DNA from: an uncultured Nitrospira sp. | GTDB lineage: Bacteria; Nitrospirota; Nitrospiria; Nitrospirales; Nitrospiraceae | Direction of reading: 5' to 3' | DNA length: 64,000 nt | Assembly: GCA_902500825.1 (NCBI GenBank) | Contig: CABVRX010000003.1 | Span: 62,001-126,000 of the forward strand | Shown: one piece after another, positions 1-64,000 of the stretch | Layout: every line of letters starts with the position of its first letter | How positions within the stretch are numbered: position 1 is the first letter of the stretch | Notes under the pieces: model-generated | What the model saw: the letters and a program-made list of their open reading frames with translations, nothing else | The model's database searches: none | What the model was told of the DNA's origin: nothing | Position numbers and translations under genes: made by a program

Positions 1-26
1 TTGACGGCATATTGCATGGTGCGAGA

Positions 27-410
27 ATGACTGAGCCGGTCGAACAAGACATAGAGTTTTCAAGCCTTCCGGGCTTCAATGCCGTAGAACATATTCTCAA
101 ACGCAGGTCCTCTGCGGGCTGTACGATAGTCCGGCAGTTCATCATCCGAAACCAGATAGTGGAAGGGTCATTCAGATGCGACCTTATTTTGGATTTTGCA
201 CACGAGTATGACGATACAGAAGCCGTGCGATTTGAGTTCGAAGAGGTGCACGGTCTCAAGATAGAAGAGACACACCAAGTTTCTGGTTTGGCCATCAAGG
301 ATGTTAATTCGAGGGGCTGGGATCGCACTCGGTATGAAATCTATGATTACGAGGGCGACGCGATAAGATTCTATTGTCGTACCGTTAGGCTTAGCCGCAT
401 AACAGAATGA
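27..410 (+). CDS. Small hypothetical protein
   Basis: A 127-residue soluble protein with alternating beta-strand-like segments. It ends in a run of the type (I)RFYCRTVRLSRI that is common in small immunity-protein-like folds (Imm50-like proteins share this style), but I cannot assign a family. ATG at 27 is preferred; an in-frame TTG at 12 would add five residues. No clear ribosome binding site is visible. The gene lies at the window edge and nothing around it suggests a function. Confidence 0.5.
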   Translation: MTEPVEQDIEFSSLPGFNAVEHILKRRSSAGCTIVRQFIIRNQIVEGSFRCDLILDFAHEYDDTEAVRFEFEEVHGLKIEETHQVSGLAIKDVNSRGWDRTRYEIYDYEGDAIRFYCRTVRLSRITE

Positions 411-412
411 GA

Positions 413-490
413 CACGGAACAACAAATCATTGGAGTAAACCGCGGGTTGCGGTGAAACAGAGCAAATACAGGGTCAGATCTTGTTCCGTG
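413..490. repeat. Short inverted repeat in spacer
   Basis: CACGGAACAA at 413-422 is exactly reverse-complementary to TTGTTCCGTG at 481-490. The 58-bp centre contains a phrase resembling AGGGTCAGATCT, which is often seen at the borders of REP-like mobile remnants. It may be a decayed mobile end or a weak transcript-end hairpin. Nothing else was found between 411 and 607. Confidence 0.35.
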
Positions 491-607
491 CGTCACCAAA
501 TTGTGATATGTGCAGATCCCATGCACACACAAGAAGTGACTCTCATTGCTTCGGGTGGGTCAGCCGACCATTGCACGTGTAGGACGACGCACGTTTGCTG
601 GTAGGAG

Positions 608-1291
608 TCATCCCTGGATGCTACCGATGCAGATGGCGTGGGCGACGGATCGGCCGTACCGCACGTCGCGGCATTGCTCCCAATCCGACTCAATCCAATA
701 ATTCTGCTTTGAAACCCGTTTGAGAAAATGCTGGGTTGTGAACGGACTCTTACCGCGGTTCTGCAAATAATCGAAGTAACGATTGTAACCGATGGGCAAG
801 CTGGCAACGAGTTTGCCGGACGGGGCCAGGCAGGCGGATTGGAGATGTTCAATTGCCTGCAACAGCTTGATTGGTACCTGTGGTTGTTCGTCCCAGCCGA
901 CATGTTCCAAGGTTGAGATACTGAGAATCAGATCGTATTTATCCTGAGGGACAAATTCGACGATATCCTTATTGATGACGCCGGAACTGACCTCATATTT
1001 GTCGACGACCTCATGGTGAATGGGGAAATAGTGAGATAGGACGTTGCCCACTTCGAGCACCCGCTTGCCTTCATGTTTGAGGAGGAGTTCACGGAAGATG
1101 GGGATCTCGACACCGCGCTCATTTTTCCAGGTCTTGTTATACGGATGGTATAGGTATTCATACTCCCGACCGTCGAACTGGAACGTCTTGGTTCGCACGA
1201 GGCGGGTCAGCGTCATCTTCATGAGACGCCAGTAGAGCCTGGACGCGCGTTCCCCAGCTGCGGCTCTTGTGTAATCGTAGGTATATGGCAA
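608..1291 (-). CDS. SAM-dependent methyltransferase-like protein
   Basis: A 227-residue protein. A glycine-poor motif I-like segment (VLEVGN, about residue 79) is followed by an acidic motif region (DKYDLILSISTLEHVGWDE), the layout of class I Rossmann-fold methyltransferases. Such proteins often modify surface sugars or small molecules; the substrate cannot be deduced. The reading frame begins at a TTG at 1291, and ATG 1222 is an alternative start that would remove 23 residues. It is followed at its upstream side by another small minus-strand gene (1312-1566). Confidence 0.65.
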   Translation of the reverse strand: MPYTYDYTRAAAGERASRLYWRLMKMTLTRLVRTKTFQFDGREYEYLYHPYNKTWKNERGVEIPIFRELLLKHEGKRVLEVGNVLSHYFPIHHEVVDKYEVSSGVINKDIVEFVPQDKYDLILSISTLEHVGWDEQPQVPIKLLQAIEHLQSACLAPSGKLVASLPIGYNRYFDYLQNRGKSPFTTQHFLKRVSKQNYWIESDWEQCRDVRYGRSVAHAICIGSIQG

Positions 1292-1311
1292 GAAAGGCCT
1301 GCTTCGAGAGC

Positions 1312-1566
1312 TTACTCGAAGATGATGCGAGACCCGGGTGATTTCATTTTGAAGATCTGCAAGGCGTTGTAAATGCCTTTGGCCGGATGGTTCAGGATCA
1401 GGCGAGAGTTCGTGATATGGGTGTCGAGCAGTTCATACTGCCCGCCGCTATAGTAGAGATCGCAGTCGTCGATCTGGCAGTTCTTGTAGACGTGATTATC
1501 CAAAGAAAGTTTTGCCTTGGTAAAGGTCTGTCCATCAATGATGATATAGCTTGGTTCGAACGCCAT
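1312..1566 (-). CDS. Small hypothetical protein, beta-helix-like
   Basis: An 84-residue protein with an ATG preceded by GGCAGGAG at good spacing. The sequence is built from short strands with regularly spaced Cys, Asp and Asn (YKNCQIDDCDLYYSG ... LLDTHITNSRL), reminiscent of a single-sheet or pentapeptide-like right-handed helix. No family is recognised. It sits just upstream of the methyltransferase on the same strand (20-bp gap) and may be co-transcribed with it. Confidence 0.55.
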   Translation of the reverse strand: MAFEPSYIIIDGQTFTKAKLSLDNHVYKNCQIDDCDLYYSGGQYELLDTHITNSRLILNHPAKGIYNALQIFKMKSPGSRIIFE

Positions 1567-1660
1567 GGGACTCCTGCCGGGAGGACTATAGCAAAGTCGC
1601 TAACGGTCGTAAACAACCTTAAGCGGAGTGGGGGGCCACATGTAGGACACGCCAAGAACT

Positions 1661-2827
1661 CTAATTCGGAACAATCCGAGACACAGTCCCACCGATGGTC
1701 AGGATATAGAGCTCTCCCACGCCATCCTGGCCGAAACTGGTGATGGAAGACGCAGCCAGCAAGGGCCACTGTGTTTGTTCGAGGACTGAGCCATTATTGA
1801 AGCGGAAACTACGGACAAAGCCGGCACAGAAATCTGCATAGAAATAGGTCCCTTGGATGGCCGGTGCTGCTTGGCCGCGATACACATAGCCGCCGGTGAT
1901 GGAACAAGCTCCGTTGTCGTGTGTATACTCAACAGTCGGTGACGTGAGAGTTCCGTTATTGCAGTTGGTTGACGGATTAAAACAGGCTGATCCTTCCATC
2001 AGCCGCCAACCGAAATTGAGTCCTCTCCCGGCGTTGGGGCCAGCCGACACAGTGATTTCTTCTCGAGCGCCTTCACCTACGTCTCCGATATAGAGGTCGT
2101 CTCCATCAAACGAAAAGCGCCAGGGGTTGCGCAGTCCGTAGCTCCACACGAGCGGGTTGCCTCCGCTTAAAACAAAGGGATGTAATGTTCCGCTGGAGCA
2201 GGCTGTTCCTGTGGCCGGATCAATCCGGAGTATTTTCCCCAGTCGGCTTGCGAGATTCTGAGCGTTATTGTCCGGATCTCCGGCACTGCCCCCATCTCCG
2301 ACTCCTGCATACAGGCAACCATCCGGTCCGAATGCCAACATGCCTCCGTTATGGTTAGCGAAGGTTGGATGGGGAATGGACACTAGGATGACCTGTGAAG
2401 CTGGGTCAGCGACGTTAACATTCGTTGCCGACACCAAAAAACGAGCGATGGTGATCGCGCCATTGGCGTCAGTATAGTGGATATAGAATCGGCCGTTGGC
2501 AGTGTAGTTCGGGTCAAAGGTCAGACCGAGCAATCCTTGTTCTCCTCCCGTTGTAATGCCGGTTACAGTGAGAAATGTTGTGAGTACAGTTCCACTCGTT
2601 CGATCAAGAACCTTTATGGTGCCGCCTTGTTCGACGACAAACAGGCGACTCGTATCCCCAGGTGGGGCCCCCAGGAATACCGGAGAGGTAAGGTTGCTCG
2701 CGAGGGGTTGGAGCTTCAGAGCGGTTGAAGTCGGGATGGTATCTTGTGCATCACCTTCTCCCTTGCATGCAGCAAGAAGGTTGATGAAACACACACACAG
2801 CGTGGCCCAGAGGACAACATTTCTCAT
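1661..2827 (-). CDS. PQQ-dependent sugar dehydrogenase-like lipoprotein
   Basis: A 388-residue protein of the glucose/sorbosone dehydrogenase beta-propeller family (GSDH, PF07995). It begins with a lipoprotein signal peptide with lipobox LLAAC at residues 17-21, so it is expected to be anchored in the periplasm. Family hallmarks include FDPNYTANGRFYIHYTD, NHNGGMLAFGPDG, the calcium/PQQ-side segment YAGVGDGGSAGDPDNNAQN and GKILRIDP. Members oxidise aldose sugars with PQQ, but many family members have no proven activity, so the substrate is unknown. It appears monocistronic. Confidence 0.85.
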   Translation of the reverse strand: MRNVVLWATLCVCFINLLAACKGEGDAQDTIPTSTALKLQPLASNLTSPVFLGAPPGDTSRLFVVEQGGTIKVLDRTSGTVLTTFLTVTGITTGGEQGLLGLTFDPNYTANGRFYIHYTDANGAITIARFLVSATNVNVADPASQVILVSIPHPTFANHNGGMLAFGPDGCLYAGVGDGGSAGDPDNNAQNLASRLGKILRIDPATGTACSSGTLHPFVLSGGNPLVWSYGLRNPWRFSFDGDDLYIGDVGEGAREEITVSAGPNAGRGLNFGWRLMEGSACFNPSTNCNNGTLTSPTVEYTHDNGACSITGGYVYRGQAAPAIQGTYFYADFCAGFVRSFRFNNGSVLEQTQWPLLAASSITSFGQDGVGELYILTIGGTVSRIVPN

Positions 2828-3178
2828 GGGTAAGTTCTTGTCTTACTTGATGGATAATTCATATCCTATTATCTCTTCTGGTATCAAACCCTAGACTAGT
2901 TGAATGCGATTGGCTTATCTCAGGAATATCAGGGATAGAAGTTCCAGCACAACCTTGGTCGATGAGGGTGGCTGGGAAACTGCTTTCTAAGAGGGCAGTC
3001 TTTTGGCTTGATCCGTTCAGTGTGACTCTATAGAATAACCCAGCTTTTCGGGTGGTTAGCTCCGCGTTTGATTCCGCCCGCCTTGGATTTACCCACTCGC
3101 GCATGTACTTTGGATGGGTTGAAACCACGGAGAGCCGTGTGACATAAGGAGTCCGTTTAACCAGCAGGAGGATTTCCC
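2828..3178. other. Spacer upstream of hppA
   Basis: About 350 bp without a convincing gene between divergently transcribed genes. A small hairpin CACGG-AGAG-CCGTG lies at 3126-3139, and a strong Shine-Dalgarno sequence (GCAGGAGG) precedes the hppA GTG. A TATAGA at about 3030 could be a -10 box, but its upstream partner (TTGATC) is only 15 bp away, so I do not call a promoter. No known riboswitch fold was recognised. Confidence 0.4.
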
Positions 3179-5236
3179 GTGAGTGACTCAGCGATTGTAA
3201 CGTTTGCCCTCATAGCGGCCGTAGCTGGTATTGCCTATGGGCTGTACCTCGCGATGTGGGTGTTCAGGCTCGACGCCGGCAATGCCAAGATGCAGGAAAT
3301 TGCGAAGGCCATTCAAGAAGGCGCCGGCGCCTACATGAATCGACAGTACAGGACCGTCGGTTATGTGGCGGCAGGCCTGTTCGTCATTCTGGCAGCTGCC
3401 GGAGCCGTGTCGGATAAATTTGGTCTGCTTACGGCGGTCGGTTTCTTGGTCGGAGCGGGAGCCTCGGCCATCGCCGGCTACGTGGGCATGATCATCGCGG
3501 TTCGCGCCAATGTGCGGACGGCCCAAGCGGCACATAACGGTATGAATGCCGCATTGATCGTTGCGTTCCGTGGCGGCGCGGTGACCGGTCTGCTGCTGAT
3601 CGGGCTCGGACTGTTGGCTATTACCGGTTTTTACACTATTGCCGTATCAATGGCCGGACAGGAAAAAGCCGTTCACGCATTGCTCAGTCTTGGATTCGGT
3701 GGCAGTCTGATTTCCGTCTTCGCACGCGTCGGTGGCGGTATCTACACGAAGGCAGCCGACGTCGGCGCCGATTTGGTGGGTAAAGTCGAAGCGGGGATTC
3801 CGGAAGATGACCCGCGCAACCCAGCGGTTATCGCAGATAACGTTGGTGACAATGTGGGAGATTGCGCCGGCATGGCGGCAGACCTCTTTGAAACCTATGC
3901 CGTGACGACGGTGGCGGCGATGGTGTTGGCCTTTACGATGTTCAAGGGGGCGACTGCCCCGATTCTGTATCCATTGGCCTTGGGCGGTATCACGATCTTT
4001 GCCACGATCATTGGGATTCTCTTTGTGAAGGTCACTCCGGGCGGCGAAATTATGCCGGCACTGTATAAGGGGTTATTTGTAGCCGGTGGGATTGCCGCCG
4101 TGGCATTTTTACCGATCACCTTCATGATTATGGGCGGAGTCGGAGGTGTCAGCGGGTTCAGTTACTACCTTGCGGCGCTAATTGGCTTAGCGGTCACTTT
4201 GGCGCTTGTGTTCATCACCGACTACTACACATCGAAGAACTATGAACCGGTGCAGTACATTTCTAAAGCAAGCGAAACCGGGCATGCGACGAACATCATC
4301 GCCGGTCTGGCGGTGGGTATGCAGTCGACGGCGGCTCCCGTGGTGGTGATTGCAGCGGCGATTCTCGGAAGCTATTGGGTGTGCGGCGGAGCGGAGTCTG
4401 GCGGATTATACGGTGTGGCGGTGGCGGCAGTGGCCATGCTCTCGATGGCAGGGATTGTCGTGGCGATCGATGCCTTCGGTCCTATTACGGACAATGCCGG
4501 CGGCATCGCCGAAATGTCGCATTTGGGCAAGGAAGTCCGTGACATCACGGATCCATTGGATGCGGTCGGCAATACGACGAAGGCGGTCACGAAGGGCTAT
4601 GCGATCGGGTCCGCTGGTTTGGCTGCAGTGGTACTCTTTGCCGAATACTCGCGTGAAGTTGCCGCGCATAATCCGGCGCTGGCTGCGTTCGATCTCTCGA
4701 ACCCAAAAGTCTTGGTTGGTCTCTTTCTCGGGGGGATGCTCCCGTTCATCTTCGGCTCAATGTGTATGAGAGCTGTTGGTGAAGCAGGAGGGTTGATCGT
4801 GGAAGAAGTGCGTCGGCAATTCAGAACGATCAAGGGTATCATGGAAGGGACAGGCAAGCCGGAGTACGGCACCTGTGTGGATATCGTGACCCAGGCGGCA
4901 ATTCAAAAGATGATGATTCCTGGTTTGATTCCAGTTGTCTCGCCGGTGATCATCGGTGTGGTGCTTGGACCGCAGGCGCTCGGTGGTGTGTTGGTGGGTA
5001 GCATCGTGACTGGTTTATTCGTCGCGATTTCCATGACAAGCGGGGGTGGTGCGTGGGACAACGCCAAAAAGTTTATCGAAGAGCAGGGTTTGAAGGGGAG
5101 TGAGACACATAAGGCGGCGGTCACCGGCGATACGGTCGGTGATCCTTATAAGGACACGGCAGGACCGGCCGTGAACCCGATGATCAAGGTCATCAATATC
5201 GTTGCATTGCTCATTGTGTCCTTGATCGCGGGCTAG
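3179..5236 (+). CDS. hppA: Membrane-bound proton-pumping pyrophosphatase
   Basis: A 685-residue polytopic inner-membrane protein that couples pyrophosphate hydrolysis to ion translocation. The substrate-binding block [19 protein letters not shown] and the [19 protein letters not shown] block are intact, as is the C-terminal [15 protein letters not shown] motif. Position 468 is Lys in [10 protein letters not shown]. In this family a Lys here (instead of Ala) marks the potassium-independent, proton-pumping class. The GTG start is set by the GCAGGAGG ribosome site. The gene is closed by a hairpin terminator, so it is a single-gene unit; it recovers energy from PPi released by biosynthesis. Confidence 0.97.
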
Positions 5237-5267
5237 TTTGTTACTGTCGTATCCGCTGGCACAGATG

Positions 5268-5305
5268 AAGCGCCGTGTCCCAACCGGGGCACGGCGCTTG
5301 TCGTT
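5268..5305 (+). terminator. Rho-independent-like terminator after hppA
   Basis: 14-bp stem 5268-5281 / 5286-5299 with loop AACC and one G-U pair, followed by a weak T-containing tail (GTCGTTTC). It separates hppA from pup. Confidence 0.75.
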
Positions 5306-5317
5306 TCTCCCCTTGCC

Positions 5318-5347
5318 TTGACGGGTTTTGGTACCCTGGAGTATGGT
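5318..5347 (+). promoter_or_regulatory. Predicted sigma-70 promoter of pup
   Basis: -35 TTGACG at 5318-5323, 18-bp spacer, -10 TATGGT at 5342-5347. It lies downstream of the hppA terminator and about 65 bp before the pup start, which supports independent transcription of pup. Confidence 0.55.
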
Positions 5348-5412
5348 GGGTTTATCACCGGCAGTAGCCGGTTGATCGCGAGGGTTTCCCCTGGTCCACG
5401 GGAGGTGCTCGA

Positions 5413-5610
5413 ATGGAAAAACAGGAACGGAAACAAGAGCCGCGACGAGAACCGCAGGGTAAGGAAGAGGTCAAGGCCAATCCAAAAGTTGTCGAAGCCG
5501 GTAAAAAGATCAAGGAAGATATCGATAAGCTGGTCGATGAAATCGATGACGTTCTTGAAAAGAACGCGGAAGAGTTTGTGAAGAACTACGTGCAGAAAGG
5601 GGGAGAATAA
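5413..5610 (+). CDS. pup: Prokaryotic ubiquitin-like protein Pup (C-terminal GGE)
   Basis: A 65-residue, highly charged, disordered-type protein that PafA attaches to lysines of target proteins to send them to the proteasome. The C-terminal half matches Pup closely: DEIDDVLEKNAEEFVKNYVQKGGE, with the helix that binds the ARC/Mpa coiled coil and the terminal Gly-Gly-Glu. Because the last residue is already Glu, no deamidation by Dop is needed before ligation; Actinobacteria that encode Gln do need it. ATG at 5413 has GGAGGT just upstream. The gene is not next to the proteasome operon (54.5-60.8 kb) but stands alone between the hppA terminator and the recJ promoter. Confidence 0.95.
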   Translation: MEKQERKQEPRREPQGKEEVKANPKVVEAGKKIKEDIDKLVDEIDDVLEKNAEEFVKNYVQKGGE

Positions 5611-5671
5611 CAGCGATTCCCATCCCCTGCTCCAACTCGATTCCTGCTACGTCTCGTCCAAACCCATAGGT

Positions 5672-5700
5672 TTGACAAAAAAGAAGCGACTTATTACAGT
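5672..5700 (+). promoter_or_regulatory. Predicted sigma-70 promoter of recJ-rel
   Basis: -35 TTGACA at 5672-5677, 17-bp spacer, -10 TACAGT at 5695-5700: a near-consensus promoter about 65 bp ahead of the recJ ATG at 5767. It also argues that the in-frame ATG at 5719 is too close to the expected transcript start to be the real one. Confidence 0.7.
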
Positions 5701-5766
5701 CTGCGTCGTTCCTCTGATATGCATGGTTTGAGTTATGGCACGGCCCAGGCCCTCAAGGAGGCAGGG

Positions 5767-7476
5767 ATGAAGTCTAAGCTCTGGGTCATTCGCCAGGTCG
5801 ATCCAGTCCAACGAGGCCTCTTGTCACAGGCCTTATCCATTTCCTCGGTAACCGCCGCACTGTTGCTCAATCGAGGGGTGACGAGCGTGAACCAGGCGAC
5901 CGCCTGGATGTCTCCACTCCGAACCCACGATCCCTTCTTGATTCCCGATATGGAATCGGCGATTGACCGTCTGTATCGAGCGATGCAACGACGCGAGGTC
6001 GTATGTTTCTATGGTGATTACGATGTGGACGGCATGTCGGCCACGAGTATTTATCTTTCGTTTTTCCGTGGACTCGGTGCCGAAGTCCGAGCCTATGTCC
6101 CGCATCGTCTGCGTGAAGGGTATGGACTCAATGAGAGAGCTGTTCGGACTTTGGCGAAGGAAGGGGTCTCTTTATTGGTGACTTCCGATTGCGGGACCAC
6201 GTCGCATCGTGAGATTAGCCTGGCCAATCAATTGGGGATCGATGTCATAGTAACCGACCACCATCAAAGCGACGGGGAAATGCCGCCGGCTTTGGCGGTA
6301 ATGAATCCGCATCGGCCGGAAGCTCGGTATCCCTTTCACGGGCTTTGTTCCGGTGGTCTGGCGTACAAGGTTGCTCAGGCTTATGACAGGAAGTATGGTG
6401 CCGGTTCGGTGCCACTGGAGTCGCTATTGGATTTGGTCGCGCTTGCCACAATTGCTGATGTGGTTCCCTTACAAGACGAAAATCGACTATTTGTTCGAGA
6501 GGGGCTTGCTCATATTTCACGAGGGACGCGCTGCGGCATACGAGCCTTGAAACATGTCGCCGGTATCACCGGTATCAGTTGTGAGTGCACGGCGGAAACC
6601 ATTGCGTTTAAACTTGGACCTCGACTCAATGCCGCAGGCCGATTAGATGAGGCCATCAAAGGTGTGAGACTTCTGACGACGGAGTCTGAACGGGAAGCCA
6701 AAGAGTTGGCTGAAGATCTGGAGCAGTTGAATCGAGCCCGCCGTGAACTCGAGGCTGAGATCTTACAGGAAGCATTGGCTCAGGTGGAATCACGAGCATT
6801 ACCGGGCGGCATCGTCCTGTATGCACGAGGGTGGCATCTCGGGGTCGTCGGTATCGTGGCCGCCCGTATCATGGAACGGTTCCATCGTCCGACGGTCGTC
6901 ATCGCGGTGAATGAACAGGGTATCGGAAAGGGGTCGGCACGGACTGTGCCCGGATTCGATTTGTATCAGACTTTGGCGGCCTGTCGAGACCTGCTCATGG
7001 CATTCGGCGGCCATCCTAGTGCTGCAGGGGTCACGATACAGGAAGCGAGGTTGCCGGAATTTGTGGAGCGATTTTCCGCGATCGCTGAGACATGGATCCG
7101 AGAGACTCAAAGTGTTCCCATGCTGCATGTAGATTCGGAAGTTCGGTTGAACGAGGTCACGTTGCGGCTGATTCGAGAGATCGGGACGCTGCATCCATTC
7201 GGGGCTGGAAACCCAGAGCCGACGTTCGTCGTCAAAGGTCTGGACATTCTCAACGCTCGAATGGTCGGAGAAAAGCATTTGAAGATGACAGTCCGCCAGG
7301 GAGGGTCGGTCCCGTTTGATGGTATTGGATTCGGGATGAAATCGTTGGAGGACCGCGGGTTGTCTCTCAAAACCCCCATCGATGTCGCATGTACGCCGGA
7401 ACTGAATCACTGGAATGGTTACGATCGGATTCAACTGCGCATCCGAGATATACGGGCCGCCGGTCGTGAGTCATAG
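5767..7476 (+). CDS. recJ: Single-stranded-DNA-specific exonuclease RecJ
   Basis: A 569-residue 5'-3' ssDNA exonuclease used in recombination and mismatch repair. DHH-family motifs are present: YGDYDVDGMSA (motif I), TSDCGTT, VTDHHQ (the DHH motif), and the DHHA1 block GIGKGSARTVPG with the GGHPSAAG signature. A C-terminal OB-like region follows. ATG 5767 is preceded by AAGGAGG, which fixes the start against the upstream ATG at 5719. The stop codon abuts the rel start directly, so the two genes form an operon. Confidence 0.96.
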   Translation: MKSKLWVIRQVDPVQRGLLSQALSISSVTAALLLNRGVTSVNQATAWMSPLRTHDPFLIPDMESAIDRLYRAMQRREVVCFYGDYDVDGMSATSIYLSFFRGLGAEVRAYVPHRLREGYGLNERAVRTLAKEGVSLLVTSDCGTTSHREISLANQLGIDVIVTDHHQSDGEMPPALAVMNPHRPEARYPFHGLCSGGLAYKVAQAYDRKYGAGSVPLESLLDLVALATIADVVPLQDENRLFVREGLAHISRGTRCGIRALKHVAGITGISCECTAETIAFKLGPRLNAAGRLDEAIKGVRLLTTESEREAKELAEDLEQLNRARRELEAEILQEALAQVESRALPGGIVLYARGWHLGVVGIVAARIMERFHRPTVVIAVNEQGIGKGSARTVPGFDLYQTLAACRDLLMAFGGHPSAAGVTIQEARLPEFVERFSAIAETWIRETQSVPMLHVDSEVRLNEVTLRLIREIGTLHPFGAGNPEPTFVVKGLDILNARMVGEKHLKMTVRQGGSVPFDGIGFGMKSLEDRGLSLKTPIDVACTPELNHWNGYDRIQLRIRDIRAAGRES

Positions 7477-9657
7477 ATGATGTACGAAACCGTGACGAAC
7501 ATCGACCAATTGTTAGATCGTCTGCAAAGCTATCAGCCTGATGCCGATCTCGGCATGGTACGGAAGGCCTATGAGTTTTCCGCGAAGGCGCATGAAGGAC
7601 AAGTCCGTCAATCCGGAGAACCCTATGTGAAGCATCCTGTAGCGGTGGCCGGAGTATTGACATCTTTGAAAACCGACGTCACCGCGGTTGTGGCCGGGTT
7701 GTTACACGATACGCTGGAAGATACGGTCGCGACGACCGATGAGCTTCAGCGGGAATTCGGGAAGGAGGTCGTTCATCTCGTCGACGGCGTGACAAAGATC
7801 GGGAAGATCACCTTTAAGAGTTCGGAGGAAAAGCAGGCTGAAAATTTCAGGAAAATGGTGCTCTCGATGGCGGACGATATTCGCGTCGTGATCATCAAAC
7901 TGGCCGATCGGCTTCATAATATGCGAACTCTTGAACATCTCCGTGAGAAAAAACGGCAAGAAATCGCACAGGAGACGTTGGAAATCTATGCCCCTTTGGC
8001 CAATCGCATCGGAATCGGCTGGGTGAAGAATGAGCTGGAGGATTTGTGCCTGAAACATCTCAAGCCGGATGTCTATGAAACCTTGCGGGTGTGCGTGGCG
8101 AAGCGCGATGAAGATCGCCAGCAGTATATCCAGGAGGTGCAAGCGTTCGTCGAAAGGGCTCTGAATGAGAATGGGCTTGCGGGAGCAGTATACGGGAGGC
8201 CAAAACATCTCTACGGGATCTATCAAAAAATGAAGAAGCAGTCGATCTCGTTCGAAGAGGTGTACGATCTGACCGCCTTGCGGATCATTACCGACACGAA
8301 GATGAACTGTTACGCGCTGCTGGGCATCATCCATTCGTTGTGGCGACCGCTGCCGGGCCGCTTCAAGGATTACATCGCGATTCCCAAATCGAACCTCTAT
8401 CAATCCCTCCATACAACCGTGGTCGGGCCGAAGGGCGAGCATGTCGAGTTTCAGATCCGCACGGAAGAAATGCATCGCGTCGCCGAGTACGGGATTGCGG
8501 CGCATTGGAAGTATAAAGAACAGGGGCGGGTGCAGGATAAGGACAGCAAGGCCTTCGGATGGCTGAGGCAGTTCATCGAATGGCAACAAGATCTGCCGGA
8601 CAATCGTCAATTCATGGATTCCGTGAAACTTGAGTTGTTCCACGATGTGGTCTATGTCTTTACGCCCAAGGGAACCGTCAAAGAACTACCGAAAGGGGCC
8701 ACGCCGGTAGACTTTGCCTATGCGATTCACACAGAAGTCGGCGATCACTGTGTCGGGGCAAAGGCCAACGGAAAGATCGTTCCGCTTAAGCATGAACTGA
8801 CGAACGGCGACACGATCGAAATTTTGACATCTCCGAACCAGACGCCGCACAAAGATTGGCTCAAGTTTGTCCGCACGTCACGGGCGAAGACGAAGATTAA
8901 ACATTGGGTCAAGGCAGAAGAACAGAAACGAAGCTTGGAAATCGGTTGGCGGTTGCTCGAATCAGAGATTCGGCGCCATGGCATGGCACCGTCGCAGATC
9001 CTCAAGTCTGATGCCTTGCTCGAAATGGCCAAACAAGAAGGCTACGCAACGATTGACGAGCTTGCGGCGGCCGTGGGATTTGGTCACCTCGCCACGGCTC
9101 AACTCATTGGACGGTTGGTGGCTCCGATCTCAGCCGACGCTCCACCGCTGCCTCAACCGGCGAGTGTCTCCAAAACCGCCAGCACGAGAGGAGACGTGCC
9201 TGGCGTCCAGGTGAAGGGGGGACGCGATCTGTTGATGCAACTGTCGCGATGCTGTAACCCTGTTCCCGGGGACAAGATCTTGGGATATATCACGCGTGGA
9301 AGGGGCCTCACGATTCATTCGGTCGATTGTCCCAACCTGGAAGCATTGGATTATGATCGAGAACGTTTGGTGGAAGTGGAGTGGGATACGGCTACGCCGA
9401 GTCAGCATGCGGTTAAAATAGCCGTCGTCGCGGAAGATAAGACAGGAGTGTTGGCAAACGTTTCCTCAGCGATCGCCGAGTGCAAAGCGAATATCAGCCG
9501 CGCCGAAATCATCACTCGGGAAGATCGCAAGGCGGAGCTGGATTTTGTCGTCGAAATCGCCGACACGGCTCACCTGAATCGCGTGCTGAAAACCATTGAA
9601 CGGATAGGCGGTGTCATTACGGCGCGACGCGTTCGGTCCTGGCAGGAACGCTCATAA
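7477..9657 (+). CDS. rel: Bifunctional (p)ppGpp synthetase/hydrolase (RelA/SpoT family)
   Basis: A 726-residue stringent-response enzyme that makes and degrades (p)ppGpp. The N-terminal HD hydrolase domain has its metal residues (H53, HD at 77-78, ED at 81-82). The synthetase domain follows (GRFKDYIAIPKSNLYQSLHTT), then TGS (VYVFTPKGTVKELPKGATP), a zinc-finger/helical region with CC and C residues, and a C-terminal ACT domain (DKTGVLANVSSAIAE). Both active sites appear intact, as expected for a single long Rel protein. It abuts recJ with no gap. Confidence 0.96.
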   Translation: MMYETVTNIDQLLDRLQSYQPDADLGMVRKAYEFSAKAHEGQVRQSGEPYVKHPVAVAGVLTSLKTDVTAVVAGLLHDTLEDTVATTDELQREFGKEVVHLVDGVTKIGKITFKSSEEKQAENFRKMVLSMADDIRVVIIKLADRLHNMRTLEHLREKKRQEIAQETLEIYAPLANRIGIGWVKNELEDLCLKHLKPDVYETLRVCVAKRDEDRQQYIQEVQAFVERALNENGLAGAVYGRPKHLYGIYQKMKKQSISFEEVYDLTALRIITDTKMNCYALLGIIHSLWRPLPGRFKDYIAIPKSNLYQSLHTTVVGPKGEHVEFQIRTEEMHRVAEYGIAAHWKYKEQGRVQDKDSKAFGWLRQFIEWQQDLPDNRQFMDSVKLELFHDVVYVFTPKGTVKELPKGATPVDFAYAIHTEVGDHCVGAKANGKIVPLKHELTNGDTIEILTSPNQTPHKDWLKFVRTSRAKTKIKHWVKAEEQKRSLEIGWRLLESEIRRHGMAPSQILKSDALLEMAKQEGYATIDELAAAVGFGHLATAQLIGRLVAPISADAPPLPQPASVSKTASTRGDVPGVQVKGGRDLLMQLSRCCNPVPGDKILGYITRGRGLTIHSVDCPNLEALDYDRERLVEVEWDTATPSQHAVKIAVVAEDKTGVLANVSSAIAECKANISRAEIITREDRKAELDFVVEIADTAHLNRVLKTIERIGGVITARRVRSWQERS

Positions 9658-9680
9658 CGGCAGCGTGCCGAGAGAAGAGG

Positions 9681-10175
9681 CTAGGGTTGGCCGAACAGCA
9701 GTTTCGTCCCTTTCTCAATCTTGTAACTTTCAACTGTCCCCCCAGCAATTTCAAGCACGTACGTCGCATCATCGCTGTTTGGGCGGTATTGAGGACAGGA
9801 GTCGTCGGTCTTTGTGCAAATCGGTATATTGCGCTCAATATGGGTGACCCGTTTTTTGGCGTCCAGCCAGATCAGATCAAGCGCGATTTTGGTGTTTTTC
9901 ATCCAGAACGACCAGGCTTGCGGTTGATTGAAAAAAAATAGCATCCCATGATCTTTCTTGAGGTAGTCCCGATACATCAATCCGACTGAGCGTTTCAGCG
10001 GTGTATCGGCGACTTCGGCATGGATTGTGAGGCCCGAAGGGGTCTGAATATGTACAAGTCCTCCGTCAGAGGCGAAGGATGCCGGCATACCGAAGAAAAG
10101 TGATCCAAAGATTCCCATGGAACACAGAGAGAAGAGAGTTGATCTCCTAAAAGGCATGGTGCGCATCGTAGCCAT
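9681..10175 (-). CDS. Exported DUF192 protein
   Basis: A DUF192-family protein of 164 residues with a signal peptide (FGSLFFGMPASFASD) and the family core VADTPLKRSVGLMYRDYL ... GMLFFF ... SFWMKNTKIALDLIWLD. These small periplasmic or secreted proteins are widespread and poorly characterised. ATG 10175 has GGAGGT only 3 nt upstream, and ATG 10166 is an alternative; a longer frame to 10235 lacks a ribosome site. It is convergent with rel. Confidence 0.85.
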   Translation of the reverse strand: MATMRTMPFRRSTLFSLCSMGIFGSLFFGMPASFASDGGLVHIQTPSGLTIHAEVADTPLKRSVGLMYRDYLKKDHGMLFFFNQPQAWSFWMKNTKIALDLIWLDAKKRVTHIERNIPICTKTDDSCPQYRPNSDDATYVLEIAGGTVESYKIEKGTKLLFGQP

Positions 10176-10292
10176 CCGACCTCCATCAGTCAAGGAACGT
10201 ATTGGATTGCTTGCGATCGGATAACGTTCAATCAATCTTGCAATCCTTTCGGGCGATGTGCCATCCTCAAGCTCCGCAAGAAAGAGGGGGCC

Positions 10293-10478
10293 ATGCAGGA
10301 AAAACGACGGGTGTTATATAAAAAAGGCGTATTTGTCTGTCCAGGATGTCGCCAGTCTTACGTTCAAGAGAAATGGATTGAAGAATGGCGGATTCGGTGC
10401 CATCGCTGTACCTACCGTGGAACGCTGACAGAAGTGTCGGTTGAGGAGCATATGGAGGAAGAGACGATTCGGCGCTAA
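10293..10478 (+). CDS. Small zinc-ribbon protein
   Basis: A 61-residue protein with two CxxC knuckles (CPGC at 16-19 and CHRC at 36-39), the pattern of a zinc ribbon, plus an acidic C-terminus. Function is unknown; such proteins can bind nucleic acid or act as small adaptors. It lies just before the flavodoxin-like gene on the same strand (12-bp gap). Confidence 0.6.
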   Translation: MQEKRRVLYKKGVFVCPGCRQSYVQEKWIEEWRIRCHRCTYRGTLTEVSVEEHMEEETIRR

Positions 10479-10490
10479 CCCCTTCCATAT

Positions 10491-11156
10491 TTGTTCGATC
10501 CGGACCATGACGTTGTGTCACCATACTTCACCAAGCCTCATACCGCGAGTGAGTTAGGGCAACGTCTGGCCGTTGCATTGACGTTGGTCACGCTTTGCAC
10601 CGGCTGCGTGTCCTGGTCATGGGCAGGCGAATCCTCGCCCACGATCAGGATCCTCGTGACCTATCATTCACTCTCGGGAAACACCGAACGCATGGCGGAA
10701 GCGGTGGCAGCAGGGGCAAAGTCGATCTCCGGTACTCAGATTGTCTTGAAGCGCGTCGGGCAAGTGACCGCGGAAGATTTGTTTTCAGCCGATGCGGTGG
10801 TGGTCGGTTCTCCTGTTTATTGGTCCAACATGTCCGGAGAGGTGAAGGGTTTCTTCGATAATTGGCAGTTCAAATTCGGCGTCTTTCCTGAATTCAAGAT
10901 GAAAAACAAGGTAGGGGCTGCCTTTACCACGGGAGGGCAAATCTCAAGCGGGAAAGAGATTACGATGTTGACTATCCTTGCCGCGATGCTGGGAAATCAA
11001 ATGATTGTGGTGAGCGGCGGCGGAGCCTTTGGGGCGTCGGCCACAACCGAGGGTGAGAGTCCGGGAATTGATGACAAAGAGCTTGCCGAGGCCAATGCGT
11101 TAGGACGACGCGTTGCTGAAATAACAAAGCTCATCAAGATCGGTTCTTCACGTTAA
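10491..11156 (+). CDS. Exported flavodoxin / WrbA-like protein
   Basis: A 221-residue flavodoxin-fold protein. The FMN phosphate loop is clear (VTYHSLSGNTERMAEAV) and VVGSPVYWSNMSGEVKGFFDNW matches WrbA/flavodoxin-type NAD(P)H:quinone oxidoreductases. It also has a hydrophobic export signal (residues about 24-46) with a near-lipobox (LCTGC) followed by SWAGESS, which is unusual because FMN-binding flavodoxins are normally cytoplasmic. The start is uncertain: the frame opens with TTG at 10491 and has a GTG at 10515, with no strong ribosome site. Confidence 0.8.
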   Translation: MFDPDHDVVSPYFTKPHTASELGQRLAVALTLVTLCTGCVSWSWAGESSPTIRILVTYHSLSGNTERMAEAVAAGAKSISGTQIVLKRVGQVTAEDLFSADAVVVGSPVYWSNMSGEVKGFFDNWQFKFGVFPEFKMKNKVGAAFTTGGQISSGKEITMLTILAAMLGNQMIVVSGGGAFGASATTEGESPGIDDKELAEANALGRRVAEITKLIKIGSSR

Positions 11157-11227
11157 ATTATTGTGAGTGAAAGAATGACCGGAGCCTCTTCTCTGGCGAA
11201 CAGGGAGAAAAGGAGGGGAAAGTCTAC

Positions 11228-11425
11228 CTACCGGTCCACTGTGCTAGCTGATGCTCCTTGGACGGCGAGCTCGACAAACTCATGGATGTTTTTTGCGCAG
11301 CGACCACAGCTGCCGCTCTGCTTGAGGCCAAATTTTGACTTGAGCTGACAGGGCATCACAAACCCCGCTCGCCCCGCGTCACGAACATCTGACTCAGTGA
11401 TTCCTCGGCACAAACAGACGAACAT
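11228..11425 (-). CDS. bfd: Bacterioferritin-associated ferredoxin-like [2Fe-2S] protein
   Basis: A 65-residue BFD-family protein. Four cysteines in the family pattern (CLC at 4-6 and CGRC at 40-43) ligate a [2Fe-2S] cluster. Bfd donates electrons to bacterioferritin to release stored iron. The N-terminus VCLCRGITESDV is typical. No Shine-Dalgarno is obvious. A strong promoter with a Fur-box-like palindrome lies directly upstream (11442-11489), which fits induction under iron limitation. Confidence 0.9.
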   Translation of the reverse strand: MFVCLCRGITESDVRDAGRAGFVMPCQLKSKFGLKQSGSCGRCAKNIHEFVELAVQGASASTVDR

Positions 11426-11441
11426 TCAGTCACCATCAAGA

Positions 11442-11489
11442 GATTATGAGAAGCATTCTCATTGTGCCATTTCAGAACGACTCTGTCAA
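11442..11489 (-). promoter_or_regulatory. bfd promoter with Fur-box-like operator
   Basis: On the minus strand: -35 TTGACA (11484-11489), 17-bp spacer, -10 CACAAT (11461-11466). The 19-bp sequence GATTATGAGAAGCATTCTC at 11442-11460 matches 15 of 19 positions of the classical Fur-box consensus. It directly abuts the -10 box, covering the expected transcription start. Binding here would block transcription of bfd when iron is plentiful. Confidence 0.7.
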
Positions 11490-11549
11490 GTTCTCTCATG
11501 AAATCCTGGCCAAACGTCTATTTATGCCTTATCCATCAATGAGGTAGGT

Positions 11550-13349
11550 TCACGAGAGGGTTTCTTCCAGCTGTTGTACCATCTCCTGAATGGTATCAAA
11601 TCCTGATTGCCAAAAGGCTGCGGATGTCATATCCACACCCAATTTGCTGAGAATGTCTTGAGGTGATTGAGAGCCCCCGGTGGCAAGCAAATCCAGATAT
11701 TTGGGAACAAATGATGCCCCTTGCTCCTTGTACATTCTGTATAAGGCCAGTACGAGCAGATTGCCAAAGCTGTAGGCGTAGCAGTAGAACGGACTGGCAA
11801 AGAGATGGGGAATCATGAGCCATTCCCATTGAAACTCGTCCGGTACTCGTACCGCCTTGCCGAATTGCTGCTTCAGTTCTGAAAGATAGGCTTGTGCCAG
11901 TTGGTCTCCCGTTGCTCCTCCCGCTACCATTTGATGCGCTGCTTGCTCGAAGCGAATGAAATAGGCCTGCCGCAGCACGGTTGCATAGATGTCATCCAGC
12001 TGACTCACGAGTAGGCCCTGTCGAATGGCTTTGTTGCGCTCATTCGACATGAGGGTGTCGGAGAGAATGCGTTCGCCGAAGACGGAAGCAGTCTCCGCCA
12101 AGGGAAGGGTTGAATGGAAGGTAAAGATCGAATGGTCTTTTGCCATCATCCCATGGACGGCATGGCCCAGCTCATGGGCCATCGTGGCAATGTCTCGGGC
12201 TTCTCCGGTGAAGTTCAACATGACATAGGGGGTGAGGCCCGGTACCATGCCATAGCAATATGCGCCGCCCAGTTTGCCGGGACGTGTCGGCCCGTCGACG
12301 TGCCGTTCTCTCACGACGCGTTCGGCCAGGTCTGCAAGCTGGGGAGAAAAGCCTCGATAGGCACCCAGCACCATATTGACGGCATCGGCATACGCATATT
12401 TCTTGGTTTCTGCCCGATGGGGAGCGTAGATATGATACCGATTCATGGGGAAGATTTTGCAAATCTTCGCCTTCAGTTTGAAGTAGGTCTGGAAGATGTC
12501 GGCATTCTTGGCACAGGTGGACAACAGTACGTCGATGGCTTGGTTCGGCACATCATTGCCGAGGTTGCGGGTTGCGATGGGGGAAGCAAACCCTCGAAGT
12601 TCGACGTTCTCAGCTTTCCAGTCGTTCACGAGTGTCCGATACATCTCTCCGAGCAGGTCACGCTGGGCTGCGAATACACGATAGAGTTCTCTGTAGGCGG
12701 CTTGGCGGATGGATGCTTTTGGATTTCGCACATGGCTCATGAGTTCTTCGCGGTTCATGGTGCGTGTCTTCCCGCCGATCTTCAGCGTGAATGTCAGTCC
12801 GTTGGTCACGACGTCATACAGTGTGTTGACGGCACTCCGGCCGGTCACATTTTTCACATTAATGATTTTCTCTTCCGATTCCGAAAGCGTATGAGGCGTG
12901 TAACGTCTGATGGTCTCCAGGTAGTACCGAAGGTCGCCGGCGTCGGCCATCAGCCTTGCCGCATTCTTGTTATCCACCCCTTGCCACCAGAGGTCCAGAA
13001 ACAGCAGACGATTGTTGACGGCGGTGAGCTTCTCCTCCACTTGCGACTTAAACGAGCGTGCTTTGGTGTTTTTGGTGTCTTCTGAAAACCAGAGGTAGGC
13101 GAACGCGCCAAGCCGGGCGGAGCATTCCGTGATCGATTCGGTAAGCGTCAGGATTGATCGGAAGTCAGGGCTCGCCATTGTTGCCTGGAGCCGAGGACGA
13201 ACCGACTCAACCTGCAGGACTTGCGCATCAAGCGCTTCCAAATGTCGCTCCAAGTCGTTCAAGGGGTTCTTGACGAGGTGGGTGAGGTCCCACCGGTCAG
13301 GTACCACAAGGGATGACGTCTTGCGCCGAACCGGCCGTTTCGCGATCAT
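11550..13349 (-). CDS. pepF: Oligoendopeptidase F (M3 family metallopeptidase)
   Basis: A 599-residue cytoplasmic zinc peptidase that cleaves short peptides. The HExxH zinc site is in MAHELGHAVHG, with the further ligand region in ETASVFGERIL. The N-terminal helical region and the C-terminal LPF-like segment match the M3B/PepF family. ATG 13349 has AAAGGAG at good spacing and is preferred over a longer upstream reading frame (to 13394). It seems to be transcribed alone, upstream of bfd. Confidence 0.93.
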   Translation of the reverse strand: MIAKRPVRRKTSSLVVPDRWDLTHLVKNPLNDLERHLEALDAQVLQVESVRPRLQATMASPDFRSILTLTESITECSARLGAFAYLWFSEDTKNTKARSFKSQVEEKLTAVNNRLLFLDLWWQGVDNKNAARLMADAGDLRYYLETIRRYTPHTLSESEEKIINVKNVTGRSAVNTLYDVVTNGLTFTLKIGGKTRTMNREELMSHVRNPKASIRQAAYRELYRVFAAQRDLLGEMYRTLVNDWKAENVELRGFASPIATRNLGNDVPNQAIDVLLSTCAKNADIFQTYFKLKAKICKIFPMNRYHIYAPHRAETKKYAYADAVNMVLGAYRGFSPQLADLAERVVRERHVDGPTRPGKLGGAYCYGMVPGLTPYVMLNFTGEARDIATMAHELGHAVHGMMAKDHSIFTFHSTLPLAETASVFGERILSDTLMSNERNKAIRQGLLVSQLDDIYATVLRQAYFIRFEQAAHQMVAGGATGDQLAQAYLSELKQQFGKAVRVPDEFQWEWLMIPHLFASPFYCYAYSFGNLLVLALYRMYKEQGASFVPKYLDLLATGGSQSPQDILSKLGVDMTSAAFWQSGFDTIQEMVQQLEETLS

Positions 13350-13505
13350 GCTCAATCTCCTTTGCGTAGCTGCCAAGCGGCGAGCAAGTCGCATTTTATC
13401 ATCAGGCTGCGCCGTGATTGGAGAAAAACATCAGATTAAATGGATGCGCAGCCGCGTTGACAGTCAACCGTTGGGATGTAATGATTGTTTTTCACGGACT
13501 GCGAC

Positions 13506-13805
13506 ATGAATGACCATGAACTCCATCGTGTGGTTCAATATGTGACCGCCAGCACCTCGTATGCGCGTGACACGGTGTCGGACATCCTTCGCACAGGTCT
13601 CGGAGAGCTCTCCGCCTTGGCCGCACAGTCGACCAGACCCTTCGAGCGGGGAGCGCTCCTCGAATATATTTCACAGTGGACGATCAAACGAACGGGACAG
13701 CCGGAGCCCTTGGTGCGTGAAGTCCTGGGCTGTGCCAGCCGATGGCTGGATGAAGCGTACGACGAACTTGCGAAGCAGCAGCCCAACGATGGTGGGATGG
13801 GCTGA
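13506..13805 (+). CDS. Small helical hypothetical protein
   Basis: A 99-residue, mostly helical protein (HELHRVVQYVTASTSYARDTVSDILRTGLGEL...). It is divergent from pepF. No family is recognised; the arrangement of an N-terminal helix with a possible helix-turn-helix-like region is only suggestive. ATG 13506 is chosen, although an upstream TTG-type start at 13485 is possible, and no clear ribosome site is visible. Confidence 0.45.
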   Translation: MNDHELHRVVQYVTASTSYARDTVSDILRTGLGELSALAAQSTRPFERGALLEYISQWTIKRTGQPEPLVREVLGCASRWLDEAYDELAKQQPNDGGMG

Positions 13806-14257
13806 GAGACAACAATTGCCTCTACGCGGGTTTGATTGCGATGAAACCGATCGTGGCGTGATCTTGACTCACCGGGTCCTGACGCGCATCAGACAAAAGG
13901 CGAAGCAGCTTGCCGACTATTGCGATCCGGTCATCCTGAGTATGTCAATTCCCCGGACGGATCCTGCTGGGCGGGCATCAAAGTCGACGTGAGCAGATCC
14001 AAGTAGATTTGAAGGCGTTGGCTGGTTCCATCACGGTTGATCTGATGAGTCTTTGGAACCTCAGCGACGTGTTGATTTCGCTCTGGGACGTCGAGCCGCT
14101 TCCCTCTCGAGCGGCGTTGAGGCTTGCCAATGTCGAGATAATTGAACGGACTAAACAGCAGCGCACCCAACATCGCGTGCGGATGCTGATTCAGAACCCC
14201 AACGCTTCAGCTCCACTCTCTGAATCGCACGACGCTTCGATCAGGCAAACTCTCTAA
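13798..14257 (+). pseudogene. Frameshifted remnant of an unidentified gene
   Basis: Two protein-like stretches lie in different frames. About 13798-13990 reads RGFDCDETDRGVILTHRVL ... LADYCDPVILSMSIPRTD. About 13992-14257 reads VDLKALAGSITVDLMSLWNLSDVL ... SLWDVEPLPSRAALRLANV and stops at 14255. The break lies near 13976-13992. Neither part has a ribosome site or start. The composition and continuity suggest one ancestral gene inactivated by a one-base shift. The family is not recognised. The stop codon TAA at 14255 is also the first triplet of a 17-bp terminal repeat. Confidence 0.4.
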
Positions 14258-14271
14258 CAGGTTGTTGACAA
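14255..14271 (+). repeat. Left 17-bp inverted terminal-like sequence
   Basis: TAACAGGTTGTTGACAA. An inverted partner differing at three positions lies at 18286-18302. The two flank the protease cassette. The sequence also resembles the ends of the dispersed repeat family at 33513, 40323, 42630 and 53534. From 14272 to 14741 no gene was recognised. Confidence 0.45.
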
Positions 14272-14741
14272 GCTCCTCCTCCGCCCATTGTGTTCGTAAT
14301 AAGGGAGGCATCTACGCCGCTTGCGAGCATACAGGGCGAGGGCTCTACCTACCGCAATCGCCTGCTTGGCGAACATTTGGATGAAGGCTTTTCTCAGGCC
14401 ACGGATGAAGAACCCTTTAACCAAATTGAGAAAACCCAGCAGATACGTAACGCACTGTCAAACCTGCCGTCACACCATTTGTACAAACGGGAAGATAGGC
14501 GTCCGCTAGCACGCACCAGATTTACCTGAATCATAGATCGAGAAAAATCATTGTCTCAAACATCCGTGCCGAGAAGTCATCTTTGGCAATACCAGCTTTT
14601 GCCCTCCTTTTCCCCTCGCAAGAGGGATAGATGAACTAGCACTAGCACTATACATGTAGTCGCCTGATGGGATTAGCCAGTGTGATGGCTCCGTTTGAAA
14701 CAGAGAACGCGACGACTTGCTTGCCCGCTCTATCTCATCGC

Positions 14742-15101
14742 ATGACGCAACTTGTCACAATCATGATGTGTGTGTCGGCTGTTTGGTTTTCCACATCCTG
14801 TGACGCAACAAACCGCAACGAGACAGAAATACATACCTTACAAAAATCTACAAAACACCCTGCACCGCGATTCATCCCGTATGAAGTGTTGGTTAAGTTC
14901 AAGGATGGGATTTTACAAGAGAGAATTGCGTCCATCCTGAAGGATAACCGGATCGACGTGATCGCTGAAATCTAACGGGGACGCCTCTATCACGTCCTGA
15001 TTTTAGATGATCGGTCGGTTGAATCCGCGATCGCCACACTCATGTCATATCCGGAGGTCGAGTATGCAGAGCCCAATTATCAGTATGAAACACAGAAGTA
15101 G
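14742..15101 (+). pseudogene. I9 propeptide-like lipoprotein with in-frame stop
   Basis: The frame starts with a lipoprotein signal (MTQLVTIMMCVSAVWFSTSC) and then runs into a subtilase-propeptide-like domain: YEVLVKFKDGILQERIASIL. A TAA at 14973-14975 interrupts it, but the same frame continues without a shift through YHVLILDDRSVESAIATL and PEVEYAEPNYQYE to a stop at 15099-15101. This is exactly the expected second half of an I9/propeptide domain. It is either a nonsense-mutated stand-alone inhibitor/chaperone or a decayed partial duplicate of the downstream protease. Its 3' end overlaps the subtilase start. Confidence 0.6.
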
Positions 15102-17433
15102 CGCGATGAAAATTGTGTTCTGTTGGGTCGGGGCCATTGTAGGCATCATAACAACCGTGGTTGCATTGTCGGGACTCATGTCCGGAGATCGCTTGGTGTA
15201 TGCGAAGCAGAAACAGACATCCGGGGGGATAACGTCGTTATCAGGGGACACGCGTCACTCTGCGCACTATGTTCCGGGAGAGGTGCTCGTCAAGTTCAGG
15301 GATGAGGCGTCCTCATCGAGAATCAAGTCACTGAACGTCGATATGGGCGCCAAAGAACTCAGAGCGGTATCGGTGAACGCTGGAGTGATTCATCAGTATA
15401 AATTGGAAGGTGCCTTGTCGGTCGAGGAAGCGGTCGTGAAATATCGAAGTAACCCCGCCGTTGAGTATGCCGAACCAAATTATCTCTACCGGCTACAAAC
15501 CATTCCCAGCGATGCGCAGTTTGGCTCGTTATGGGGTCTCCATAACATCGGTCAAACTGTGAACGGAACGGCAGGAAGGGCAGATGCCGACATTGATGCT
15601 CCTGAAGCCTGGGATATCAGCACGGGCAGCCCAAATGTGATTATTGCAGTCATTGATTCAGGCATTGCTTACGACCATCCGGATCTCGCGCCCAATATCT
15701 GGACGAATCCGGGAGAGATTGCCGGAAACGGCGTTGATGACGATGGGAATGGGTTCGTCGACGATGTGCATGGGTGGGATTTTCTTATGAACGATAACGA
15801 CCCGATGGACCCTATTGACCTCAATCCCGGAGGTAACGAGGGACACGGCACGCACGTCGCAGGCACCATCGCAGGAGCGGGAAACAACGGAACCGGAATC
15901 ACAGGGGTCATGTGGACCGCGAGACTGATGGTTTTGAAAGCCGGAGGGGTGGACCGGTCTTTGTCCACTACCGGCATTATCAACGCGATCCACTATGCCA
16001 TCGACAAAGGCGCGCGCGTGATTAACGCCAGCTTTATCGGACCTGAATGCAGCATGGCCTTCTATGATACCGTGAGTGCCGCGAATGCAGCAGGTATCCT
16101 GTTTGTTGCAGCGGCAGGCAACGGTGGAGATGATGGAGTCGGCGACGACAATGACAACGTCTCGAACTTTCCCTCAAACTTCAGTGCGCCTTCAGTGTGT
16201 GACGGGCAACAGACGGCCGCGCTGGCAAACGTGATCGCGGTAGCAGCGACGGACCAAAATGATCAATTGGCGGCCTTCTCGAATTTCGGATACACGACCG
16301 TCCAAGTGGCCGCGCCGGGAGTCGGAATCAACAGTACGAGGCCCACGTCGAACGTTAGGAATGTGCTTCTCCATAATTTTGATTCCAACCCGACCGGCCT
16401 CGGATATGTCTTCGGAGGAAGCAATTCTACTTGGGGATTCACCAATTCCACATCATTTAGTCAACCAACGAGTTTGACCGACAGTCCAACCGGAAACTAT
16501 CAGAACAACACCGATTCCTTCGCGATTGGACCAAAGTTTAGTACCACGGGACAGAGAGGATGCCGATTGGACAGCCGCGTTCGCATGCAAACCGAGCTTG
16601 ATACCGACGGAGTGCTTGCGGAAACATCACCCGACAGCGGGGCCAGCTGGCAGATCATTAACGGACTTTCAGGGAGCAGCAATGCCCAATTCGTTCCTTT
16701 CACTTGGGGGGACGTCGCGGATGGAGTGGCCGATTCACGGTTTCGCTTTCGATTCATATCGAACGACAGCCTGGCCTTCGACGGCGTGTATGTCGACAAT
16801 GTCCGCATCGTCTGCGTTGCAGGTTCGCCGTCGAGAACCACGGACTACCAGTTTTTTCAGGGCACTTCGATGGCCACCCCTCATGTGGCAGGACTTGCTG
16901 GATTGTTGCTCTCCATTAATCCTAATCTCACCGTAGCCCAACTCCGGAATGCAATTCTGAGCACAGTGGATCGGAAGACGTCCTTGAGTGGAAAAGTGTC
17001 GACCGGTGGGCGTATCAATGCGCGGGCAGCGTTGGCCAGCGTAATCCCCAATTCCACCGTTACCGTCAACCAGGCCGGTACCGGCACCGGTACTGTTACG
17101 TCCAATCCTTCTGGAATTGACTGCCGAACGACATGCAATGGGCAGTTTTCTCTGGGCAGCACTGTCAATCTCACCGCAGCACCCGATCCTGGGTCTGTCT
17201 TTGCAGGGTGGGGTGGAGATTGCACAGGAACCGGCTCCTGCTCGCTTACCCAGAATGCAACTGTAACCGCAACCTTCAACATTGCGTCGTCTCCTCCGAT
17301 CCCTAGCCAAGCCCCTAGCAATGGCGGAGGAGGAGGCTGCACTCTCGCCCCTGGCGCAACTGGAGATATGTTGCTGCCCGCCATGCTATTCCTGTCTCTG
17401 GTAGCCTTGTTGTGGAGGGCAAGACGCCGATGA
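15064..17433 (+). CDS. Secreted subtilisin-like serine protease with C-terminal sorting tail
   Basis: A 789-residue S8 peptidase. It has a signal peptide, an I9-type propeptide (YVPGEVLVKFRDEA ... NPAVEYAEPNYLYR) and a catalytic domain with Asp198 (IAVIDSG), His261 (GHGTHVAG) and Ser602 (GTSMATPHVAG). About 190 residues between the AAAGNGG region and the Ser form an inserted beta domain. A bacterial repeat module follows (GTGTVTSNPSGIDC...FAGWGGDCTG), then a tail GGGGGCTLAPGA plus a transmembrane helix and Arg-rich end. That tail resembles JDVT-CTERM/MYXO-CTERM sorting signals. ATG 15064 has GGAGGT at 5 nt; ATGs at 15085 and 15106 are alternatives. It overlaps the downstream MrtJ-like gene by 4 nt. 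Confidence 0.93.
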   Translation: MQSPIISMKHRSSAMKIVFCWVGAIVGIITTVVALSGLMSGDRLVYAKQKQTSGGITSLSGDTRHSAHYVPGEVLVKFRDEASSSRIKSLNVDMGAKELRAVSVNAGVIHQYKLEGALSVEEAVVKYRSNPAVEYAEPNYLYRLQTIPSDAQFGSLWGLHNIGQTVNGTAGRADADIDAPEAWDISTGSPNVIIAVIDSGIAYDHPDLAPNIWTNPGEIAGNGVDDDGNGFVDDVHGWDFLMNDNDPMDPIDLNPGGNEGHGTHVAGTIAGAGNNGTGITGVMWTARLMVLKAGGVDRSLSTTGIINAIHYAIDKGARVINASFIGPECSMAFYDTVSAANAAGILFVAAAGNGGDDGVGDDNDNVSNFPSNFSAPSVCDGQQTAALANVIAVAATDQNDQLAAFSNFGYTTVQVAAPGVGINSTRPTSNVRNVLLHNFDSNPTGLGYVFGGSNSTWGFTNSTSFSQPTSLTDSPTGNYQNNTDSFAIGPKFSTTGQRGCRLDSRVRMQTELDTDGVLAETSPDSGASWQIINGLSGSSNAQFVPFTWGDVADGVADSRFRFRFISNDSLAFDGVYVDNVRIVCVAGSPSRTTDYQFFQGTSMATPHVAGLAGLLLSINPNLTVAQLRNAILSTVDRKTSLSGKVSTGGRINARAALASVIPNSTVTVNQAGTGTGTVTSNPSGIDCRTTCNGQFSLGSTVNLTAAPDPGSVFAGWGGDCTGTGSCSLTQNATVTATFNIASSPPIPSQAPSNGGGGGCTLAPGATGDMLLPAMLFLSLVALLWRARRR

Positions 17434-18029
17434 GACTGAATTTCGGTGCGAGTGGAATATCGTTACAGCAGAAGCTGTACTCCGCCTGCATGGTCGAGGC
17501 ACAGGGCGCTTCTTCTGATGTATCTCCTCTACCAAGCCGCTCAGCACAAATACTGGCCCTACTTGGACTTCAACTTAATCGTCCCTTTCATCGGGATTCT
17601 GTATTTCTCCTGTTGTTCGCTCTTGGCCCGATAGAATGGCTTTCCATGATCAGGTTCTTTGAGCTTCAACCGCTGCCTTGGCATGCCATATGGTCACCGG
17701 CTTTCCTCTCTGCCGCCCTATGGCAACCACTATTCGAGGAATTGCTGTTTCGTGGCATCGTTCAGGGCTATTTGCTCCAATCCATGGCGGGGCAGAAGAC
17801 ATGGTTTGGTCTATCCATCTCCAATCTGCTGACATCCTTCGTGTTCACCTTGGCTCATCTGACCAGCCATTCTATCTGGTGGTCCTTGCTCGTCTTCGTT
17901 CCTTCCCTCTGTTTCGGCTTCGTACGGGATCGCTTTGGATCTGTGTATTCCTCCATCGCTCTGCATGCTTTCTATAATACGGGTTACTTTCTACTTACCG
18001 GTGGGGTCACCCTTCTAAACCCCCGCTAA
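17430..18029 (+). CDS. mrtJ: CPBP-family intramembrane protease, MrtJ-like
   Basis: A 199-residue polytopic membrane protein of the CPBP (Rce1-like glutamic protease) family. The catalytic motifs are present: FEELLFRG (EExxxR), FTLAHL (FxxxH) and HAFYN. The ATG overlaps the stop of the subtilase (ATGA), so the two are translationally coupled. A dedicated CPBP protease next to a protein with a Gly-rich-Cys C-terminal tail matches the known pairing of JDVT-CTERM substrates with MrtJ; the gene symbol is inferred from that context. Its likely job is to process the subtilase tail in the inner membrane. Confidence 0.75.
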   Translation: MRLNFGASGISLQQKLYSACMVEAQGASSDVSPLPSRSAQILALLGLQLNRPFHRDSVFLLLFALGPIEWLSMIRFFELQPLPWHAIWSPAFLSAALWQPLFEELLFRGIVQGYLLQSMAGQKTWFGLSISNLLTSFVFTLAHLTSHSIWWSLLVFVPSLCFGFVRDRFGSVYSSIALHAFYNTGYFLLTGGVTLLNPR

Positions 18030-18435
18030 GAGGCCTTACCTTTGGGCTGCTAGCATGGGTTCCGCCGGTTTCATCGGCGAGGGCTGCAGCAGGTTCGGGA
18101 TGAGGCGTATGCGATGGGGTGGTTGCTCAATCTGAAGCGGCTGGCCACCTCTGCTCTCAGCTAAGGCTAGAGGGGAATCCTGCGCGACGGAGGGGCGGGT
18201 CGAACAGATGAGTGATACGCTGATCATCGAGCCCAGAACGGAGCCGCTACCTGCAAAACAGCAGGAGCGTTTCAAGAAGACCGGTTTGTCAACAGTCTGC
18301 TATTACTTCACGGAACTATTCATGGGAGCCTGGCGAACCACGAACAGAACCATAGAAGCTTTTGAATCATTCGACAAACTCACGGCGCACATGATTGTTA
18401 TGGGATTTATACGATTAAAGGACACGACACTCGCA
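18030..18435. other. Spacer with uncertain small reading frames
   Basis: No convincing gene. A plus-strand frame at 18208-18441 (77 codons, MSDTLIIEPRTEPLPAKQQ...) has an ATG but no ribosome site and overlaps the end of the deaminase gene. A minus-strand frame at 18036-18275 starts with TTG. Either could be a small protein. The stretch also holds the right inverted 17-mer (18286-18302). Confidence 0.3.
18286..18302 (-). repeat. Right 17-bp inverted terminal-like sequence
   Basis: Read on the minus strand this is TAGCAGACTGTTGACAA, 14 of 17 identical to the left copy at 14255-14271. Together the two bound a 4.05-kb segment with the I9 remnant, the subtilase and the MrtJ-like gene. Confidence 0.45.
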
Positions 18436-19041
18436 TCATGATGTGGCCGTTCCCGAGCCCTTGCGGGCATTATAAACTCGACCTCCAGCTTGCTGATACA
18501 GCTGAAAGACCGCGATAGCTTCCGATCGGTACACGTCCCGAACCACGGAAATCCCTCGATGTTTTAGCGCCGTCACCCAGTTTTTTGGTTTCGGAGCTTC
18601 GTCAAACCCGATCGCCGCTGCGTCGGTTCCTCGCGCGCCGCAGATAAGTTTCCGGACACCAGACCAAAGAACCGCCCCGTAACACATGGCGCAGGGTTCA
18701 CAACTTGTCACCAGTTCGAGCGTCGGCATACCGTCCGCTCCGAGGTCGAAATGCTTCAGGACTCGATGTGCATTCGCAAGCGCCACCACTTCGGCGTGGG
18801 CGAGTGAACAGTTGGTGGGTTCGACAACATTTACACCGACGGCGATGAGTCGTCCCGTCTTGGTTTCGAATACTGCCGCGCCGAAAGGTCCGCCGGTCTT
18901 CGCTGTGACATTGGTCAACGCAAGTCGGATGACGAACGTCATGCGATCATGAGTCGATAGGATGGGATTTTGCCGACGCACTGCACGGATGGTCCAGGGT
19001 GGAAGGTGAAAGGGAGGAGTGTGTGAGGGGACGGATTTCAC
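18436..19041 (-). CDS. Cytidine/guanine deaminase-family protein
   Basis: A 201-residue zinc deaminase. The zinc site is clear: HAEVVAL and SCEPCAMCYGAV. The GGPFGAAVFE segment and the preceding MTFVIRLALTNV helix fit guanine deaminase-like (GuaD/TadA superfamily) enzymes, which deaminate a free base rather than tRNA, but the substrate is an inference. GTG 19041 overlaps the TGA of the upstream TPR gene (GTGA), which sets the start. Confidence 0.85.
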   Translation of the reverse strand: MKSVPSHTPPFHLPPWTIRAVRRQNPILSTHDRMTFVIRLALTNVTAKTGGPFGAAVFETKTGRLIAVGVNVVEPTNCSLAHAEVVALANAHRVLKHFDLGADGMPTLELVTSCEPCAMCYGAVLWSGVRKLICGARGTDAAAIGFDEAPKPKNWVTALKHRGISVVRDVYRSEAIAVFQLYQQAGGRVYNARKGSGTATS

Positions 19042-19355
19042 GATGGCAGCGAAAGCTTCAACGCCTCGAGGTTCTTTGTGACCATGGCGTCGCCGTTTTT
19101 TGTTGAGACGTCGATGCCTGTGGCACAGACGGTTCGACACTCATCGAGACGTCCTAGTTTGTGGAGTGATTGAGCGAGTGCGAGATAGGCGGCCGAATAG
19201 GTCGGTTTAACGGTCACACACTGGCGTAAGGATCTGGCGGCCTCTTCGAAGTTCCCATCGTCCATATACGCTTTCCCCAACCCGAACCAGGCGACGTCGT
19301 CGTTCGGATCCATGGCGAGGACTTTCTTCAACGGTTCAATTCTTGGATTCGGCAT
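19038..19355 (-). CDS. Small TPR protein
   Basis: A 105-residue protein with two to three tetratricopeptide repeats (DDVAWFGLGKAYMDDGNFEEAARSL; SAAYLALAQSLHKLGRLDE). It probably acts as a protein-binding adaptor. ATG 19355 is preceded by AGGAG at 5 nt. It is translationally coupled to the deaminase gene, though a functional link is not obvious. Confidence 0.85.
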   Translation of the reverse strand: MPNPRIEPLKKVLAMDPNDDVAWFGLGKAYMDDGNFEEAARSLRQCVTVKPTYSAAYLALAQSLHKLGRLDECRTVCATGIDVSTKNGDAMVTKNLEALKLSLPS

Positions 19356-19488
19356 GTGTACTCCTGTCGTTGGTGGCAAACGATAGCAGCGCCACAGGTG
19401 CATTGTCTATGAACTTTCTTGCATGCTAATCTGACGGCATATCAGTCGTGCGTTTCACCTTTCACCGCTCACGTGTTACGACTTTGTC

Positions 19489-20433
19489 ATGGGCAACACC
19501 GGTCTCATCTATCACTCGGCCTATATCGAGCATGATATGGGCCCCGGACATCCGGAGTCTCCCAATCGGCTGCGCGCGATCATGCAGCAGCTTGAGCAGA
19601 GCGGTACGATGGCCCGCCTGATCACGATTGAAGCGCGCAAGGCGGAAGATGAATGGATTACACAGATTCATTCGCCGGGCTATGTGGCGTCGCTGAACCG
19701 GCACGCGCCCACGAGCGGCCGCGTTTCGCTCGATGCCGATACCTCGATGTCACCCGGCTCGTTGACTGCCGCATACTTGGCGGCAGGAGGCGCATTGGCA
19801 GGGGTTGATGCCATCATGGCTCAGAAGGTAAAGCATGTGTTTTGTGCGGTCCGGCCTCCTGGTCACCATGCCGAAGCAGGACGTGCCATGGGTTTCTGTC
19901 TCTTGAATAACGTCGCCATCGCCGCGCGCTATATTCAAAAGAAATATGGGGTTACCAGAGTGCTGATCGTCGATTGGGACGTCCACCATGGGAATGGGAC
20001 ACAGCACAGTTTCGAGGATGATCCGTCCGTGCTTTTTTTTAGCACGCATCAATATCCGCATTATCCCGGTACGGGCCGAGGCACCGAGCGAGGTAAGGGA
20101 GCGGGAGTAGACTTTACAGTCAATGTCCCGATGGAGGCTGGGGAGGGAGATGAGGAGTATCGCGCGATCTTTCTCAAATCGTTGGTTCCTGCAGCCGACA
20201 TGTTCAAGCCGGAGTTCGTTATCATCTCAGCGGGATTCGATGCGCACAAGGATGACCCGCTGGCAAGCATGGGTCTTACAGAAGCTGGGTACGCTGATCT
20301 GACGAATATTGTAGCAGATATTGCAAAGCGTCACGCACAGGGGCGCATCCTTTCGTCTTTGGAGGGCGGCTACAATCTGACTGCGTTGGCGCGCTCAGTG
20401 GATGCGCACATCAACGCGTTATTACATGCTTGA
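19489..20433 (+). CDS. Histone deacetylase-family (AcuC/HDAC-like) hydrolase
   Basis: A 314-residue zinc hydrolase of the arginase/deacetylase fold. Catalytic motifs are present: RPPGHHAE (His-His), DWDVHHGNGTQ (zinc Asp/His) and SAGFDAHKDDPL (zinc Asp). Bacterial members deacetylate polyamines, acetyl-lysine or small acetylated metabolites; the substrate here is unknown. The short gap to the sulfurtransferase gene allows co-transcription. Confidence 0.93.
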   Translation: MGNTGLIYHSAYIEHDMGPGHPESPNRLRAIMQQLEQSGTMARLITIEARKAEDEWITQIHSPGYVASLNRHAPTSGRVSLDADTSMSPGSLTAAYLAAGGALAGVDAIMAQKVKHVFCAVRPPGHHAEAGRAMGFCLLNNVAIAARYIQKKYGVTRVLIVDWDVHHGNGTQHSFEDDPSVLFFSTHQYPHYPGTGRGTERGKGAGVDFTVNVPMEAGEGDEEYRAIFLKSLVPAADMFKPEFVIISAGFDAHKDDPLASMGLTEAGYADLTNIVADIAKRHAQGRILSSLEGGYNLTALARSVDAHINALLHA

Positions 20434-20469
20434 ATCACACTACGGCGAACTGTAAAGAAAGAAGACGCC

Positions 20470-21348
20470 ATGAAGCACCCGTTATTGATCGACACCGAAA
20501 CGCTTCAGCAGCACTTGGGCCGACCTGATCTTGTCGTGATCGATGTCCGAGGCAAGTCGGCGTACGAATTCGGTGGACATATCCCCGGGGCCGTGCATTC
20601 GACATGGCATGAGTATAGTGATCCCAACGCCGTGCCGAAGGGATTGCTCAACCCTGACCTCGGCCAGATTGAGCGTATTCTGAGTCGGCTCGGAATGAAT
20701 CAAGACAGCGACGTCGTGATCTACTCCAATCCATTCGACAATTGGGGCGATGAAGGGCGGATGTTTTGGATGCTGGAATATTTGGGCCACAAGCGCCTGC
20801 GTATTTTGGACGGCGGATGGGTGAAATGGACGGCTGAGAAACGGCCGTTCGAGCATGGGCCGGTCTCTCCAATGGCGGGAAATTTCAAGGCTCAACCGGT
20901 GCGGGCTCTGATCGCCTTGAAGGACGATCTGAAAGGTCTTGTCAGGGGGCCGCATCCCCAGGCGGCCGTTCTGGATGCTCGCAGCGTTGAAGAGTATCTT
21001 GGGAAAGAGGTGTCCGGCCTTCCACGGTCCGGTCACATTCCCTCAGCCATACATGTGGCGTGGAATGGCTTCCTGAACAAGGATGCGACCGTCAAGGATC
21101 TCTCCGTGATCGAGGAAATGTTGGAGGCAAAAGGAATACGGAGCGCGCAGGAAGTCGTTTGCTACTGTACCGGTGGTGTACGATCGGCGTGGCTCTATTT
21201 CATCCTCAAGCTGGTCGAGTATCCGAAGATCAGCAACTACCCTGGATCGTGGTGGGAATGGAGCCGGGACTTTGCCTGTCCCGTCGAAAAAGATCTTCAT
21301 GCGCTCCAGAAAGTCCTCGGGTTTGATCCGGCCTCCAAGCCTTCTTGA
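20470..21348 (+). CDS. Two-domain rhodanese-like sulfurtransferase
   Basis: A 292-residue protein with tandem rhodanese domains. The C-terminal domain carries the active-site loop CTGGVR (in VVCYCTGGVRSAW); the N-terminal domain (IYSNPFDNWG) lacks the cysteine, as is usual. It moves sulfane sulfur from thiosulfate or mercaptopyruvate to cyanide or thiol acceptors. A moderate purine-rich ribosome site precedes ATG 20470. Its stop codon lies inside the -35 box of the smbP promoter. Confidence 0.92.
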   Translation: MKHPLLIDTETLQQHLGRPDLVVIDVRGKSAYEFGGHIPGAVHSTWHEYSDPNAVPKGLLNPDLGQIERILSRLGMNQDSDVVIYSNPFDNWGDEGRMFWMLEYLGHKRLRILDGGWVKWTAEKRPFEHGPVSPMAGNFKAQPVRALIALKDDLKGLVRGPHPQAAVLDARSVEEYLGKEVSGLPRSGHIPSAIHVAWNGFLNKDATVKDLSVIEEMLEAKGIRSAQEVVCYCTGGVRSAWLYFILKLVEYPKISNYPGSWWEWSRDFACPVEKDLHALQKVLGFDPASKPS

Positions 21349-21373
21349 CAGGCCAGAGGGTGCTGTGTAAGGT
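21345..21373 (+). promoter_or_regulatory. Predicted sigma-70 promoter of smbP
   Basis: -35 TTGACA at 21345-21350, 17-bp spacer, -10 TAAGGT at 21368-21373. The -35 box overlaps the stop codon of the upstream sulfurtransferase gene. Confidence 0.65.
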
Positions 21374-21432
21374 GAATTCACGATTGATTTGTTCTCGTTG
21401 GGCAGAAAATTTCAACCATGGAGGAGGCAACG

Positions 21433-21795
21433 ATGAGGATGAAAATCCATCGAAGCGCATTGGTGATGGCTGCGATTGGGGCGCTCGCTGGAGCGCCGAT
21501 GTTGATTGGACCGGCTTTTGCGGGTGCTCCACCGAACATCAATAAGCACGTTGCTGAAGCTGTCGAACACGCGAAAGGGGCTGCGTCGCATGGCAAGGAA
21601 GGACATGCGGATGCTTGTGTTGAACACGCAAGTGAGGCGCTTAAACATGCGACAGCTGCCGGAGTGAAAAATCCCCATTTGGATGAAGGTATCAAGCACC
21701 TAACGGAAGCCGTGAAACACGGTAAGGCAGGACATGCCGATGCCTGTACTGAACATGCCGATGGTGGAGCCACGCATCTGGCTGAAGTGAAGTAG
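21433..21795 (+). CDS. smbP: SmbP-like small metal-binding protein
   Basis: A 120-residue exported protein: signal peptide (MAAIGALAGAPMLIGPAFAG), then two similar His-rich helical hairpins, about residues 37-69 and 78-110. Each carries a KxGHADAC(V/T)EHA core and regularly spaced His (VEHAKGAASHGKEGHADAC; VKHGKAGHADAC). This matches SmbP, the periplasmic copper/multi-metal-binding protein first described in Nitrosomonas europaea. GGAGGAGG precedes ATG 21433. It has its own promoter and a strong terminator, so it is a one-gene transcript likely made in quantity. Confidence 0.88.
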   Translation: MRMKIHRSALVMAAIGALAGAPMLIGPAFAGAPPNINKHVAEAVEHAKGAASHGKEGHADACVEHASEALKHATAAGVKNPHLDEGIKHLTEAVKHGKAGHADACTEHADGGATHLAEVK

Positions 21796-21848
21796 CCGGC
21801 GCTGACCGCGACTCCAGCTGGTTGTGTCTCGAAAGAATGTTTTCTAGA

Positions 21849-21879
21849 ACGGGCAGGGATTATGTCCCTGCCCGTTTTT
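21849..21879 (+). terminator. Rho-independent terminator after smbP
   Basis: 11-bp perfect GC-rich stem (21849-21859 / 21865-21875), loop TTATG, followed directly by TTTTTG. It closes the smbP transcript; the next gene starts 20 bp later. Confidence 0.92.
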
Positions 21880-21898
21880 GTATGCAAGGGAGTGTGTC

Positions 21899-22690
21899 GT
21901 GCGCGTCGGATTTTACCAATTCGATCCACAGTTCGGTGAGGTGGCCAAGAATCTGGAAATGGTTACGGCCAAGCTGGAACAGGCGGACGCGGATCTCATC
22001 GTGCTGCCGGAGTTGTTCGCGTCCGGCTATCAATTTCTCTCGCAGGAGGAAGCACAACAGCTTGCCGAACCGGTTCCGGACGGCCCGACGGTCCGTCGTC
22101 TGGTCGACATCGCGAAACGCCGCACGATGTATCTCGTGGCGGGACTTCCTGAACGCTCCGGCCCCCGCTGTTACAATTCCGCCGTAGTTGTAGGACCGTC
22201 GGGTTTTCTCGGATGTTATCGAAAGACCCATCTCTTTTATGAAGAGACGCAATGCTTCACTCCCGGTGACTCAGGATTTCTGGTGTGGGATATCGGGGCC
22301 GCGAAGATCGGTATCATGATCTGTTTCGATTGGTACTACCCGGAGGCTGCACGCACCTTAGCGATGCAGGGGGCCGATATTATTTGTCACCCCTCGAACC
22401 TGGTCTTGCCGAACTGCCCGGATTCGATGCCGGTTCGGTGCCTCGAAAATCGGGTATTTGCCGTGACGTGCAACCGCATCGGCAGCGAAGCACGGGGTGG
22501 CAAAGAGCGGTTGACCTATATCGGCCAGAGCGAAGTGGTCACCCCCAAGGGGGGTATTCAACATCGGGCGTCTCGTGACCAAGAAGAGCTGACCATCGTT
22601 GAGATTGACCCGGTTCAAGCCCGCAACAAAAGTCTGAATCGCTACAATGATCTGCTTCGCGACCGCCGCACGTCGCTGTACAAGATGTAA
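21899..22690 (+). CDS. Carbon-nitrogen hydrolase (nitrilase superfamily)
   Basis: A 263-residue amidase of the nitrilase superfamily with the Glu-Lys-Cys triad in VLPELFASGY, CYRKTHLF and IMICFDWYYPEA. Members hydrolyse amides such as N-carbamoyl compounds, omega-amides or agmatine-type substrates. GTG 21899 (ribosome site GGGAG) is chosen over a TTG at 21878 that lies in the terminator. Confidence 0.92.
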   Translation: MRVGFYQFDPQFGEVAKNLEMVTAKLEQADADLIVLPELFASGYQFLSQEEAQQLAEPVPDGPTVRRLVDIAKRRTMYLVAGLPERSGPRCYNSAVVVGPSGFLGCYRKTHLFYEETQCFTPGDSGFLVWDIGAAKIGIMICFDWYYPEAARTLAMQGADIICHPSNLVLPNCPDSMPVRCLENRVFAVTCNRIGSEARGGKERLTYIGQSEVVTPKGGIQHRASRDQEELTIVEIDPVQARNKSLNRYNDLLRDRRTSLYKM

Positions 22691-22764
22691 CCCCAACCGT
22701 CATCTCCTGCTGAGAGGGGCCCAGTGCTTGCGCAAGTTGCGTGGGGCAGGGTAGGATTTCATTC

Positions 22765-23325
22765 ATGGACACCGATCTCCATAAAGGCATTTTTCTGATC
22801 GCTGCGCCGAGCCTGCGTGACCCCAATTTCCGTCAGTCCGTCGTCTTGCTGTGCGAACATGGGCCGGAGGGAGCGCTCGGCGTCATCGTGAATCGTCCGA
22901 CGGCTATGTCGATTTCTGAAGCGCTGCCACAAGTTCCGGTGATCGAGGGATCAGGCCATGTGCTCTATGCCGGTGGTCCGGTGCAGACCAATCAAGTGAT
23001 GCTGCTTTATCGTGGCGATCAATTCCCGGACAATGCCCACCATGTGTTCGACGGCGTCTGTCTTGGCGGAGACGTCGGTATGGTCGAACGCATTCTCACC
23101 GATGTCGAGCCGACAGAATTCTTCCGCGCCTATCTTGGGTATTCGGGATGGGGACCGGGACAGTTGGAAAATGAGATGAAGACCGGATCGTGGATCACGT
23201 TGCCTGCCGACCCGAAAGCGGTGTTTGAAAAAGACCCGACGCGCGTCTGGGGAGATATCCTTCTCACGCTGGGTGAAACCTATCAGCCATACGCCGAAAT
23301 GCCCTTCGATCCATCCTGCAACTGA
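22765..23325 (+). CDS. yqgE: YqgE/AlgH family protein (UPF0301)
   Basis: A 186-residue protein of the UPF0301 family, recognised by the start LHKGIFLIAAPSLRDPNFRQSVVLLCEH, the middle VLYAGGPVQTNQVMLLYR and GYSGWGPGQLENEM. It is a conserved cytoplasmic protein of unknown precise role. ATG 22765 is used; an in-frame GTG at 22741 is a weaker option. Confidence 0.93.
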   Translation: MDTDLHKGIFLIAAPSLRDPNFRQSVVLLCEHGPEGALGVIVNRPTAMSISEALPQVPVIEGSGHVLYAGGPVQTNQVMLLYRGDQFPDNAHHVFDGVCLGGDVGMVERILTDVEPTEFFRAYLGYSGWGPGQLENEMKTGSWITLPADPKAVFEKDPTRVWGDILLTLGETYQPYAEMPFDPSCN

Positions 23326-23536
23326 ACGGTCTGTGACCTCTTTCTGCATCGGTATCCACCATATCATCGTTGAAGCTTGCCGTGCCGGATGCTAGGGTCT
23401 ACGAACCTGATTGTGGGTGGCTTCCGTCCATGTGCCATTTTGTGTGATTGATGCGCTCCTTCTGCGAAGTGATGCGCGTATTGGTCGAAGGTCAGGTGGA
23501 GCCGCGCGGTAGTCGTCGATAGAAGAGGGGGTCTAG

Positions 23537-24916
23537 GTGAATCAGTCAGAGATATCTCGGCCAGGCGCTGAAACATTCTTGAGGAAGTTGCACGAACGTC
23601 CGCACCAGCCGATCGGGAAATGGCTGCGTGCACCGGCCCATGTGCATTACAAAGCGTTTCGTATGTCCGACCCGCCGACGCAGCGTCCGGCCAGTCGCTC
23701 GGAATTCCAGTCGCTGCTAGGGTATTTCAAGGTTCCCGTCGAGACGACTGATCTCCGTGAAAATTTCGGTTACGGTATCAAGGAATCCGACAACGGCGAT
23801 CGGCTCATCCTCATCTGGCAGGCGCATACGGAATACTATAACTATCAACTCTGGCATGTGCCGTCGCACGCGAGCGGTGCAGCGACCTTCGGACCATTAA
23901 CATTTCCGGATTACAGGTTTCCCGTGGAGCCGCTTGGGTCGATGGTGTGCCGCTTGGACATTCTGCTCTCGACGGGCATGCTGCCGGCGCGGAGCGAGCT
24001 GCGTGGGCTGATGCCTGGCCCCGTCTTGTACGGAAGTCGAATGTTCAGCGAACAGACATGTGTGGCGACGAGCTTTACACCGGATGACCAAGGGCGAGAG
24101 CGGTACTGGGTCAGTGTCGGACCGTCGCAAGGCGACCCCTCGCGTCTGAAAGACATCGTTGATGCCATTGTGCGGATCGAGACCTACTATCATTTATTGT
24201 TGATGCAAAAGCCGCTGTTCTCCGCCGCCATCGATCAGGTCTATAAATTTGAGCAGGTTCACCTGAGGCAGCGGGAAATCATTACCTCTCATATCGGCCA
24301 CGCAAACTCGGAAACCTTGCAGCGATGGCTGAACACCCTCACCCAGGATCTGTTGAAGACGAACCGTATGGCGGGAAAGCTGCACTTCGAGTTGTCCGCC
24401 TCGCTCCCCTACGACAAGATCGTGCACACGACGTTGGCGTCCATCGCCGAGCATCCAATGGATTCCTACCGCCCGATCTCGGATTATGTGTTGGCAGGCA
24501 TTACGGGAGTCGCAGAAGGCTATCAGCAGCTCTTGCGTCGTATCGACACGCTCCGTGGAGGATTCGAAGGCATCATCGCGATCATTCGGACCCGCATCGA
24601 CTTGATTCTGGAATCGCAAAACCTCGCGCTGCTCCAAAGCGTGGACAAAACGACGAAGAGTCAAGTGCTCTTGCAACACACGGTTGAAGGCTTGTCCGTG
24701 ATCGTGATTGCCTACTATCTGGCAGGACTGGCCGGATATGTCTTCAAAGGATTTGCCGAACTCGGTTGGATCAAGAACGTGAATCTCGCCTCGGCGATCT
24801 TCGTCCCCATCGCGATCGGGCTTGCCTTTTCCATCACGACGTTCAGCAAAAAATATCTGCACAAGAAACTGGCGGGCGAACAGCCTGCAATGAAACCCGA
24901 CAAGTCTGACGAATAG
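23537..24916 (+). CDS. DUF3422 family membrane-anchored protein
   Basis: A 459-residue protein of the DUF3422 family. The long N-terminal soluble region (RKLHERPHQPI ... HTEYYNYQLW) is followed by a helical segment and two transmembrane helices near the C-terminus (about residues 390-440). The function is unknown. GTG 23537 is preceded by a G-rich ribosome site. It stands alone between two sizeable spacers. Confidence 0.9.
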   Translation: MNQSEISRPGAETFLRKLHERPHQPIGKWLRAPAHVHYKAFRMSDPPTQRPASRSEFQSLLGYFKVPVETTDLRENFGYGIKESDNGDRLILIWQAHTEYYNYQLWHVPSHASGAATFGPLTFPDYRFPVEPLGSMVCRLDILLSTGMLPARSELRGLMPGPVLYGSRMFSEQTCVATSFTPDDQGRERYWVSVGPSQGDPSRLKDIVDAIVRIETYYHLLLMQKPLFSAAIDQVYKFEQVHLRQREIITSHIGHANSETLQRWLNTLTQDLLKTNRMAGKLHFELSASLPYDKIVHTTLASIAEHPMDSYRPISDYVLAGITGVAEGYQQLLRRIDTLRGGFEGIIAIIRTRIDLILESQNLALLQSVDKTTKSQVLLQHTVEGLSVIVIAYYLAGLAGYVFKGFAELGWIKNVNLASAIFVPIAIGLAFSITTFSKKYLHKKLAGEQPAMKPDKSDE

Positions 24917-25589
24917 CTCACCGCCAATACGGTAAGTCCCGACATCTTGTATCGCAGGTATTGCTCTTCTTGTTCCAGCGACGCACGGTCGCACTGAATA
25001 CACCATACTTCTCGCACCCCATCTAGACCACACACACAGTCACCGTTGTCTGTCTATAGAAGTTTCTAGTGTCCCAGACAGTAGCGTACTGGCCATGCAC
25101 GTGGAGTAGCCTCCATATCGATTTTCCCTGTGCTCTTTTTCGATTAGATAAAAGCGTATTGAGCTGTTCTCGTAACGTATGGGATCTGATGCAGAGCATG
25201 AATCTATTCCGATACAGGGTATGAATCTTTCCTGATACAGATAACTGTGTCCAGGAGATGTGCGTCACAGGGAGGGTCCTACTTGGTAGTACGTATAGCA
25301 CTGAAAGTAAAGAGCTTATGGGCAAGATCAGGGATGACTCAACGCCGTCTTTCAACAATGGCATCCCGCTTGCTCAAGGCTGATACGGAATAGCACGGGA
25401 TTCTAGCTGTGCATGAATTCAGTTGGTTTCAGTGCGACCTGCGTCAACCAGGGAAATTGGTGAATCCAGGAAAGGAGGTGGTGGTCGGTCTCATGTCTCG
25501 TCTAACGGTTCACCATTCTCACTGTATGGATCTATATCTGTATCGGTTGGTGCAACGTTCATTCACTTATATCAAAAGGGGATATTACA
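24917..25589. other. Spacer upstream of the LodA/LodB-like unit
   Basis: About 670 bp without a believable gene. A 20-bp direct repeat with a 23-bp period lies at 25198-25217 and 25221-25240. Composition is more AT-rich than in the flanking genes. It probably carries the control region of the downstream three-gene unit, but I see no confident promoter. Confidence 0.4.
25198..25240 (+). repeat. 20-bp direct repeat, 23-bp period
   Basis: ATGAATCTATTCCGATACAG (25198-25217) and ATGAATCTTTCCTGATACAG (25221-25240) match at 17 of 20 positions. The two-turn spacing is typical of paired regulator sites, although no regulator is known. Confidence 0.5.
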
Positions 25590-26666
25590 ATGGAGGAACA
25601 AGAGCGAGCTCAGGATAAGAAGAAGTACCCTGCGCGAAAGTATGGCAAGCCCAAAAAGAGCGACCCGATCCTTGGCCCACTAAAGTTACTTCCTGGTGTG
25701 TGGAAAAGCGAGGGGCGCGGATGGAACATGATCGCGTTGCCCTTTGCGACGGCGCCGAGCCCCAGGGATTATCGGCTGCTGTTGAACCAATATAACGAAC
25801 AGCTCGAATTCAGGCTTGTGGATAACAACGTACCGAACCGTGGCGTCGACAAGAATCCCCCTGCTCCAACAACCCAAACCGATCAGTTTGTTGTCACGCT
25901 GGACTACCAACAGACGATACAGCAAGTCGCGGCCGTCGATTCCGAGAACAGCCCGCTGGCCGGTCCTGCTGGCCTCCCAATTCATCATGAGCCTGGCTTG
26001 TGGCTGCATATGAAGGATGAGATCACCGATGGCCTGGATATTGCGCGGCTCGCGACGATTCCACACGGTGATTCGGTGCTGGCCTTGGGTCAGAGCAGCG
26101 AACACGCTGGTGCATCATGTATTCCCCATATCAATAGCTTGCCGGAGGGGGTCTCTCAAGACAAAGAAAGAGATAAAGACGGCAAAATCGTTTTAGATAA
26201 AAACGGTAAAGACATTCTCGTTAATCCCTACTTGCGCCCGTATCAACAATTCCACGCCAATCCATTTAAGGGAACTGTCACCGCTCCAAATTTCCCTGGA
26301 TTCGATCCGACGGCGACGCATGTACTGCTTGAACTCGCCAACCAGGGTGTCAATGTTGTAAAGACCACAGTGCTTTCGGTCGACAGCACAATCCCGACGG
26401 GAGGCATTACGAACATTCCGTTTGTCGTGCGGAAGGCCAATGCTGCCTTCATGAAATCCATATTCTGGATTCAAGAATTGGCGGAGAAAGATAAGTACGG
26501 GGACCCGAAGCTCCGTCTGCAATACTTGCAGCTGGTCATGTTGGATTTCTTCCCGCGGAGGGATGGATTGCCTCCTGGTTGCTGCCCAGGCCTGATACGA
26601 TGGCCACATGTCAGCATCAATACGTTAGAGAAGGATGTTGAGGCGAGCAAACCCTGCTACGAGTAA
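25590..26666 (+). CDS. Hypothetical protein with heme-binding beta-barrel-like segments
   Basis: A 358-residue soluble protein; no signal peptide is visible. GVWKSEGRGWNMIALPF near the start and HHEPGLWLH followed by IARLATIPHGDSVLALG resemble the strands and His-containing loop of nitrobindin/THAP4-type heme-binding barrels. The C-terminal third (FVVRKANAAFMKSIFWIQ ... YLQLVMLDFFP) is not recognised. ATG 25590 has AAAAGGGG upstream. It precedes the LodA-like and LodB-like genes and is probably in the same operon (92-bp gap). The family assignment is tentative. Confidence 0.5.
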   Translation: MEEQERAQDKKKYPARKYGKPKKSDPILGPLKLLPGVWKSEGRGWNMIALPFATAPSPRDYRLLLNQYNEQLEFRLVDNNVPNRGVDKNPPAPTTQTDQFVVTLDYQQTIQQVAAVDSENSPLAGPAGLPIHHEPGLWLHMKDEITDGLDIARLATIPHGDSVLALGQSSEHAGASCIPHINSLPEGVSQDKERDKDGKIVLDKNGKDILVNPYLRPYQQFHANPFKGTVTAPNFPGFDPTATHVLLELANQGVNVVKTTVLSVDSTIPTGGITNIPFVVRKANAAFMKSIFWIQELAEKDKYGDPKLRLQYLQLVMLDFFPRRDGLPPGCCPGLIRWPHVSINTLEKDVEASKPCYE

Positions 26667-26758
26667 AACATCTTGATCTCTCTACCTCGCGCATCGAAGC
26701 GCAGCAGCCTTTTCGGTTGCCGCGCCTCATGCGCCTTTCTCCGTGAAAGGGTTTCCAT

Positions 26759-28999
26759 ATGGCGTTGATTGACGAGGTGAAAGCTGTGTGTGATCGGCTG
26801 GCTCCGTTGGGTTGGCGGGACCTGTTGCTGAACGTTACCGGGGGGCAGCTCGATATGTTTAAGCCCACCAGCGCTGCGCTAAAGACGGAACTTACGAAAA
26901 CGCTCACGGCCATTGATCGGACTGTAGCGGGATTTGCCGATTTCTCGCTTTCCGGGGTCAAAGCGATTACAGCGGGATCGCCGGCGAATAGCCTGTTGTA
27001 TCATGCATTGGCGTCGCCGAATGTGACGGCGGGACTCAGTGGATTTCCGACGCTCAAGGAGGTCGAGACGGTAGAGAATTATGTGTTTGGTGTTCAGCCG
27101 CCGACACTCGGGAATTTGAAAACCAAGGCAGGATTGACCGGTTCGCAACGCCTTTCAGTGGTGTTGTTTGCCTATGAGTATCGACCGGCGCGCGATACCT
27201 GCACCAGGCGTCAAGCCGACATGGTGTTCTCACGGGCCGGCGTGTCGCGTGTGGGGACACGACCGGCTCGGTATGATGCACGAAATCGTGGGTTTCAAGC
27301 CCAAGTCGCCGACGATCCATTCGCATTCCGCGTGTGTCCGGCCCGGTTCGCGGCGTTCCTTGCTGTACAAAAGAAAGGGAGCGACATCACGGTCATGCGT
27401 GCCAGATCCGGCGATAACACGCGTGATTTTTGGGTGCCGATGCATAAACTTTTCAACGGTACGGAGTGTGTTGCAGGCTTGAATCTTCAGGTTGATCTGT
27501 CCGCTTTTCATTACAACGATAAGATTCGACGGACCCGTGCCATCACCTTACGAATGACGAGAGTGCCCACCACCGCGCCGTTTCAATTTTCGACGGGAAT
27601 TGCGGAGCTGTCCACCGATGCCGCTTTGGGTGCGGGGATCGTCATGCCGGTGCCTCATCCCAGACTTGTGGAACCGGCGACGGTGAATGGACGGTTATTG
27701 ACCTACAGGGTTCCGCAGGGGCAGAAAGCGTTTGCCGCATTGGAGCCTGGCGCTGTTTCGGGTGTTGATGGATCAGAAATACGCCCTGCGCCGGCCTATG
27801 TGCATGCCCGAACGCAGGTGCGTAACGGTGCGTTGATTGACCTGAATAACGATCCCACCAGACCCGACGTCAACGACACCGTTTCCACCGGAAATTATCG
27901 AGCGCTTCACTACGTGGATTTCACCGGAGACGGTCAGGTCAGTGCGAGTGTGCCGGCCCTGGCTGGAAAACCGGAAGTGGCCGCCGCAGTGGTTCCCTGT
28001 TATTCGCTTGTTGGAGCGCCTGATTTCTTCACCGCCGCCGGCCAGCGCGAATTATTTGAAAGTGTGCCTGATGACCTCTGGGGCGTGCCGCCGGTACCAC
28101 TATGCGACACGCGGCTTCCGGCGAATCTTCAGATGCCCGGGAACGGTTTCAGCCCCTCGGAGCTGACCATCTCTGCCGTCGTGCCACTCTTAGGCCCGGC
28201 ACCGACCGGAGTCACGATTCCTCAGTCGTTCGATGCCGATCGACATTCATGCTTGCCGGACGATTGTGCCGGGGTCTTCGCGCCGGGTTGGGATGTCAGC
28301 ACTGATCGTACGAGGGTGTCTGGCGCACAAGTGCAGCACTTAGCAGCCTATGGATTGGGAAGCCCGTTCCCGGAAGACACAAAACTCTGTGCGGCGCTCA
28401 GCACATTCTGGCCGGCCGTGGCGCCGGATGCATCCAGAGCGATGTCGCCGAACACCGGAAACCCGAACTTGCGGGCAACCATCGCGCCCCTCACCGACGA
28501 GGAGATCGGTCAAGTGGGCGCACTTCCTTGGGATGGGGTCGTCGGCCCCAAGATCGGTACGTTCGGCGGCGTTGAGTTTCTCGATTGTGAGAAATTCTTA
28601 CATGTGGACTACGTGAAAAACGCCTTGGAAGGACGCTTTACGCCGCGACTCACGACCCAAGTCTCGAGTGAAGAGTATCAGCGGCGGATGGAGGCGATGG
28701 CGAAATGCTACAGCATTGTGGGCGACGATCGGAACCTGCGGTTTGTGGTCTCCTTCCGTACGGTCAGCGCGGGTGATCCGGAATTGCAGCGCGCTCAATT
28801 GGATACGTCGACGGTGTTGACAGGAGAGACCTATCGAATCGACATGATCTTAGGAGGGGAGGACACCGAACAACCGCATCCGAGCGACTTCCGCCGTAGC
28901 CTGCTCCCGATCCAAGATCGACAGATATTCTTGGTCAGTCCACGGACCGATACAGCGCTTCGTAAGCGGGCGAACCAAACCGTATGGTCGCGCGTATGA
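26759..28999 (+). CDS. Putative LodA-like quinone-cofactor (CTQ-type) protein
   Basis: A 746-residue protein. Residues 1-115 form an extra N-terminal region (SPANSLLYHALASPNV; VENYVFGV). From about 155, the phrase AGVSRVGTRPARYDARNRGF resembles the start of LodA/GoxA amino-acid oxidases (GIARVGN...). Later, SFDADRHSC (Cys498) and STFWPAVAPD (Trp551) resemble the regions that supply the Cys and Trp of the cysteine tryptophylquinone cofactor. The next gene, overlapping by 4 nt, is a LodB-like flavoprotein, the usual maturation partner. Substrate and secretion are unknown, and no signal peptide is seen. The call rests on motifs and context. Confidence 0.5.
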   Translation: MALIDEVKAVCDRLAPLGWRDLLLNVTGGQLDMFKPTSAALKTELTKTLTAIDRTVAGFADFSLSGVKAITAGSPANSLLYHALASPNVTAGLSGFPTLKEVETVENYVFGVQPPTLGNLKTKAGLTGSQRLSVVLFAYEYRPARDTCTRRQADMVFSRAGVSRVGTRPARYDARNRGFQAQVADDPFAFRVCPARFAAFLAVQKKGSDITVMRARSGDNTRDFWVPMHKLFNGTECVAGLNLQVDLSAFHYNDKIRRTRAITLRMTRVPTTAPFQFSTGIAELSTDAALGAGIVMPVPHPRLVEPATVNGRLLTYRVPQGQKAFAALEPGAVSGVDGSEIRPAPAYVHARTQVRNGALIDLNNDPTRPDVNDTVSTGNYRALHYVDFTGDGQVSASVPALAGKPEVAAAVVPCYSLVGAPDFFTAAGQRELFESVPDDLWGVPPVPLCDTRLPANLQMPGNGFSPSELTISAVVPLLGPAPTGVTIPQSFDADRHSCLPDDCAGVFAPGWDVSTDRTRVSGAQVQHLAAYGLGSPFPEDTKLCAALSTFWPAVAPDASRAMSPNTGNPNLRATIAPLTDEEIGQVGALPWDGVVGPKIGTFGGVEFLDCEKFLHVDYVKNALEGRFTPRLTTQVSSEEYQRRMEAMAKCYSIVGDDRNLRFVVSFRTVSAGDPELQRAQLDTSTVLTGETYRIDMILGGEDTEQPHPSDFRRSLLPIQDRQIFLVSPRTDTALRKRANQTVWSRV

Positions 29000-30003
29000 T
29001 GCGTGTCGTGATTATAGGCGGCGGCCCATCAGGAGCCGCCGCCGCGCTCACACTCCTCGATGCGCAGATTCCCGTCACCATTGTTGAGCAGAAATCATTT
29101 CCGCGATATCGCCCGGGAGAAACGTTGCATCCGGGTATTGAGCCGCTGCTCGACAGACTGAGGGTGGCTGATCATCTGCATGCGGCTGGATATGTCAGGC
29201 ATGCAGGGGTTTGGTCGGGATGGGGCGGCGTGATGCAATTCGTGCCATATGGCGAAGATACGAGCGGGCCCTGGAGAGGCTATCAGGCGAGTGGTGCGGA
29301 TTTTGATCGTCGATTGCTTGAGTGCGCCGGCACGCGTGGTGCGACAGTGCTGGCAGGCAAAGTGTCAGGGGTGTTGTTCACGACGTCCGGTGAGGTTGCC
29401 GGCGTGATGACGTCCAAGGGGCCGGTGCCGGCAGCCTACGCGATCGATTGCAGCGGCGGCGCTCATACACTCGCACGGCAGCTTCGCATTCCGATTGTGA
29501 GGTATTCACCCCGATTGATCGCACGCTTCGGCTATGTCAACGGTCGTTTCGACAACCCATCGCCGTCGATTCGTTCAGATCAAGAAGGGTGGACGTGGAT
29601 AGCCGAGGTCGAGCCAAATCGGTATCAGTGGACTCGTGTGACTGAAACACATCGTCGGCCTGATCGAACATGGATTCCACATGGTCTTCGAGATCTTGAA
29701 GTCGAACCGTCTCGCAGCGCAGACGTGACATGGCGTCTGGCGAAGACTGTAGCCGGGCCTGGCTATTTCCTCGCCGGTGATGCTGCGGCGGTGCTTGACC
29801 CATCATCTTCGCACGGTGTTCTGCGGGCCATCATGTCGGGAATGATGGCGGCGCATCTCGTGATCCATCGTCTGCGTCATGAAGCGGATGCGCAAATGTG
29901 CGCATCGAGATATCAAGATTGGTTGACCGGGTGGTTTCGGCATGATGTGGAGGAAATGAGTCGCGCCTACCGCACGGCACACTTGTTCGGTTTTAACGGC
30001 TAA
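28996..30003 (+). CDS. FAD-dependent oxidoreductase, LodB/QhpG-like
   Basis: A 335-residue flavoprotein of the tryptophan-halogenase/geranylgeranyl-reductase type. The dinucleotide site is VVIIGGGPSGAAAA (residues 4-17), followed by the family phrase FPRYRPGETLHPGIEPLLDRL and a C-terminal FAD motif YFLAGDAAAVLDPSSSHG. LodB and QhpG, which hydroxylate a Trp during quinone cofactor formation, share this architecture. The ATG overlaps the stop of the LodA-like gene (ATGA), strongly suggesting a joint function. Confidence 0.75.
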   Translation: MMRVVIIGGGPSGAAAALTLLDAQIPVTIVEQKSFPRYRPGETLHPGIEPLLDRLRVADHLHAAGYVRHAGVWSGWGGVMQFVPYGEDTSGPWRGYQASGADFDRRLLECAGTRGATVLAGKVSGVLFTTSGEVAGVMTSKGPVPAAYAIDCSGGAHTLARQLRIPIVRYSPRLIARFGYVNGRFDNPSPSIRSDQEGWTWIAEVEPNRYQWTRVTETHRRPDRTWIPHGLRDLEVEPSRSADVTWRLAKTVAGPGYFLAGDAAAVLDPSSSHGVLRAIMSGMMAAHLVIHRLRHEADAQMCASRYQDWLTGWFRHDVEEMSRAYRTAHLFGFNG

Positions 30004-30018
30004 CGTGAAATAAGTCAC

Positions 30019-30042
30019 TTCGCCAAGCCTGAGCATGGCGAA
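30019..30042. terminator. Possible bidirectional hairpin between convergent genes
   Basis: TTCGCCA at 30019-30025 pairs with TGGCGAA at 30036-30042 (7 bp, 10-nt loop). It sits between the flavoprotein gene and the convergent uvrA. There is no T tract, so this is a weak call. Confidence 0.35.
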
Positions 30043-30047
30043 AGAAA

Positions 30048-32855
30048 TCACGAACCATTGTGGGGGAGAACTGGCCTGAGAGTTTCCGCCAGAAACCGCC
30101 CTGTATGTGACGAAGCCGACTTCGCCACCTGTTCCGGCCTTCCTTCTGCGACAATCTGACCACCTGCTGCGCCGCCTTCAGGGCCGAGGTCGATGATCCA
30201 ATCGGCGGATTTGATCACGTCGAGGTTATGTTCAACGACTACCAGCGTATTGCCGACATTCACGAGTTTGTGGAGGACGGCGAGGAGCTTCTTGATGTCC
30301 TCAAAGTGTAGCCCGGTTGTCGGCTCATCCATAATATAGAGGACATCCTTGGCTGAGGAGTCCTTCAATTCAGCGGCGATTTTCAATCGCTGGGCTTCGC
30401 CGCCGGATAGGGTGGTGGCGGATTGACCCAGCCGCAAATAGCCAAGGCCGATGGAGGTAAGTAGGTGTAGCCGTTCCTGGAGTTTCAGCGTCCCGGTGAA
30501 GAATGAGAGCGCTTCCTCCACAGTCATGTTGAGGACTTCAGAGACATTCTTGCCACGGTACCGAATCTTCAAGATCTCCGGTTTGAAGCGTCTGCCTTCG
30601 CAGACCTCGCAGGGCGCGTAGATATCCTCGAAAAAATACATCTCTAACTTTTCCACTCCGCTGCCTTCGCAGCGCTCGCATCGTCCACCGGCGGTATTGA
30701 ACGAAAAGTGGCCGGGGGCGAATCCCTGCCGGAGCGCTTCACGTTCCGAAGCAAAGAGCTGACGGATGTCATCGAATGCTTTCAAGTACGTAATCGGGTT
30801 GGAGCGAGGCGTGCGGCCAATGGGCTGTTGATCGATCAAGCGGATACCTTCGAGGTGCTCGATGCCTTTGATCGCCTTAAACCGCCCCATAGGAAGGGAG
30901 TCCACGCGGAAGGCCCGGGCGACGGATCGGTAGAGGGTATCTTCAACCAGCGTACTCTTGCCGGAACCGGACACGCCGGTGACACAGATCAGCATGCCGA
31001 GGGGGATGCGAACGAATAGATCCTTCAGATTGTGTTCGCTCGCGCCGGCGATCACCAGCATCTTGCCGTTCCCGGATCGCCGTGATGTGGGTTGGAGGAT
31101 CTGTTCTTCGCCGCGCAAATACCGGGCGGTGGTGGCCCGACGGTCCTGAATAAATTCCTGCGTAGATGCCGCGCAGACGATCTCGCCTCCTTTTTCGCCG
31201 GAGTGAGGGCCCAGTTCGACAAGGTAGTCGGCCGACTCAATCATGCGGCGGTCATGTTCGACGACGACGACCGTATTACCGGTGTCGGCCAGATCGTGGA
31301 GGATGCCGGCCAAGAGATCGGTGTCCCTTGCATGAAGGCCGATGGTCGGTTCATCGAGGACATACAGAGTGCCGACCAACTGAGATCCCAGTTGATTGGC
31401 AAGCGCGACTCGTTGGGCCTCACCGCCGGAGAGGGTTTTGGTTTGCCGATTGAGCGTGAGGTACCCAAGGCCGACGCGCCGGAGAAATCCGAGTTTGGCT
31501 CGGAGTTGTCGGAGAATATCGGCAGCGACTTCTTGCTCAAAGGGCGAGAGGGGAAAGGATTCCACCCATTCTGAAAGGCTCTCGATGGTCCGCTCCATCG
31601 CTTGATGGATGTCGGCGCCGGCAATTTTGACGAACAGCGCATCCGGCTTGAGGCGGCTGCCATGGCAACCGGGACAATCGAAGGGCGTACGATAGCGGCT
31701 GAGGAAGACGCGGACATGCAGTTTGTAGCGCTTCCCTTCGAGATATTCGAAGAAGTCGTTAATGCCGTCGAATGACGTATCCCCCTCCCAGAGCAATCGT
31801 TGCGTATCTTTGAGAAGCGATGTGAACGGGACCGTGGTGTCGATTCCATGTCGTTTCATCGCGAGCAACATCTGTTTCTGCCACCAGACGGAGCTGGGTT
31901 TGCTCCAGGGCTCGACCACCACTTGGGCGAGGGACTTGGTTGGGTCGGGAATGACCAGCTCCGGATCATACCGCAGCACATTGCCGAAGCCTTTACATTC
32001 CGGACAGGCGCCAAGTGGGTGGTTGAACGAAAAGAGAATCGGCTTCAAGGGTTCGAATGTCCGTCCGCAACTCTGACAGAGAAATCTCGTGCTGTAGGAT
32101 TGGCGTCCATGATCGATGATGTCGACCGAACAGCGGCCTTCTCCTTCACGAAACGCCGTTTCGACTGCTTCGACCAGACGAGTGCGGTTGTCCGCTCGAA
32201 TCACCAGGCGATCGAGGATGATAAAGAGTGAGGGGTATTTATGGAGTAAAGGCTGTCCGATCTCGTGCAGATCCAGCACATCGTCGGTGGTTTTCACTCG
32301 GGTGAATCCGCGAGTGAGAAGCGACTGGACAAAAGCAGGTTCTTCTTTGGAGGAAGGCGTCGCAATGGGGAACAGCACCATCGCCCTGGCATCGGGCCAT
32401 CGTGTCAGGAGGTCGTCTGCCACCGTGTCAGGCTGAAACGAACGGGCCTCTTGCTGACAATCCGGGCAGGTGGGTTTGCCGATCTTGGCGAACAGCAGGC
32501 GCAACAGATCGGCGATTTCGGTCGTCGTTCCGACCGTCGAACGAGCCGTCCGCACCTGATTCTTCTGCTCGATGGCAATGGCCGGTCGCACATTGAGGAG
32601 GCGATCCACATCCGGACGGGCTACCTTGTCCAGGAACATTCTGGCGTAGGTCGAGAGCGACTCGACATAGCGCCATTGGCCTTCTGCGAAGATCGTGTCG
32701 AAGGCCAGCGAGGATTTCCCCGATCCAGACACGCCGGTAATAGCCGTTACCTGATTGTGCGGAATCTGCAGCGAGACGTTTTTGAGATTGTTCTGCCGGG
32801 CCCCTTCGATAATGAGGTGACTCGTCGAAGGATTGGAGTTCAGAGGGTTCGGCAC
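30048..32855 (-). CDS. uvrA: UvrABC excinuclease subunit A
   Basis: A 935-residue DNA damage-recognition ATPase. Two ABC modules are present with Walker A (TGVSGSGKSSL; TGVSGSGKSTL), signature LSGGEAQR twice, Walker B LYVLDEPTIGLH and LYIMDEPTTGLH, and zinc modules (CPDC ... CQSCG; CPGCHGSR; CERCEGSG ... CEVCEG). Length is normal for UvrA. The segment IEQKNQVRTARSTVGTTTEI departs from the common IEQKTTSKNPRSTVGT pattern, so a paralogue (UvrA-like) cannot be excluded. No ATG lies before the conserved start; GTG 32855 is the best candidate, and a longer TTG-initiated frame reaches 33050. Confidence 0.92.
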   Translation of the reverse strand: MPNPLNSNPSTSHLIIEGARQNNLKNVSLQIPHNQVTAITGVSGSGKSSLAFDTIFAEGQWRYVESLSTYARMFLDKVARPDVDRLLNVRPAIAIEQKNQVRTARSTVGTTTEIADLLRLLFAKIGKPTCPDCQQEARSFQPDTVADDLLTRWPDARAMVLFPIATPSSKEEPAFVQSLLTRGFTRVKTTDDVLDLHEIGQPLLHKYPSLFIILDRLVIRADNRTRLVEAVETAFREGEGRCSVDIIDHGRQSYSTRFLCQSCGRTFEPLKPILFSFNHPLGACPECKGFGNVLRYDPELVIPDPTKSLAQVVVEPWSKPSSVWWQKQMLLAMKRHGIDTTVPFTSLLKDTQRLLWEGDTSFDGINDFFEYLEGKRYKLHVRVFLSRYRTPFDCPGCHGSRLKPDALFVKIAGADIHQAMERTIESLSEWVESFPLSPFEQEVAADILRQLRAKLGFLRRVGLGYLTLNRQTKTLSGGEAQRVALANQLGSQLVGTLYVLDEPTIGLHARDTDLLAGILHDLADTGNTVVVVEHDRRMIESADYLVELGPHSGEKGGEIVCAASTQEFIQDRRATTARYLRGEEQILQPTSRRSGNGKMLVIAGASEHNLKDLFVRIPLGMLICVTGVSGSGKSTLVEDTLYRSVARAFRVDSLPMGRFKAIKGIEHLEGIRLIDQQPIGRTPRSNPITYLKAFDDIRQLFASEREALRQGFAPGHFSFNTAGGRCERCEGSGVEKLEMYFFEDIYAPCEVCEGRRFKPEILKIRYRGKNVSEVLNMTVEEALSFFTGTLKLQERLHLLTSIGLGYLRLGQSATTLSGGEAQRLKIAAELKDSSAKDVLYIMDEPTTGLHFEDIKKLLAVLHKLVNVGNTLVVVEHNLDVIKSADWIIDLGPEGGAAGGQIVAEGRPEQVAKSASSHTGRFLAETLRPVLPHNGS

Positions 32856-33191
32856 GGCAATGGTTCCAGTAGAAGAATGACCGACTATCGTAGCAACAGT
32901 CGGAGGCCGGTTCAATGAAGGAGCAGTGGCAGTTAGGTGGATTGGGCTTCTTGTCTTTATAGGACGAAAGCGTAAAATCCGACGAATCGTGCTATCCGAC
33001 GTGCGATGGACCGCTCGGTATTTTCTGAAGCCGACCCAAGCGTGGGACAAATATTGGGATCACGCACGGCAGACCATCCGGCTCGACAAGTTCTCGTGTG
33101 CGAGGGAGTCTATTTACACGGTGATTCAGCAAAAGGCTTCGCGAGGCAGTTCAATCCATGAGAAGATGATGGCACTAAATCAGGAGGACAC

Positions 33192-33512
33192 ATGATTCTT
33201 TCCACGACCAACAACATCGAAGGTAAGAAGGCCGTGAAGTATTTGGGCTTGGTGTCCGGGGATGCGATTCTTGGCGCGAATATCTTTCGGGATTTTTTCG
33301 CATCGATTCGAGATATCGTCGGCGGTCGCTCGGCGGCCTACGAAAAGGAACTCCGAAAGGCCAAGAATATCGCGATTGAAGAGATGCAGGAGCAAGCCGA
33401 GAACTTGGGCGCCAATGCGATCGTCGGTATCGACATCGATTATGAAACCATCGGCACCAACAGCAGTATGTTGATGGTCAGCGCGAACGGCACGGCGGTT
33501 GTGGTGGAGTAA
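33192..33512 (+). CDS. YbjQ-family (UPF0145) protein
   Basis: A 106-residue protein of the YbjQ/UPF0145 family, also called heavy-metal-binding domain. It is recognised by [27 protein letters not shown] and [12 protein letters not shown]; the family forms pentameric beta rings of unknown role. CAGGAGG precedes ATG 33192. The stop codon TAA is directly followed by a copy of the dispersed repeat. Confidence 0.92.
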
Positions 33513-33681
33513 CAGGAGGCTGACAATGCCCACCAGCTTCGTTCTCGCATCGTTCAGACCCTCAACGTACCCCAGAGGGTACGCCTCGGTCCTTCACTCG
33601 CTCCCGCATTGACTGTGGAATGGCGCGTCTCGGCGCGCCGGAGTTGGGTGGGTGAAAACAGTGGCCATTTTGAGTCTCCTG
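33513..33681 (+). repeat. Dispersed MITE-like repeat, copy A (diverged)
   Basis: 169 bp. The ends CAGGAGGCTGACAATG and CATTTTGAGTCTCCTG form an imperfect terminal inverted repeat. The interior carries the family core (CAGCTTCGTTCTCG..., TCAACGTACCCC...GGGTACGCCTC) and an extra module with GGCGCGTCTCGGCGCGCCGG shared with copy D. It begins at the base after the TAA stop of the YbjQ-like gene. Confidence 0.75.
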
Positions 33682-33734
33682 CGGTAAGGCTGAGCCAGCC
33701 TGACGAGATATAGTTAAACACTCGCTCGTGAAAT

Positions 33735-34073
33735 CTATCGCAGCACCAGCTTCAGCAGCCCAATGCAGCCCATATATAGGACAAGTGAGCCGACCATCGC
33801 CGGCCAGAAGCCGAGGCGAGGAACGCCCATGATCATGGCGACAACGTAGACAATCCAGGGCGGGACGAACCACAGCAAGTTCTTGGCATAGTCGACGGTT
33901 GTTGCCCCACCCCCATTGGCATAGAGCAGGATAAATGTCACGCCGGTGATGGCGGGAAAGGTGCTGGCCATGGCGGCCAGGAATGATTTGCCTTGTGAGC
34001 CAAGATAGGTGGAGAAGCTCACGATCGAGCCGCCCAGGAGGAAATAGAGCAGATACTTGCCGAGATCGTTCAC
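33735..34073 (-). CDS. DUF3147-like membrane protein
   Basis: A 112-residue protein with four transmembrane helices (KYLLYFLLGGSIVSF; FPAITGVTFILLYAN; FVPPWIVYVVAMIMG; MVGSLVLYMGCIGLLKL). It fits the DUF3147 family of small membrane proteins of unknown function. It lies 26 bp downstream of the CPBP-like gene on the same strand and may be co-transcribed with it. Confidence 0.7.
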   Translation of the reverse strand: MNDLGKYLLYFLLGGSIVSFSTYLGSQGKSFLAAMASTFPAITGVTFILLYANGGGATTVDYAKNLLWFVPPWIVYVVAMIMGVPRLGFWPAMVGSLVLYMGCIGLLKLVLR

Positions 34074-34099
34074 AAACTATCCTCCATAGTTTTCACAGA

Positions 34100-34807
34100 T
34101 CATCCTATAGCTACCTTTACGGCACTATACATCACAATGACTTCGACCGCGTGCGCGACGATGGTAATCCAAAGGTTTTGCGTTCGGAGCCAGACAGCTC
34201 CCCAGACGAGTCCATCCCACAACGCGATCCAATGGAGATAGCGAAACGTATTCTCCATGAATGGGTCGAAGGCAAACGTGAGCGTGCTTGTGATCAACGC
34301 CAGAGGAAAAAAACGCCGGCTCGAATGTGTTCCACGCCAGGTCGATTCAAGGTCGGCGAGCCGCCCCAAGAGAAAGCCGCGAAAATTTACCTCCACAAAC
34401 AGTGCGATACCGCAGATGAACCATGGCACCATGAGTAAGATCGGAAGTCGGCCATGGGGCGTCTGTTTGAGGAAGGTGATGTCGTAGCCGAGGGATGGAT
34501 AGACCGAGAGGATCACGAAGGTATTCAGGCATCCTAGTAACGACCCTATGATCAGTCCCCATTTCAGCCCGTTTCCGAATTTCGCTTTTCCCAATCCCAG
34601 TTGAGCCGGGATCTGAGACGTTCTCGAAGCCCAGAAGCCCATCGCCAGATAGGCAAGAAGTTGTGGCGTGAATTGGATAAGCAGCTCTTCTTGGAGTGAG
34701 CTGGGAAGCCAGTAATAACCGAACGTCGCTCCGATGGGGATCAGCGGAAGCGCTGGTGGCACGTTGGATATATGACCTGGCGCCAGTCGATCCGGCCCGA
34801 AAGCCAT
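34100..34807 (-). CDS. CPBP-like intramembrane protein with incomplete motifs
   Basis: A 235-residue polytopic membrane protein related to the CPBP glutamic protease family. VEVNFRGFLLGRL stands where EExxFRG is usual, FAFDPF replaces FxxxH, and AHAVEV fits the third motif. The lost acidic and His residues suggest it may be non-catalytic. It lies between the DUF3147-like gene and the TolC-family gene on the same strand (2-bp gap to the latter). Confidence 0.65.
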   Translation of the reverse strand: MAFGPDRLAPGHISNVPPALPLIPIGATFGYYWLPSSLQEELLIQFTPQLLAYLAMGFWASRTSQIPAQLGLGKAKFGNGLKWGLIIGSLLGCLNTFVILSVYPSLGYDITFLKQTPHGRLPILLMVPWFICGIALFVEVNFRGFLLGRLADLESTWRGTHSSRRFFPLALITSTLTFAFDPFMENTFRYLHWIALWDGLVWGAVWLRTQNLWITIVAHAVEVIVMYSAVKVAIG

Positions 34808-34809
34808 AG

Positions 34810-36375
34810 CTACGAAAGTTCGAGATGATACCGGTTCAGCGTGGTTGCTTTATGCCGTGCGAGATTGGACAGTGATTTGTTGTAATCGACGATCGCGCGC
34901 AACTCATTGCCTTGCGCCGTCGCGAGGTCACGCTGGAAATCGAGTACGAAGCGAGTCGTGCTGAGTCCGACTTTCAACCGTTCCTGCTCGGCCTGGAGCT
35001 GTTTCTCGGCCATGATCCGTGCCGACCTTGTGGTCTCGATGCGCTTAAAGTCGGTTTGGACCCGACGCACCGCTTCGCGGACCCCGACGATAATGTGCTG
35101 ACGGACGTTCGCCAGCGCAGCCTCGGCATTTTTGGCTTCGAGCTGTCGTTTGTTGTAGTTGCTGATGGCGGAGCGGTTGCCGAGCGGATAGCTGAATACT
35201 AACCCTGCACCATAGTTGTAGAAGTCGCTGCTGAAGTTCCTGGTGAAAGACTCGCCATAGTCGCCGCCGAGACCTGCGAGCCCCATGGTGCCCTGAAACG
35301 ACAAGGTCGGAAGTAACTGATTCCGGGCAAATTGTTTGTTGAGTTCGCCTGACTCGATGTTCTTTTTCGCCTGGACGATCTCCGGCCGTTGTTCGATTGC
35401 GGTATCGATCGCTTCCTGGAGGCTGAGGGGCTCAAGGAACGTGACGGGCGAATCGGCAGGTGTGAGGCGGACGTCTTGCCGCAATTCATCTTCTCCGGGA
35501 TTCAAGAGACGGCGTAGTTGATCTTCTTGGTCACCGATGGCTTTCTCGGCGACCAACACTTGTTCCACCCTCGATGCGACTGCGGCTTCGGCCTGGAGTA
35601 CGTCGACGATGGACATCACGCCCGCTTTTGCTTTGGCGCGGTTGGTTGCCAACAGCTCTTCGGCGGCCTTCAGGGCGGCTTGCGCCACTTTTAAGTTCTC
35701 ATTTGCAAATACCAGTTCCCAATAGGTTTGCTCCACTGTGGTGATGACGGTCATGACCCGGTCTCGAAACACGTGCTGTTCGACCACGGCATTGTTTTGA
35801 GCGACTTTGATGAAGGTCTTGTTGATCTCGATTCCAGCGTTCCTGAGCAACGGTTGGGTGAAGGTCAATGCCAGGCCTCCCGTCCAGGACGGATTGAATA
35901 AAAATCCTCTGGCGACGTCCTGATTCACACTGCTCCTTGCCGGGCTATAATTCACGTCAAAATTACCGCCGGTGATGAGATTGGTTGAGGCATCAAAGGT
36001 GACAGAATGGTTGCGTTGGTCGAAGATCCGTATTTGATCAAGCGAGCCAAGCGTTCCTCCGAACACGGGTCGATTGAGGGGGTTGACCGTCCGGTTAAAC
36101 TGACCGTTCACGCTCAAGGTCGGATCGAACTTGGACTGCTCAATGATGATATCGGCCAACCGACTGTCTTTGGTTTGACGGCTGATACTGATATCCAGAT
36201 TGCTCTGGAGCGCGCGAACCGCCGCATCCGCCAGCGAGACCGTTTCACGACGTTCTGCAAGGATTGGTTGGGTCACATCCAGGCTCCAGCCATTGGGTGG
36301 ACATGAGATGCACCCTAAGCCGACAATCACGATGGTCGCGAGGCGGTAAGGGATGGCTGAGGGGGTGCGGTTCAT
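34810..36375 (-). CDS. TolC-family outer membrane channel protein
   Basis: A 521-residue outer membrane efflux protein with an N-terminal export signal, VSLADAAVRALQSNLDI opening and the paired OEP repeats (LAFTQPLLRNAGI; ...QEAIDTAIEQRPEIVQAKKNIESGELNKQFARNQLLP). It should form a trimeric channel. No membrane-fusion protein or inner-membrane pump is adjacent; the downstream genes are small membrane proteins. AAGGAGA precedes ATG 36375. Confidence 0.92.
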   Translation of the reverse strand: MNRTPSAIPYRLATIVIVGLGCISCPPNGWSLDVTQPILAERRETVSLADAAVRALQSNLDISISRQTKDSRLADIIIEQSKFDPTLSVNGQFNRTVNPLNRPVFGGTLGSLDQIRIFDQRNHSVTFDASTNLITGGNFDVNYSPARSSVNQDVARGFLFNPSWTGGLALTFTQPLLRNAGIEINKTFIKVAQNNAVVEQHVFRDRVMTVITTVEQTYWELVFANENLKVAQAALKAAEELLATNRAKAKAGVMSIVDVLQAEAAVASRVEQVLVAEKAIGDQEDQLRRLLNPGEDELRQDVRLTPADSPVTFLEPLSLQEAIDTAIEQRPEIVQAKKNIESGELNKQFARNQLLPTLSFQGTMGLAGLGGDYGESFTRNFSSDFYNYGAGLVFSYPLGNRSAISNYNKRQLEAKNAEAALANVRQHIIVGVREAVRRVQTDFKRIETTRSARIMAEKQLQAEQERLKVGLSTTRFVLDFQRDLATAQGNELRAIVDYNKSLSNLARHKATTLNRYHLELS

Positions 36376-36438
36376 ACGTGTCTCCTTGATCGACGATTGT
36401 CAGGAGAGCATACTATAATGTGTCCGGTAGGACCTGTC

Positions 36439-36894
36439 ATGAAGATTCATACTCCTCCGTGGGGCAAAGAACCAGGCGGTCGTTTTCGACGCATAAGTGC
36501 GATCGGTGGTCTGCTGTTTGCCTTGGCCGTCGGTGCACTCTCTGCCGAGACGTCGGTATGGGCACAGAGCGCGTCAGGGGCGTCAAGTGGCCGGTCGCTT
36601 GCCGGAGGGGTTGCTCCACAATTTAAATTCGGTGGAGGGACTCTGTATATCGATAATCAGGGAACGCAAGGATTCCTCTACACGCCGGGTCAGAACTTTG
36701 AGTCGTACAACTTTCGAAACCCCACCACGGGCCAAGCTTGGAGTGGCGCCGTGATGACCTTCGGTCCGCAATTGTCCATCGGGCTCATCCAGGGGGCTAA
36801 TCAGGTAGGAACCGCCACTGTACTTCCCAGCCCGCCGCGAGAAACCGCTCCGTTGCCCCCGATCGAGTCCGGCATCCTCGACGAGATTCCCTAA
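36439..36894 (+). CDS. Exported small hypothetical protein
   Basis: A 151-residue protein with a signal peptide (ISAIGGLLFALAVGALSAETSVWAQS) and a mature part of Gly- and Asn-rich strands (FKFGGGTLYIDNQGTQGFLYTPGQNFESYNF) ending in a Pro-rich tail. The family is unknown. ATG 36439 (TAGGA upstream) is preferred; ATG 36418 would add seven residues. It is divergent from the TolC-family gene. Confidence 0.6.
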   Translation: MKIHTPPWGKEPGGRFRRISAIGGLLFALAVGALSAETSVWAQSASGASSGRSLAGGVAPQFKFGGGTLYIDNQGTQGFLYTPGQNFESYNFRNPTTGQAWSGAVMTFGPQLSIGLIQGANQVGTATVLPSPPRETAPLPPIESGILDEIP

Positions 36895-36924
36895 TTTATT
36901 GAACAAACCGGTTCTCGCAACGCT

Positions 36925-38466
36925 TCACGGTCCATAGGCAAGTTGCCACGTCACAGCCAATACGTACTGAGCCACTGTTCTTAAGATTTCCGGATCGATT
37001 GTTTCGGCGGTATCGCTCGGTTGATGAAAGTGCGGGTGTACGCCGCCGCTCACCACAGTGACTGTCGGCACACCGGCTTCTTTGAACGGGACATGATCTC
37101 CTCCGGGGAAGAATCCATAGAGATCCAGTTTCTCATGGATGCCGGCGGTCCTCCCCGCGTCCAGAAGAGCCTCCTTTCCCAGTTCTGTCACGCCGACCGT
37201 GAGTCGCCCGTTTCCAACCCCGGCATGGTCGATGTTGATCATGGCTTTTGTAGAATTGAGCGGAATCACGGGCCGCGATGTATATAGACGCGAACCAAGG
37301 AGATCGCGTTCCTCGCCGCTGAAGGAGACGAAGAGGATGGTCCGGGAGGGGTGCGGCGCAACTTTGGTGAGGGCTCGAGCCACTTCTAGGATCACTGCCG
37401 TTCCGGAGGCATTGTCATCTGCGCCGGGAAAGAGTATGCCCCCCGGGTGACCGAAGTGGTCTCGATGGGCCCCGATGATGATCGACTCTGTTCCGGTTCC
37501 AGGGATTATTCCTACCACGTTGACTAATAGTCCGTCTTCCGTCGTCGTCTTCCACCGAAGCGAGGCGAACCGATCTATTTGTGTTGCTTGTGACGACGCT
37601 GCTTTGTTCAGGCGTTCTTGAAAGACACGCAGGCGATCGGGAATGTTTCCGCCTGGGTTTTCGAGAAGATCCTGGGCCAGGGCTGAGCTGATCCAGGCGC
37701 CGGGGATAGCTTGGTCAGGAGGCAGTTGTCCGTAGAAGGCGCTGGGACTACCAGTTAAGCCACGGCGGATTTCATAGGGGTGGAGAATTGGGCCCGTTGC
37801 TGTCAGATAGCCGATCGCGCCGCGTTCTCGTGCAAACCGAACTTTGTCGGCGTGACTGACGGTTCGTGGGTAGTGTTCCGGCTTGCCTCGCAGAAACAGC
37901 ACAATGCAGTTATTTACATCGACGCCTGCGTAGTCATCGATGCTATGGGCAGGATCGACGATGCCATATCCGACGAAGACGATGTGGGCTTGGAGATCTG
38001 CGGAGGGTGAATCGAAGACGGGAAAATAATCTGAGCCTAAAGTTTTGGTGGCCAAATGGTCTGTCGGACCGACTCGTAATATTGGATCCGGTGCTATCAG
38101 GGGAGTGGATATCAAGGTAGCCATCATCCCTAATGAAGCGCCGTCCTTTCCTGTCAGGAAAGGGACTATCAGTGAGCCATTGTGAACGAGTGGTAGGCGC
38201 AACCCAGCCGAGAGAAACTCTTGTGCGATCCACTGCGCCGATTGTCCATCGTCGTTCGTGCCGCTTTGCCGTCCATTGAACAGGGGGCCGCTGAGCATTC
38301 GGATGTCGGCCAGCATCCGGTCTGCGGAGAGGGAACCGATGGCGGTCTGAAGGACCGTTTCAGGCGATTGAGCCGAGGTTGGTGTAAGTGGGAGAAGAAG
38401 GAAGACGGTTGCGAGGACCACGATGCAACGGTTCTTGGAATCGTCGGGAAAACAAATAAGGCTCAT
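36925..38466 (-). CDS. Secreted M28-family zinc aminopeptidase
   Basis: A 513-residue protein with signal peptide (IVVLATVFLLLPLTPTSAQS). A PA-like insert (about residues 120-270) precedes the M28 catalytic domain. Zinc and catalytic residues are visible: GAHRDHFG, GADDNASG, SFSGEERDLLGS, NIDHAG and HPHFHQPSDT. It probably trims peptides in the periplasm or outside the cell. ATG 38466 is chosen because the hydrophobic signal follows it; an upstream ATG at 38544 adds a non-signal-like extension. Confidence 0.88.
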   Translation of the reverse strand: MSLICFPDDSKNRCIVVLATVFLLLPLTPTSAQSPETVLQTAIGSLSADRMLADIRMLSGPLFNGRQSGTNDDGQSAQWIAQEFLSAGLRLPLVHNGSLIVPFLTGKDGASLGMMATLISTPLIAPDPILRVGPTDHLATKTLGSDYFPVFDSPSADLQAHIVFVGYGIVDPAHSIDDYAGVDVNNCIVLFLRGKPEHYPRTVSHADKVRFARERGAIGYLTATGPILHPYEIRRGLTGSPSAFYGQLPPDQAIPGAWISSALAQDLLENPGGNIPDRLRVFQERLNKAASSQATQIDRFASLRWKTTTEDGLLVNVVGIIPGTGTESIIIGAHRDHFGHPGGILFPGADDNASGTAVILEVARALTKVAPHPSRTILFVSFSGEERDLLGSRLYTSRPVIPLNSTKAMINIDHAGVGNGRLTVGVTELGKEALLDAGRTAGIHEKLDLYGFFPGGDHVPFKEAGVPTVTVVSGGVHPHFHQPSDTAETIDPEILRTVAQYVLAVTWQLAYGP

Positions 38467-38636
38467 AGTGGCTAGACCAGGTTTGAATTCAGATGTGGGA
38501 TCATAGCATGGTGGAAAAGCAGGTTGCAGAGCCGCATTGAGCACAGGTAGTATTCGACGGGCAGTAAGCGGGTGGCTATGGAGTGTTCGGACAACGTTGG
38601 GACCGACTGAAGCTGTTTCTAGAGTAAGGGAGCGGT

Positions 38637-38888
38637 ATGGCCGGTGGTGAATCAGGGAAGGGATTGTACGATCATCTCTATCGACGATTTTTTGATCAGC
38701 GCGATACCCATGAAGGGTATTCGTTCCAGCAGGCTCCTGGCGGTAGTGCTCCGACGCCGGCGGTGACGTTCCGTGAAAAACTGCGTTGGTGGACGTATGA
38801 TCGATGGCAGCGACGGAAGAAGATCCTCGCCGAGCGGGACCGTCTGCAGCGAGAGATTCTTCAAATTAAGAAATCAGAAAGCTCATAG
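38637..38888 (+). CDS. Small hypothetical protein
   Basis: An 83-residue basic/acidic protein (YDHLYRRFFDQRDTHEGYSF ... KILAERDRLQREILQIKK) with a C-terminal coiled-coil-like helix. AAGGGAG precedes ATG 38637. It is followed at once by the LamG-like gene (start 1 bp after its stop), so both are probably one operon. No family is recognised. Confidence 0.65.
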   Translation: MAGGESGKGLYDHLYRRFFDQRDTHEGYSFQQAPGGSAPTPAVTFREKLRWWTYDRWQRRKKILAERDRLQREILQIKKSESS

Positions 38889-38889
38889 G

Positions 38890-39696
38890 ATGCGGGTATT
38901 GTCTAAGCTGGAGAAATTTCGAAGGTGTCTCGTCATCAGGCGAGCCTGGACAGGGCTCTTCGGCCTCTTGATGGTTTGCCTGGGGCTCCTCATAGCGTAC
39001 ACCCCTAGTTACGGAGTGCAGAAGGAAACACAGGAAGAAAAGGCCGCCAATCTGAAGAAACAAGCGACGGGTGGCCTTTTCCAAAGGTGGACGTTCGACC
39101 TGGATCAACCCAACACTCAGCCCAGCAGCTTCGTCAAGGGGATTTCCACTGACGAGCCGCTTGGAAATTGGATTGTCCAGGAACATGCGACGGCGCCTTC
39201 TTCGCCCAACATTATCGCGGGCTCATCCAGTTGTACGCAACTCTGTTACCAGATGTTGTTGGTTAATGGATTGGAATATGAATATCCGGACCTCAGCGTC
39301 CGCTTTCATGCGCAGGAAGGAACGGCCGGGCTCGGGGGCATCGCGTTTGGCGTGCGCGACATGCGCAATTTTTACGCGGCGATCGTCGATCCGATCGGTC
39401 AAAAGGCGCAGCTTGTTCGCCTGTCGAATGGGCAAGAGCTGCCCCTCGCGCAGGCGTCGATTCGTCTGAAACCGGTTGACTGGCATTCGCTCAGGGTGCA
39501 ACGAAACACCATTATCAGCAAAGATTTTATTGAAGTAGTTGTGGATGGAGTGCTCGTTCTTTCCGTTGAAGACCAAGCCTTGGGATTGGGGCAGATTGGA
39601 CTACTCGTTCGAGGAACATCTACCGTGTTGTTCGATAGCTTCCATGCAGTTCCTCTCTTCTCCCACCGACCGCTTTCCGCGCCGCCCGCCTATTGA
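38890..39696 (+). CDS. Exported concanavalin/LamG-like hypothetical protein
   Basis: A 268-residue protein. A membrane-signal segment (TGLFGLLMVCLGLLIAYTP) is followed by a jelly-roll-like domain (YEYPDLSVRFHAQEGTAGLGGIAFGVRD ... LRVQRNTIISKDFIEVVVDG), typical of family-16-type glycan-binding or DUF1080-like folds. The start is ATG 38890, next to the upstream stop. The function is unknown, perhaps envelope-associated. Confidence 0.65.
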   Translation: MRVLSKLEKFRRCLVIRRAWTGLFGLLMVCLGLLIAYTPSYGVQKETQEEKAANLKKQATGGLFQRWTFDLDQPNTQPSSFVKGISTDEPLGNWIVQEHATAPSSPNIIAGSSSCTQLCYQMLLVNGLEYEYPDLSVRFHAQEGTAGLGGIAFGVRDMRNFYAAIVDPIGQKAQLVRLSNGQELPLAQASIRLKPVDWHSLRVQRNTIISKDFIEVVVDGVLVLSVEDQALGLGQIGLLVRGTSTVLFDSFHAVPLFSHRPLSAPPAY

Positions 39697-39958
39697 ATGC
39701 TCGCTTATCGGCGAGCCGGTTTGGCCTCAAACTTGCCTTTTCTCGTCGGGCTGGAGTAGCATATGAGCGCTGGCTTGCGAAAGGCCTCGCAGCTGGCGCT
39801 GAGAGCGACAAGGCCTGAATGGATGTTGTATTGGGCCAGTCCGGGAATCTGATCGAAAGCCAGAGCTAAGCTGCTACTGTGTTGACGTCTTCGGCCCATT
39901 CCTTCCCCGTTGCTTTTTCGAGTCCAAGACAACATCATTGTGTCAAAGGAGGAGCCCG

Positions 39959-40258
39959 ATGGGTGCGAAGATCTATGTCGGTGGATTGCCGTATGGAACG
40001 ACTGAGCAACAACTAAGCGATCTGTTTGCGGCGCATGGGGCCGTGGCCTCGGCGAGGATTATCACAGACAAGTTCACGGGACAGTCTCGAGGGTTTGGAT
40101 TTGTCGAGATGTCGTCCGATGGTGAAGCGCAAACGGCGATTACTGCCTTGAACGGCACGCAACTCGGTGGTCGTACGTTAACGGTGAACGAAGCTCGTCC
40201 TCAGGAGCCCCGTTCTGGTGGAGGAGGACGCGGAGGATTCGGAGGCGGTCGCGGGTAA
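39959..40258 (+). CDS. RRM-type RNA-binding protein
   Basis: A 99-residue single RNA recognition motif protein with RNP2 IYVGGL and RNP1 RGFGFVEM, plus a Gly-rich C-terminus (GGGGRGGFGGGRG). It binds single-stranded RNA and is often cold-induced in bacteria such as Cyanobacteria. ATG 39959 has AAAGGAGGAG just before it. It ends with a terminator, so it is monocistronic. The 260-bp spacer upstream contains no other gene. Confidence 0.95.
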   Translation: MGAKIYVGGLPYGTTEQQLSDLFAAHGAVASARIITDKFTGQSRGFGFVEMSSDGEAQTAITALNGTQLGGRTLTVNEARPQEPRSGGGGRGGFGGGRG

Positions 40259-40283
40259 CTTCAGATCTGTTTCGTTGTGATGA

Positions 40284-40313
40284 GGGCTGCCGGAATTTCC
40301 GGCGGCCCTTTTT
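40284..40313 (+). terminator. Rho-independent terminator after the RRM gene
   Basis: 11-bp stem (40284-40294 / 40298-40308, one G-U pair) with loop ATT, followed by TTTTTACTTTTT. The dispersed repeat copy B follows immediately. Confidence 0.9.
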
Positions 40314-40322
40314 ACTTTTTAG

Positions 40323-40445
40323 CAGGATGCTGAAAAAGTCCGCCAGCTTCGTTCTCGTCTCGCTCAGAGGGCTCAACGTACCGAAGCGTACGCCTCTTCT
40401 TTTCGCTCGCTGCGGCCTTGCTGGACAGCCTTTTTGAGCATCCTG
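40323..40445 (+). repeat. Dispersed MITE-like repeat, copy B
   Basis: 123 bp bounded by CAGGATGCTGAAAAAG and CTTTTTGAGCATCCTG, a 16-bp terminal inverted repeat with one mismatch. It contains the small palindrome GTACCGAAGCGTAC and the family core. It is preceded by TAG (40320-40322). A more degenerate inverted end (about 40505-40524) lies further downstream, before uvrB. Confidence 0.85.
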
Positions 40446-40590
40446 AAGTTAGTCTGGCATTTGCACCGAACGGAAACTTCCGGCCATATTGTTGGCATCA
40501 ACCGAGTTTTTCCGTAGCCTGTTAGATCGCGACAGCGAGAGTCACCGATGTCCATCTGGATTGTCATTCATATCGTTTTACCGAGGGACC

Positions 40591-42588
40591 GTGTCGATCT
40601 TTAAGTTAGAGGCTCCCTTTAAAGCTTGCGGGGATCAGCCGGAAGCCATCGCAAAGCTGACCGCCGGGGTGCAGTCAGGGAAGAGACACCAAGTTCTACT
40701 GGGAGTGACGGGGTCCGGCAAGACCTTCACGATGGCGAATCTCATCGAGCGCGTTCAGAAGCCGACGCTCGTGCTGGTCCACAATAAGACGTTGGCCGGC
40801 CAGCTCTATCAGGAGTTCAAGCAGTTTTTCCCCCACAACGCCGTCGAGTATTTCGTGAGCTATTATGACTATTATCAACCGGAGGCGTATATCCCGCAGA
40901 GTGACACCTATATCGCGAAGGATGCTTCTATCAACGATGCCATCGATCAGATGCGCCACTCCGCCACGACTGAGCTATTACAACGAAATGACGTGCTGAT
41001 CGTATCCTCCGTGTCCTGTATCTATGGACTCGGGTCACCGGAGGTCTACCATGACATGCTCATTTATTTGGAGGAAGGCGTCGAAACGAGGCGAGAAAAG
41101 ATCTTATCGAAACTGGTGGAGATTCAATACGAGCGCAATGATGTGGATTTTCATCGGGGAACGTTCCGGGCGCGTGGGGACGTGATCGAGATTTTTCCTG
41201 CCTCGTCTGAGGCCAAGTCGGTGCGCGTCGAGCTGTTCGGAGACGTAGTGGATGCTATCCATGAGATCGATCCGCTTACCGGGAAATCATTGGGCAAGCT
41301 TCCCAAGATCGCAATCTATCCGAATACCCATTACCTCATTGCTCCAGATCGCTACGAACGGGCCATTACCGGCATCGAAGAAGAATTGGAGGAACGGTTG
41401 GCCTTGTTCAGGAAGACGGGGCGGCTGCTGGAAGCGCAGCGGCTTGAGCAGCGCACCAAGTTCGATCTGGAGATGATTCGAGCCATGGGGTATTGCCATG
41501 GGATCGAAAATTACTCACGTCATCTCAGCGGGCGGAGGTCGGGTGAACCGCCTCCCACATTGTTGGATTATTTCCCGAAGGATTTTCTGTTGGTCGTCGA
41601 TGAGTCTCACGCGACTGTTCCACAAGTCGGTGGGATGTATGAGGGAGATTACTCCAGAAAACGGACGTTGGTGGAGTATGGATTTCGACTTCCGTCGGCG
41701 GTCGACAACCGTCCACTGAAGTTTTCCGAGTTCGAGCATTGCCTCAAACAGGTGGTGTATGTGTCCGCCACACCCGGTAGCTATGAGTTAGAGCATGCCG
41801 GCCGTGATGTGGTTGAGCAAATCGTTCGCCCGACCGGTCTGATGGACCCACGAATCGATGTCGTGCCGGCCAAGGGGCAGGTCGATCATCTTCTCGGGCA
41901 GGTCCGCTCGGAGGTAGCCAAGGGCGGCAGGGTTCTCGTGACGACCTTGACGAAGCGGATGGCGGAGGATTTGACTGAGTATTACCATGACTTGGGTATC
42001 AAAGTGCGCTATCTGCATTCCGATATTAAGACACTCGAACGAGCCGAGATCGTCCGCGACCTCCGGTGCGGGACGTTTGACGTGCTGGTCGGAATCAATT
42101 TATTGCGTGAAGGGCTTGATCTCCCCGAAGTGAGTTTGGTGGCCATTCTAGATGCCGATAAGGAAGGCTATCTGCGTTCGTACCGCGCGTTGATTCAAAC
42201 GGCTGGGCGAGCCGCACGCAATCTCGAAGGGCGGGTTATTTTTTACGGAGATGTTGTGACGGATTCGATGAAGCAGGCGATCGAGGAAACGAACCGCCGC
42301 CGCGGGATCCAAGCCGAGTATAACCGCGTCAATGGGATTATTCCGGTCGGTATTACGAAAAGTATTCCTTCCCTTGAGTATGCGGTGGCCGACATGGACT
42401 ATGTTCGGTTGGATCTCGCAGCTGAACCGATCAAGTCATACGAGAGTTCAGAATCAACGGATCAGCTGATCAAACGACTGGAGGCAGAAATGAAAGCTGC
42501 CGCTAAAGAGCTGGCCTTTGAGCGAGCGGCAGAGTTGCGCAATCAAATTCGATCGCTCCGGCTTCAAGCTTTGAACGAGAAGTCCTAG
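40591..42588 (+). CDS. uvrB: UvrABC excinuclease subunit B
   Basis: A 665-residue DNA-repair helicase-like subunit that receives damage from UvrA. Walker [11 protein letters not shown], the beta-hairpin region [24 protein letters not shown] motif II, helicase motif [16 protein letters not shown] and a C-terminal UVR domain ([12 protein letters not shown]) are all present. GTG 40591 with an upstream GAGGG is the preferred start; a longer frame to 40489 reads through the decayed repeat end. The nearby uvrA is not in the same operon. Confidence 0.96.
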
Positions 42589-42629
42589 GTAAGGAGTAAT
42601 AGCGGAGCTCCGTCTACAGAAACTTCAGG

Positions 42630-42751
42630 CAGGATGGTCAAAAAGGCTATCCAGCAAGGCCGCAGTGAGTGAAGATGTGAGGCGTACGCTTTGGTATGTT
42701 GACCCTCTGAGCGAGACGAGAACGAAGCTGGCGGACTTTTTCACCATTCTG
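42630..42751 (-). repeat. Dispersed MITE-like repeat, copy C (inverted)
   Basis: 122 bp in the opposite orientation to copies A, B and D. Ends CAGGATGGTCAAAAAG and CTTTTTCACCATTCTG form the terminal inverted repeat. Its right edge abuts the TAG stop codon (42752-42754) of the DUF4321 gene. A plus-strand frame through this element gives a protein-like run (DPLSETRTKLADFF) that also appears in copy B and is not a gene. Confidence 0.85.
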
Positions 42752-43012
42752 CTAGACGTGTTTGTAGAGGTAGATCCCAATGAACATCCCGAGGATGCTC
42801 AGAATGTTTACTTTAATGTTGAATCCAAAGACAAGTTTGATCAGGACAAGGTTGATAGTGAGTGGTGGGTCGATCCCAGGGTTATAATTCGTCGCAAAGA
42901 TGCTTTGAATGGTGCCTTGAGGGGCCATAGCGTGGAGAATCTCCCCGAGTATCCCGCCAAGGAGCCCTCCAATCAGCACGAAGATGAACAAAACCCAGGG
43001 TGATTTTCTCAC
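42752..43012 (-). CDS. DUF4321-like small membrane protein
   Basis: An 86-residue protein with two hydrophobic helices (VLFIFVLIGGLLGGILGEIL; IKVNILSILGMFIGIYLYKH). It fits the DUF4321 family of small membrane proteins of unknown function. It is divergent from ffh. Its stop codon TAG coincides with the end of repeat copy C. Confidence 0.85.
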   Translation of the reverse strand: MRKSPWVLFIFVLIGGLLGGILGEILHAMAPQGTIQSIFATNYNPGIDPPLTINLVLIKLVFGFNIKVNILSILGMFIGIYLYKHV

Positions 43013-43126
43013 GCGGCCACTCTTTATTCTTTATGAGTTCCCGTACAGGTCGGCCTTAGATGGCTGAAGGGCACCATATCCGAAGGGTTTCGGCATGTCA
43101 ATAAAACTACTGACTTGTTGATGACC

Positions 43127-43155
43127 TTGACTTGCCTTGGTTGGTCCGATACACT
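43127..43155 (+). promoter_or_regulatory. Predicted sigma-70 promoter of ffh operon
   Basis: -35 TTGACT at 43127-43132, 17-bp spacer, -10 TACACT at 43150-43155, about 90 bp before the ffh ATG. It would drive the ffh-rpsP-rimM-trmD-rplS block. Confidence 0.65.
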
Positions 43156-43244
43156 CCCCGATGCTCTTTTTCCAGGATTTTCGAGGCGATCGGAGGTCTG
43201 GTGCAAGGCTTCGATGGCCTCTTTCTTTATGGTGATACGGCGTC

Positions 43245-44591
43245 ATGCTTGATGCGCTGAGCGATAAGTTTGAGAAAATTCTGAAGAAACTCCGGGGGCA
43301 GGGTGTGCTCACGGAACAGAATATTACGGAAGCACTGAAAGATGTGCGGTTTGCGCTTCTTGAAGCTGACGTCAACTTTAAGATTGTCAAAGAGTTCATC
43401 GATCGCGTCCGTCAAAAGGCCGTTGGTCAGGAAGTTCTGCAGAGTCTGACTCCCGGACATCAGGTCGTCAAAGTTGTCTGGGATGAGCTCAAGGCGATGA
43501 TGGGACATGAGCGGGCGGGACTGGCCTTGAGTTCAAAGCCGCCGACGATCTTAATGATGGTTGGATTGCAAGGAGCCGGAAAGACCACGGCCAGCGGCAA
43601 GCTTGCACGTCTGTTTAAGAATCAAGACAAGCGAGTGCTGTTGGTAGCCGCCGACCCGCGTCGGCCCGCGGCCGGTGAGCAACTGAGCGCGCTTGGTCGG
43701 GATCTCGGAGTGGTGGTTCACCGCGCGGATCATGCTCAGGCTTCTCAATCGGATGTGGTGCATATTTGCCGTGCGGGGGTAGAGCGGGGGCGCGATCAGG
43801 GTTTTGACCTCATCATCTTGGATACCGGAGGTCGGTTGCATATCGACGATGAGTTAATGAACGAGCTTATCGCCGTGAAAACAGCCGTGTCTCCTCATGA
43901 GGTGTTGTTGGTTGCCGACGCGATGACCGGGCAGGATGCGGTCACAATGGCCGGCCAATTTGATCAAAAGGTCGGGCTGACCGGCATTATTCTGACCAAA
44001 GTCGAAGGGGATGCACGCGGTGGCGCGGTCTTGTCGATTCGGGCCGCAACCGGCAAGCCCATCAAGTTTCTTGGTGTCGGGGAAAAGTTGGATGCGCTGG
44101 AGCCGTTTCATCCGGACCGAATGGCTTCCCGTATTCTTGGGATGGGTGACGTACTGTCGCTCATTGAGAAAGCCCAAGAAAGCATCACTCGGGAACAGGC
44201 GGAGGAGGCTCAGAAGCGGCTCACCAGCAATACATTCACCCTGGAAGATTTTCGGACTCAGCTCGGCCAGATGAACCGCATGGGCTCATTGGAGCAGATT
44301 CTTGGCATGCTTCCAGGTGGACAAAAACTCAAACAGGCAATCGAAGGCGATAAGCCGGAGCGAGAGATCGGCCGCGTGGTCGCGGTGATCGATTCGATGA
44401 CCCCGAGGGAACGCCGCGATCATACGATCATCAATGGAAGCCGGAAGAAGCGGATTGCCCGAGGCAGCGGCACGACGGTACAGGAAGTGAATCGCCTCAT
44501 CAAGCAGTTTCTGTCCGCAAAGAAGTTGGCAAAGGCAATGACCGGTGCGGGAGGGCGTCGACAGCTTGCCCAACTCATGCGTTCTCGGTAA
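43245..44591 (+). CDS. ffh: Signal recognition particle protein Ffh (SRP54)
   Basis: A 448-residue GTPase that binds 4.5S RNA and signal peptides. N domain, G domain with GLQGAGKTTASGKLA (P-loop), DPRRPAAGEQL, DTGGRL and TKVEGDARGG are all seen, then the Met-rich M domain (QMNRMGSLEQILGMLPGGQKL). The short Ser-Arg-rich-type end (SGTTVQEVNRLIKQF) is typical. First gene of the ribosome/RNA operon. Confidence 0.97.
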   Translation: MLDALSDKFEKILKKLRGQGVLTEQNITEALKDVRFALLEADVNFKIVKEFIDRVRQKAVGQEVLQSLTPGHQVVKVVWDELKAMMGHERAGLALSSKPPTILMMVGLQGAGKTTASGKLARLFKNQDKRVLLVAADPRRPAAGEQLSALGRDLGVVVHRADHAQASQSDVVHICRAGVERGRDQGFDLIILDTGGRLHIDDELMNELIAVKTAVSPHEVLLVADAMTGQDAVTMAGQFDQKVGLTGIILTKVEGDARGGAVLSIRAATGKPIKFLGVGEKLDALEPFHPDRMASRILGMGDVLSLIEKAQESITREQAEEAQKRLTSNTFTLEDFRTQLGQMNRMGSLEQILGMLPGGQKLKQAIEGDKPEREIGRVVAVIDSMTPRERRDHTIINGSRKKRIARGSGTTVQEVNRLIKQFLSAKKLAKAMTGAGGRRQLAQLMRSR

Positions 44592-44636
44592 GTGATGATT
44601 ACGGGTAGTGCGAATTCAGCGTAAAGGAGGATAGTT

Positions 44637-44930
44637 GTGGCTGTACATTTGAGATTGGCTCGAACGGGAAGACACAAGCGGCCGATGTATCGGGTGGTAG
44701 CGGCTGATTCACGAAAAGCACGCGACGGACGGTTCCTTGAGATCCTTGGAATTTTTGATCCGTTGAAAGCAGCCGGCGTGCCGGAGTTGAAGCAGGAGCG
44801 TGTTCTGACATGGCTGAGGCACGGCGCTCAGCCCACGGTGACCGTGCGGACGTTGTTGCGCAGGGCAGGAGTCTGGAAGCAGTTTGAGGCTGAAAAAGCC
44901 GCGCAGAAAAAAGCGCCTGCAAAATCTTGA
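44637..44930 (+). CDS. rpsP: 30S ribosomal protein S16
   Basis: A 97-residue S16 protein (VHLRLARTGRHKRPMYRVVAADSR ... DGRFLEILGIFDP) with a basic/Ala-rich C-terminus. GTG 44637 is preceded by AAAGGAGG. In many genomes a KH-domain gene (khpA) follows; here rimM follows directly, with no khpA. Confidence 0.97.
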   Translation: MAVHLRLARTGRHKRPMYRVVAADSRKARDGRFLEILGIFDPLKAAGVPELKQERVLTWLRHGAQPTVTVRTLLRRAGVWKQFEAEKAAQKKAPAKS

Positions 44931-44937
44931 CGTCTTG

Positions 44938-45456
44938 ATGGTGAATCAACTGGAAACCGTGACGGTGGGACGGATCGAGCGGCCCTTTGGCGTCAAGGGG
45001 GAAGTAAAGGTTCGGCCGTTGTCCGCTGTTCCTGGCCGATTTGAAGGGTTGAGGGCGGTGAGTCTCCTGGCAAGAAACGGACAAACCCTTGAGACCAGCG
45101 TTACCCATGTGAGGCGGGCTGGAGCTGAATTTATTCTCGGATTGACCGGTTTGACCACGCCGGAGGACGCGAGTCTCTGGCGAGGCGGATTCATACGGAC
45201 GATTCGGGGGGCCGTGCCCGGGCTTCCGGATGGCCAATACTATGAATGCGATCTAATCGGTCTTGCCGTCTACACCGAAGAGAGGCAGGCGATTGGTGTT
45301 CTCGAAGAAGTCTGGGATTTGCCGGGAAATCCGGTGTTTGTTGTTCGCCAAGGAGCCAAAGAGATCTTGATCCCTGCGGCGAAAGAACTGGTTCGTGCCG
45401 TCGACCTGACAGCCCAAGAAATGATCGTCCGATTGATCGACGGATTGGGTGAGTAG
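44938..45456 (+). CDS. rimM: Ribosome maturation factor RimM
   Basis: A 172-residue 16S rRNA-processing/30S assembly protein. The N-terminal barrel begins VTVGRIERPFGVKGEVKVRPL and the C-terminal PRC-barrel holds EVWDLPGNPVFVVRQGAKEILIP. ATG 44938 is chosen, 7 bp after the rpsP stop; GTG 44941 is equally possible. Its stop is 1 bp before the trmD start. Confidence 0.95.
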   Translation: MVNQLETVTVGRIERPFGVKGEVKVRPLSAVPGRFEGLRAVSLLARNGQTLETSVTHVRRAGAEFILGLTGLTTPEDASLWRGGFIRTIRGAVPGLPDGQYYECDLIGLAVYTEERQAIGVLEEVWDLPGNPVFVVRQGAKEILIPAAKELVRAVDLTAQEMIVRLIDGLGE

Positions 45457-45457
45457 C

Positions 45458-46306
45458 ATGTTACGGTTCGATGTGCTGACACTGTTTCCCGGCATGTTCG
45501 CTCCGGTCTTGACTCACAGCATGCTCAAGCGGGGCTATGAAAAGGGGCTTCTCGCCGTGAAGGTGCACAATTTGCGGGACTTCACGGCGGATCGTCACAA
45601 AGTGGTTGATGATATGCCGTATGGAGGCGGGGCCGGCATGGTCATGAAGGCGGAACCGATCCTTCTCGCGGTTGCTGCGCTCCGGACTGAAGCGCGGGCA
45701 AACGGTGAAGACATTCGGATGATGTTTCCGACTCCTCATGGCCGGCCTTTTACGCAAGATTATGCGCAGAAGTTGGCAGCTGAGAGTCGACGAATCGTCA
45801 TTCTGTGTGGGCACTATGAGGGAGTGGATGAGCGTGTCCGTATGACATTGGCTCCGGAGGAAGTCTCACTCGGAGATTATGTGTTGACCGGAGGTGAATT
45901 GCCGGCGCTTGTCTTGATCGATGCAGCGGCCAGGCTCGTTCCCGGCGTTTTGGGCGATCCAAGCTCTGTCTTGGAAGAGTCGTTTTCAGAGGCGTTACTG
46001 GAGTATCCGCAGTACACGAGGCCCGCAGAGGTCGGAGGAATCGGCGTACCCGATGTCTTGCTCTCGGGCCACCATGAGGCCATTCGGTTGTGGCGCAGAA
46101 AACAAGCGTTGCGCAGCACGTATTTGCGACGCCCCGATCTTCTGAAAGATCGGATGTTCACGAAGGAAGATCAACAGTTGTTGGATGAATTGATGAGCGA
46201 AGGCCTTTTGACGGCCCCGACATCATGCCTGGAGGAGGGGCAAGTCCATGAATCAGTTGGAGCGAATTCAGCGGTCGTTGACAAAAAAATCGGTACCGAG
46301 CTTTGA
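45458..46306 (+). CDS. trmD: tRNA (guanine-N1)-methyltransferase TrmD
   Basis: A 282-residue enzyme that methylates G37 of tRNAs. Trefoil-knot motifs are present: [25 protein letters not shown] and [15 protein letters not shown]. It is longer than usual (most TrmD are about 240-250 residues) because the C-terminus ([18 protein letters not shown]) runs 59 nt into rplS in another frame. ATG 45458 is 1 bp after the rimM stop. Confidence 0.96.
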
Positions 46307-46652
46307 GATCGGGGATACCGTCAGGGTCCACGTCAAAGTCGTCGAAGGTGAGAAAGAACGCATTCAGGTCTATGAAGGAACTGTGATCGCGCGCAAGGGG
46401 AGTTTGAATACCGAAACGTTTACGGTTCGAAAACTTTCGTACGGGGTCGGGGTCGAACGGATTTTCCCGGTGCATTCTCCCATCGTCTCCAAGGTTGATG
46501 TGGTTCGGCAGGGGCGCGTTCGGCGCGCGAAGCTGTACTATCTGCGCGGCAAGAAGGGAAAGTTTGCGAAAGTCGAAGAGCGCGAGTTTGTCGGTGAGAG
46601 CAAGCAGTCGGCACAATCATCGGCTTCTGAGGAAGAGACTGTGAAGGCCTAG
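46248..46652 (+). CDS. rplS: 50S ribosomal protein L19
   Basis: A 134-residue L19 protein ([57 protein letters not shown]) with an acidic/Ser-rich C-terminal extension. GGAGGAGGGG lies before ATG 46248. The first 59 nt overlap the end of trmD. Confidence 0.97.
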
Positions 46653-46708
46653 ACTGCTTCCACGGATAAGTTCCCTCACGGCAATGCGTTGGCGCGATCG
46701 GTGAAGGG

Positions 46709-47374
46709 ATGTTCGATGGGCCAACCGAAGAGTTCGAGCGGGCAGCCCGACTGTGCGGATATCGTCGTATTGCCGGTATCGATGAGGCCGGGCGCGGTCC
46801 GTTAGCCGGTCCGGTCGTCGCCGCTGCTGTTGTCCTACCAGCCCGATGTCGATTCTCAGGAATCGATGATTCCAAGCAGCTTTCCGAAGGGCAGCGAGAG
46901 CGATTGTACGCAGCTATCCTCGATCAAGCCGTGGGGATGGGAATCGGATCAGCGGACGTCGGTGAGATCGATAGGCTCAATATTCTCGAAGCGACCAGGC
47001 TGGCGATGCGGCGAGCCGTCGACCAGCTGACTCCTCCCCCTGATTATCTTCTCATTGATGCTGTTGCTCTTCCTGGAATCAGAATCTCCGTGCGGCCTAT
47101 CATCAAGGGAGATTCCCTCTCCTTCTCGATCGCGGCTGCCTCCATCATCGCCAAAGTTACGAGGGATCGTCTCATGGCGAAGTACCACGAAATGTTCCCT
47201 GAATATGATTTTCTCTCGCATAAGGGGTATTGTACGACAGAACATCTGCAACGATTGGCGCGTCATGGCCCGTGCTCCATTCATCGTCGAACATTCATGC
47301 CGGTGCATGAGGTGATCGTCTCCACGAAGAAAGAGTCGGCCGGACAGATGCTCTCCACATTGTTCGAACAGTAA
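46709..47374 (+). CDS. rnhB: Ribonuclease HII
   Basis: A 221-residue enzyme that cuts RNA in RNA-DNA hybrids and removes single ribonucleotides. The acidic active site is visible in IAGIDEAGRGPLAGPVV (Asp-Glu) and LLIDAVALPG, with SIIAKVTRDRLM. ATG 46709 is preceded by GAAGGG. It is followed by yraN after 4 bp. Confidence 0.96.
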   Translation: MFDGPTEEFERAARLCGYRRIAGIDEAGRGPLAGPVVAAAVVLPARCRFSGIDDSKQLSEGQRERLYAAILDQAVGMGIGSADVGEIDRLNILEATRLAMRRAVDQLTPPPDYLLIDAVALPGIRISVRPIIKGDSLSFSIAAASIIAKVTRDRLMAKYHEMFPEYDFLSHKGYCTTEHLQRLARHGPCSIHRRTFMPVHEVIVSTKKESAGQMLSTLFEQ

Positions 47375-47378
47375 GCGA

Positions 47379-47768
47379 ATGGCCACTTCCGACCCGCGCC
47401 ATCAGTTCGGCCAAGCCAGTGAAATGCAGGCCGAGCGGTTCTTGCTGGCCAAGGGATATCGAATCCTTGATCGCAATGTGCGGACTTCTCTCGGTGAATT
47501 AGATCTCGTGGCAGAAGACCAGGGGGTTGTAGTCTTTGTCGAGGTCAAGGGCAGGACCACGGAAGCCTTCGGCGGTGCTCTGCTGGCGGTGAATCATCGT
47601 AAGCGGATGAAACTGACAAAATTGGCCGCGCAGTATTTAGCACAACGACATTGGTCAGATAAGTTGTGCCGATTCGATGTGGTGTTGGTCCAGGAAAAAT
47701 CTTCCGGCCAGGGAGGGATCGAACACCTTCAGAACGCGTTTGACGCCGGCGAACACGGAAGGTTCTAG
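47379..47768 (+). CDS. yraN: UPF0102/YraN family protein
   Basis: A 129-residue predicted endonuclease-fold protein (AERFLLAKGYRILDRNVRTSLGELDLVAED ... FVEVKGRTTEAFGG). The E-xLDLV...VEVK pattern is a PD-(D/E)XK-like site. Its role is unknown; it often sits next to rnhB as here. Confidence 0.93.
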   Translation: MATSDPRHQFGQASEMQAERFLLAKGYRILDRNVRTSLGELDLVAEDQGVVVFVEVKGRTTEAFGGALLAVNHRKRMKLTKLAAQYLAQRHWSDKLCRFDVVLVQEKSSGQGGIEHLQNAFDAGEHGRF

Positions 47769-47774
47769 ATTTCC

Positions 47775-48464
47775 ATGGATGCCATCATCCAACTTATCCA
47801 CGTATCCAAATGGCATGATCGAAAAGCCGCGTTGTCCGACGTCACGCTCGAGATCGAAAAGGGGGAGTTTGTCCTTCTTATGGGATCGAGCGGGGCCGGG
47901 AAGTCCACCCTGCTGCGCATGTTGATCGGTGAGGAGCAGCCGGACGAAGGACAGATTTTTGTGCACGGCAGGAATGTGACGAAGCTCAGATCGGCCGAGA
48001 TTCCTCATCTCCGACGGAAGGTCGGCGCGGTCTTCCAAGACTTTCGTCTCTTGCCGAAGAAATCCGTCTTCGACAATGTGGCGCTTCCGCTGATCGTTCA
48101 AGGTGTTTCCGAGAAAGATATCCGTCGTAAAGTCACGGAGGCCTTGCGTGCCGTCGATGTCGATCACAAAAAAGATCAGTTGCCGAACAGTCTCTCCACG
48201 GGAGAGCAGCAGCGTGTCTGCATTGCCCGGGCGATCGTCAACGGGCCGGTGGTGCTTCTGGCCGACGAACCAACGGGCAACCTTGACCCGGAACGCACAA
48301 GGGAGATCATAGAGTTGTTTAAGCTGATCAATGCACGAGGGACGACCGTGATCGTCGCGACGCACGATTCACACGTCGTGAGCCATGCGAATCGACGGGT
48401 GATCACCTTAGTTCAAGGGGTATTGTTGTCGGAGCGGCGGGTCGGGCAAGGGATCGGAGTATGA
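47775..48464 (+). CDS. ftsE: Cell-division ATP-binding protein FtsE
   Basis: A 229-residue ABC ATPase that partners with FtsX to control septal peptidoglycan hydrolysis. Walker A GSSGAGKST, Q-loop VFQDFRLLP, Walker B VVLLADEPTGNLDP and H-loop VATHD are intact. The ABC signature reads LSTGEQQR instead of LSGGEQQR, an unusual Gly-to-Thr change next to the nucleotide. Its stop overlaps the ftsX ATG by 4 nt. Confidence 0.95.
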   Translation: MDAIIQLIHVSKWHDRKAALSDVTLEIEKGEFVLLMGSSGAGKSTLLRMLIGEEQPDEGQIFVHGRNVTKLRSAEIPHLRRKVGAVFQDFRLLPKKSVFDNVALPLIVQGVSEKDIRRKVTEALRAVDVDHKKDQLPNSLSTGEQQRVCIARAIVNGPVVLLADEPTGNLDPERTREIIELFKLINARGTTVIVATHDSHVVSHANRRVITLVQGVLLSERRVGQGIGV

Positions 48465-49360
48465 GGCGACTATTTTATCTCGTTCGTGAAGCGTGGGCAA
48501 ACATGCGTATCAATCGCACGACCACGATCGTCGCTGTGTTGACCACGGCGTTTACCTTGGCCTGTGTGGGCATCTTTCTGTTGCTCTATGTGAATCTGCG
48601 GAACGCAGCGGGGTCGCTTCAGGAAGATGTCAAGGTCATGGTCTATTTGGAGGATCGACTTCCCAAAGAAAAGGCGCAGGAACTCGATCGAAAACTCAAG
48701 CTCGATCGTATGGTTGATGAGGTGGTTTTTATTTCGAAAGAACAGGCATTGGGAGAGTTTCGAGTTCAATTCCCCAGTGAGTCTCATTTGCTCGAAGGGC
48801 TCGGCGAGAACCCGCTCCCGGCTTCGTTCGTGGTAACGCTTGCGCCGAACTTTCGATCTCCGGACGCCATGAAGGGCTGGGTTGAACGGGTGCAAACAAT
48901 GGAAGGTGTTGCCAAGGTCGACTATAATCAAGAATGGCTGAGTCTGCTGGCCGAATTGATAGGATACATCGAGTTGGCGGCGATCGGGGTGGGCATACTC
49001 CTCTCCGCAGCTGCTGTGACGATCATCGGGAATACGATCAGGCTTGCATTGTTGGCCAGACGGGAGGAGATCGAAATCCTCCGTTCGATTGGAGCCACGC
49101 GCATGTTCATCCGTATTCCATATTTCCTCGAAGGCGCCGTGCTCGGAGCCTGTGGCAGCGCGCTGTCGCTGGGGATTCTCAAGTTTGCATTTGAATTGTT
49201 CCGGCAGCAGATTCAATTGACGGGCCGTTTCAGCGGGATCGAAGGCATGATCTCGTTCTTTCCCCTCTCGGTGTGTCTGGCGCTCGTCATGATGGGAATG
49301 GGGCTTGGCTTTGCCGGTAGCGTGGTGTCGCTGCTTCGTGTCGGGGAAGGGCGGGCATGA
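48461..49360 (+). CDS. ftsX: Cell-division permease-like protein FtsX
   Basis: A 299-residue inner-membrane protein with the FtsX layout: N-terminal helix (TTIVAVLTTAFTLACVGIFLLLYV), a large extracytoplasmic domain (VKVMVYLEDRLP ...), and three further helices at the C-terminus. It passes the FtsE ATPase signal to the EnvC-type activator encoded next. It overlaps ftsE and the downstream envC by 4 nt each. Confidence 0.95.
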   Translation: MRRLFYLVREAWANMRINRTTTIVAVLTTAFTLACVGIFLLLYVNLRNAAGSLQEDVKVMVYLEDRLPKEKAQELDRKLKLDRMVDEVVFISKEQALGEFRVQFPSESHLLEGLGENPLPASFVVTLAPNFRSPDAMKGWVERVQTMEGVAKVDYNQEWLSLLAELIGYIELAAIGVGILLSAAAVTIIGNTIRLALLARREEIEILRSIGATRMFIRIPYFLEGAVLGACGSALSLGILKFAFELFRQQIQLTGRFSGIEGMISFFPLSVCLALVMMGMGLGFAGSVVSLLRVGEGRA

Positions 49361-50541
49361 GCATCTCCTTCGTCATCCTACTCTGGGGGCTTGCGGTGGG
49401 AGGAGGAGGGACATCGGTGGCGAGCGCGGCAAATGATCCGATCGCCGAAAAAATTGAACGTGAGCGGAAGACTCTTGAAACGTTGAAGGGTAAGATCGAA
49501 GAAAAACGGAAACGGGCCGAGGAAGCAGAAAAGAAACGAGAATCGGTTTTGCAAGGCATCCAATCTCTGGACGAACGGCTGGTCCATCATCGGCAAGATC
49601 ATCATGAGATCAGCAAGAAACTGCGACAGAAAGATCGGGAGATTGAGGAAGTTACAGACCGGCTGGGGGCGATGCAAACCAGCATTGATGCCAGACGCGA
49701 CGCCATTTTGGCCCGGCTTCGCGTACAATACATGGAAGGGCGGTTTGGTCGTGTGAAGGCCCTCTTAACGGCCGACTCATACAGTGATTTCCAACGTCGC
49801 GGACAATACCTCTCGGCCGTTTCACACAAGGACTACGAATTGCTGGAGACGTTTAAGACCGATATGGAGCGGATGCAGCAGGCTGAGCATCAGCGCGCCG
49901 AGGCCAGAGCCATACTGGTTGCCTTCAAGCTAAACATCGAGAAGAAACTGGCCGACATCCGAGTGCTCCAGAAGGAGAAAAAGGTTTATCTGGCGAAAAT
50001 CACGCACGAAAAAGATGCCCATAATCGCACGGTCGAAGAATTGCAGCGCTCCGCCTCGCGAGTGGATGGCTTGTTGCATGATTTAGAAACGCGCCGACGT
50101 GCCATGACCGTGCATCCTCCGACGTCTTCACCCTTGGCTCATGGAGTGAGAGGCACGTTGCCTTGGCCGGCCGATGGAAAAGTCGTGTCGTTCTTCGGGC
50201 GTCAGAAACACCCGACGTTTAATACCTATGTCCAGCGCAAAGGCATCGAAATCCGAACAACAGAAGGAAGCTTAATCCATGCCGTTATGACCGGAGGCGT
50301 CGTCTATGCGGACTGGTTGAAAGGATACGGACTCGTTATAATCTTAGATCACGCCAATGGGTTTTTCTCCCTGTATGCGCACGCATCCAAGTTGCTTGCC
50401 AAAGTGGGTGAACGAGTTGCCGAAGGTCAACCTATCGGGGAGACCGGGGACACGGGCATGATCGGAGAAAATACTTTATACTTTGAATTACGTGAAGGGG
50501 CCGAGCCGGTCGATCCGCTCCACTGGCTGGCAAAACGATAA
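49357..50541 (+). CDS. envC: EnvC-like murein hydrolase activator
   Basis: A 394-residue periplasmic protein: signal peptide, long coiled coil (about residues 30-250) and a C-terminal LytM (M23) domain. The LytM domain lacks the zinc ligands: RKGIEIR in place of HxGxD, and LYFELRE in place of the HxH. It is therefore an activator of amidases rather than an enzyme, as in EnvC. ATGA overlap with ftsX supports an FtsEX-EnvC complex. Confidence 0.92.
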   Translation: MSISFVILLWGLAVGGGGTSVASAANDPIAEKIERERKTLETLKGKIEEKRKRAEEAEKKRESVLQGIQSLDERLVHHRQDHHEISKKLRQKDREIEEVTDRLGAMQTSIDARRDAILARLRVQYMEGRFGRVKALLTADSYSDFQRRGQYLSAVSHKDYELLETFKTDMERMQQAEHQRAEARAILVAFKLNIEKKLADIRVLQKEKKVYLAKITHEKDAHNRTVEELQRSASRVDGLLHDLETRRRAMTVHPPTSSPLAHGVRGTLPWPADGKVVSFFGRQKHPTFNTYVQRKGIEIRTTEGSLIHAVMTGGVVYADWLKGYGLVIILDHANGFFSLYAHASKLLAKVGERVAEGQPIGETGDTGMIGENTLYFELREGAEPVDPLHWLAKR

Positions 50542-50607
50542 GACGCGTTGTCGGTGTCGATCAGGTCTGAGCGTTCGACAATGCAGGAAAGAAGGGATGT
50601 GAAGATT

Positions 50608-51957
50608 ATGGAACAGCAGCCGCGGCGGAAGTCTTGGGTGGTTGGACCGATGATCGCACTCGCCCTGCTCTGTGGAGTCGTCATTGGGAAAGGCTGGGAG
50701 CGAACCGGTCACGCAGGTGAAACGTATGAGGAGCTCAAAACCTTCTCCGAGGTTTTGAATCAAGTTCAAAAGCACTATGTCGATGAGACGAAGCCGAAAG
50801 ATCTTATTCAAGGGGCCATTCGCGGCATGCTGTCGACGCTCGATCCGCACTCAGCGTATATGACTCCGGAAATGTATAAGGAGATGCAGGTCGAAACAAG
50901 GGGGGAATTCGGTGGGGTCGGCATTCAAATCGGTGTGAAGGACAACCGGCTGGCCGTGATCGCGCCGATCGAAGGTACGCCGGCGCATCGAGCCGGGATC
51001 AAAGCCGGCGATTTCATCATTAAAGTCAACGACGATACCACGAAGGACCTGACGCTGATGGATGCCGTCCAGAAGATGCGCGGGCCGAAAGGCAGCAAGG
51101 TCAATCTCACCATTCAACGGGATGGAGCAACGGATCCCTTGGTGTTCACCCTCGTCCGGGACACCATCAAAATTGAAAGCGTAAAGTCGAAGGTCATCGA
51201 CAATCTCGGCTATGTTCGGCTCACGCAGTTTCAAGAAGCGACCGGACGTGACCTTTCCAAAGCGATCAAACAGTTCAAGGAGCAGAAGGTTCAAGGAACC
51301 ATTCTCGACCTTCGAAACAATCCAGGCGGGTTGCTGACTGCGGCCGTCGATGTGTCCGAGCAATTTCTTCCCAGCGGGAAGCTGGTTGTCTATACCAAGA
51401 GCCGGGAAGGAAAAAAGGACGAATGGTTCGCGAAGTCCAAGGACCAACTGGAAGATCTTCCGGTTATCATTCTCGTCAACGAGGGATCGGCGAGTGCGTC
51501 GGAGATCGTAGCCGGGGCGCTGCAAGATTGGGGACGAGCCGTCGTGGTTGGGACGACCTCGTTCGGGAAAGGGTCTGTGCAGACGATCTTGGCCTTAGGT
51601 GATGGTTCGGGGCTTCGCCTTACGACCGCGAAGTACTATACGCCAAAAGGTCGGTCGATCCAGTCGACCGGGATTACGCCTGATATTGTGGTGAAACTGC
51701 CGACGCCGGTGCTTGCCAAGGCGCCGGACGGGAAGCCGGCTGAAAAGGACACGGAGGGGAAGGCCGTCAAACCACCGACAGGAAAAGAGGCATCACCCCC
51801 AGGTGGAAAGTCTCCCGATGAGGCCAGTCCGAAGAACGGCACATCCTTACCGGCTGAAGCGGGAGGTGAACTCTCGCTTGAGCAGGATGTCCAGCTGCAG
51901 AAGGCGGTAGAATTGCTGAAGAGCTGGAAGATCTTCAAGGAACTCAAGACTTCCTAA
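50608..51957 (+). CDS. ctpA: C-terminal processing peptidase (S41, CtpA-type)
   Basis: A 449-residue exported serine protease. A membrane anchor/signal (MIALALLCGVVIGKGWE), a PDZ domain (about residues 100-180, IEGTPAHRAGIKAGDFI) and the S41 core with catalytic Ser in NEGSASASE and Lys in TTSFGKGSVQ are visible, followed by a Lys/Pro-rich linker. It trims C-termini of periplasmic proteins and may process cell-wall hydrolases of the adjacent FtsEX-EnvC set. ATG 50608 is preferred over starts at 50581 or 50548. Confidence 0.94.
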   Translation: MEQQPRRKSWVVGPMIALALLCGVVIGKGWERTGHAGETYEELKTFSEVLNQVQKHYVDETKPKDLIQGAIRGMLSTLDPHSAYMTPEMYKEMQVETRGEFGGVGIQIGVKDNRLAVIAPIEGTPAHRAGIKAGDFIIKVNDDTTKDLTLMDAVQKMRGPKGSKVNLTIQRDGATDPLVFTLVRDTIKIESVKSKVIDNLGYVRLTQFQEATGRDLSKAIKQFKEQKVQGTILDLRNNPGGLLTAAVDVSEQFLPSGKLVVYTKSREGKKDEWFAKSKDQLEDLPVIILVNEGSASASEIVAGALQDWGRAVVVGTTSFGKGSVQTILALGDGSGLRLTTAKYYTPKGRSIQSTGITPDIVVKLPTPVLAKAPDGKPAEKDTEGKAVKPPTGKEASPPGGKSPDEASPKNGTSLPAEAGGELSLEQDVQLQKAVELLKSWKIFKELKTS

Positions 51958-52430
51958 CGTTCTTGAGCCTGAATTCGTTGCTGAACGGCTTGGAGTAAGT
52001 GCTCTTCGGACCCGGAAAAACTCGGCAGGGTTCGAAGCAGGTGAGATCGAATGAGCTGATCGAGATCGGGGAGCGTCCGTATGCCGAGTCGGAAATATAA
52101 GTACGCCACGAGTGATTCGGAGAGGCCTGGAAGAGTTGCCCAATTTCTGACTTCGGTCGGGAGCGGGACCTGAAGCTCCTGGTAGGCGCGGATGGTGCCG
52201 GTCTCCAGAAACTCTTCGATCTTTTTCGCCAGATCGGTTCCAATCCCTTCGATATCTTCAAGCTCCCGGCGTTCAGCCAGGGTCGCCACGTCTTCCTCAA
52301 TGACAAGCAGAGCATCCGCAGCCCGCTTATAAGCCCGCACTCGATAAGGGTTTGCCCGTTGAGAGGCTAGGAGGTCAGCCATCGACCTGAAGATCGTGGC
52401 CAATCGTTGATTATTCTCCTTCATGTTCAT
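51954..52430 (-). CDS. Helix-hairpin-helix protein, PolX N-terminal-like
   Basis: A 158-residue protein related to the 8-kDa domain of family X DNA polymerases (NNQRLATIFRSMADLLASQRANPYRVRAYKRAADAL ... LEDIEGIGTDLAKKIEEF, an HhH motif). It lacks polymerase or PHP domains and probably binds DNA. The stop codon is complementary-overlapped with the ctpA stop, so the genes are tightly convergent. ATG 52430 is used; ATG 52424 is close by. Confidence 0.85.
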   Translation of the reverse strand: MNMKENNQRLATIFRSMADLLASQRANPYRVRAYKRAADALLVIEEDVATLAERRELEDIEGIGTDLAKKIEEFLETGTIRAYQELQVPLPTEVRNWATLPGLSESLVAYLYFRLGIRTLPDLDQLIRSHLLRTLPSFSGSEEHLLQAVQQRIQAQER

Positions 52431-52519
52431 GCGCAGCACCTTGGACGGGCATTGTGCGGTTTCCTCGGTCTTCCAGGCAAGGGGCACTTTGTTGACAAGA
52501 TGAATTCAGGTCTCATAGG

Positions 52520-52750
52520 ATGACAGGCGTGTTGGACACTATCCACATCCACGTGAACGGGCAGGCACGGACCTGGCGCGATGGCGGAACGGTCGCCGAT
52601 CTGTTGCAAGACCTGGACATACAAACGGAGCGGGTGGCCGTGGAGCTGAATCTTGAAATCCTCGATCGGGCGGCATTTGGTCTTCGCCGACTCCAAAACG
52701 GGGATCGAGTCGAGATTCTCGGCTTTATTGGCGGCGGATCATCTTATTAA
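52520..52750 (+). CDS. thiS: Thiamine biosynthesis sulfur carrier ThiS with C-terminal extension
   Basis: A 76-residue ubiquitin-fold sulfur carrier (IHIHVNGQARTW ... GDRVEILGFIGGG). Normally ThiS ends in Gly-Gly, which is adenylated and converted to thiocarboxylate. Here three extra residues (Ser-Ser-Tyr) follow GGG, so the carrier would need trimming before use. A -10-like TAGGAT (52516-52521) with an upstream TTGACA 18 bp away overlaps the ATG, and translation may therefore begin at GTG 52529 on a leaderless transcript. thiG follows after 9 bp. Confidence 0.88.
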   Translation: MTGVLDTIHIHVNGQARTWRDGGTVADLLQDLDIQTERVAVELNLEILDRAAFGLRRLQNGDRVEILGFIGGGSSY

Positions 52751-52759
52751 GAGGAAAGT

Positions 52760-53533
52760 ATGGCGGACGATCGACTGGTTATTGCGGGGCATGAATTCAA
52801 GTCCCGGTTATGGGTCGGAACAGGGAAATATAAAGATTTTGTCGAGACGCAGAAGGCCATTGAAGCATCCGGTGCCGATGTCGTGACCGTCGCGGTTCGT
52901 CGAGTGAATATCACTGATCGTTCGAAAGACAATCTGCTCGATTACATCGACCCGAAGAAATACACGATTCTGCCCAACACAGCCGGATGCTATACGGTGG
53001 AAGATGCGGTGCGATACTCACGCCTGGCTCGAGCGGCTGGTGTGTCCGACTTGGTAAAGTTGGAAGTGCTCGGTGATGAGAGGACGTTATTCCCGGATAC
53101 GGCCGGTTTGATCGAAGCGGCCAAGATCCTTATTAAGGAAGGATTTATCGTCCTTCCGTACACGAATGACGATCCGATTGTCGCGAAGAAACTCGTGGAT
53201 ATCGGATGTCCGGCGGTCATGCCTTTAGCGGCGCCCATCGGATCCGGGCTCGGAATTCGTAATCCGTACAATCTGAAAATCATCATGGAAACCGTCAAGG
53301 TGCCGATCATCGTCGATGCCGGAGTCGGCACCGCGTCGGACGCAGCCTTGGCGATGGAATACGGCGCCGACGCGGTGCTCATGAATACGGCTATTGCCGG
53401 TGCGCAGGACCCGCTTGCCATGGCGGAAGCGATGAAGTACGCGGTGCATGCCGGCCGTCTGGCTTATAAGGCCGGTCGCATTCCCCGTAAACTCTATGCG
53501 ACGGCCAGCAGCCCGATCGAAGGGATGCTTTAA
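52760..53533 (+). CDS. thiG: Thiazole synthase ThiG
   Basis: A 257-residue TIM-barrel enzyme that forms the thiazole ring from deoxyxylulose-phosphate, an imine and ThiS-COSH. Conserved parts are seen: [20 protein letters not shown] (Schiff-base Lys in VKLEVLGDE), [13 protein letters not shown] and [35 protein letters not shown] 52760 has GAGGAAAG upstream. Its TAA stop is directly followed by repeat copy D. Confidence 0.96.
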
Positions 53534-53745
53534 CAGGATGCTGGAAAAGTCTGCCAGCGTCGTTCTCGCCTCGCTCAGAGGCTCAACGTACCACCGGGCA
53601 AGAGCTGCCAGAGCAGCTCGGGGCGGGCTGGGTGAGAATAGCGTACGCCTCGCCGCTTCGCTCGTTGCAGCCTTGCCCGTGGAGCGGCGCGTCTTGGCGC
53701 GCCGGGGTTGGGCGGGTGCGATCAGCAGTTTTTTTGAGCATCCTG
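53534..53745 (+). repeat. Dispersed MITE-like repeat, copy D
   Basis: 212 bp with ends CAGGATGCTGGAAAAG and TTTTTTTGAGCATCCTG. It contains the family core plus a 50-bp insert around 53591-53640 and the GGCGCGTCTTGGCGCGCCGG module shared with copy A. It begins at the base after the thiG stop codon and separates thiG from thiE. Confidence 0.85.
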
Positions 53746-53811
53746 AAGGCCTTCTGGCGTTGGGAGTGAGTTCTCACATTCAGCATCGATCAACGCGCAT
53801 CTTCCTCGGAC

Positions 53812-54438
53812 ATGCCGTCCGTTAACTTCCGGTTGCTGCTCGTCACAGACAGGACTCAGGCAGGCAGCCGATCTCTTCCATCTCTTATCCGACAGGCAGT
53901 CAGCGCCGGATTGCCTGCTGTCCAATTGCGGGAACGGGATCTATCGATCCAGCAATTGCTTCCGTTGGCGCAGGAGATTCAGTCGATCACGGCGTCGTGC
54001 GCCGTTCCGTTGATCGTCAATGATCGTGTCGATCTCATGATGGCGCTGAATTTTGAAGGCGTGCATCTTCGATCCGACAGTCTGCCTCCTCTTCCTGTGC
54101 GACAGATGATCGGATCGCGCCGATTGATCGGAGTGTCCACACATTCCGTCGAGGATGCGCGCTGCGCGAATCAGAGCGGGGCCGATTATGTCGTGTTTGG
54201 TCCCATTTTTGAGACTCCATCGAAGCGTTCGTTCGGGCCACCGCTTGGGCTTCATCTGCTGGCTGATGCCTGCCGCCGATCGTCCGTCCCCGTACTTGCC
54301 ATTGGAGGAATCACGTGCGAACGAGTACACGACGTTCGTCGAGCCGGTGCTCACGGAGTGGCTGTGATCGGGGCGTTGTTGTCACGTGACGACATCGGCG
54401 AAGCCGTTCGAGAGTTCCGACAAGCTCTGGAGACGTGA
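53812..54438 (+). CDS. thiE: Thiamine-phosphate synthase ThiE
   Basis: A 208-residue TIM-barrel enzyme joining the pyrimidine and thiazole phosphates. Key motifs: VQLRERDLS, LIVNDRVDLMMA, GVHLRSDSLP, STHSVEDA, GADYVVFGPIFETPSK and VLAIGGIT. ATG 53812 lies beyond the inserted repeat, so thiE may or may not share a transcript with thiSG. Confidence 0.94.
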   Translation: MPSVNFRLLLVTDRTQAGSRSLPSLIRQAVSAGLPAVQLRERDLSIQQLLPLAQEIQSITASCAVPLIVNDRVDLMMALNFEGVHLRSDSLPPLPVRQMIGSRRLIGVSTHSVEDARCANQSGADYVVFGPIFETPSKRSFGPPLGLHLLADACRRSSVPVLAIGGITCERVHDVRRAGAHGVAVIGALLSRDDIGEAVREFRQALET

Positions 54439-54488
54439 TACCGCGTTACACGAAGGAGACAAGTTTCGCGCGAGATCGTCCGTTGGAG

Positions 54489-54517
54489 TTGACCACCCCT
54501 AGGTCGGGTGTTAGAAT
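54489..54517 (+). promoter_or_regulatory. Predicted promoter of the proteasome operon with inverted repeat
   Basis: -35 TTGACC at 54489-54494, 17-bp spacer, -10 TAGAAT at 54512-54517. Within the spacer the inverted repeat CACCC-N7-GGGTG (54494-54498 / 54506-54510) could be an operator. The arc ATG lies about 60 bp downstream. Confidence 0.65.
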
Positions 54518-54577
54518 CCGATCACCAAACTATTCGCGCTTACGCTCGATGTCCTGAGTTATCCGTGTCGTCCCGAT

Positions 54578-56347
54578 ATGGCGGAAAGCAAGGGCCAGCC
54601 AAATCGACTCCGGTCCCTCCGAGATTCTGTCAAGAAGATCACGAAGCGGCTGTCCGAGGGGAATGGAGAGATGATTCACAAGAACGACGAACACGCGCGC
54701 GAGATGGAAAAGCTTCGCGTTCAGATTCAGTCGATGGAGGAAGAAATCCGTCGGCTCTACCAATCACGCCACCAACTCGATCAAGCCAATACACAGAACG
54801 AAAAACTCGTGGCCACGCTGCAGGAAGCGAAGGCGCAGATCGAGGCGCTCCGTACCGAGGTGGAAAAACTGACGGCGCCGCCGTCGGCGTATGCCATTTT
54901 CTCAAGTATGAATGAGGACGGTACGGGAAACGTGTATGTGTCGGGACGAAAAATGAAGGTCAGTCTTCATCCTTCGATCAAGCGGACTGAATTGCGGAAG
55001 GGACGAGAGGTCGTTCTCAACGAGGCGCTCAACGTAATCGAGGTTAAAGGTTTCGACAGCCAGGGAGAGGTCGTTCGACTCAAAGATGTGTTGGAAGGGG
55101 GACGGGCATTGGTCACCCTCCATTTCGATGAAGAGAAGGTGGCCGAGCTCGGCGACCCACTGCTCGTGGAACGGCTGAGTGTGGGGGACCATCTATTGTA
55201 CGATCCCCGTTCCGGGTATGTCATCGAGAAGCTGCCGAAGTCCGAAGCGGAAGAGCTCGTGTTAGAAGAGGTTCCGGATGTCGACTATGAACACATAGGA
55301 GGCCTCCAGAAAGAATTGGAGCAGGTGCGCGATGCTGTCGAACTTCCGTTCCTGCATCCGCACGTGTTTTCCGAGTATAAGCTCAGCGCACCGAAAGGGG
55401 TTCTGCTCTATGGCCCACCCGGTTGTGGGAAGACACTGATCGCCAAGGCCGTCGCCAATTCGATCGCCAAGAAATTAGGCCATCGGGCAGGCAAAGAAAT
55501 TCGGAGCTACTTTCTTCATGTGAAGGGCCCCGAATTGCTCAATAAGTATGTCGGGGAGTCGGAGCGTCAGGTACGCGAGGTATTTAAGAAGGCGAAGGAA
55601 CGGGCGGAGGACGGTCATCCGGTGATCGTGTTTTTCGATGAGATGGATGCGCTCTTCAGAACCCGTGGAACAGGGATATCCTCGGATATCGAGTCGACGA
55701 TCGTTCCCCAGTTTCTCTCTGAGATCGATGGGGTCGAACGATTACGCAATGTCATCGTTATTGGGGCCAGCAACCGTCAAGATTTGATTGATCCGGCGGT
55801 GCTTCGCGCCGGTCGGTTGGACGTCAAGGTCAAAGTAGGGCGACCGGATGCCACGGCTGCACGTGACATTTTCTCGAAGTACATCTCGACGGATCTCCCT
55901 TTTGCCGCCGAGGATTTGGAACGGCATGGAGGCGATCGACAGGCTCTGGTCGATCGGTTGACGGCTCTGACGGTCGAAACCATGTATGCAGCCAGTGAAG
56001 AGAATAAATTCATCGAAGTAACCTACGCCAACGGCGAGAAGGAAGTCTTGTACTTCCGGGACTTCGCCAGCGGAGCCTTGATCGAAGGAATCGTTTCGCG
56101 CGCGAAAAAATTTGCCGTGAAGCGCGTGATCGCGTCAGAGGGAGCTGGCTTGCGCTCAGACGACTTGATCCGCGCCATCCGTGAGGAGTTCAAGGAACAC
56201 GAGGATCTTCCCAATACGACCAATCCCGACGATTGGGCGAAAGTCGCCGGGAAAAAAGGCGAGAAAATCATTCATATCAGGACTATCAGTGGTGGACCCG
56301 CCGAACATCGGCAGATTGAAACCATCAGTACCGGCCACTATCTCTAA
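54578..56347 (+). CDS. arc: Proteasome-associated AAA ATPase ARC (Mpa-like)
   Basis: A 589-residue unfoldase that captures pupylated proteins and feeds them into the 20S core. An N-terminal coiled coil (about residues 30-100) that binds Pup, OB domains (about 105-230), and an AAA module with Walker A GPPGCGKT (279-286), Walker B IVFFDEMDALF and IGASNRQDLIDPAVLRAGR are visible. It ends in GHYL, close to the C-terminal GQYL of Mpa, which docks on and opens the proteasome gate. First gene of arc-dop-prcB-prcA-pafA. Confidence 0.95.
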   Translation: MAESKGQPNRLRSLRDSVKKITKRLSEGNGEMIHKNDEHAREMEKLRVQIQSMEEEIRRLYQSRHQLDQANTQNEKLVATLQEAKAQIEALRTEVEKLTAPPSAYAIFSSMNEDGTGNVYVSGRKMKVSLHPSIKRTELRKGREVVLNEALNVIEVKGFDSQGEVVRLKDVLEGGRALVTLHFDEEKVAELGDPLLVERLSVGDHLLYDPRSGYVIEKLPKSEAEELVLEEVPDVDYEHIGGLQKELEQVRDAVELPFLHPHVFSEYKLSAPKGVLLYGPPGCGKTLIAKAVANSIAKKLGHRAGKEIRSYFLHVKGPELLNKYVGESERQVREVFKKAKERAEDGHPVIVFFDEMDALFRTRGTGISSDIESTIVPQFLSEIDGVERLRNVIVIGASNRQDLIDPAVLRAGRLDVKVKVGRPDATAARDIFSKYISTDLPFAAEDLERHGGDRQALVDRLTALTVETMYAASEENKFIEVTYANGEKEVLYFRDFASGALIEGIVSRAKKFAVKRVIASEGAGLRSDDLIRAIREEFKEHEDLPNTTNPDDWAKVAGKKGEKIIHIRTISGGPAEHRQIETISTGHYL

Positions 56348-56354
56348 CTATTCT

Positions 56355-57854
56355 ATGCCAGATCACACATCCACGAATCGCATGCGCGTGCTCGGCACTG
56401 AAACCGAGTTCGGCATCGCGGCAAAAGATCCATCTGCGATAGACCCTGTGTCTGGTTCATTCGCCGTGATCGGACAGTACCCGAGACTCCCGGCCCCTGG
56501 GGCTCTGTGGGATTACGAAAACGAAAATCCACTTTTAGATGCCCGGGGGTTTGAAGTCGACGGCGAGCGCGAACGTCCCAATCCAGACTATAACCGGCAG
56601 CTGAATAAGGTGCTGGCGAACGGCGGACGCTTATATGTCGATGGAGCTCATCCGGAGTACTCGACACCGGAATGTTCGAATGCCAGAGAGATCGTGGCGT
56701 TCGAACGAGTCGGGGAGCGCATTCTCGCTGCCTGCCTTCAGGCAATGGTTCGGGTGAGGGGGAGCGAACAGTATGTTCTGTACAAGAACAATTCCGACGG
56801 CAAGGGTAACAGCTATGGATATCACGAAAACTATTTAGTCTCGAGGTCCGTACCGTTCGACAAGATCGCTCGGGTGTTGATGCCGTTCATGGTCACACGA
56901 CCGATTTTCACCGGGGCAGGAAAAGTCGGGGCTGAAAATCAGACCAGCCCGACGGAATATCAAATCTCGCAGCGCGCCGACTTTTTCGAATGTCTCATGG
57001 ATCTCAACACGATGGTCAAACGGCCGATCATCAATACACGCGACGAACCGCATGCCGATGCCGCCAGGTTTCGAAGACTCCATGTCATCACGGGGGACGC
57101 CAACATGGCGGAACTCTCCACCTATCTCAAGGTGGGAACATTGGATATCGTCTTGGATTTGCTTGAGTCTGGAGCCGATCTGCCTCAGTTCGACCTGGAC
57201 GAGCCGGTTCGTGCGTTCAAGCAAGTGTCGCGCGACCTGGATGTGAAGGAAACGGTGAAACTGGCCGGTGGAAGACCCACCACGGCTCTTGCCGTCCAGC
57301 GGGCGTACCTCAGCGCAGCCAAGACGTTTTATGCCTCGCAGGAGCACAGTCCCACGACTCACGACATGTTGCTTCGTTGGGAAGATGTGTTGAACCAGCT
57401 CGATCGCGATCCGCGGTTGCTGGTGAACGCGTTGGATTGGGTCGCCAAGCGACATATGATCGAGTCCTACATGGAGCGTAAAGGTTGCGGATGGGATGAT
57501 CCTCGAATGAAGCTGATGGATCTCCAATATCATGATGTCCGTCCGGACAAGGGATTGTTCTATACGCTGGAGCGCAGTCGCCTCGTCGAGCGGATCGTCG
57601 AAGAAGACGATATTCAACGAGCTGAGCTTAATCCGCCGACAGGAACCAGGGCCTATTTTCGAGGGCGCTGTGCCAGTAAGTTTGCGAAGGCGTTGTACGG
57701 GGCCAGTTGGACGTCGGTGTTGTTCGACGTCGGCAATACGACGATCAAGAAAGTGCCGCTAATGGATCCCCATCGAGGGACGCAGGCATTGACACAAGAG
57801 CTGCTCGATACAACCGACTCGATCGATGCCCTGATCGAAAAACTTAAGGTTTGA
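56355..57854 (+). CDS. dop: Dop, deamidase/depupylase of Pup
   Basis: A 499-residue glutamine-synthetase-fold enzyme of the Dop/PafA family. It opens with VLGTETEFGI; WDYENENPLLDARGFE (Dop-specific segment) and LYVDGAHPEYSTPECSNA with the catalytic-type Asp96 follow. The remaining family blocks (KNNSDGKGNSYGYHENYLV; INTRDEPHADAARFRRLHVITGDANM) are intact. As the local Pup already ends in Glu, its likely main role is removing Pup from substrates. ATG 56355 lies 7 bp after arc. Confidence 0.94.
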   Translation: MPDHTSTNRMRVLGTETEFGIAAKDPSAIDPVSGSFAVIGQYPRLPAPGALWDYENENPLLDARGFEVDGERERPNPDYNRQLNKVLANGGRLYVDGAHPEYSTPECSNAREIVAFERVGERILAACLQAMVRVRGSEQYVLYKNNSDGKGNSYGYHENYLVSRSVPFDKIARVLMPFMVTRPIFTGAGKVGAENQTSPTEYQISQRADFFECLMDLNTMVKRPIINTRDEPHADAARFRRLHVITGDANMAELSTYLKVGTLDIVLDLLESGADLPQFDLDEPVRAFKQVSRDLDVKETVKLAGGRPTTALAVQRAYLSAAKTFYASQEHSPTTHDMLLRWEDVLNQLDRDPRLLVNALDWVAKRHMIESYMERKGCGWDDPRMKLMDLQYHDVRPDKGLFYTLERSRLVERIVEEDDIQRAELNPPTGTRAYFRGRCASKFAKALYGASWTSVLFDVGNTTIKKVPLMDPHRGTQALTQELLDTTDSIDALIEKLKV

Positions 57855-57877
57855 CGAACGGTGGTTCAAAGACCACG

Positions 57878-58693
57878 ATGAAGCTTCCTTATCTACCCGA
57901 CCACGACGGATCCAGTTTTTTTGACTTCGTCTCAACCCATCATCCTGAGTTGGCATTACGTAGCCATGGAATGCCATCGGGTCCCGACCAGATGCGCGCC
58001 GTAGGGCCGGTCGCTGTGCCATCCGCTACGACCGTGCTGGCGGTCAAGTATCAACAGGGTGTCGTGATTGCCGGAGACCGCCGAGCGACGGAAGGGTTTC
58101 AGATCGCGGATCGCCGGATCGAGAAAGTTTTCAAGATCGACGACTGGTCGGCCATGGCGATAGCCGGGGCGGCCGGTCCCTGCATCGAGATGGCCAAGTT
58201 ATTTCAAACCGAGTTGGAGCATTACGAAAAGCTGGAAGGCATGCCGCTCTCCTGTGAAGGGAAGGCCAATAAGCTGGGCCAGATGGTCAAGGCCAATCTG
58301 CCGATGGTGTTTCAGGGATTGGTCGTCATGCCGTTGTACGTCGGGTATGACTTGAAACGAGGCGAAGGCCGCATTTTCAAGTACGACATCACCGGTGGGA
58401 GGTACGAAGAGTCCGACTACCATGCGATCGGTTCCGGAGGGAAAGATGCCCGCAACACGATGCGCGAGCATTTTCAACGGCATCTCTCCGAGGGAGACGC
58501 GATAAAATTGGCCTTGTTGGCGCTCTACAATGCCGCGGACGACGACGTTGGGACCGGCGGACCGGATCTCGTGCGGGGCATTTACCCCACCGCGAAAGTC
58601 GTGACCGCTCAAGGCATCGCCGACGTATCCGACGACACGCTGCGTGCCGTGTGCAACGATGTGATGGCGGCACGCCGTTCAAGGGAGACGTAA
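57878..58693 (+). CDS. prcB: 20S proteasome subunit beta
   Basis: A 271-residue N-terminal-nucleophile hydrolase. A propeptide of about 50 residues is followed by the catalytic Thr (residue 51) in SA-TTVLAVKYQQGVVIAGDRRAT; Asp and Lys of the catalytic set lie in GDRRAT and KVFKIDD. ELEHYEKLEGMPL matches the actinobacterial family. The residue before Thr1 is Ala rather than the usual Gly. ATG 57878 is chosen, although a TTG at 57851 overlaps the dop stop. Confidence 0.93.
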   Translation: MKLPYLPDHDGSSFFDFVSTHHPELALRSHGMPSGPDQMRAVGPVAVPSATTVLAVKYQQGVVIAGDRRATEGFQIADRRIEKVFKIDDWSAMAIAGAAGPCIEMAKLFQTELEHYEKLEGMPLSCEGKANKLGQMVKANLPMVFQGLVVMPLYVGYDLKRGEGRIFKYDITGGRYEESDYHAIGSGGKDARNTMREHFQRHLSEGDAIKLALLALYNAADDDVGTGGPDLVRGIYPTAKVVTAQGIADVSDDTLRAVCNDVMAARRSRET

Positions 58694-58695
58694 CC

Positions 58696-59382
58696 ATGCC
58701 GATGCCTTATTACGTGTCCCCTGAACAGATGATGCAGGATAAGGCTGAGTATGCCAAGAAGGGGATTGCCAAAGGCCGCTCGATCATCGCGATGGAGTAT
58801 ATCGACGGCATTCTGTTGACGGCGGATAATCCCAGCGCCTCGCTGCACAAAGTGTCGGAAATCTACGACAACATCGCGTTTGCGGGCGCGGGCAAGTACA
58901 GCGAATTCGAGAACCTTCGCAAGGCGGGCATCCGCCATGCCGATCTCAGAGGATTCATGTATAGCCGGGAAGATGTGACCGGCCGCTCGCTCGCAAACGG
59001 ATATTCGCAAAGCCTGGGGACCGTGTTCAGCCAGGAAATGAAGCCGCTTGAAGTTGAAATCCTTGTGGTGCAAGCCGGTGCGGATCATCATCCGAACGAA
59101 ATCTATCGTATTTCGTTCGACGGCAGCATCGTCGACGAGAAGAACTTTGCGGTGATCGGCGGACGGTCTGAGGCGGTGCACACCGTGTTGAAGGAAAAAA
59201 GTCCCGGCGAGGTTCCGCCCTTGGACGCTGCGTTGAAGCTGTGTGTCGCGGCGCTGGAGCAAACGGCCAATCAAAAGCTGCAGCCGGAAGGGTTGGAAGT
59301 CGCGGTCTTGGACCGAACTCGTACCGGCCGAAAGTTTCGGCGGTTATCGATCACCGACGTTCGATACATCCTCTCTCCCTGA
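58696..59382 (+). CDS. prcA: 20S proteasome subunit alpha
   Basis: A 228-residue subunit forming the outer rings (MPMPYYVSPEQMMQDKAEYAKKGIAKGRSIIAMEYIDGILL; GYSQSLGTVFSQEMKPLEVEILV). It has no catalytic Thr and carries the N-terminal gate. ATG 58696 is 2 bp after the prcB stop (CGTAACC between). Confidence 0.94.
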   Translation: MPMPYYVSPEQMMQDKAEYAKKGIAKGRSIIAMEYIDGILLTADNPSASLHKVSEIYDNIAFAGAGKYSEFENLRKAGIRHADLRGFMYSREDVTGRSLANGYSQSLGTVFSQEMKPLEVEILVVQAGADHHPNEIYRISFDGSIVDEKNFAVIGGRSEAVHTVLKEKSPGEVPPLDAALKLCVAALEQTANQKLQPEGLEVAVLDRTRTGRKFRRLSITDVRYILSP

Positions 59383-59409
59383 CCCTCCCCTCCATAGGGA
59401 CTTGCTTTG

Positions 59410-59436
59410 TTGAAAGTCCGAAAAGCGGCGTATAAT
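59410..59436 (+). promoter_or_regulatory. Possible internal promoter ahead of pafA
   Basis: A perfect TATAAT at 59431-59436 with TTGAAA at 59410-59415 (15-bp spacer, slightly short). It could give pafA independent expression within the proteasome cluster, starting about 12-18 bp before its ATG. Confidence 0.5.
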
Positions 59437-59453
59437 CTGTCTGAAGGCTTTTC

Positions 59454-60848
59454 ATGATGTCTTCGGGTCCCATGAAACAACGGATATTCGGCCTCGAGAA
59501 CGAATACGGCCTCATTTTTTCTCCCAACGGCCGAATCTACCTCCCCATGGAAAAAGTCCTGGGGTACATCTTTGAAGGACTGATTCCGAATAGCTGGCCG
59601 TCGAACGCATTTTTGGTCAACGGGGCGCGGTTCTATCAAGACACCGGCTGTCATCCTGAATACTCGACTCCGGAGTGCGATAACATCCTTGACCTCGTGA
59701 TCCACGACAAAGCGGGCGAGCGCTTGCTGGAAGCCTGTTTGCCTGCAGCGGAGGAGCGGCTTCGAGAGGAAGGATTGTCCGGGGAAATCTATATTTTCAA
59801 GAACAACACGGATTCCCTGGGGAATACCTACGGATGCCATGAAAACTTCCTCATGCGGCGCGACGTCGATTTCTGGAAAGTCACTGAGCAATTGATCCCG
59901 TTTTTCGTGACCAGGCAGGTCTTCAGCGGGGCCGGAAAAATATTAAAAGTATCCGGCAAGCCGCAATATTTCATCTCTCAGCGCGCGCAACATATTCATG
60001 AGAAGACATCATCGTCGACGACGTCTTCACGAAGCATCATCAATACCCGCGACGAGCCCCATTCGGACGCCGAACGATATCGACGCCTCCATATCATCGT
60101 CGGGGATTCCAACATGTCGGAGTATGCCACCTATCTCAAAGTCGGGACGGCGGCGCTCGTCTTGTCGATGATCGAAGAGGGGTACACGGTTCATGGGTTG
60201 GAGCTGGAGGACCCGGTCAAGGCGATTCGAGAAGTCTCTCGTGATCCGACGCTGAAGAAAAAAGTGAAACTCGATGACGGCCGGCAGATGACCGCCATTG
60301 AAATTCAGCTGGCGTACCTCAAGAGAGCCGGAGAGTATCTGAATCAACAGGCGCATGAACCCATCCTCGACGATGTGTACGACAAATGGGAACGGATGCT
60401 CCAGCAGCTGGAAGAAGATCCGATGCAACTCACCCATCAGGTCGATTGGGTCACGAAGAAACATCTGATCCAATCCTACGTGGACAAGAAGAACTGCGGG
60501 TGGGACGATCCGAGAGTGTTCCTCCTTGATTTGCAGTTCCATGACGTGAAGCGGACGAGAGGGTTGTATTACCTGATGGAGTCTCGAGGGCTCGTCGAAC
60601 GTGTCGTCGAAGAGGAGGCGGTTCAGCGGGCGATGTCCACTCCGCCTCAAACGACCAGAGCCAAGGTCCGTGGGGATTTCATTCGGTTCGCTCGAGCGAA
60701 GAATCGATCGTATACCGTGGATTGGACGTATCTGAAGCTGAACGGGTATTGGGAGGAAACCATCCTCTGCATGGACCCTTTCAGTGCGGTAAATCGGCGC
60801 GTTGAAGAACTGATTTCTCAAGTATCGGGGGGACGGTTTTATCGATGA
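59454..60848 (+). CDS. pafA: Pup ligase PafA
   Basis: A 464-residue ligase that activates the terminal Glu of Pup with ATP and joins it to lysines. Glutamine-synthetase-fold blocks are present: IFGLENEYGLIF, NGARFYQDTGCHPEYSTPECDN (catalytic Asp63), KNNTDSLGNTYGCHENFL, INTRDEPHSDAERYRRLHIIVGDSNMSEYATYLKVG. It is closer to PafA than to Dop because it lacks the Dop segment. GAAGG precedes ATG 59454. Its stop overlaps the M23 peptidase start. Confidence 0.95.
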   Translation: MMSSGPMKQRIFGLENEYGLIFSPNGRIYLPMEKVLGYIFEGLIPNSWPSNAFLVNGARFYQDTGCHPEYSTPECDNILDLVIHDKAGERLLEACLPAAEERLREEGLSGEIYIFKNNTDSLGNTYGCHENFLMRRDVDFWKVTEQLIPFFVTRQVFSGAGKILKVSGKPQYFISQRAQHIHEKTSSSTTSSRSIINTRDEPHSDAERYRRLHIIVGDSNMSEYATYLKVGTAALVLSMIEEGYTVHGLELEDPVKAIREVSRDPTLKKKVKLDDGRQMTAIEIQLAYLKRAGEYLNQQAHEPILDDVYDKWERMLQQLEEDPMQLTHQVDWVTKKHLIQSYVDKKNCGWDDPRVFLLDLQFHDVKRTRGLYYLMESRGLVERVVEEEAVQRAMSTPPQTTRAKVRGDFIRFARAKNRSYTVDWTYLKLNGYWEETILCMDPFSAVNRRVEELISQVSGGRFYR

Positions 60849-61837
60849 AGCCGGCGGTGGAACTGCATCGCTCTCGATATGTCATGCCAGTGCGGTTTCT
60901 ATTCGGTATCGTCGTTCTGCTTGCCGGTTATCTGCTCATTGGCTTCGTTCCAGGTGCTGTACCGGTTGCTCAGAGTGCCGATAGCCGTTATACCGGGAAA
61001 CAGGGAGAAATTATCGTTGTCAAAGTTCCAGCCGATGATCCGGCCGCACGCGTGCAGGGGAGATTCCTGGGACGCTCCATCAGCTTCTTTCCAGACACGC
61101 GCCTCGAAGAACCGAAAGGATTTGTGGGATTGCTCGGGATCGACCTGCAGGACGAGCCGGGGACGCATGAACTGACCGTGGAGCTGAAGACGGGTGAGCA
61201 GAGTCGCACGCTCCGCTACAGCGTATCCATCCTCAAAGTGAAATTTCACGTCGAGCATCTCACGCTGCCTAAAGACAAGGTCGATCTCGATGATAAAACC
61301 TTGGCCCGTTGGAAGGCGGAGCAGGAGCAGGTGAAAGAAGCGCTCGTGACGGATTCTCAGAGCAAGCTCTGGCAACCGGGTTTCGTGGAACCGGTGAGCG
61401 GCAAACGAACCGGGATCTTCGGGAGTGTCAGAGTCATGAATGGTCAGGCGCGGAATCCGCACAATGGTGAAGATATTGGTGCGCCGCTCGGGACGGACGT
61501 GCTTGCGACGAACGATGGAGTGGTGCGGCTTACCGTCGAGCACTTTTTTTCAGGAAAAGGTGTGTTTCTGGACCACGGGTTGGGTTTCTACTCGATGTAT
61601 TTCCACCTGTCCGAAGTCCTGGTCAAGGACGGCGATGTCGTGAAGGCCGGGCAGATCGTCGGGAAAGTGGGTGCGACGGGTCGCGCCACCGGTCCGCATC
61701 TCCATTGGGGGGTGAAACTCAACGGCGCGCGGGTCAACCCCTATGCCTTGCTGGATCTGCCGTTTAAAGGCATAGTCCAGTCGGCAGCTCCTGTGCCTGT
61801 CACGGATCCCGCCAGTGTTGGTGCCCCTGCACAGTAG
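60845..61837 (+). CDS. M23-family peptidoglycan peptidase
   Basis: A 330-residue exported protein: signal anchor (FLFGIVVLLAGYLLIGFVPG), an Ig-like N-terminal region (about 50-150) and a C-terminal M23 domain with full zinc ligands (NPHNGEDIGAP, GPHLHWGVKL). It should cleave peptidoglycan cross-links. It overlaps pafA by 4 nt (ATGA) and is thus coupled to the Pup-proteasome genes, although a functional link is not established. Confidence 0.93.
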   Translation: MKPAVELHRSRYVMPVRFLFGIVVLLAGYLLIGFVPGAVPVAQSADSRYTGKQGEIIVVKVPADDPAARVQGRFLGRSISFFPDTRLEEPKGFVGLLGIDLQDEPGTHELTVELKTGEQSRTLRYSVSILKVKFHVEHLTLPKDKVDLDDKTLARWKAEQEQVKEALVTDSQSKLWQPGFVEPVSGKRTGIFGSVRVMNGQARNPHNGEDIGAPLGTDVLATNDGVVRLTVEHFFSGKGVFLDHGLGFYSMYFHLSEVLVKDGDVVKAGQIVGKVGATGRATGPHLHWGVKLNGARVNPYALLDLPFKGIVQSAAPVPVTDPASVGAPAQ

Positions 61838-61938
61838 TTTCCATCGGTCCCTTTCCTGCAGGCCATATGATTTCCGATTGATCTCGTACCATCACAGGCA
61901 TACTCTCTGTCTTACATCCAGGACACGAGGCATCCTGC

Positions 61939-62202
61939 ATGAGAATTTTCTTGTTCCTCTGCTCGGCACTCTCTCTTCTGCTCGCCGCGCACCGGTTCTA
62001 CCTCGCCGAGCATACCGGGCAGCACAAGGGAGGGCTTTTCTTTCTTCTCATCGGCATCCAGCTGCTGATCGCCGCAGCACTTATAGGTGGCCATCGAGAA
62101 GAACGCGCCTCCAAGCCACCGACCGCGACCGAAAAGGAAGATCGCAAAGAGACCGATCAGAGCGCGGTGAATGCCTCGGAGGAACGAGGAGAGAAATCGT
62201 GA
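61939..62202 (+). CDS. Small membrane protein
   Basis: An 87-residue protein with two hydrophobic segments (IFLFLCSALSLLLAAH; GLFFLLIGIQLLIAAALIGG) and a charged, soluble C-terminal tail. No family is recognised. It follows the M23 gene after 101 bp on the same strand. Confidence 0.55.
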   Translation: MRIFLFLCSALSLLLAAHRFYLAEHTGQHKGGLFFLLIGIQLLIAAALIGGHREERASKPPTATEKEDRKETDQSAVNASEERGEKS

Positions 62203-62311
62203 TAGTGCAGTGAGCGCGCGACAGATCGAATAAGCTGGACGGGATTACTATCCGAGCGATGTTCTTCCATCCTGGGCCGAACCCAATGCGTTACCTTGAA
62301 GGCGGACGCTA

Positions 62312-63037
62312 ATGTTGAAGTTGAGCAAGTCAGAGTTGAATCAGCTACTGAAGTTTAAAGGTTATGGGAATCTGAATGGTGGTGTTTGGTTTCTAGGAAT
62401 AGAGGAGAAACTTCCGACCAACTTGATTAGGAACAGAGAGCTGAGGACTCGGCTTCGGTTCGAGTCTCCAATGGACTTAGCGAAGGCGCAGACAATACTA
62501 GGCAGAGAGATCCTCACTGCGAAGACGAAGACATGGAATTGGATGTCGAAGTTCGCGCTTGCTCTCTTGCACCCTGCCTATGATTGGAAAGATAGAGCAA
62601 CAACAAGGTTCTATAAAGCGGAGTACTTGGGGCGCAGTAATGGGAAAACATTCCTATGGGAACTGTTTCCCTTACCAGCGGCGAGTAAAAAGACCAACCC
62701 TTGTCGCGAAGAATATCGCACACGAGATGATTATGATCGGCAGGTGCTACCTGCTCGAATCCGTTGGATCAGTGACGCAATTAAGAGGCACAAGCCACGC
62801 TACATCATTATCTACGGTGCCTCAAGAAAGTACAGGGATCTCATTAGTGAGGTAGGTGCACTTTTGGTAAAGAAAGTGGGGCGTGGAGAACTCTATCGCT
62901 ATAAGACTACCAAAATCTTGCTGTTCAGCTTCTTTTCACGCGGTTTAAGCCTTAACCAAGTAGGGAGAGTACTTCGCTTGCTCAAGGACGATAGGATTCG
63001 AGACCACCTAAAGGGTTGGATACTTTTGTCTGCATAA
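62312..63037 (+). CDS. Hypothetical protein, low-GC, possibly acquired
   Basis: A 241-residue protein beginning LLKFKGYGNLNGGVWFLGIEE and containing WELFPLPAASKKTNP and PRYIIIYGASRKY. This layout recalls uracil-DNA-glycosylase-superfamily proteins, but I am not certain. The base composition is visibly more AT-rich than that of neighbours, and the flanks have no shared operon, both signs of horizontal transfer. Confidence 0.55.
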   Translation: MLKLSKSELNQLLKFKGYGNLNGGVWFLGIEEKLPTNLIRNRELRTRLRFESPMDLAKAQTILGREILTAKTKTWNWMSKFALALLHPAYDWKDRATTRFYKAEYLGRSNGKTFLWELFPLPAASKKTNPCREEYRTRDDYDRQVLPARIRWISDAIKRHKPRYIIIYGASRKYRDLISEVGALLVKKVGRGELYRYKTTKILLFSFFSRGLSLNQVGRVLRLLKDDRIRDHLKGWILLSA

Positions 63038-63131
63038 GTCGGTACGTCATCTGACCGCACAGCGTCGAATTTCAGGAGTCCAATCGGTGACTTTACAAGT
63101 TTGGCGATGATTTGAGAATCGCACGGCCCTC

Positions 63132-63449
63132 TCAATATACAATGGCCGGCCGCTTACCTTTGACGATCAACAGCAGCCGCTTGAATTGTAACGGCTTGTC
63201 GGGATCTCTCGTATAGTGGGTGGGATCTTCTGAAACCTCAAGATCGCTGAGCGGGATTGACAATTCCTGCCGGAGATGGGGGACGTTGGTTTCCAATTCC
63301 ACATCAACGAGGCGCTCGGTGCAGCCGGTCACAATCGTGTTGATATCGTATTGGTCGTCAAACTGCACGGTGATCCGTTCTTCGGGATTGATCCATGGCG
63401 TGATGCGGGCGACCTTTTCCGCACCACTCATCGTGGAAGCGTTATCCAT
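63132..63449 (-). CDS. Small hypothetical protein
   Basis: A 105-residue beta-rich protein (ITVQFDDQYDINTIVTGCTERLVDVELETNVP ... FKRLLLIVKGKRPAIVY). No family is recognised. ATG 63449 is used (AGGAGC immediately upstream), with ATG 63431 as an alternative. A possible translation-related or adaptor role cannot be judged. Confidence 0.55.
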   Translation of the reverse strand: MDNASTMSGAEKVARITPWINPEERITVQFDDQYDINTIVTGCTERLVDVELETNVPHLRQELSIPLSDLEVSEDPTHYTRDPDKPLQFKRLLLIVKGKRPAIVY

Positions 63450-63506
63450 GCTCCTATCATACTCCCATTCGTTCCAAAGACGTCACTCGGATATTCCCGA
63501 GCAGTT

Positions 63507-63739
63507 AACCCTAATCCGAAATAACTTTGCCATCAGAACGCATTACCGTTGCCGGTGGCGTGGCAAACGGGGTGATCTTTATCACCCACCCCACCTTGCC
63601 GCGCCGAGACTTCCGTCAAGTGCACGCAACGGAAGGGCCCCACTGGGGGATGGGTGGAGTGAGCACGATGGGACTGTTCAACACGACAGGACTCGCGGAA
63701 TAAATCAACGAGGACAGATTTATTTTCGAATTAGGGTTT
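63507..63739. repeat. Inverted repeat pair flanking a 195-bp segment
   Basis: AACCCTAATCCGAAATAA (63507-63524) is inverted, with two mismatches, at about 63721-63739 (TATTTTCGAATTAGGGTTT). The intervening sequence has no convincing gene. Probably a small mobile remnant. Nothing else was seen between 63450 and 63871. Confidence 0.45.
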
Positions 63740-63871
63740 ATTCGGCGAGATGCCCAAGTCTCTCAACGATAACGGGGTGGATAGCGGTATCTGCCTAAAA
63801 GCGAATGTTTCCGAACAACGCCGATTGAGGATCAGGGTCTGCACCGGTAACGCTTACGGAGTGCTTCTTGA

Positions 63872-64000
63872 TTAACTCTGGAACCCCCGTAGATTTCTCA
63901 ACCCTCCCACGCCCAGACCGACCAACGCAATGAGTCCAGCACCAAAGAGAAGCACTGCTGGAGGCAACGGCACAGCGGTCAGACTACTTATTTGTCCGTA
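63872..64000 (-). CDS. Partial PEP-CTERM-type sorted protein (C-terminus)
   Basis: Only the last 42 codons are in the window; the rest lies beyond 64000. The end reads TAVPLPPAVLLFGAGLIALVGLG followed by a short Arg-containing tail (LRNLRGFQS), then TAA. This is the PEP-CTERM pattern (a proline-rich motif, a hydrophobic helix and a basic end) that directs proteins to exosortase. Here the motif is VPLPPA rather than VPEP, a common variant. The exported protein itself is not visible. Confidence 0.75.
   Translation of the reverse strand, partial: YGQISSLTAVPLPPAVLLFGAGLIALVGLGVGGLRNLRGFQS

Follow-up and report, generated by a model that had tools for sequence, protein, structure and literature searches.

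A free-standing pup gene upstream of recJ-relA in Nitrospira, 49 kb from the proteasome operon

We analysed a 64-kb stretch of DNA from an uncultured Nitrospira sp., hereafter the window; all features described in it lie on the forward strand. Positions 5413-5610 (pup) encode a 65-residue ubiquitin-like tag, MEKQERKQ...DDVLEKNAEEFVKNYVQKGGE, whose last residues, YVQKGGE, contain the C-terminal GG[EQ] motif of Pup. The upstream neighbour of pup is hppA (3179-5236), the gene of a membrane H+-pyrophosphatase (PF03030, E = 1.2e-262). Downstream lies recJ (5719-7476; PF01368, PF02272 and PF17768), which codes for a single-strand DNA exonuclease and whose start codon is uncertain. Directly 3' of recJ follows a gene (7477-9657) that we take, from the family character of its sequence, to be a probable (p)ppGpp synthetase of the relA/spoT type; its adjacency to recJ is kept in relatives and outgroups.

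Between hppA and pup, a terminator-like hairpin of 14 pairs with a weak T tail (5268-5299) precedes a promoter-like site, TTGACG-18-TATGGT (5318-5347), a leader of the form CGAGGGTTTCCC-9 nt-GGGAGGTGCTCG (5379-5411) and the Shine-Dalgarno sequence GGAGGTG (5401-5407), with a dG of -14.0 kcal/mol to the anti-SD. The pattern TTGACG/T-17/18-TANNNT stands 37-68 bp before the start codon in all 60 distinct pup upstream sequences, a sample of close relatives only (Pup identity 88% or more); 0.6% of shuffled sequences carry it. Elsewhere between hppA and pup much of the sequence differs among these relatives, the Shine-Dalgarno and the leader element excepted. About 60 bp after pup, recJ has a promoter-like site of its own, TTGACA-17-TACAGT (5672-5700), seen in most of the relatives shown (TTTGACAAAGAAGAAGCGACTTATTACAGTC in the nearest forms). 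No terminator was found between pup and recJ in the source stretch, so that read-through into recJ is possible. The first-pass annotation had credited pup with a promoter-like site and a Shine-Dalgarno of its own, both of which recur in relatives; of the two boundaries it had drawn, the recJ promoter-like site recurs as well, while a hairpin similar to the hppA terminator is clear in just part of the relatives compared.

The Shine-Dalgarno of the displaced pup is the strongest among the groups compared and mostly near-perfect in relatives: its median dG is -13.9 kcal/mol, versus -9.5 for canonical Nitrospirota pup genes and -1.5 to -4.0 for the operon genes of Nitrospirales. Such strength would suit a cell that requires more tag than enzyme. 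A segment of the leader may base-pair with the Shine-Dalgarno: 35 of 47 leaders can form 10 or more of the 12 pairs (mean 9.9 versus 7.8 in shuffles). Compensatory changes are few and folding barely exceeds that of dinucleotide shuffles (z about -0.6); for these reasons we rejected the hairpin as a proven riboregulator and retain the segment as a candidate element only.

Recognised at first by its tail, the tag is confirmed as Pup by sequence profiles and by alignment to a Pup of known structure. It matches PF05639 (E = 2e-21, 77.1 bits, cut-off 27) among Pfam profiles and TIGR03687 (E = 8.4e-17, 60.9 bits, cut-off 41.45) among NCBIfam profiles, and its last 38-39 residues (27-65) align with the M. 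tuberculosis Pup of 3m91 and 3m9d, solved with Mpa. Pup proteins are small and largely disordered, and their C-terminal half binds the ARC/Mpa coiled coil, as this one may do. It matches Pup models only, with no hit to the UBact models PF20513 and NF033388, and the named relatives with a matching Pup are Nitrospira species. Ending in GGE, this Pup does not need deamidation by Dop. A whole-genome search found a single Pup above threshold, the runner-up (E = 0.5) lying inside a 611-codon frame. Over 377 pairs the median dN/dS of pup is 0.025, indicating strong purifying selection.

The enzymes of the pathway are encoded at the other end of the window, in the operon arc-dop-prcB-prcA-pafA (54578-60848), where all five are complete and match Pfam or NCBIfam profiles above curated cut-offs. 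The proteasomal ATPase gene arc/mpa (54578-56347; TIGR03689, 737 bits, cut-off 505) yields a protein that ends in TGHYL and, from residue 48 on, can be aligned with Mpa structures. It is followed by the depupylase gene dop (56355-57854; TIGR03688, 543 bits, cut-off 492), whose product was aligned to Dop structures, by the 20S beta gene prcB (57878-58693; TIGR03690, E = 4e-90) and by the 20S alpha gene prcA (58651-59382; PF00227, E = 1.8e-18), with its true start probably at 58696. The Pup ligase gene pafA (59454-60848; TIGR03686, 563 bits, cut-off 551) closes the operon; its full-length product aligns to PafA and to the PafA-Pup fusion 4bjr, and would conjugate Pup to lysines.

From the pup stop to the arc start we count 48,967 bp, in agreement with the roughly 49 kb given in the first-pass annotation. 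Its observation that the operon has no space for pup holds too: the dop stop (57854) and the prcB ATG (57878) are separated by 23 bp, and the gap sequence is too tight for the gene. A Pup remnant was sought in the dop-prcB gap of five operons and none was seen; one relative (G024) has a 411 bp gap without a Pup match. Published accounts hold that pup always adjoins a gene of the PafA family (PMC2588565) and that the gene order is rigidly conserved, the whole system occurring twice in Leptospirillum (Barandun 2012, PMC3511204); reviews speak of one shared gene locus (PMC6466877, PMC8223512). With its tag 49 kb away and a 23-bp gap in the usual slot, this genome departs from the rule that pup adjoins a PafA/Dop-family gene in a fixed order.

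The genome contains four Pup-ligase-family genes, and the extra two belong to a second, divergent operon, arc2-dop2-UBact-prcB2-prcA2-pafA2, on another contig (C2, L169:6205-12939). Its gene order is that of the first operon; unlike there, a tag is kept in the dop-prcB slot, of another family and ending in RTGE (UBact, L169:9579-9773, between dop2 and prcB2; NF033388, E = 1.3e-21; PF20513, E = 5.6e-21). The objection foreseen in the first-pass annotation, a second pup inside the operon elsewhere, holds by half: a tag indeed occupies the canonical slot of the other operon, but it is UBact and not a second Pup. The enzymes of this operon are 26-44% identical to those of the first, and the arc2 ATPase lacks the TGHYL-type C-terminus. 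The presence of the second operon invites the idea that the displaced Pup serves it, or serves both machines. We consider this very unlikely, as that operon already includes a tag, its enzymes fall short of the Pup-type cut-offs, and the closed genomes G039 and G052 have the displaced Pup with the first operon only. UBact was found in 38 of 59 relatives; the same two closed genomes, lacking UBact and yet carrying a displaced pup, led us to reject the idea that UBact caused the move.

We collected pup neighbourhoods at five ranks, from the genus through family, order and class up to the phylum, mapping the proteins of the source stretch on each. In every one of the 90 Nitrospirales genomes with pup found, from four families, the gene lies beside recJ/relA and none is in the operon. 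Conversely, pup is in the proteasome operon, by prcB or other operon genes, in 35 of 35 Nitrospirota genomes outside Nitrospirales, among them members of seven further families within the class. Nitrospirales as an order thus have the free-standing pup upstream of recJ-relA as a fixed trait. On single contigs of the genus, pup and dop are 45-59 kb apart (G005, G006, G012, G017, G019, G021, G022, G024-G026 and G030); elsewhere the distance reaches 88 kb (G039), 115 kb (G052) and 1.4 Mb (G048). The conservation of hppA-pup-recJ order, raised in the first-pass annotation, stands for one side only: pup-recJ-relA is the conserved neighbourhood, whereas hppA, just upstream of pup in most of the order, is 2.5-7 kb away or absent in several genomes of family f3. 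Because of this variability we rejected hppA-pup as the conserved unit. Three genomes in which recJ was not found (G211, L196; G055, L047; G044, L038) have pup directly before relA.

A few genomes do not display both parts of the system. In two (G009 and G041, 95% and 90% complete) the operon is present but no Pup was found, and in one (G008, 80% complete) Pup is present but no ligase was found; these gaps likely stem from incomplete assembly. Three loci scored as displaced by our script (L149, L156 and L188) proved to be artefacts of a missing or cut-off dop, as pup adjoins prcB there. A contig labelled Nitrospinota (L115, genome G247) combines the Nitrospirales pup-recJ-relA layout with a UBact operon and probably belongs to a misnamed genome.

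One genome, G043 (L057; 96% complete), represents a natural loss of the whole Pup system. Neither a Pup ligase nor a depupylase nor 20S genes were found in it; its single proteasome-family match is HslV-like, judged by resemblance to the extra match in prcBA-bearing genomes. The pup of G043 occupies the same spot before recJ-relA, with the start codon lost and QQGRG as its end. Decay of pup where the machine was lost ties the tag to the machine, and in this one case would match expectation if the displaced Pup serves the first operon. For the source genome, the notion that the pup frame is a relic or unexpressed is hardly credible given its dN/dS, its conserved promoter-like site and Shine-Dalgarno, and the visible decay of pup in G043.

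As to the origin of the layout, outgroups with a RecJ match already have recJ next to relA, and no pup with them, so pup came to lie upstream of a pair that existed beforehand. In a tree of concatenated ARC, Dop, PrcB, PrcA and PafA (104 rows), Nitrospirales operons form one clade (SH-aLRT 100) that groups with the canonical operon of one class member; since the displaced forms of the order all fall in this clade, one ancestral move is indicated. Trees of Pup alone were set aside as evidence on origin, Pup being too short to resolve it: the displaced group is whole with weak support (68/78) in a careful tree of 85 rows, and split in a quick one of 167 rows (AU p 0.002).

The order-wide neighbourhood could mean that pup is functionally tied to recJ-relA, read-through or shared control coupling tagging to starvation or DNA damage through the stringent response and DNA repair. 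The pup-recJ-relA order is kept in four families, pup remains by relA where recJ was lost, no terminator was found between pup and recJ in the source stretch, and in mycobacteria PafBC connects the Pup locus with DNA damage (PMC6466877). We nevertheless regard such a tie as improbable, because recJ possesses its own promoter-like site and the recJ-relA pair is older than the arrival of pup.

Nitrospirales are not alone in having moved the gene. Rokubacteria have the operon arc-dop-prcB-prcA-pafA with a dop-prcB gap that is too small for pup or has no Pup match, and their pup is on other contigs. They share the pup-less gap with Nitrospirales and differ in the neighbours, pup mostly following a dCTP deaminase gene, with a LysR regulator next in four loci. 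Their pup left the operon independently of Nitrospirales, and the machinery tree places them in a clade apart. Free-standing pup genes of Rokubacteria and NC10 were seen at L118-L122, L124, L126, L127, L137, L208-L214 and L222-L235, and several of these genomes have two or three copies of Pup; one pup of G239 comes after the end of an arc gene.

The relocation may also have been neutral, a single chance move after which a promoter was needed for survival, with no regulatory meaning. This account shares the anatomy of our main reading, and one event in the order's ancestor suffices for it; moreover, pup stays where recJ is lost, so the neighbourhood may not matter. Against it, the layout persists across the order, the Shine-Dalgarno is stronger than that of in-operon pup genes, and Rokubacteria lost the in-operon pup independently. 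We see neutrality as a real possibility, though with the odds leaning against it.

We favour, with a probability of about 0.85, the reading that this gene encodes the genuine and sole Pup of the Nitrospira Pup-proteasome system, relocated in the ancestor of the order and provided with its own unit. In that ancestor, pup would have left the dop-prcB slot and settled upstream of the recJ-relA pair, to be expressed from its own sigma-70-type promoter and a near-perfect Shine-Dalgarno. PafA from the distant operon would conjugate the GGE tag to lysines, ARC-PrcBA would degrade the tagged proteins and Dop would remove the tag, so that two separate transcription units would set the supply of tag and of machine. 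The actual transcription of pup, its biochemical pairing with the first operon and any regulatory benefit are inferred. Together, the conserved promoter-like site and the strong ribosome site suggest that tag and machine are probably controlled separately, as the first-pass annotation proposed, and it is plausible that this separation is adaptive.

The components themselves are known. With the actinobacterial Pup-proteasome system (mpa/arc, dop-pup-prcB-prcA, pafA), the Nitrospira one shares the protein families, a GGE-type Pup, the full enzyme set and, apart from pup, the gene order; it differs in that pup is outside the operon, 49 kb off, beside recJ-relA and behind a conserved promoter-like site of its own. 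The canonical loci of other Nitrospirota, in further orders of the class and in other classes of the phylum, hold the closest relatives of the operon proteins and a Pup 45-74% identical, and keep pup in the operon. What is new is the layout, fixed across the order, together with its conserved promoter-like site and the presence of an intact UBact operon alongside; we found no report of a displaced pup in Nitrospira in the open-access literature, the scope of our search.

The published rule of adjacency and order (PMC2588565, PMC3511204) is thus broken by an order of ecologically central nitrifiers and, separately, by Rokubacteria. For annotation this calls for caution, as Pup may escape a search confined to the operon. 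These genomes also offer natural cases of tag and machine under separate promoters, and the coexistence of Pup and UBact makes tag specificity and dosage directly testable. More speculatively, and with considerable doubt, Nitrospirales with two tag-proteasome systems may uncouple Pup from its operon, a dedicated promoter and a leader hairpin hiding the Shine-Dalgarno setting Pup abundance. If this were true, bacterial proteasomal degradation would be controlled at the supply of tag and not at that of enzyme.
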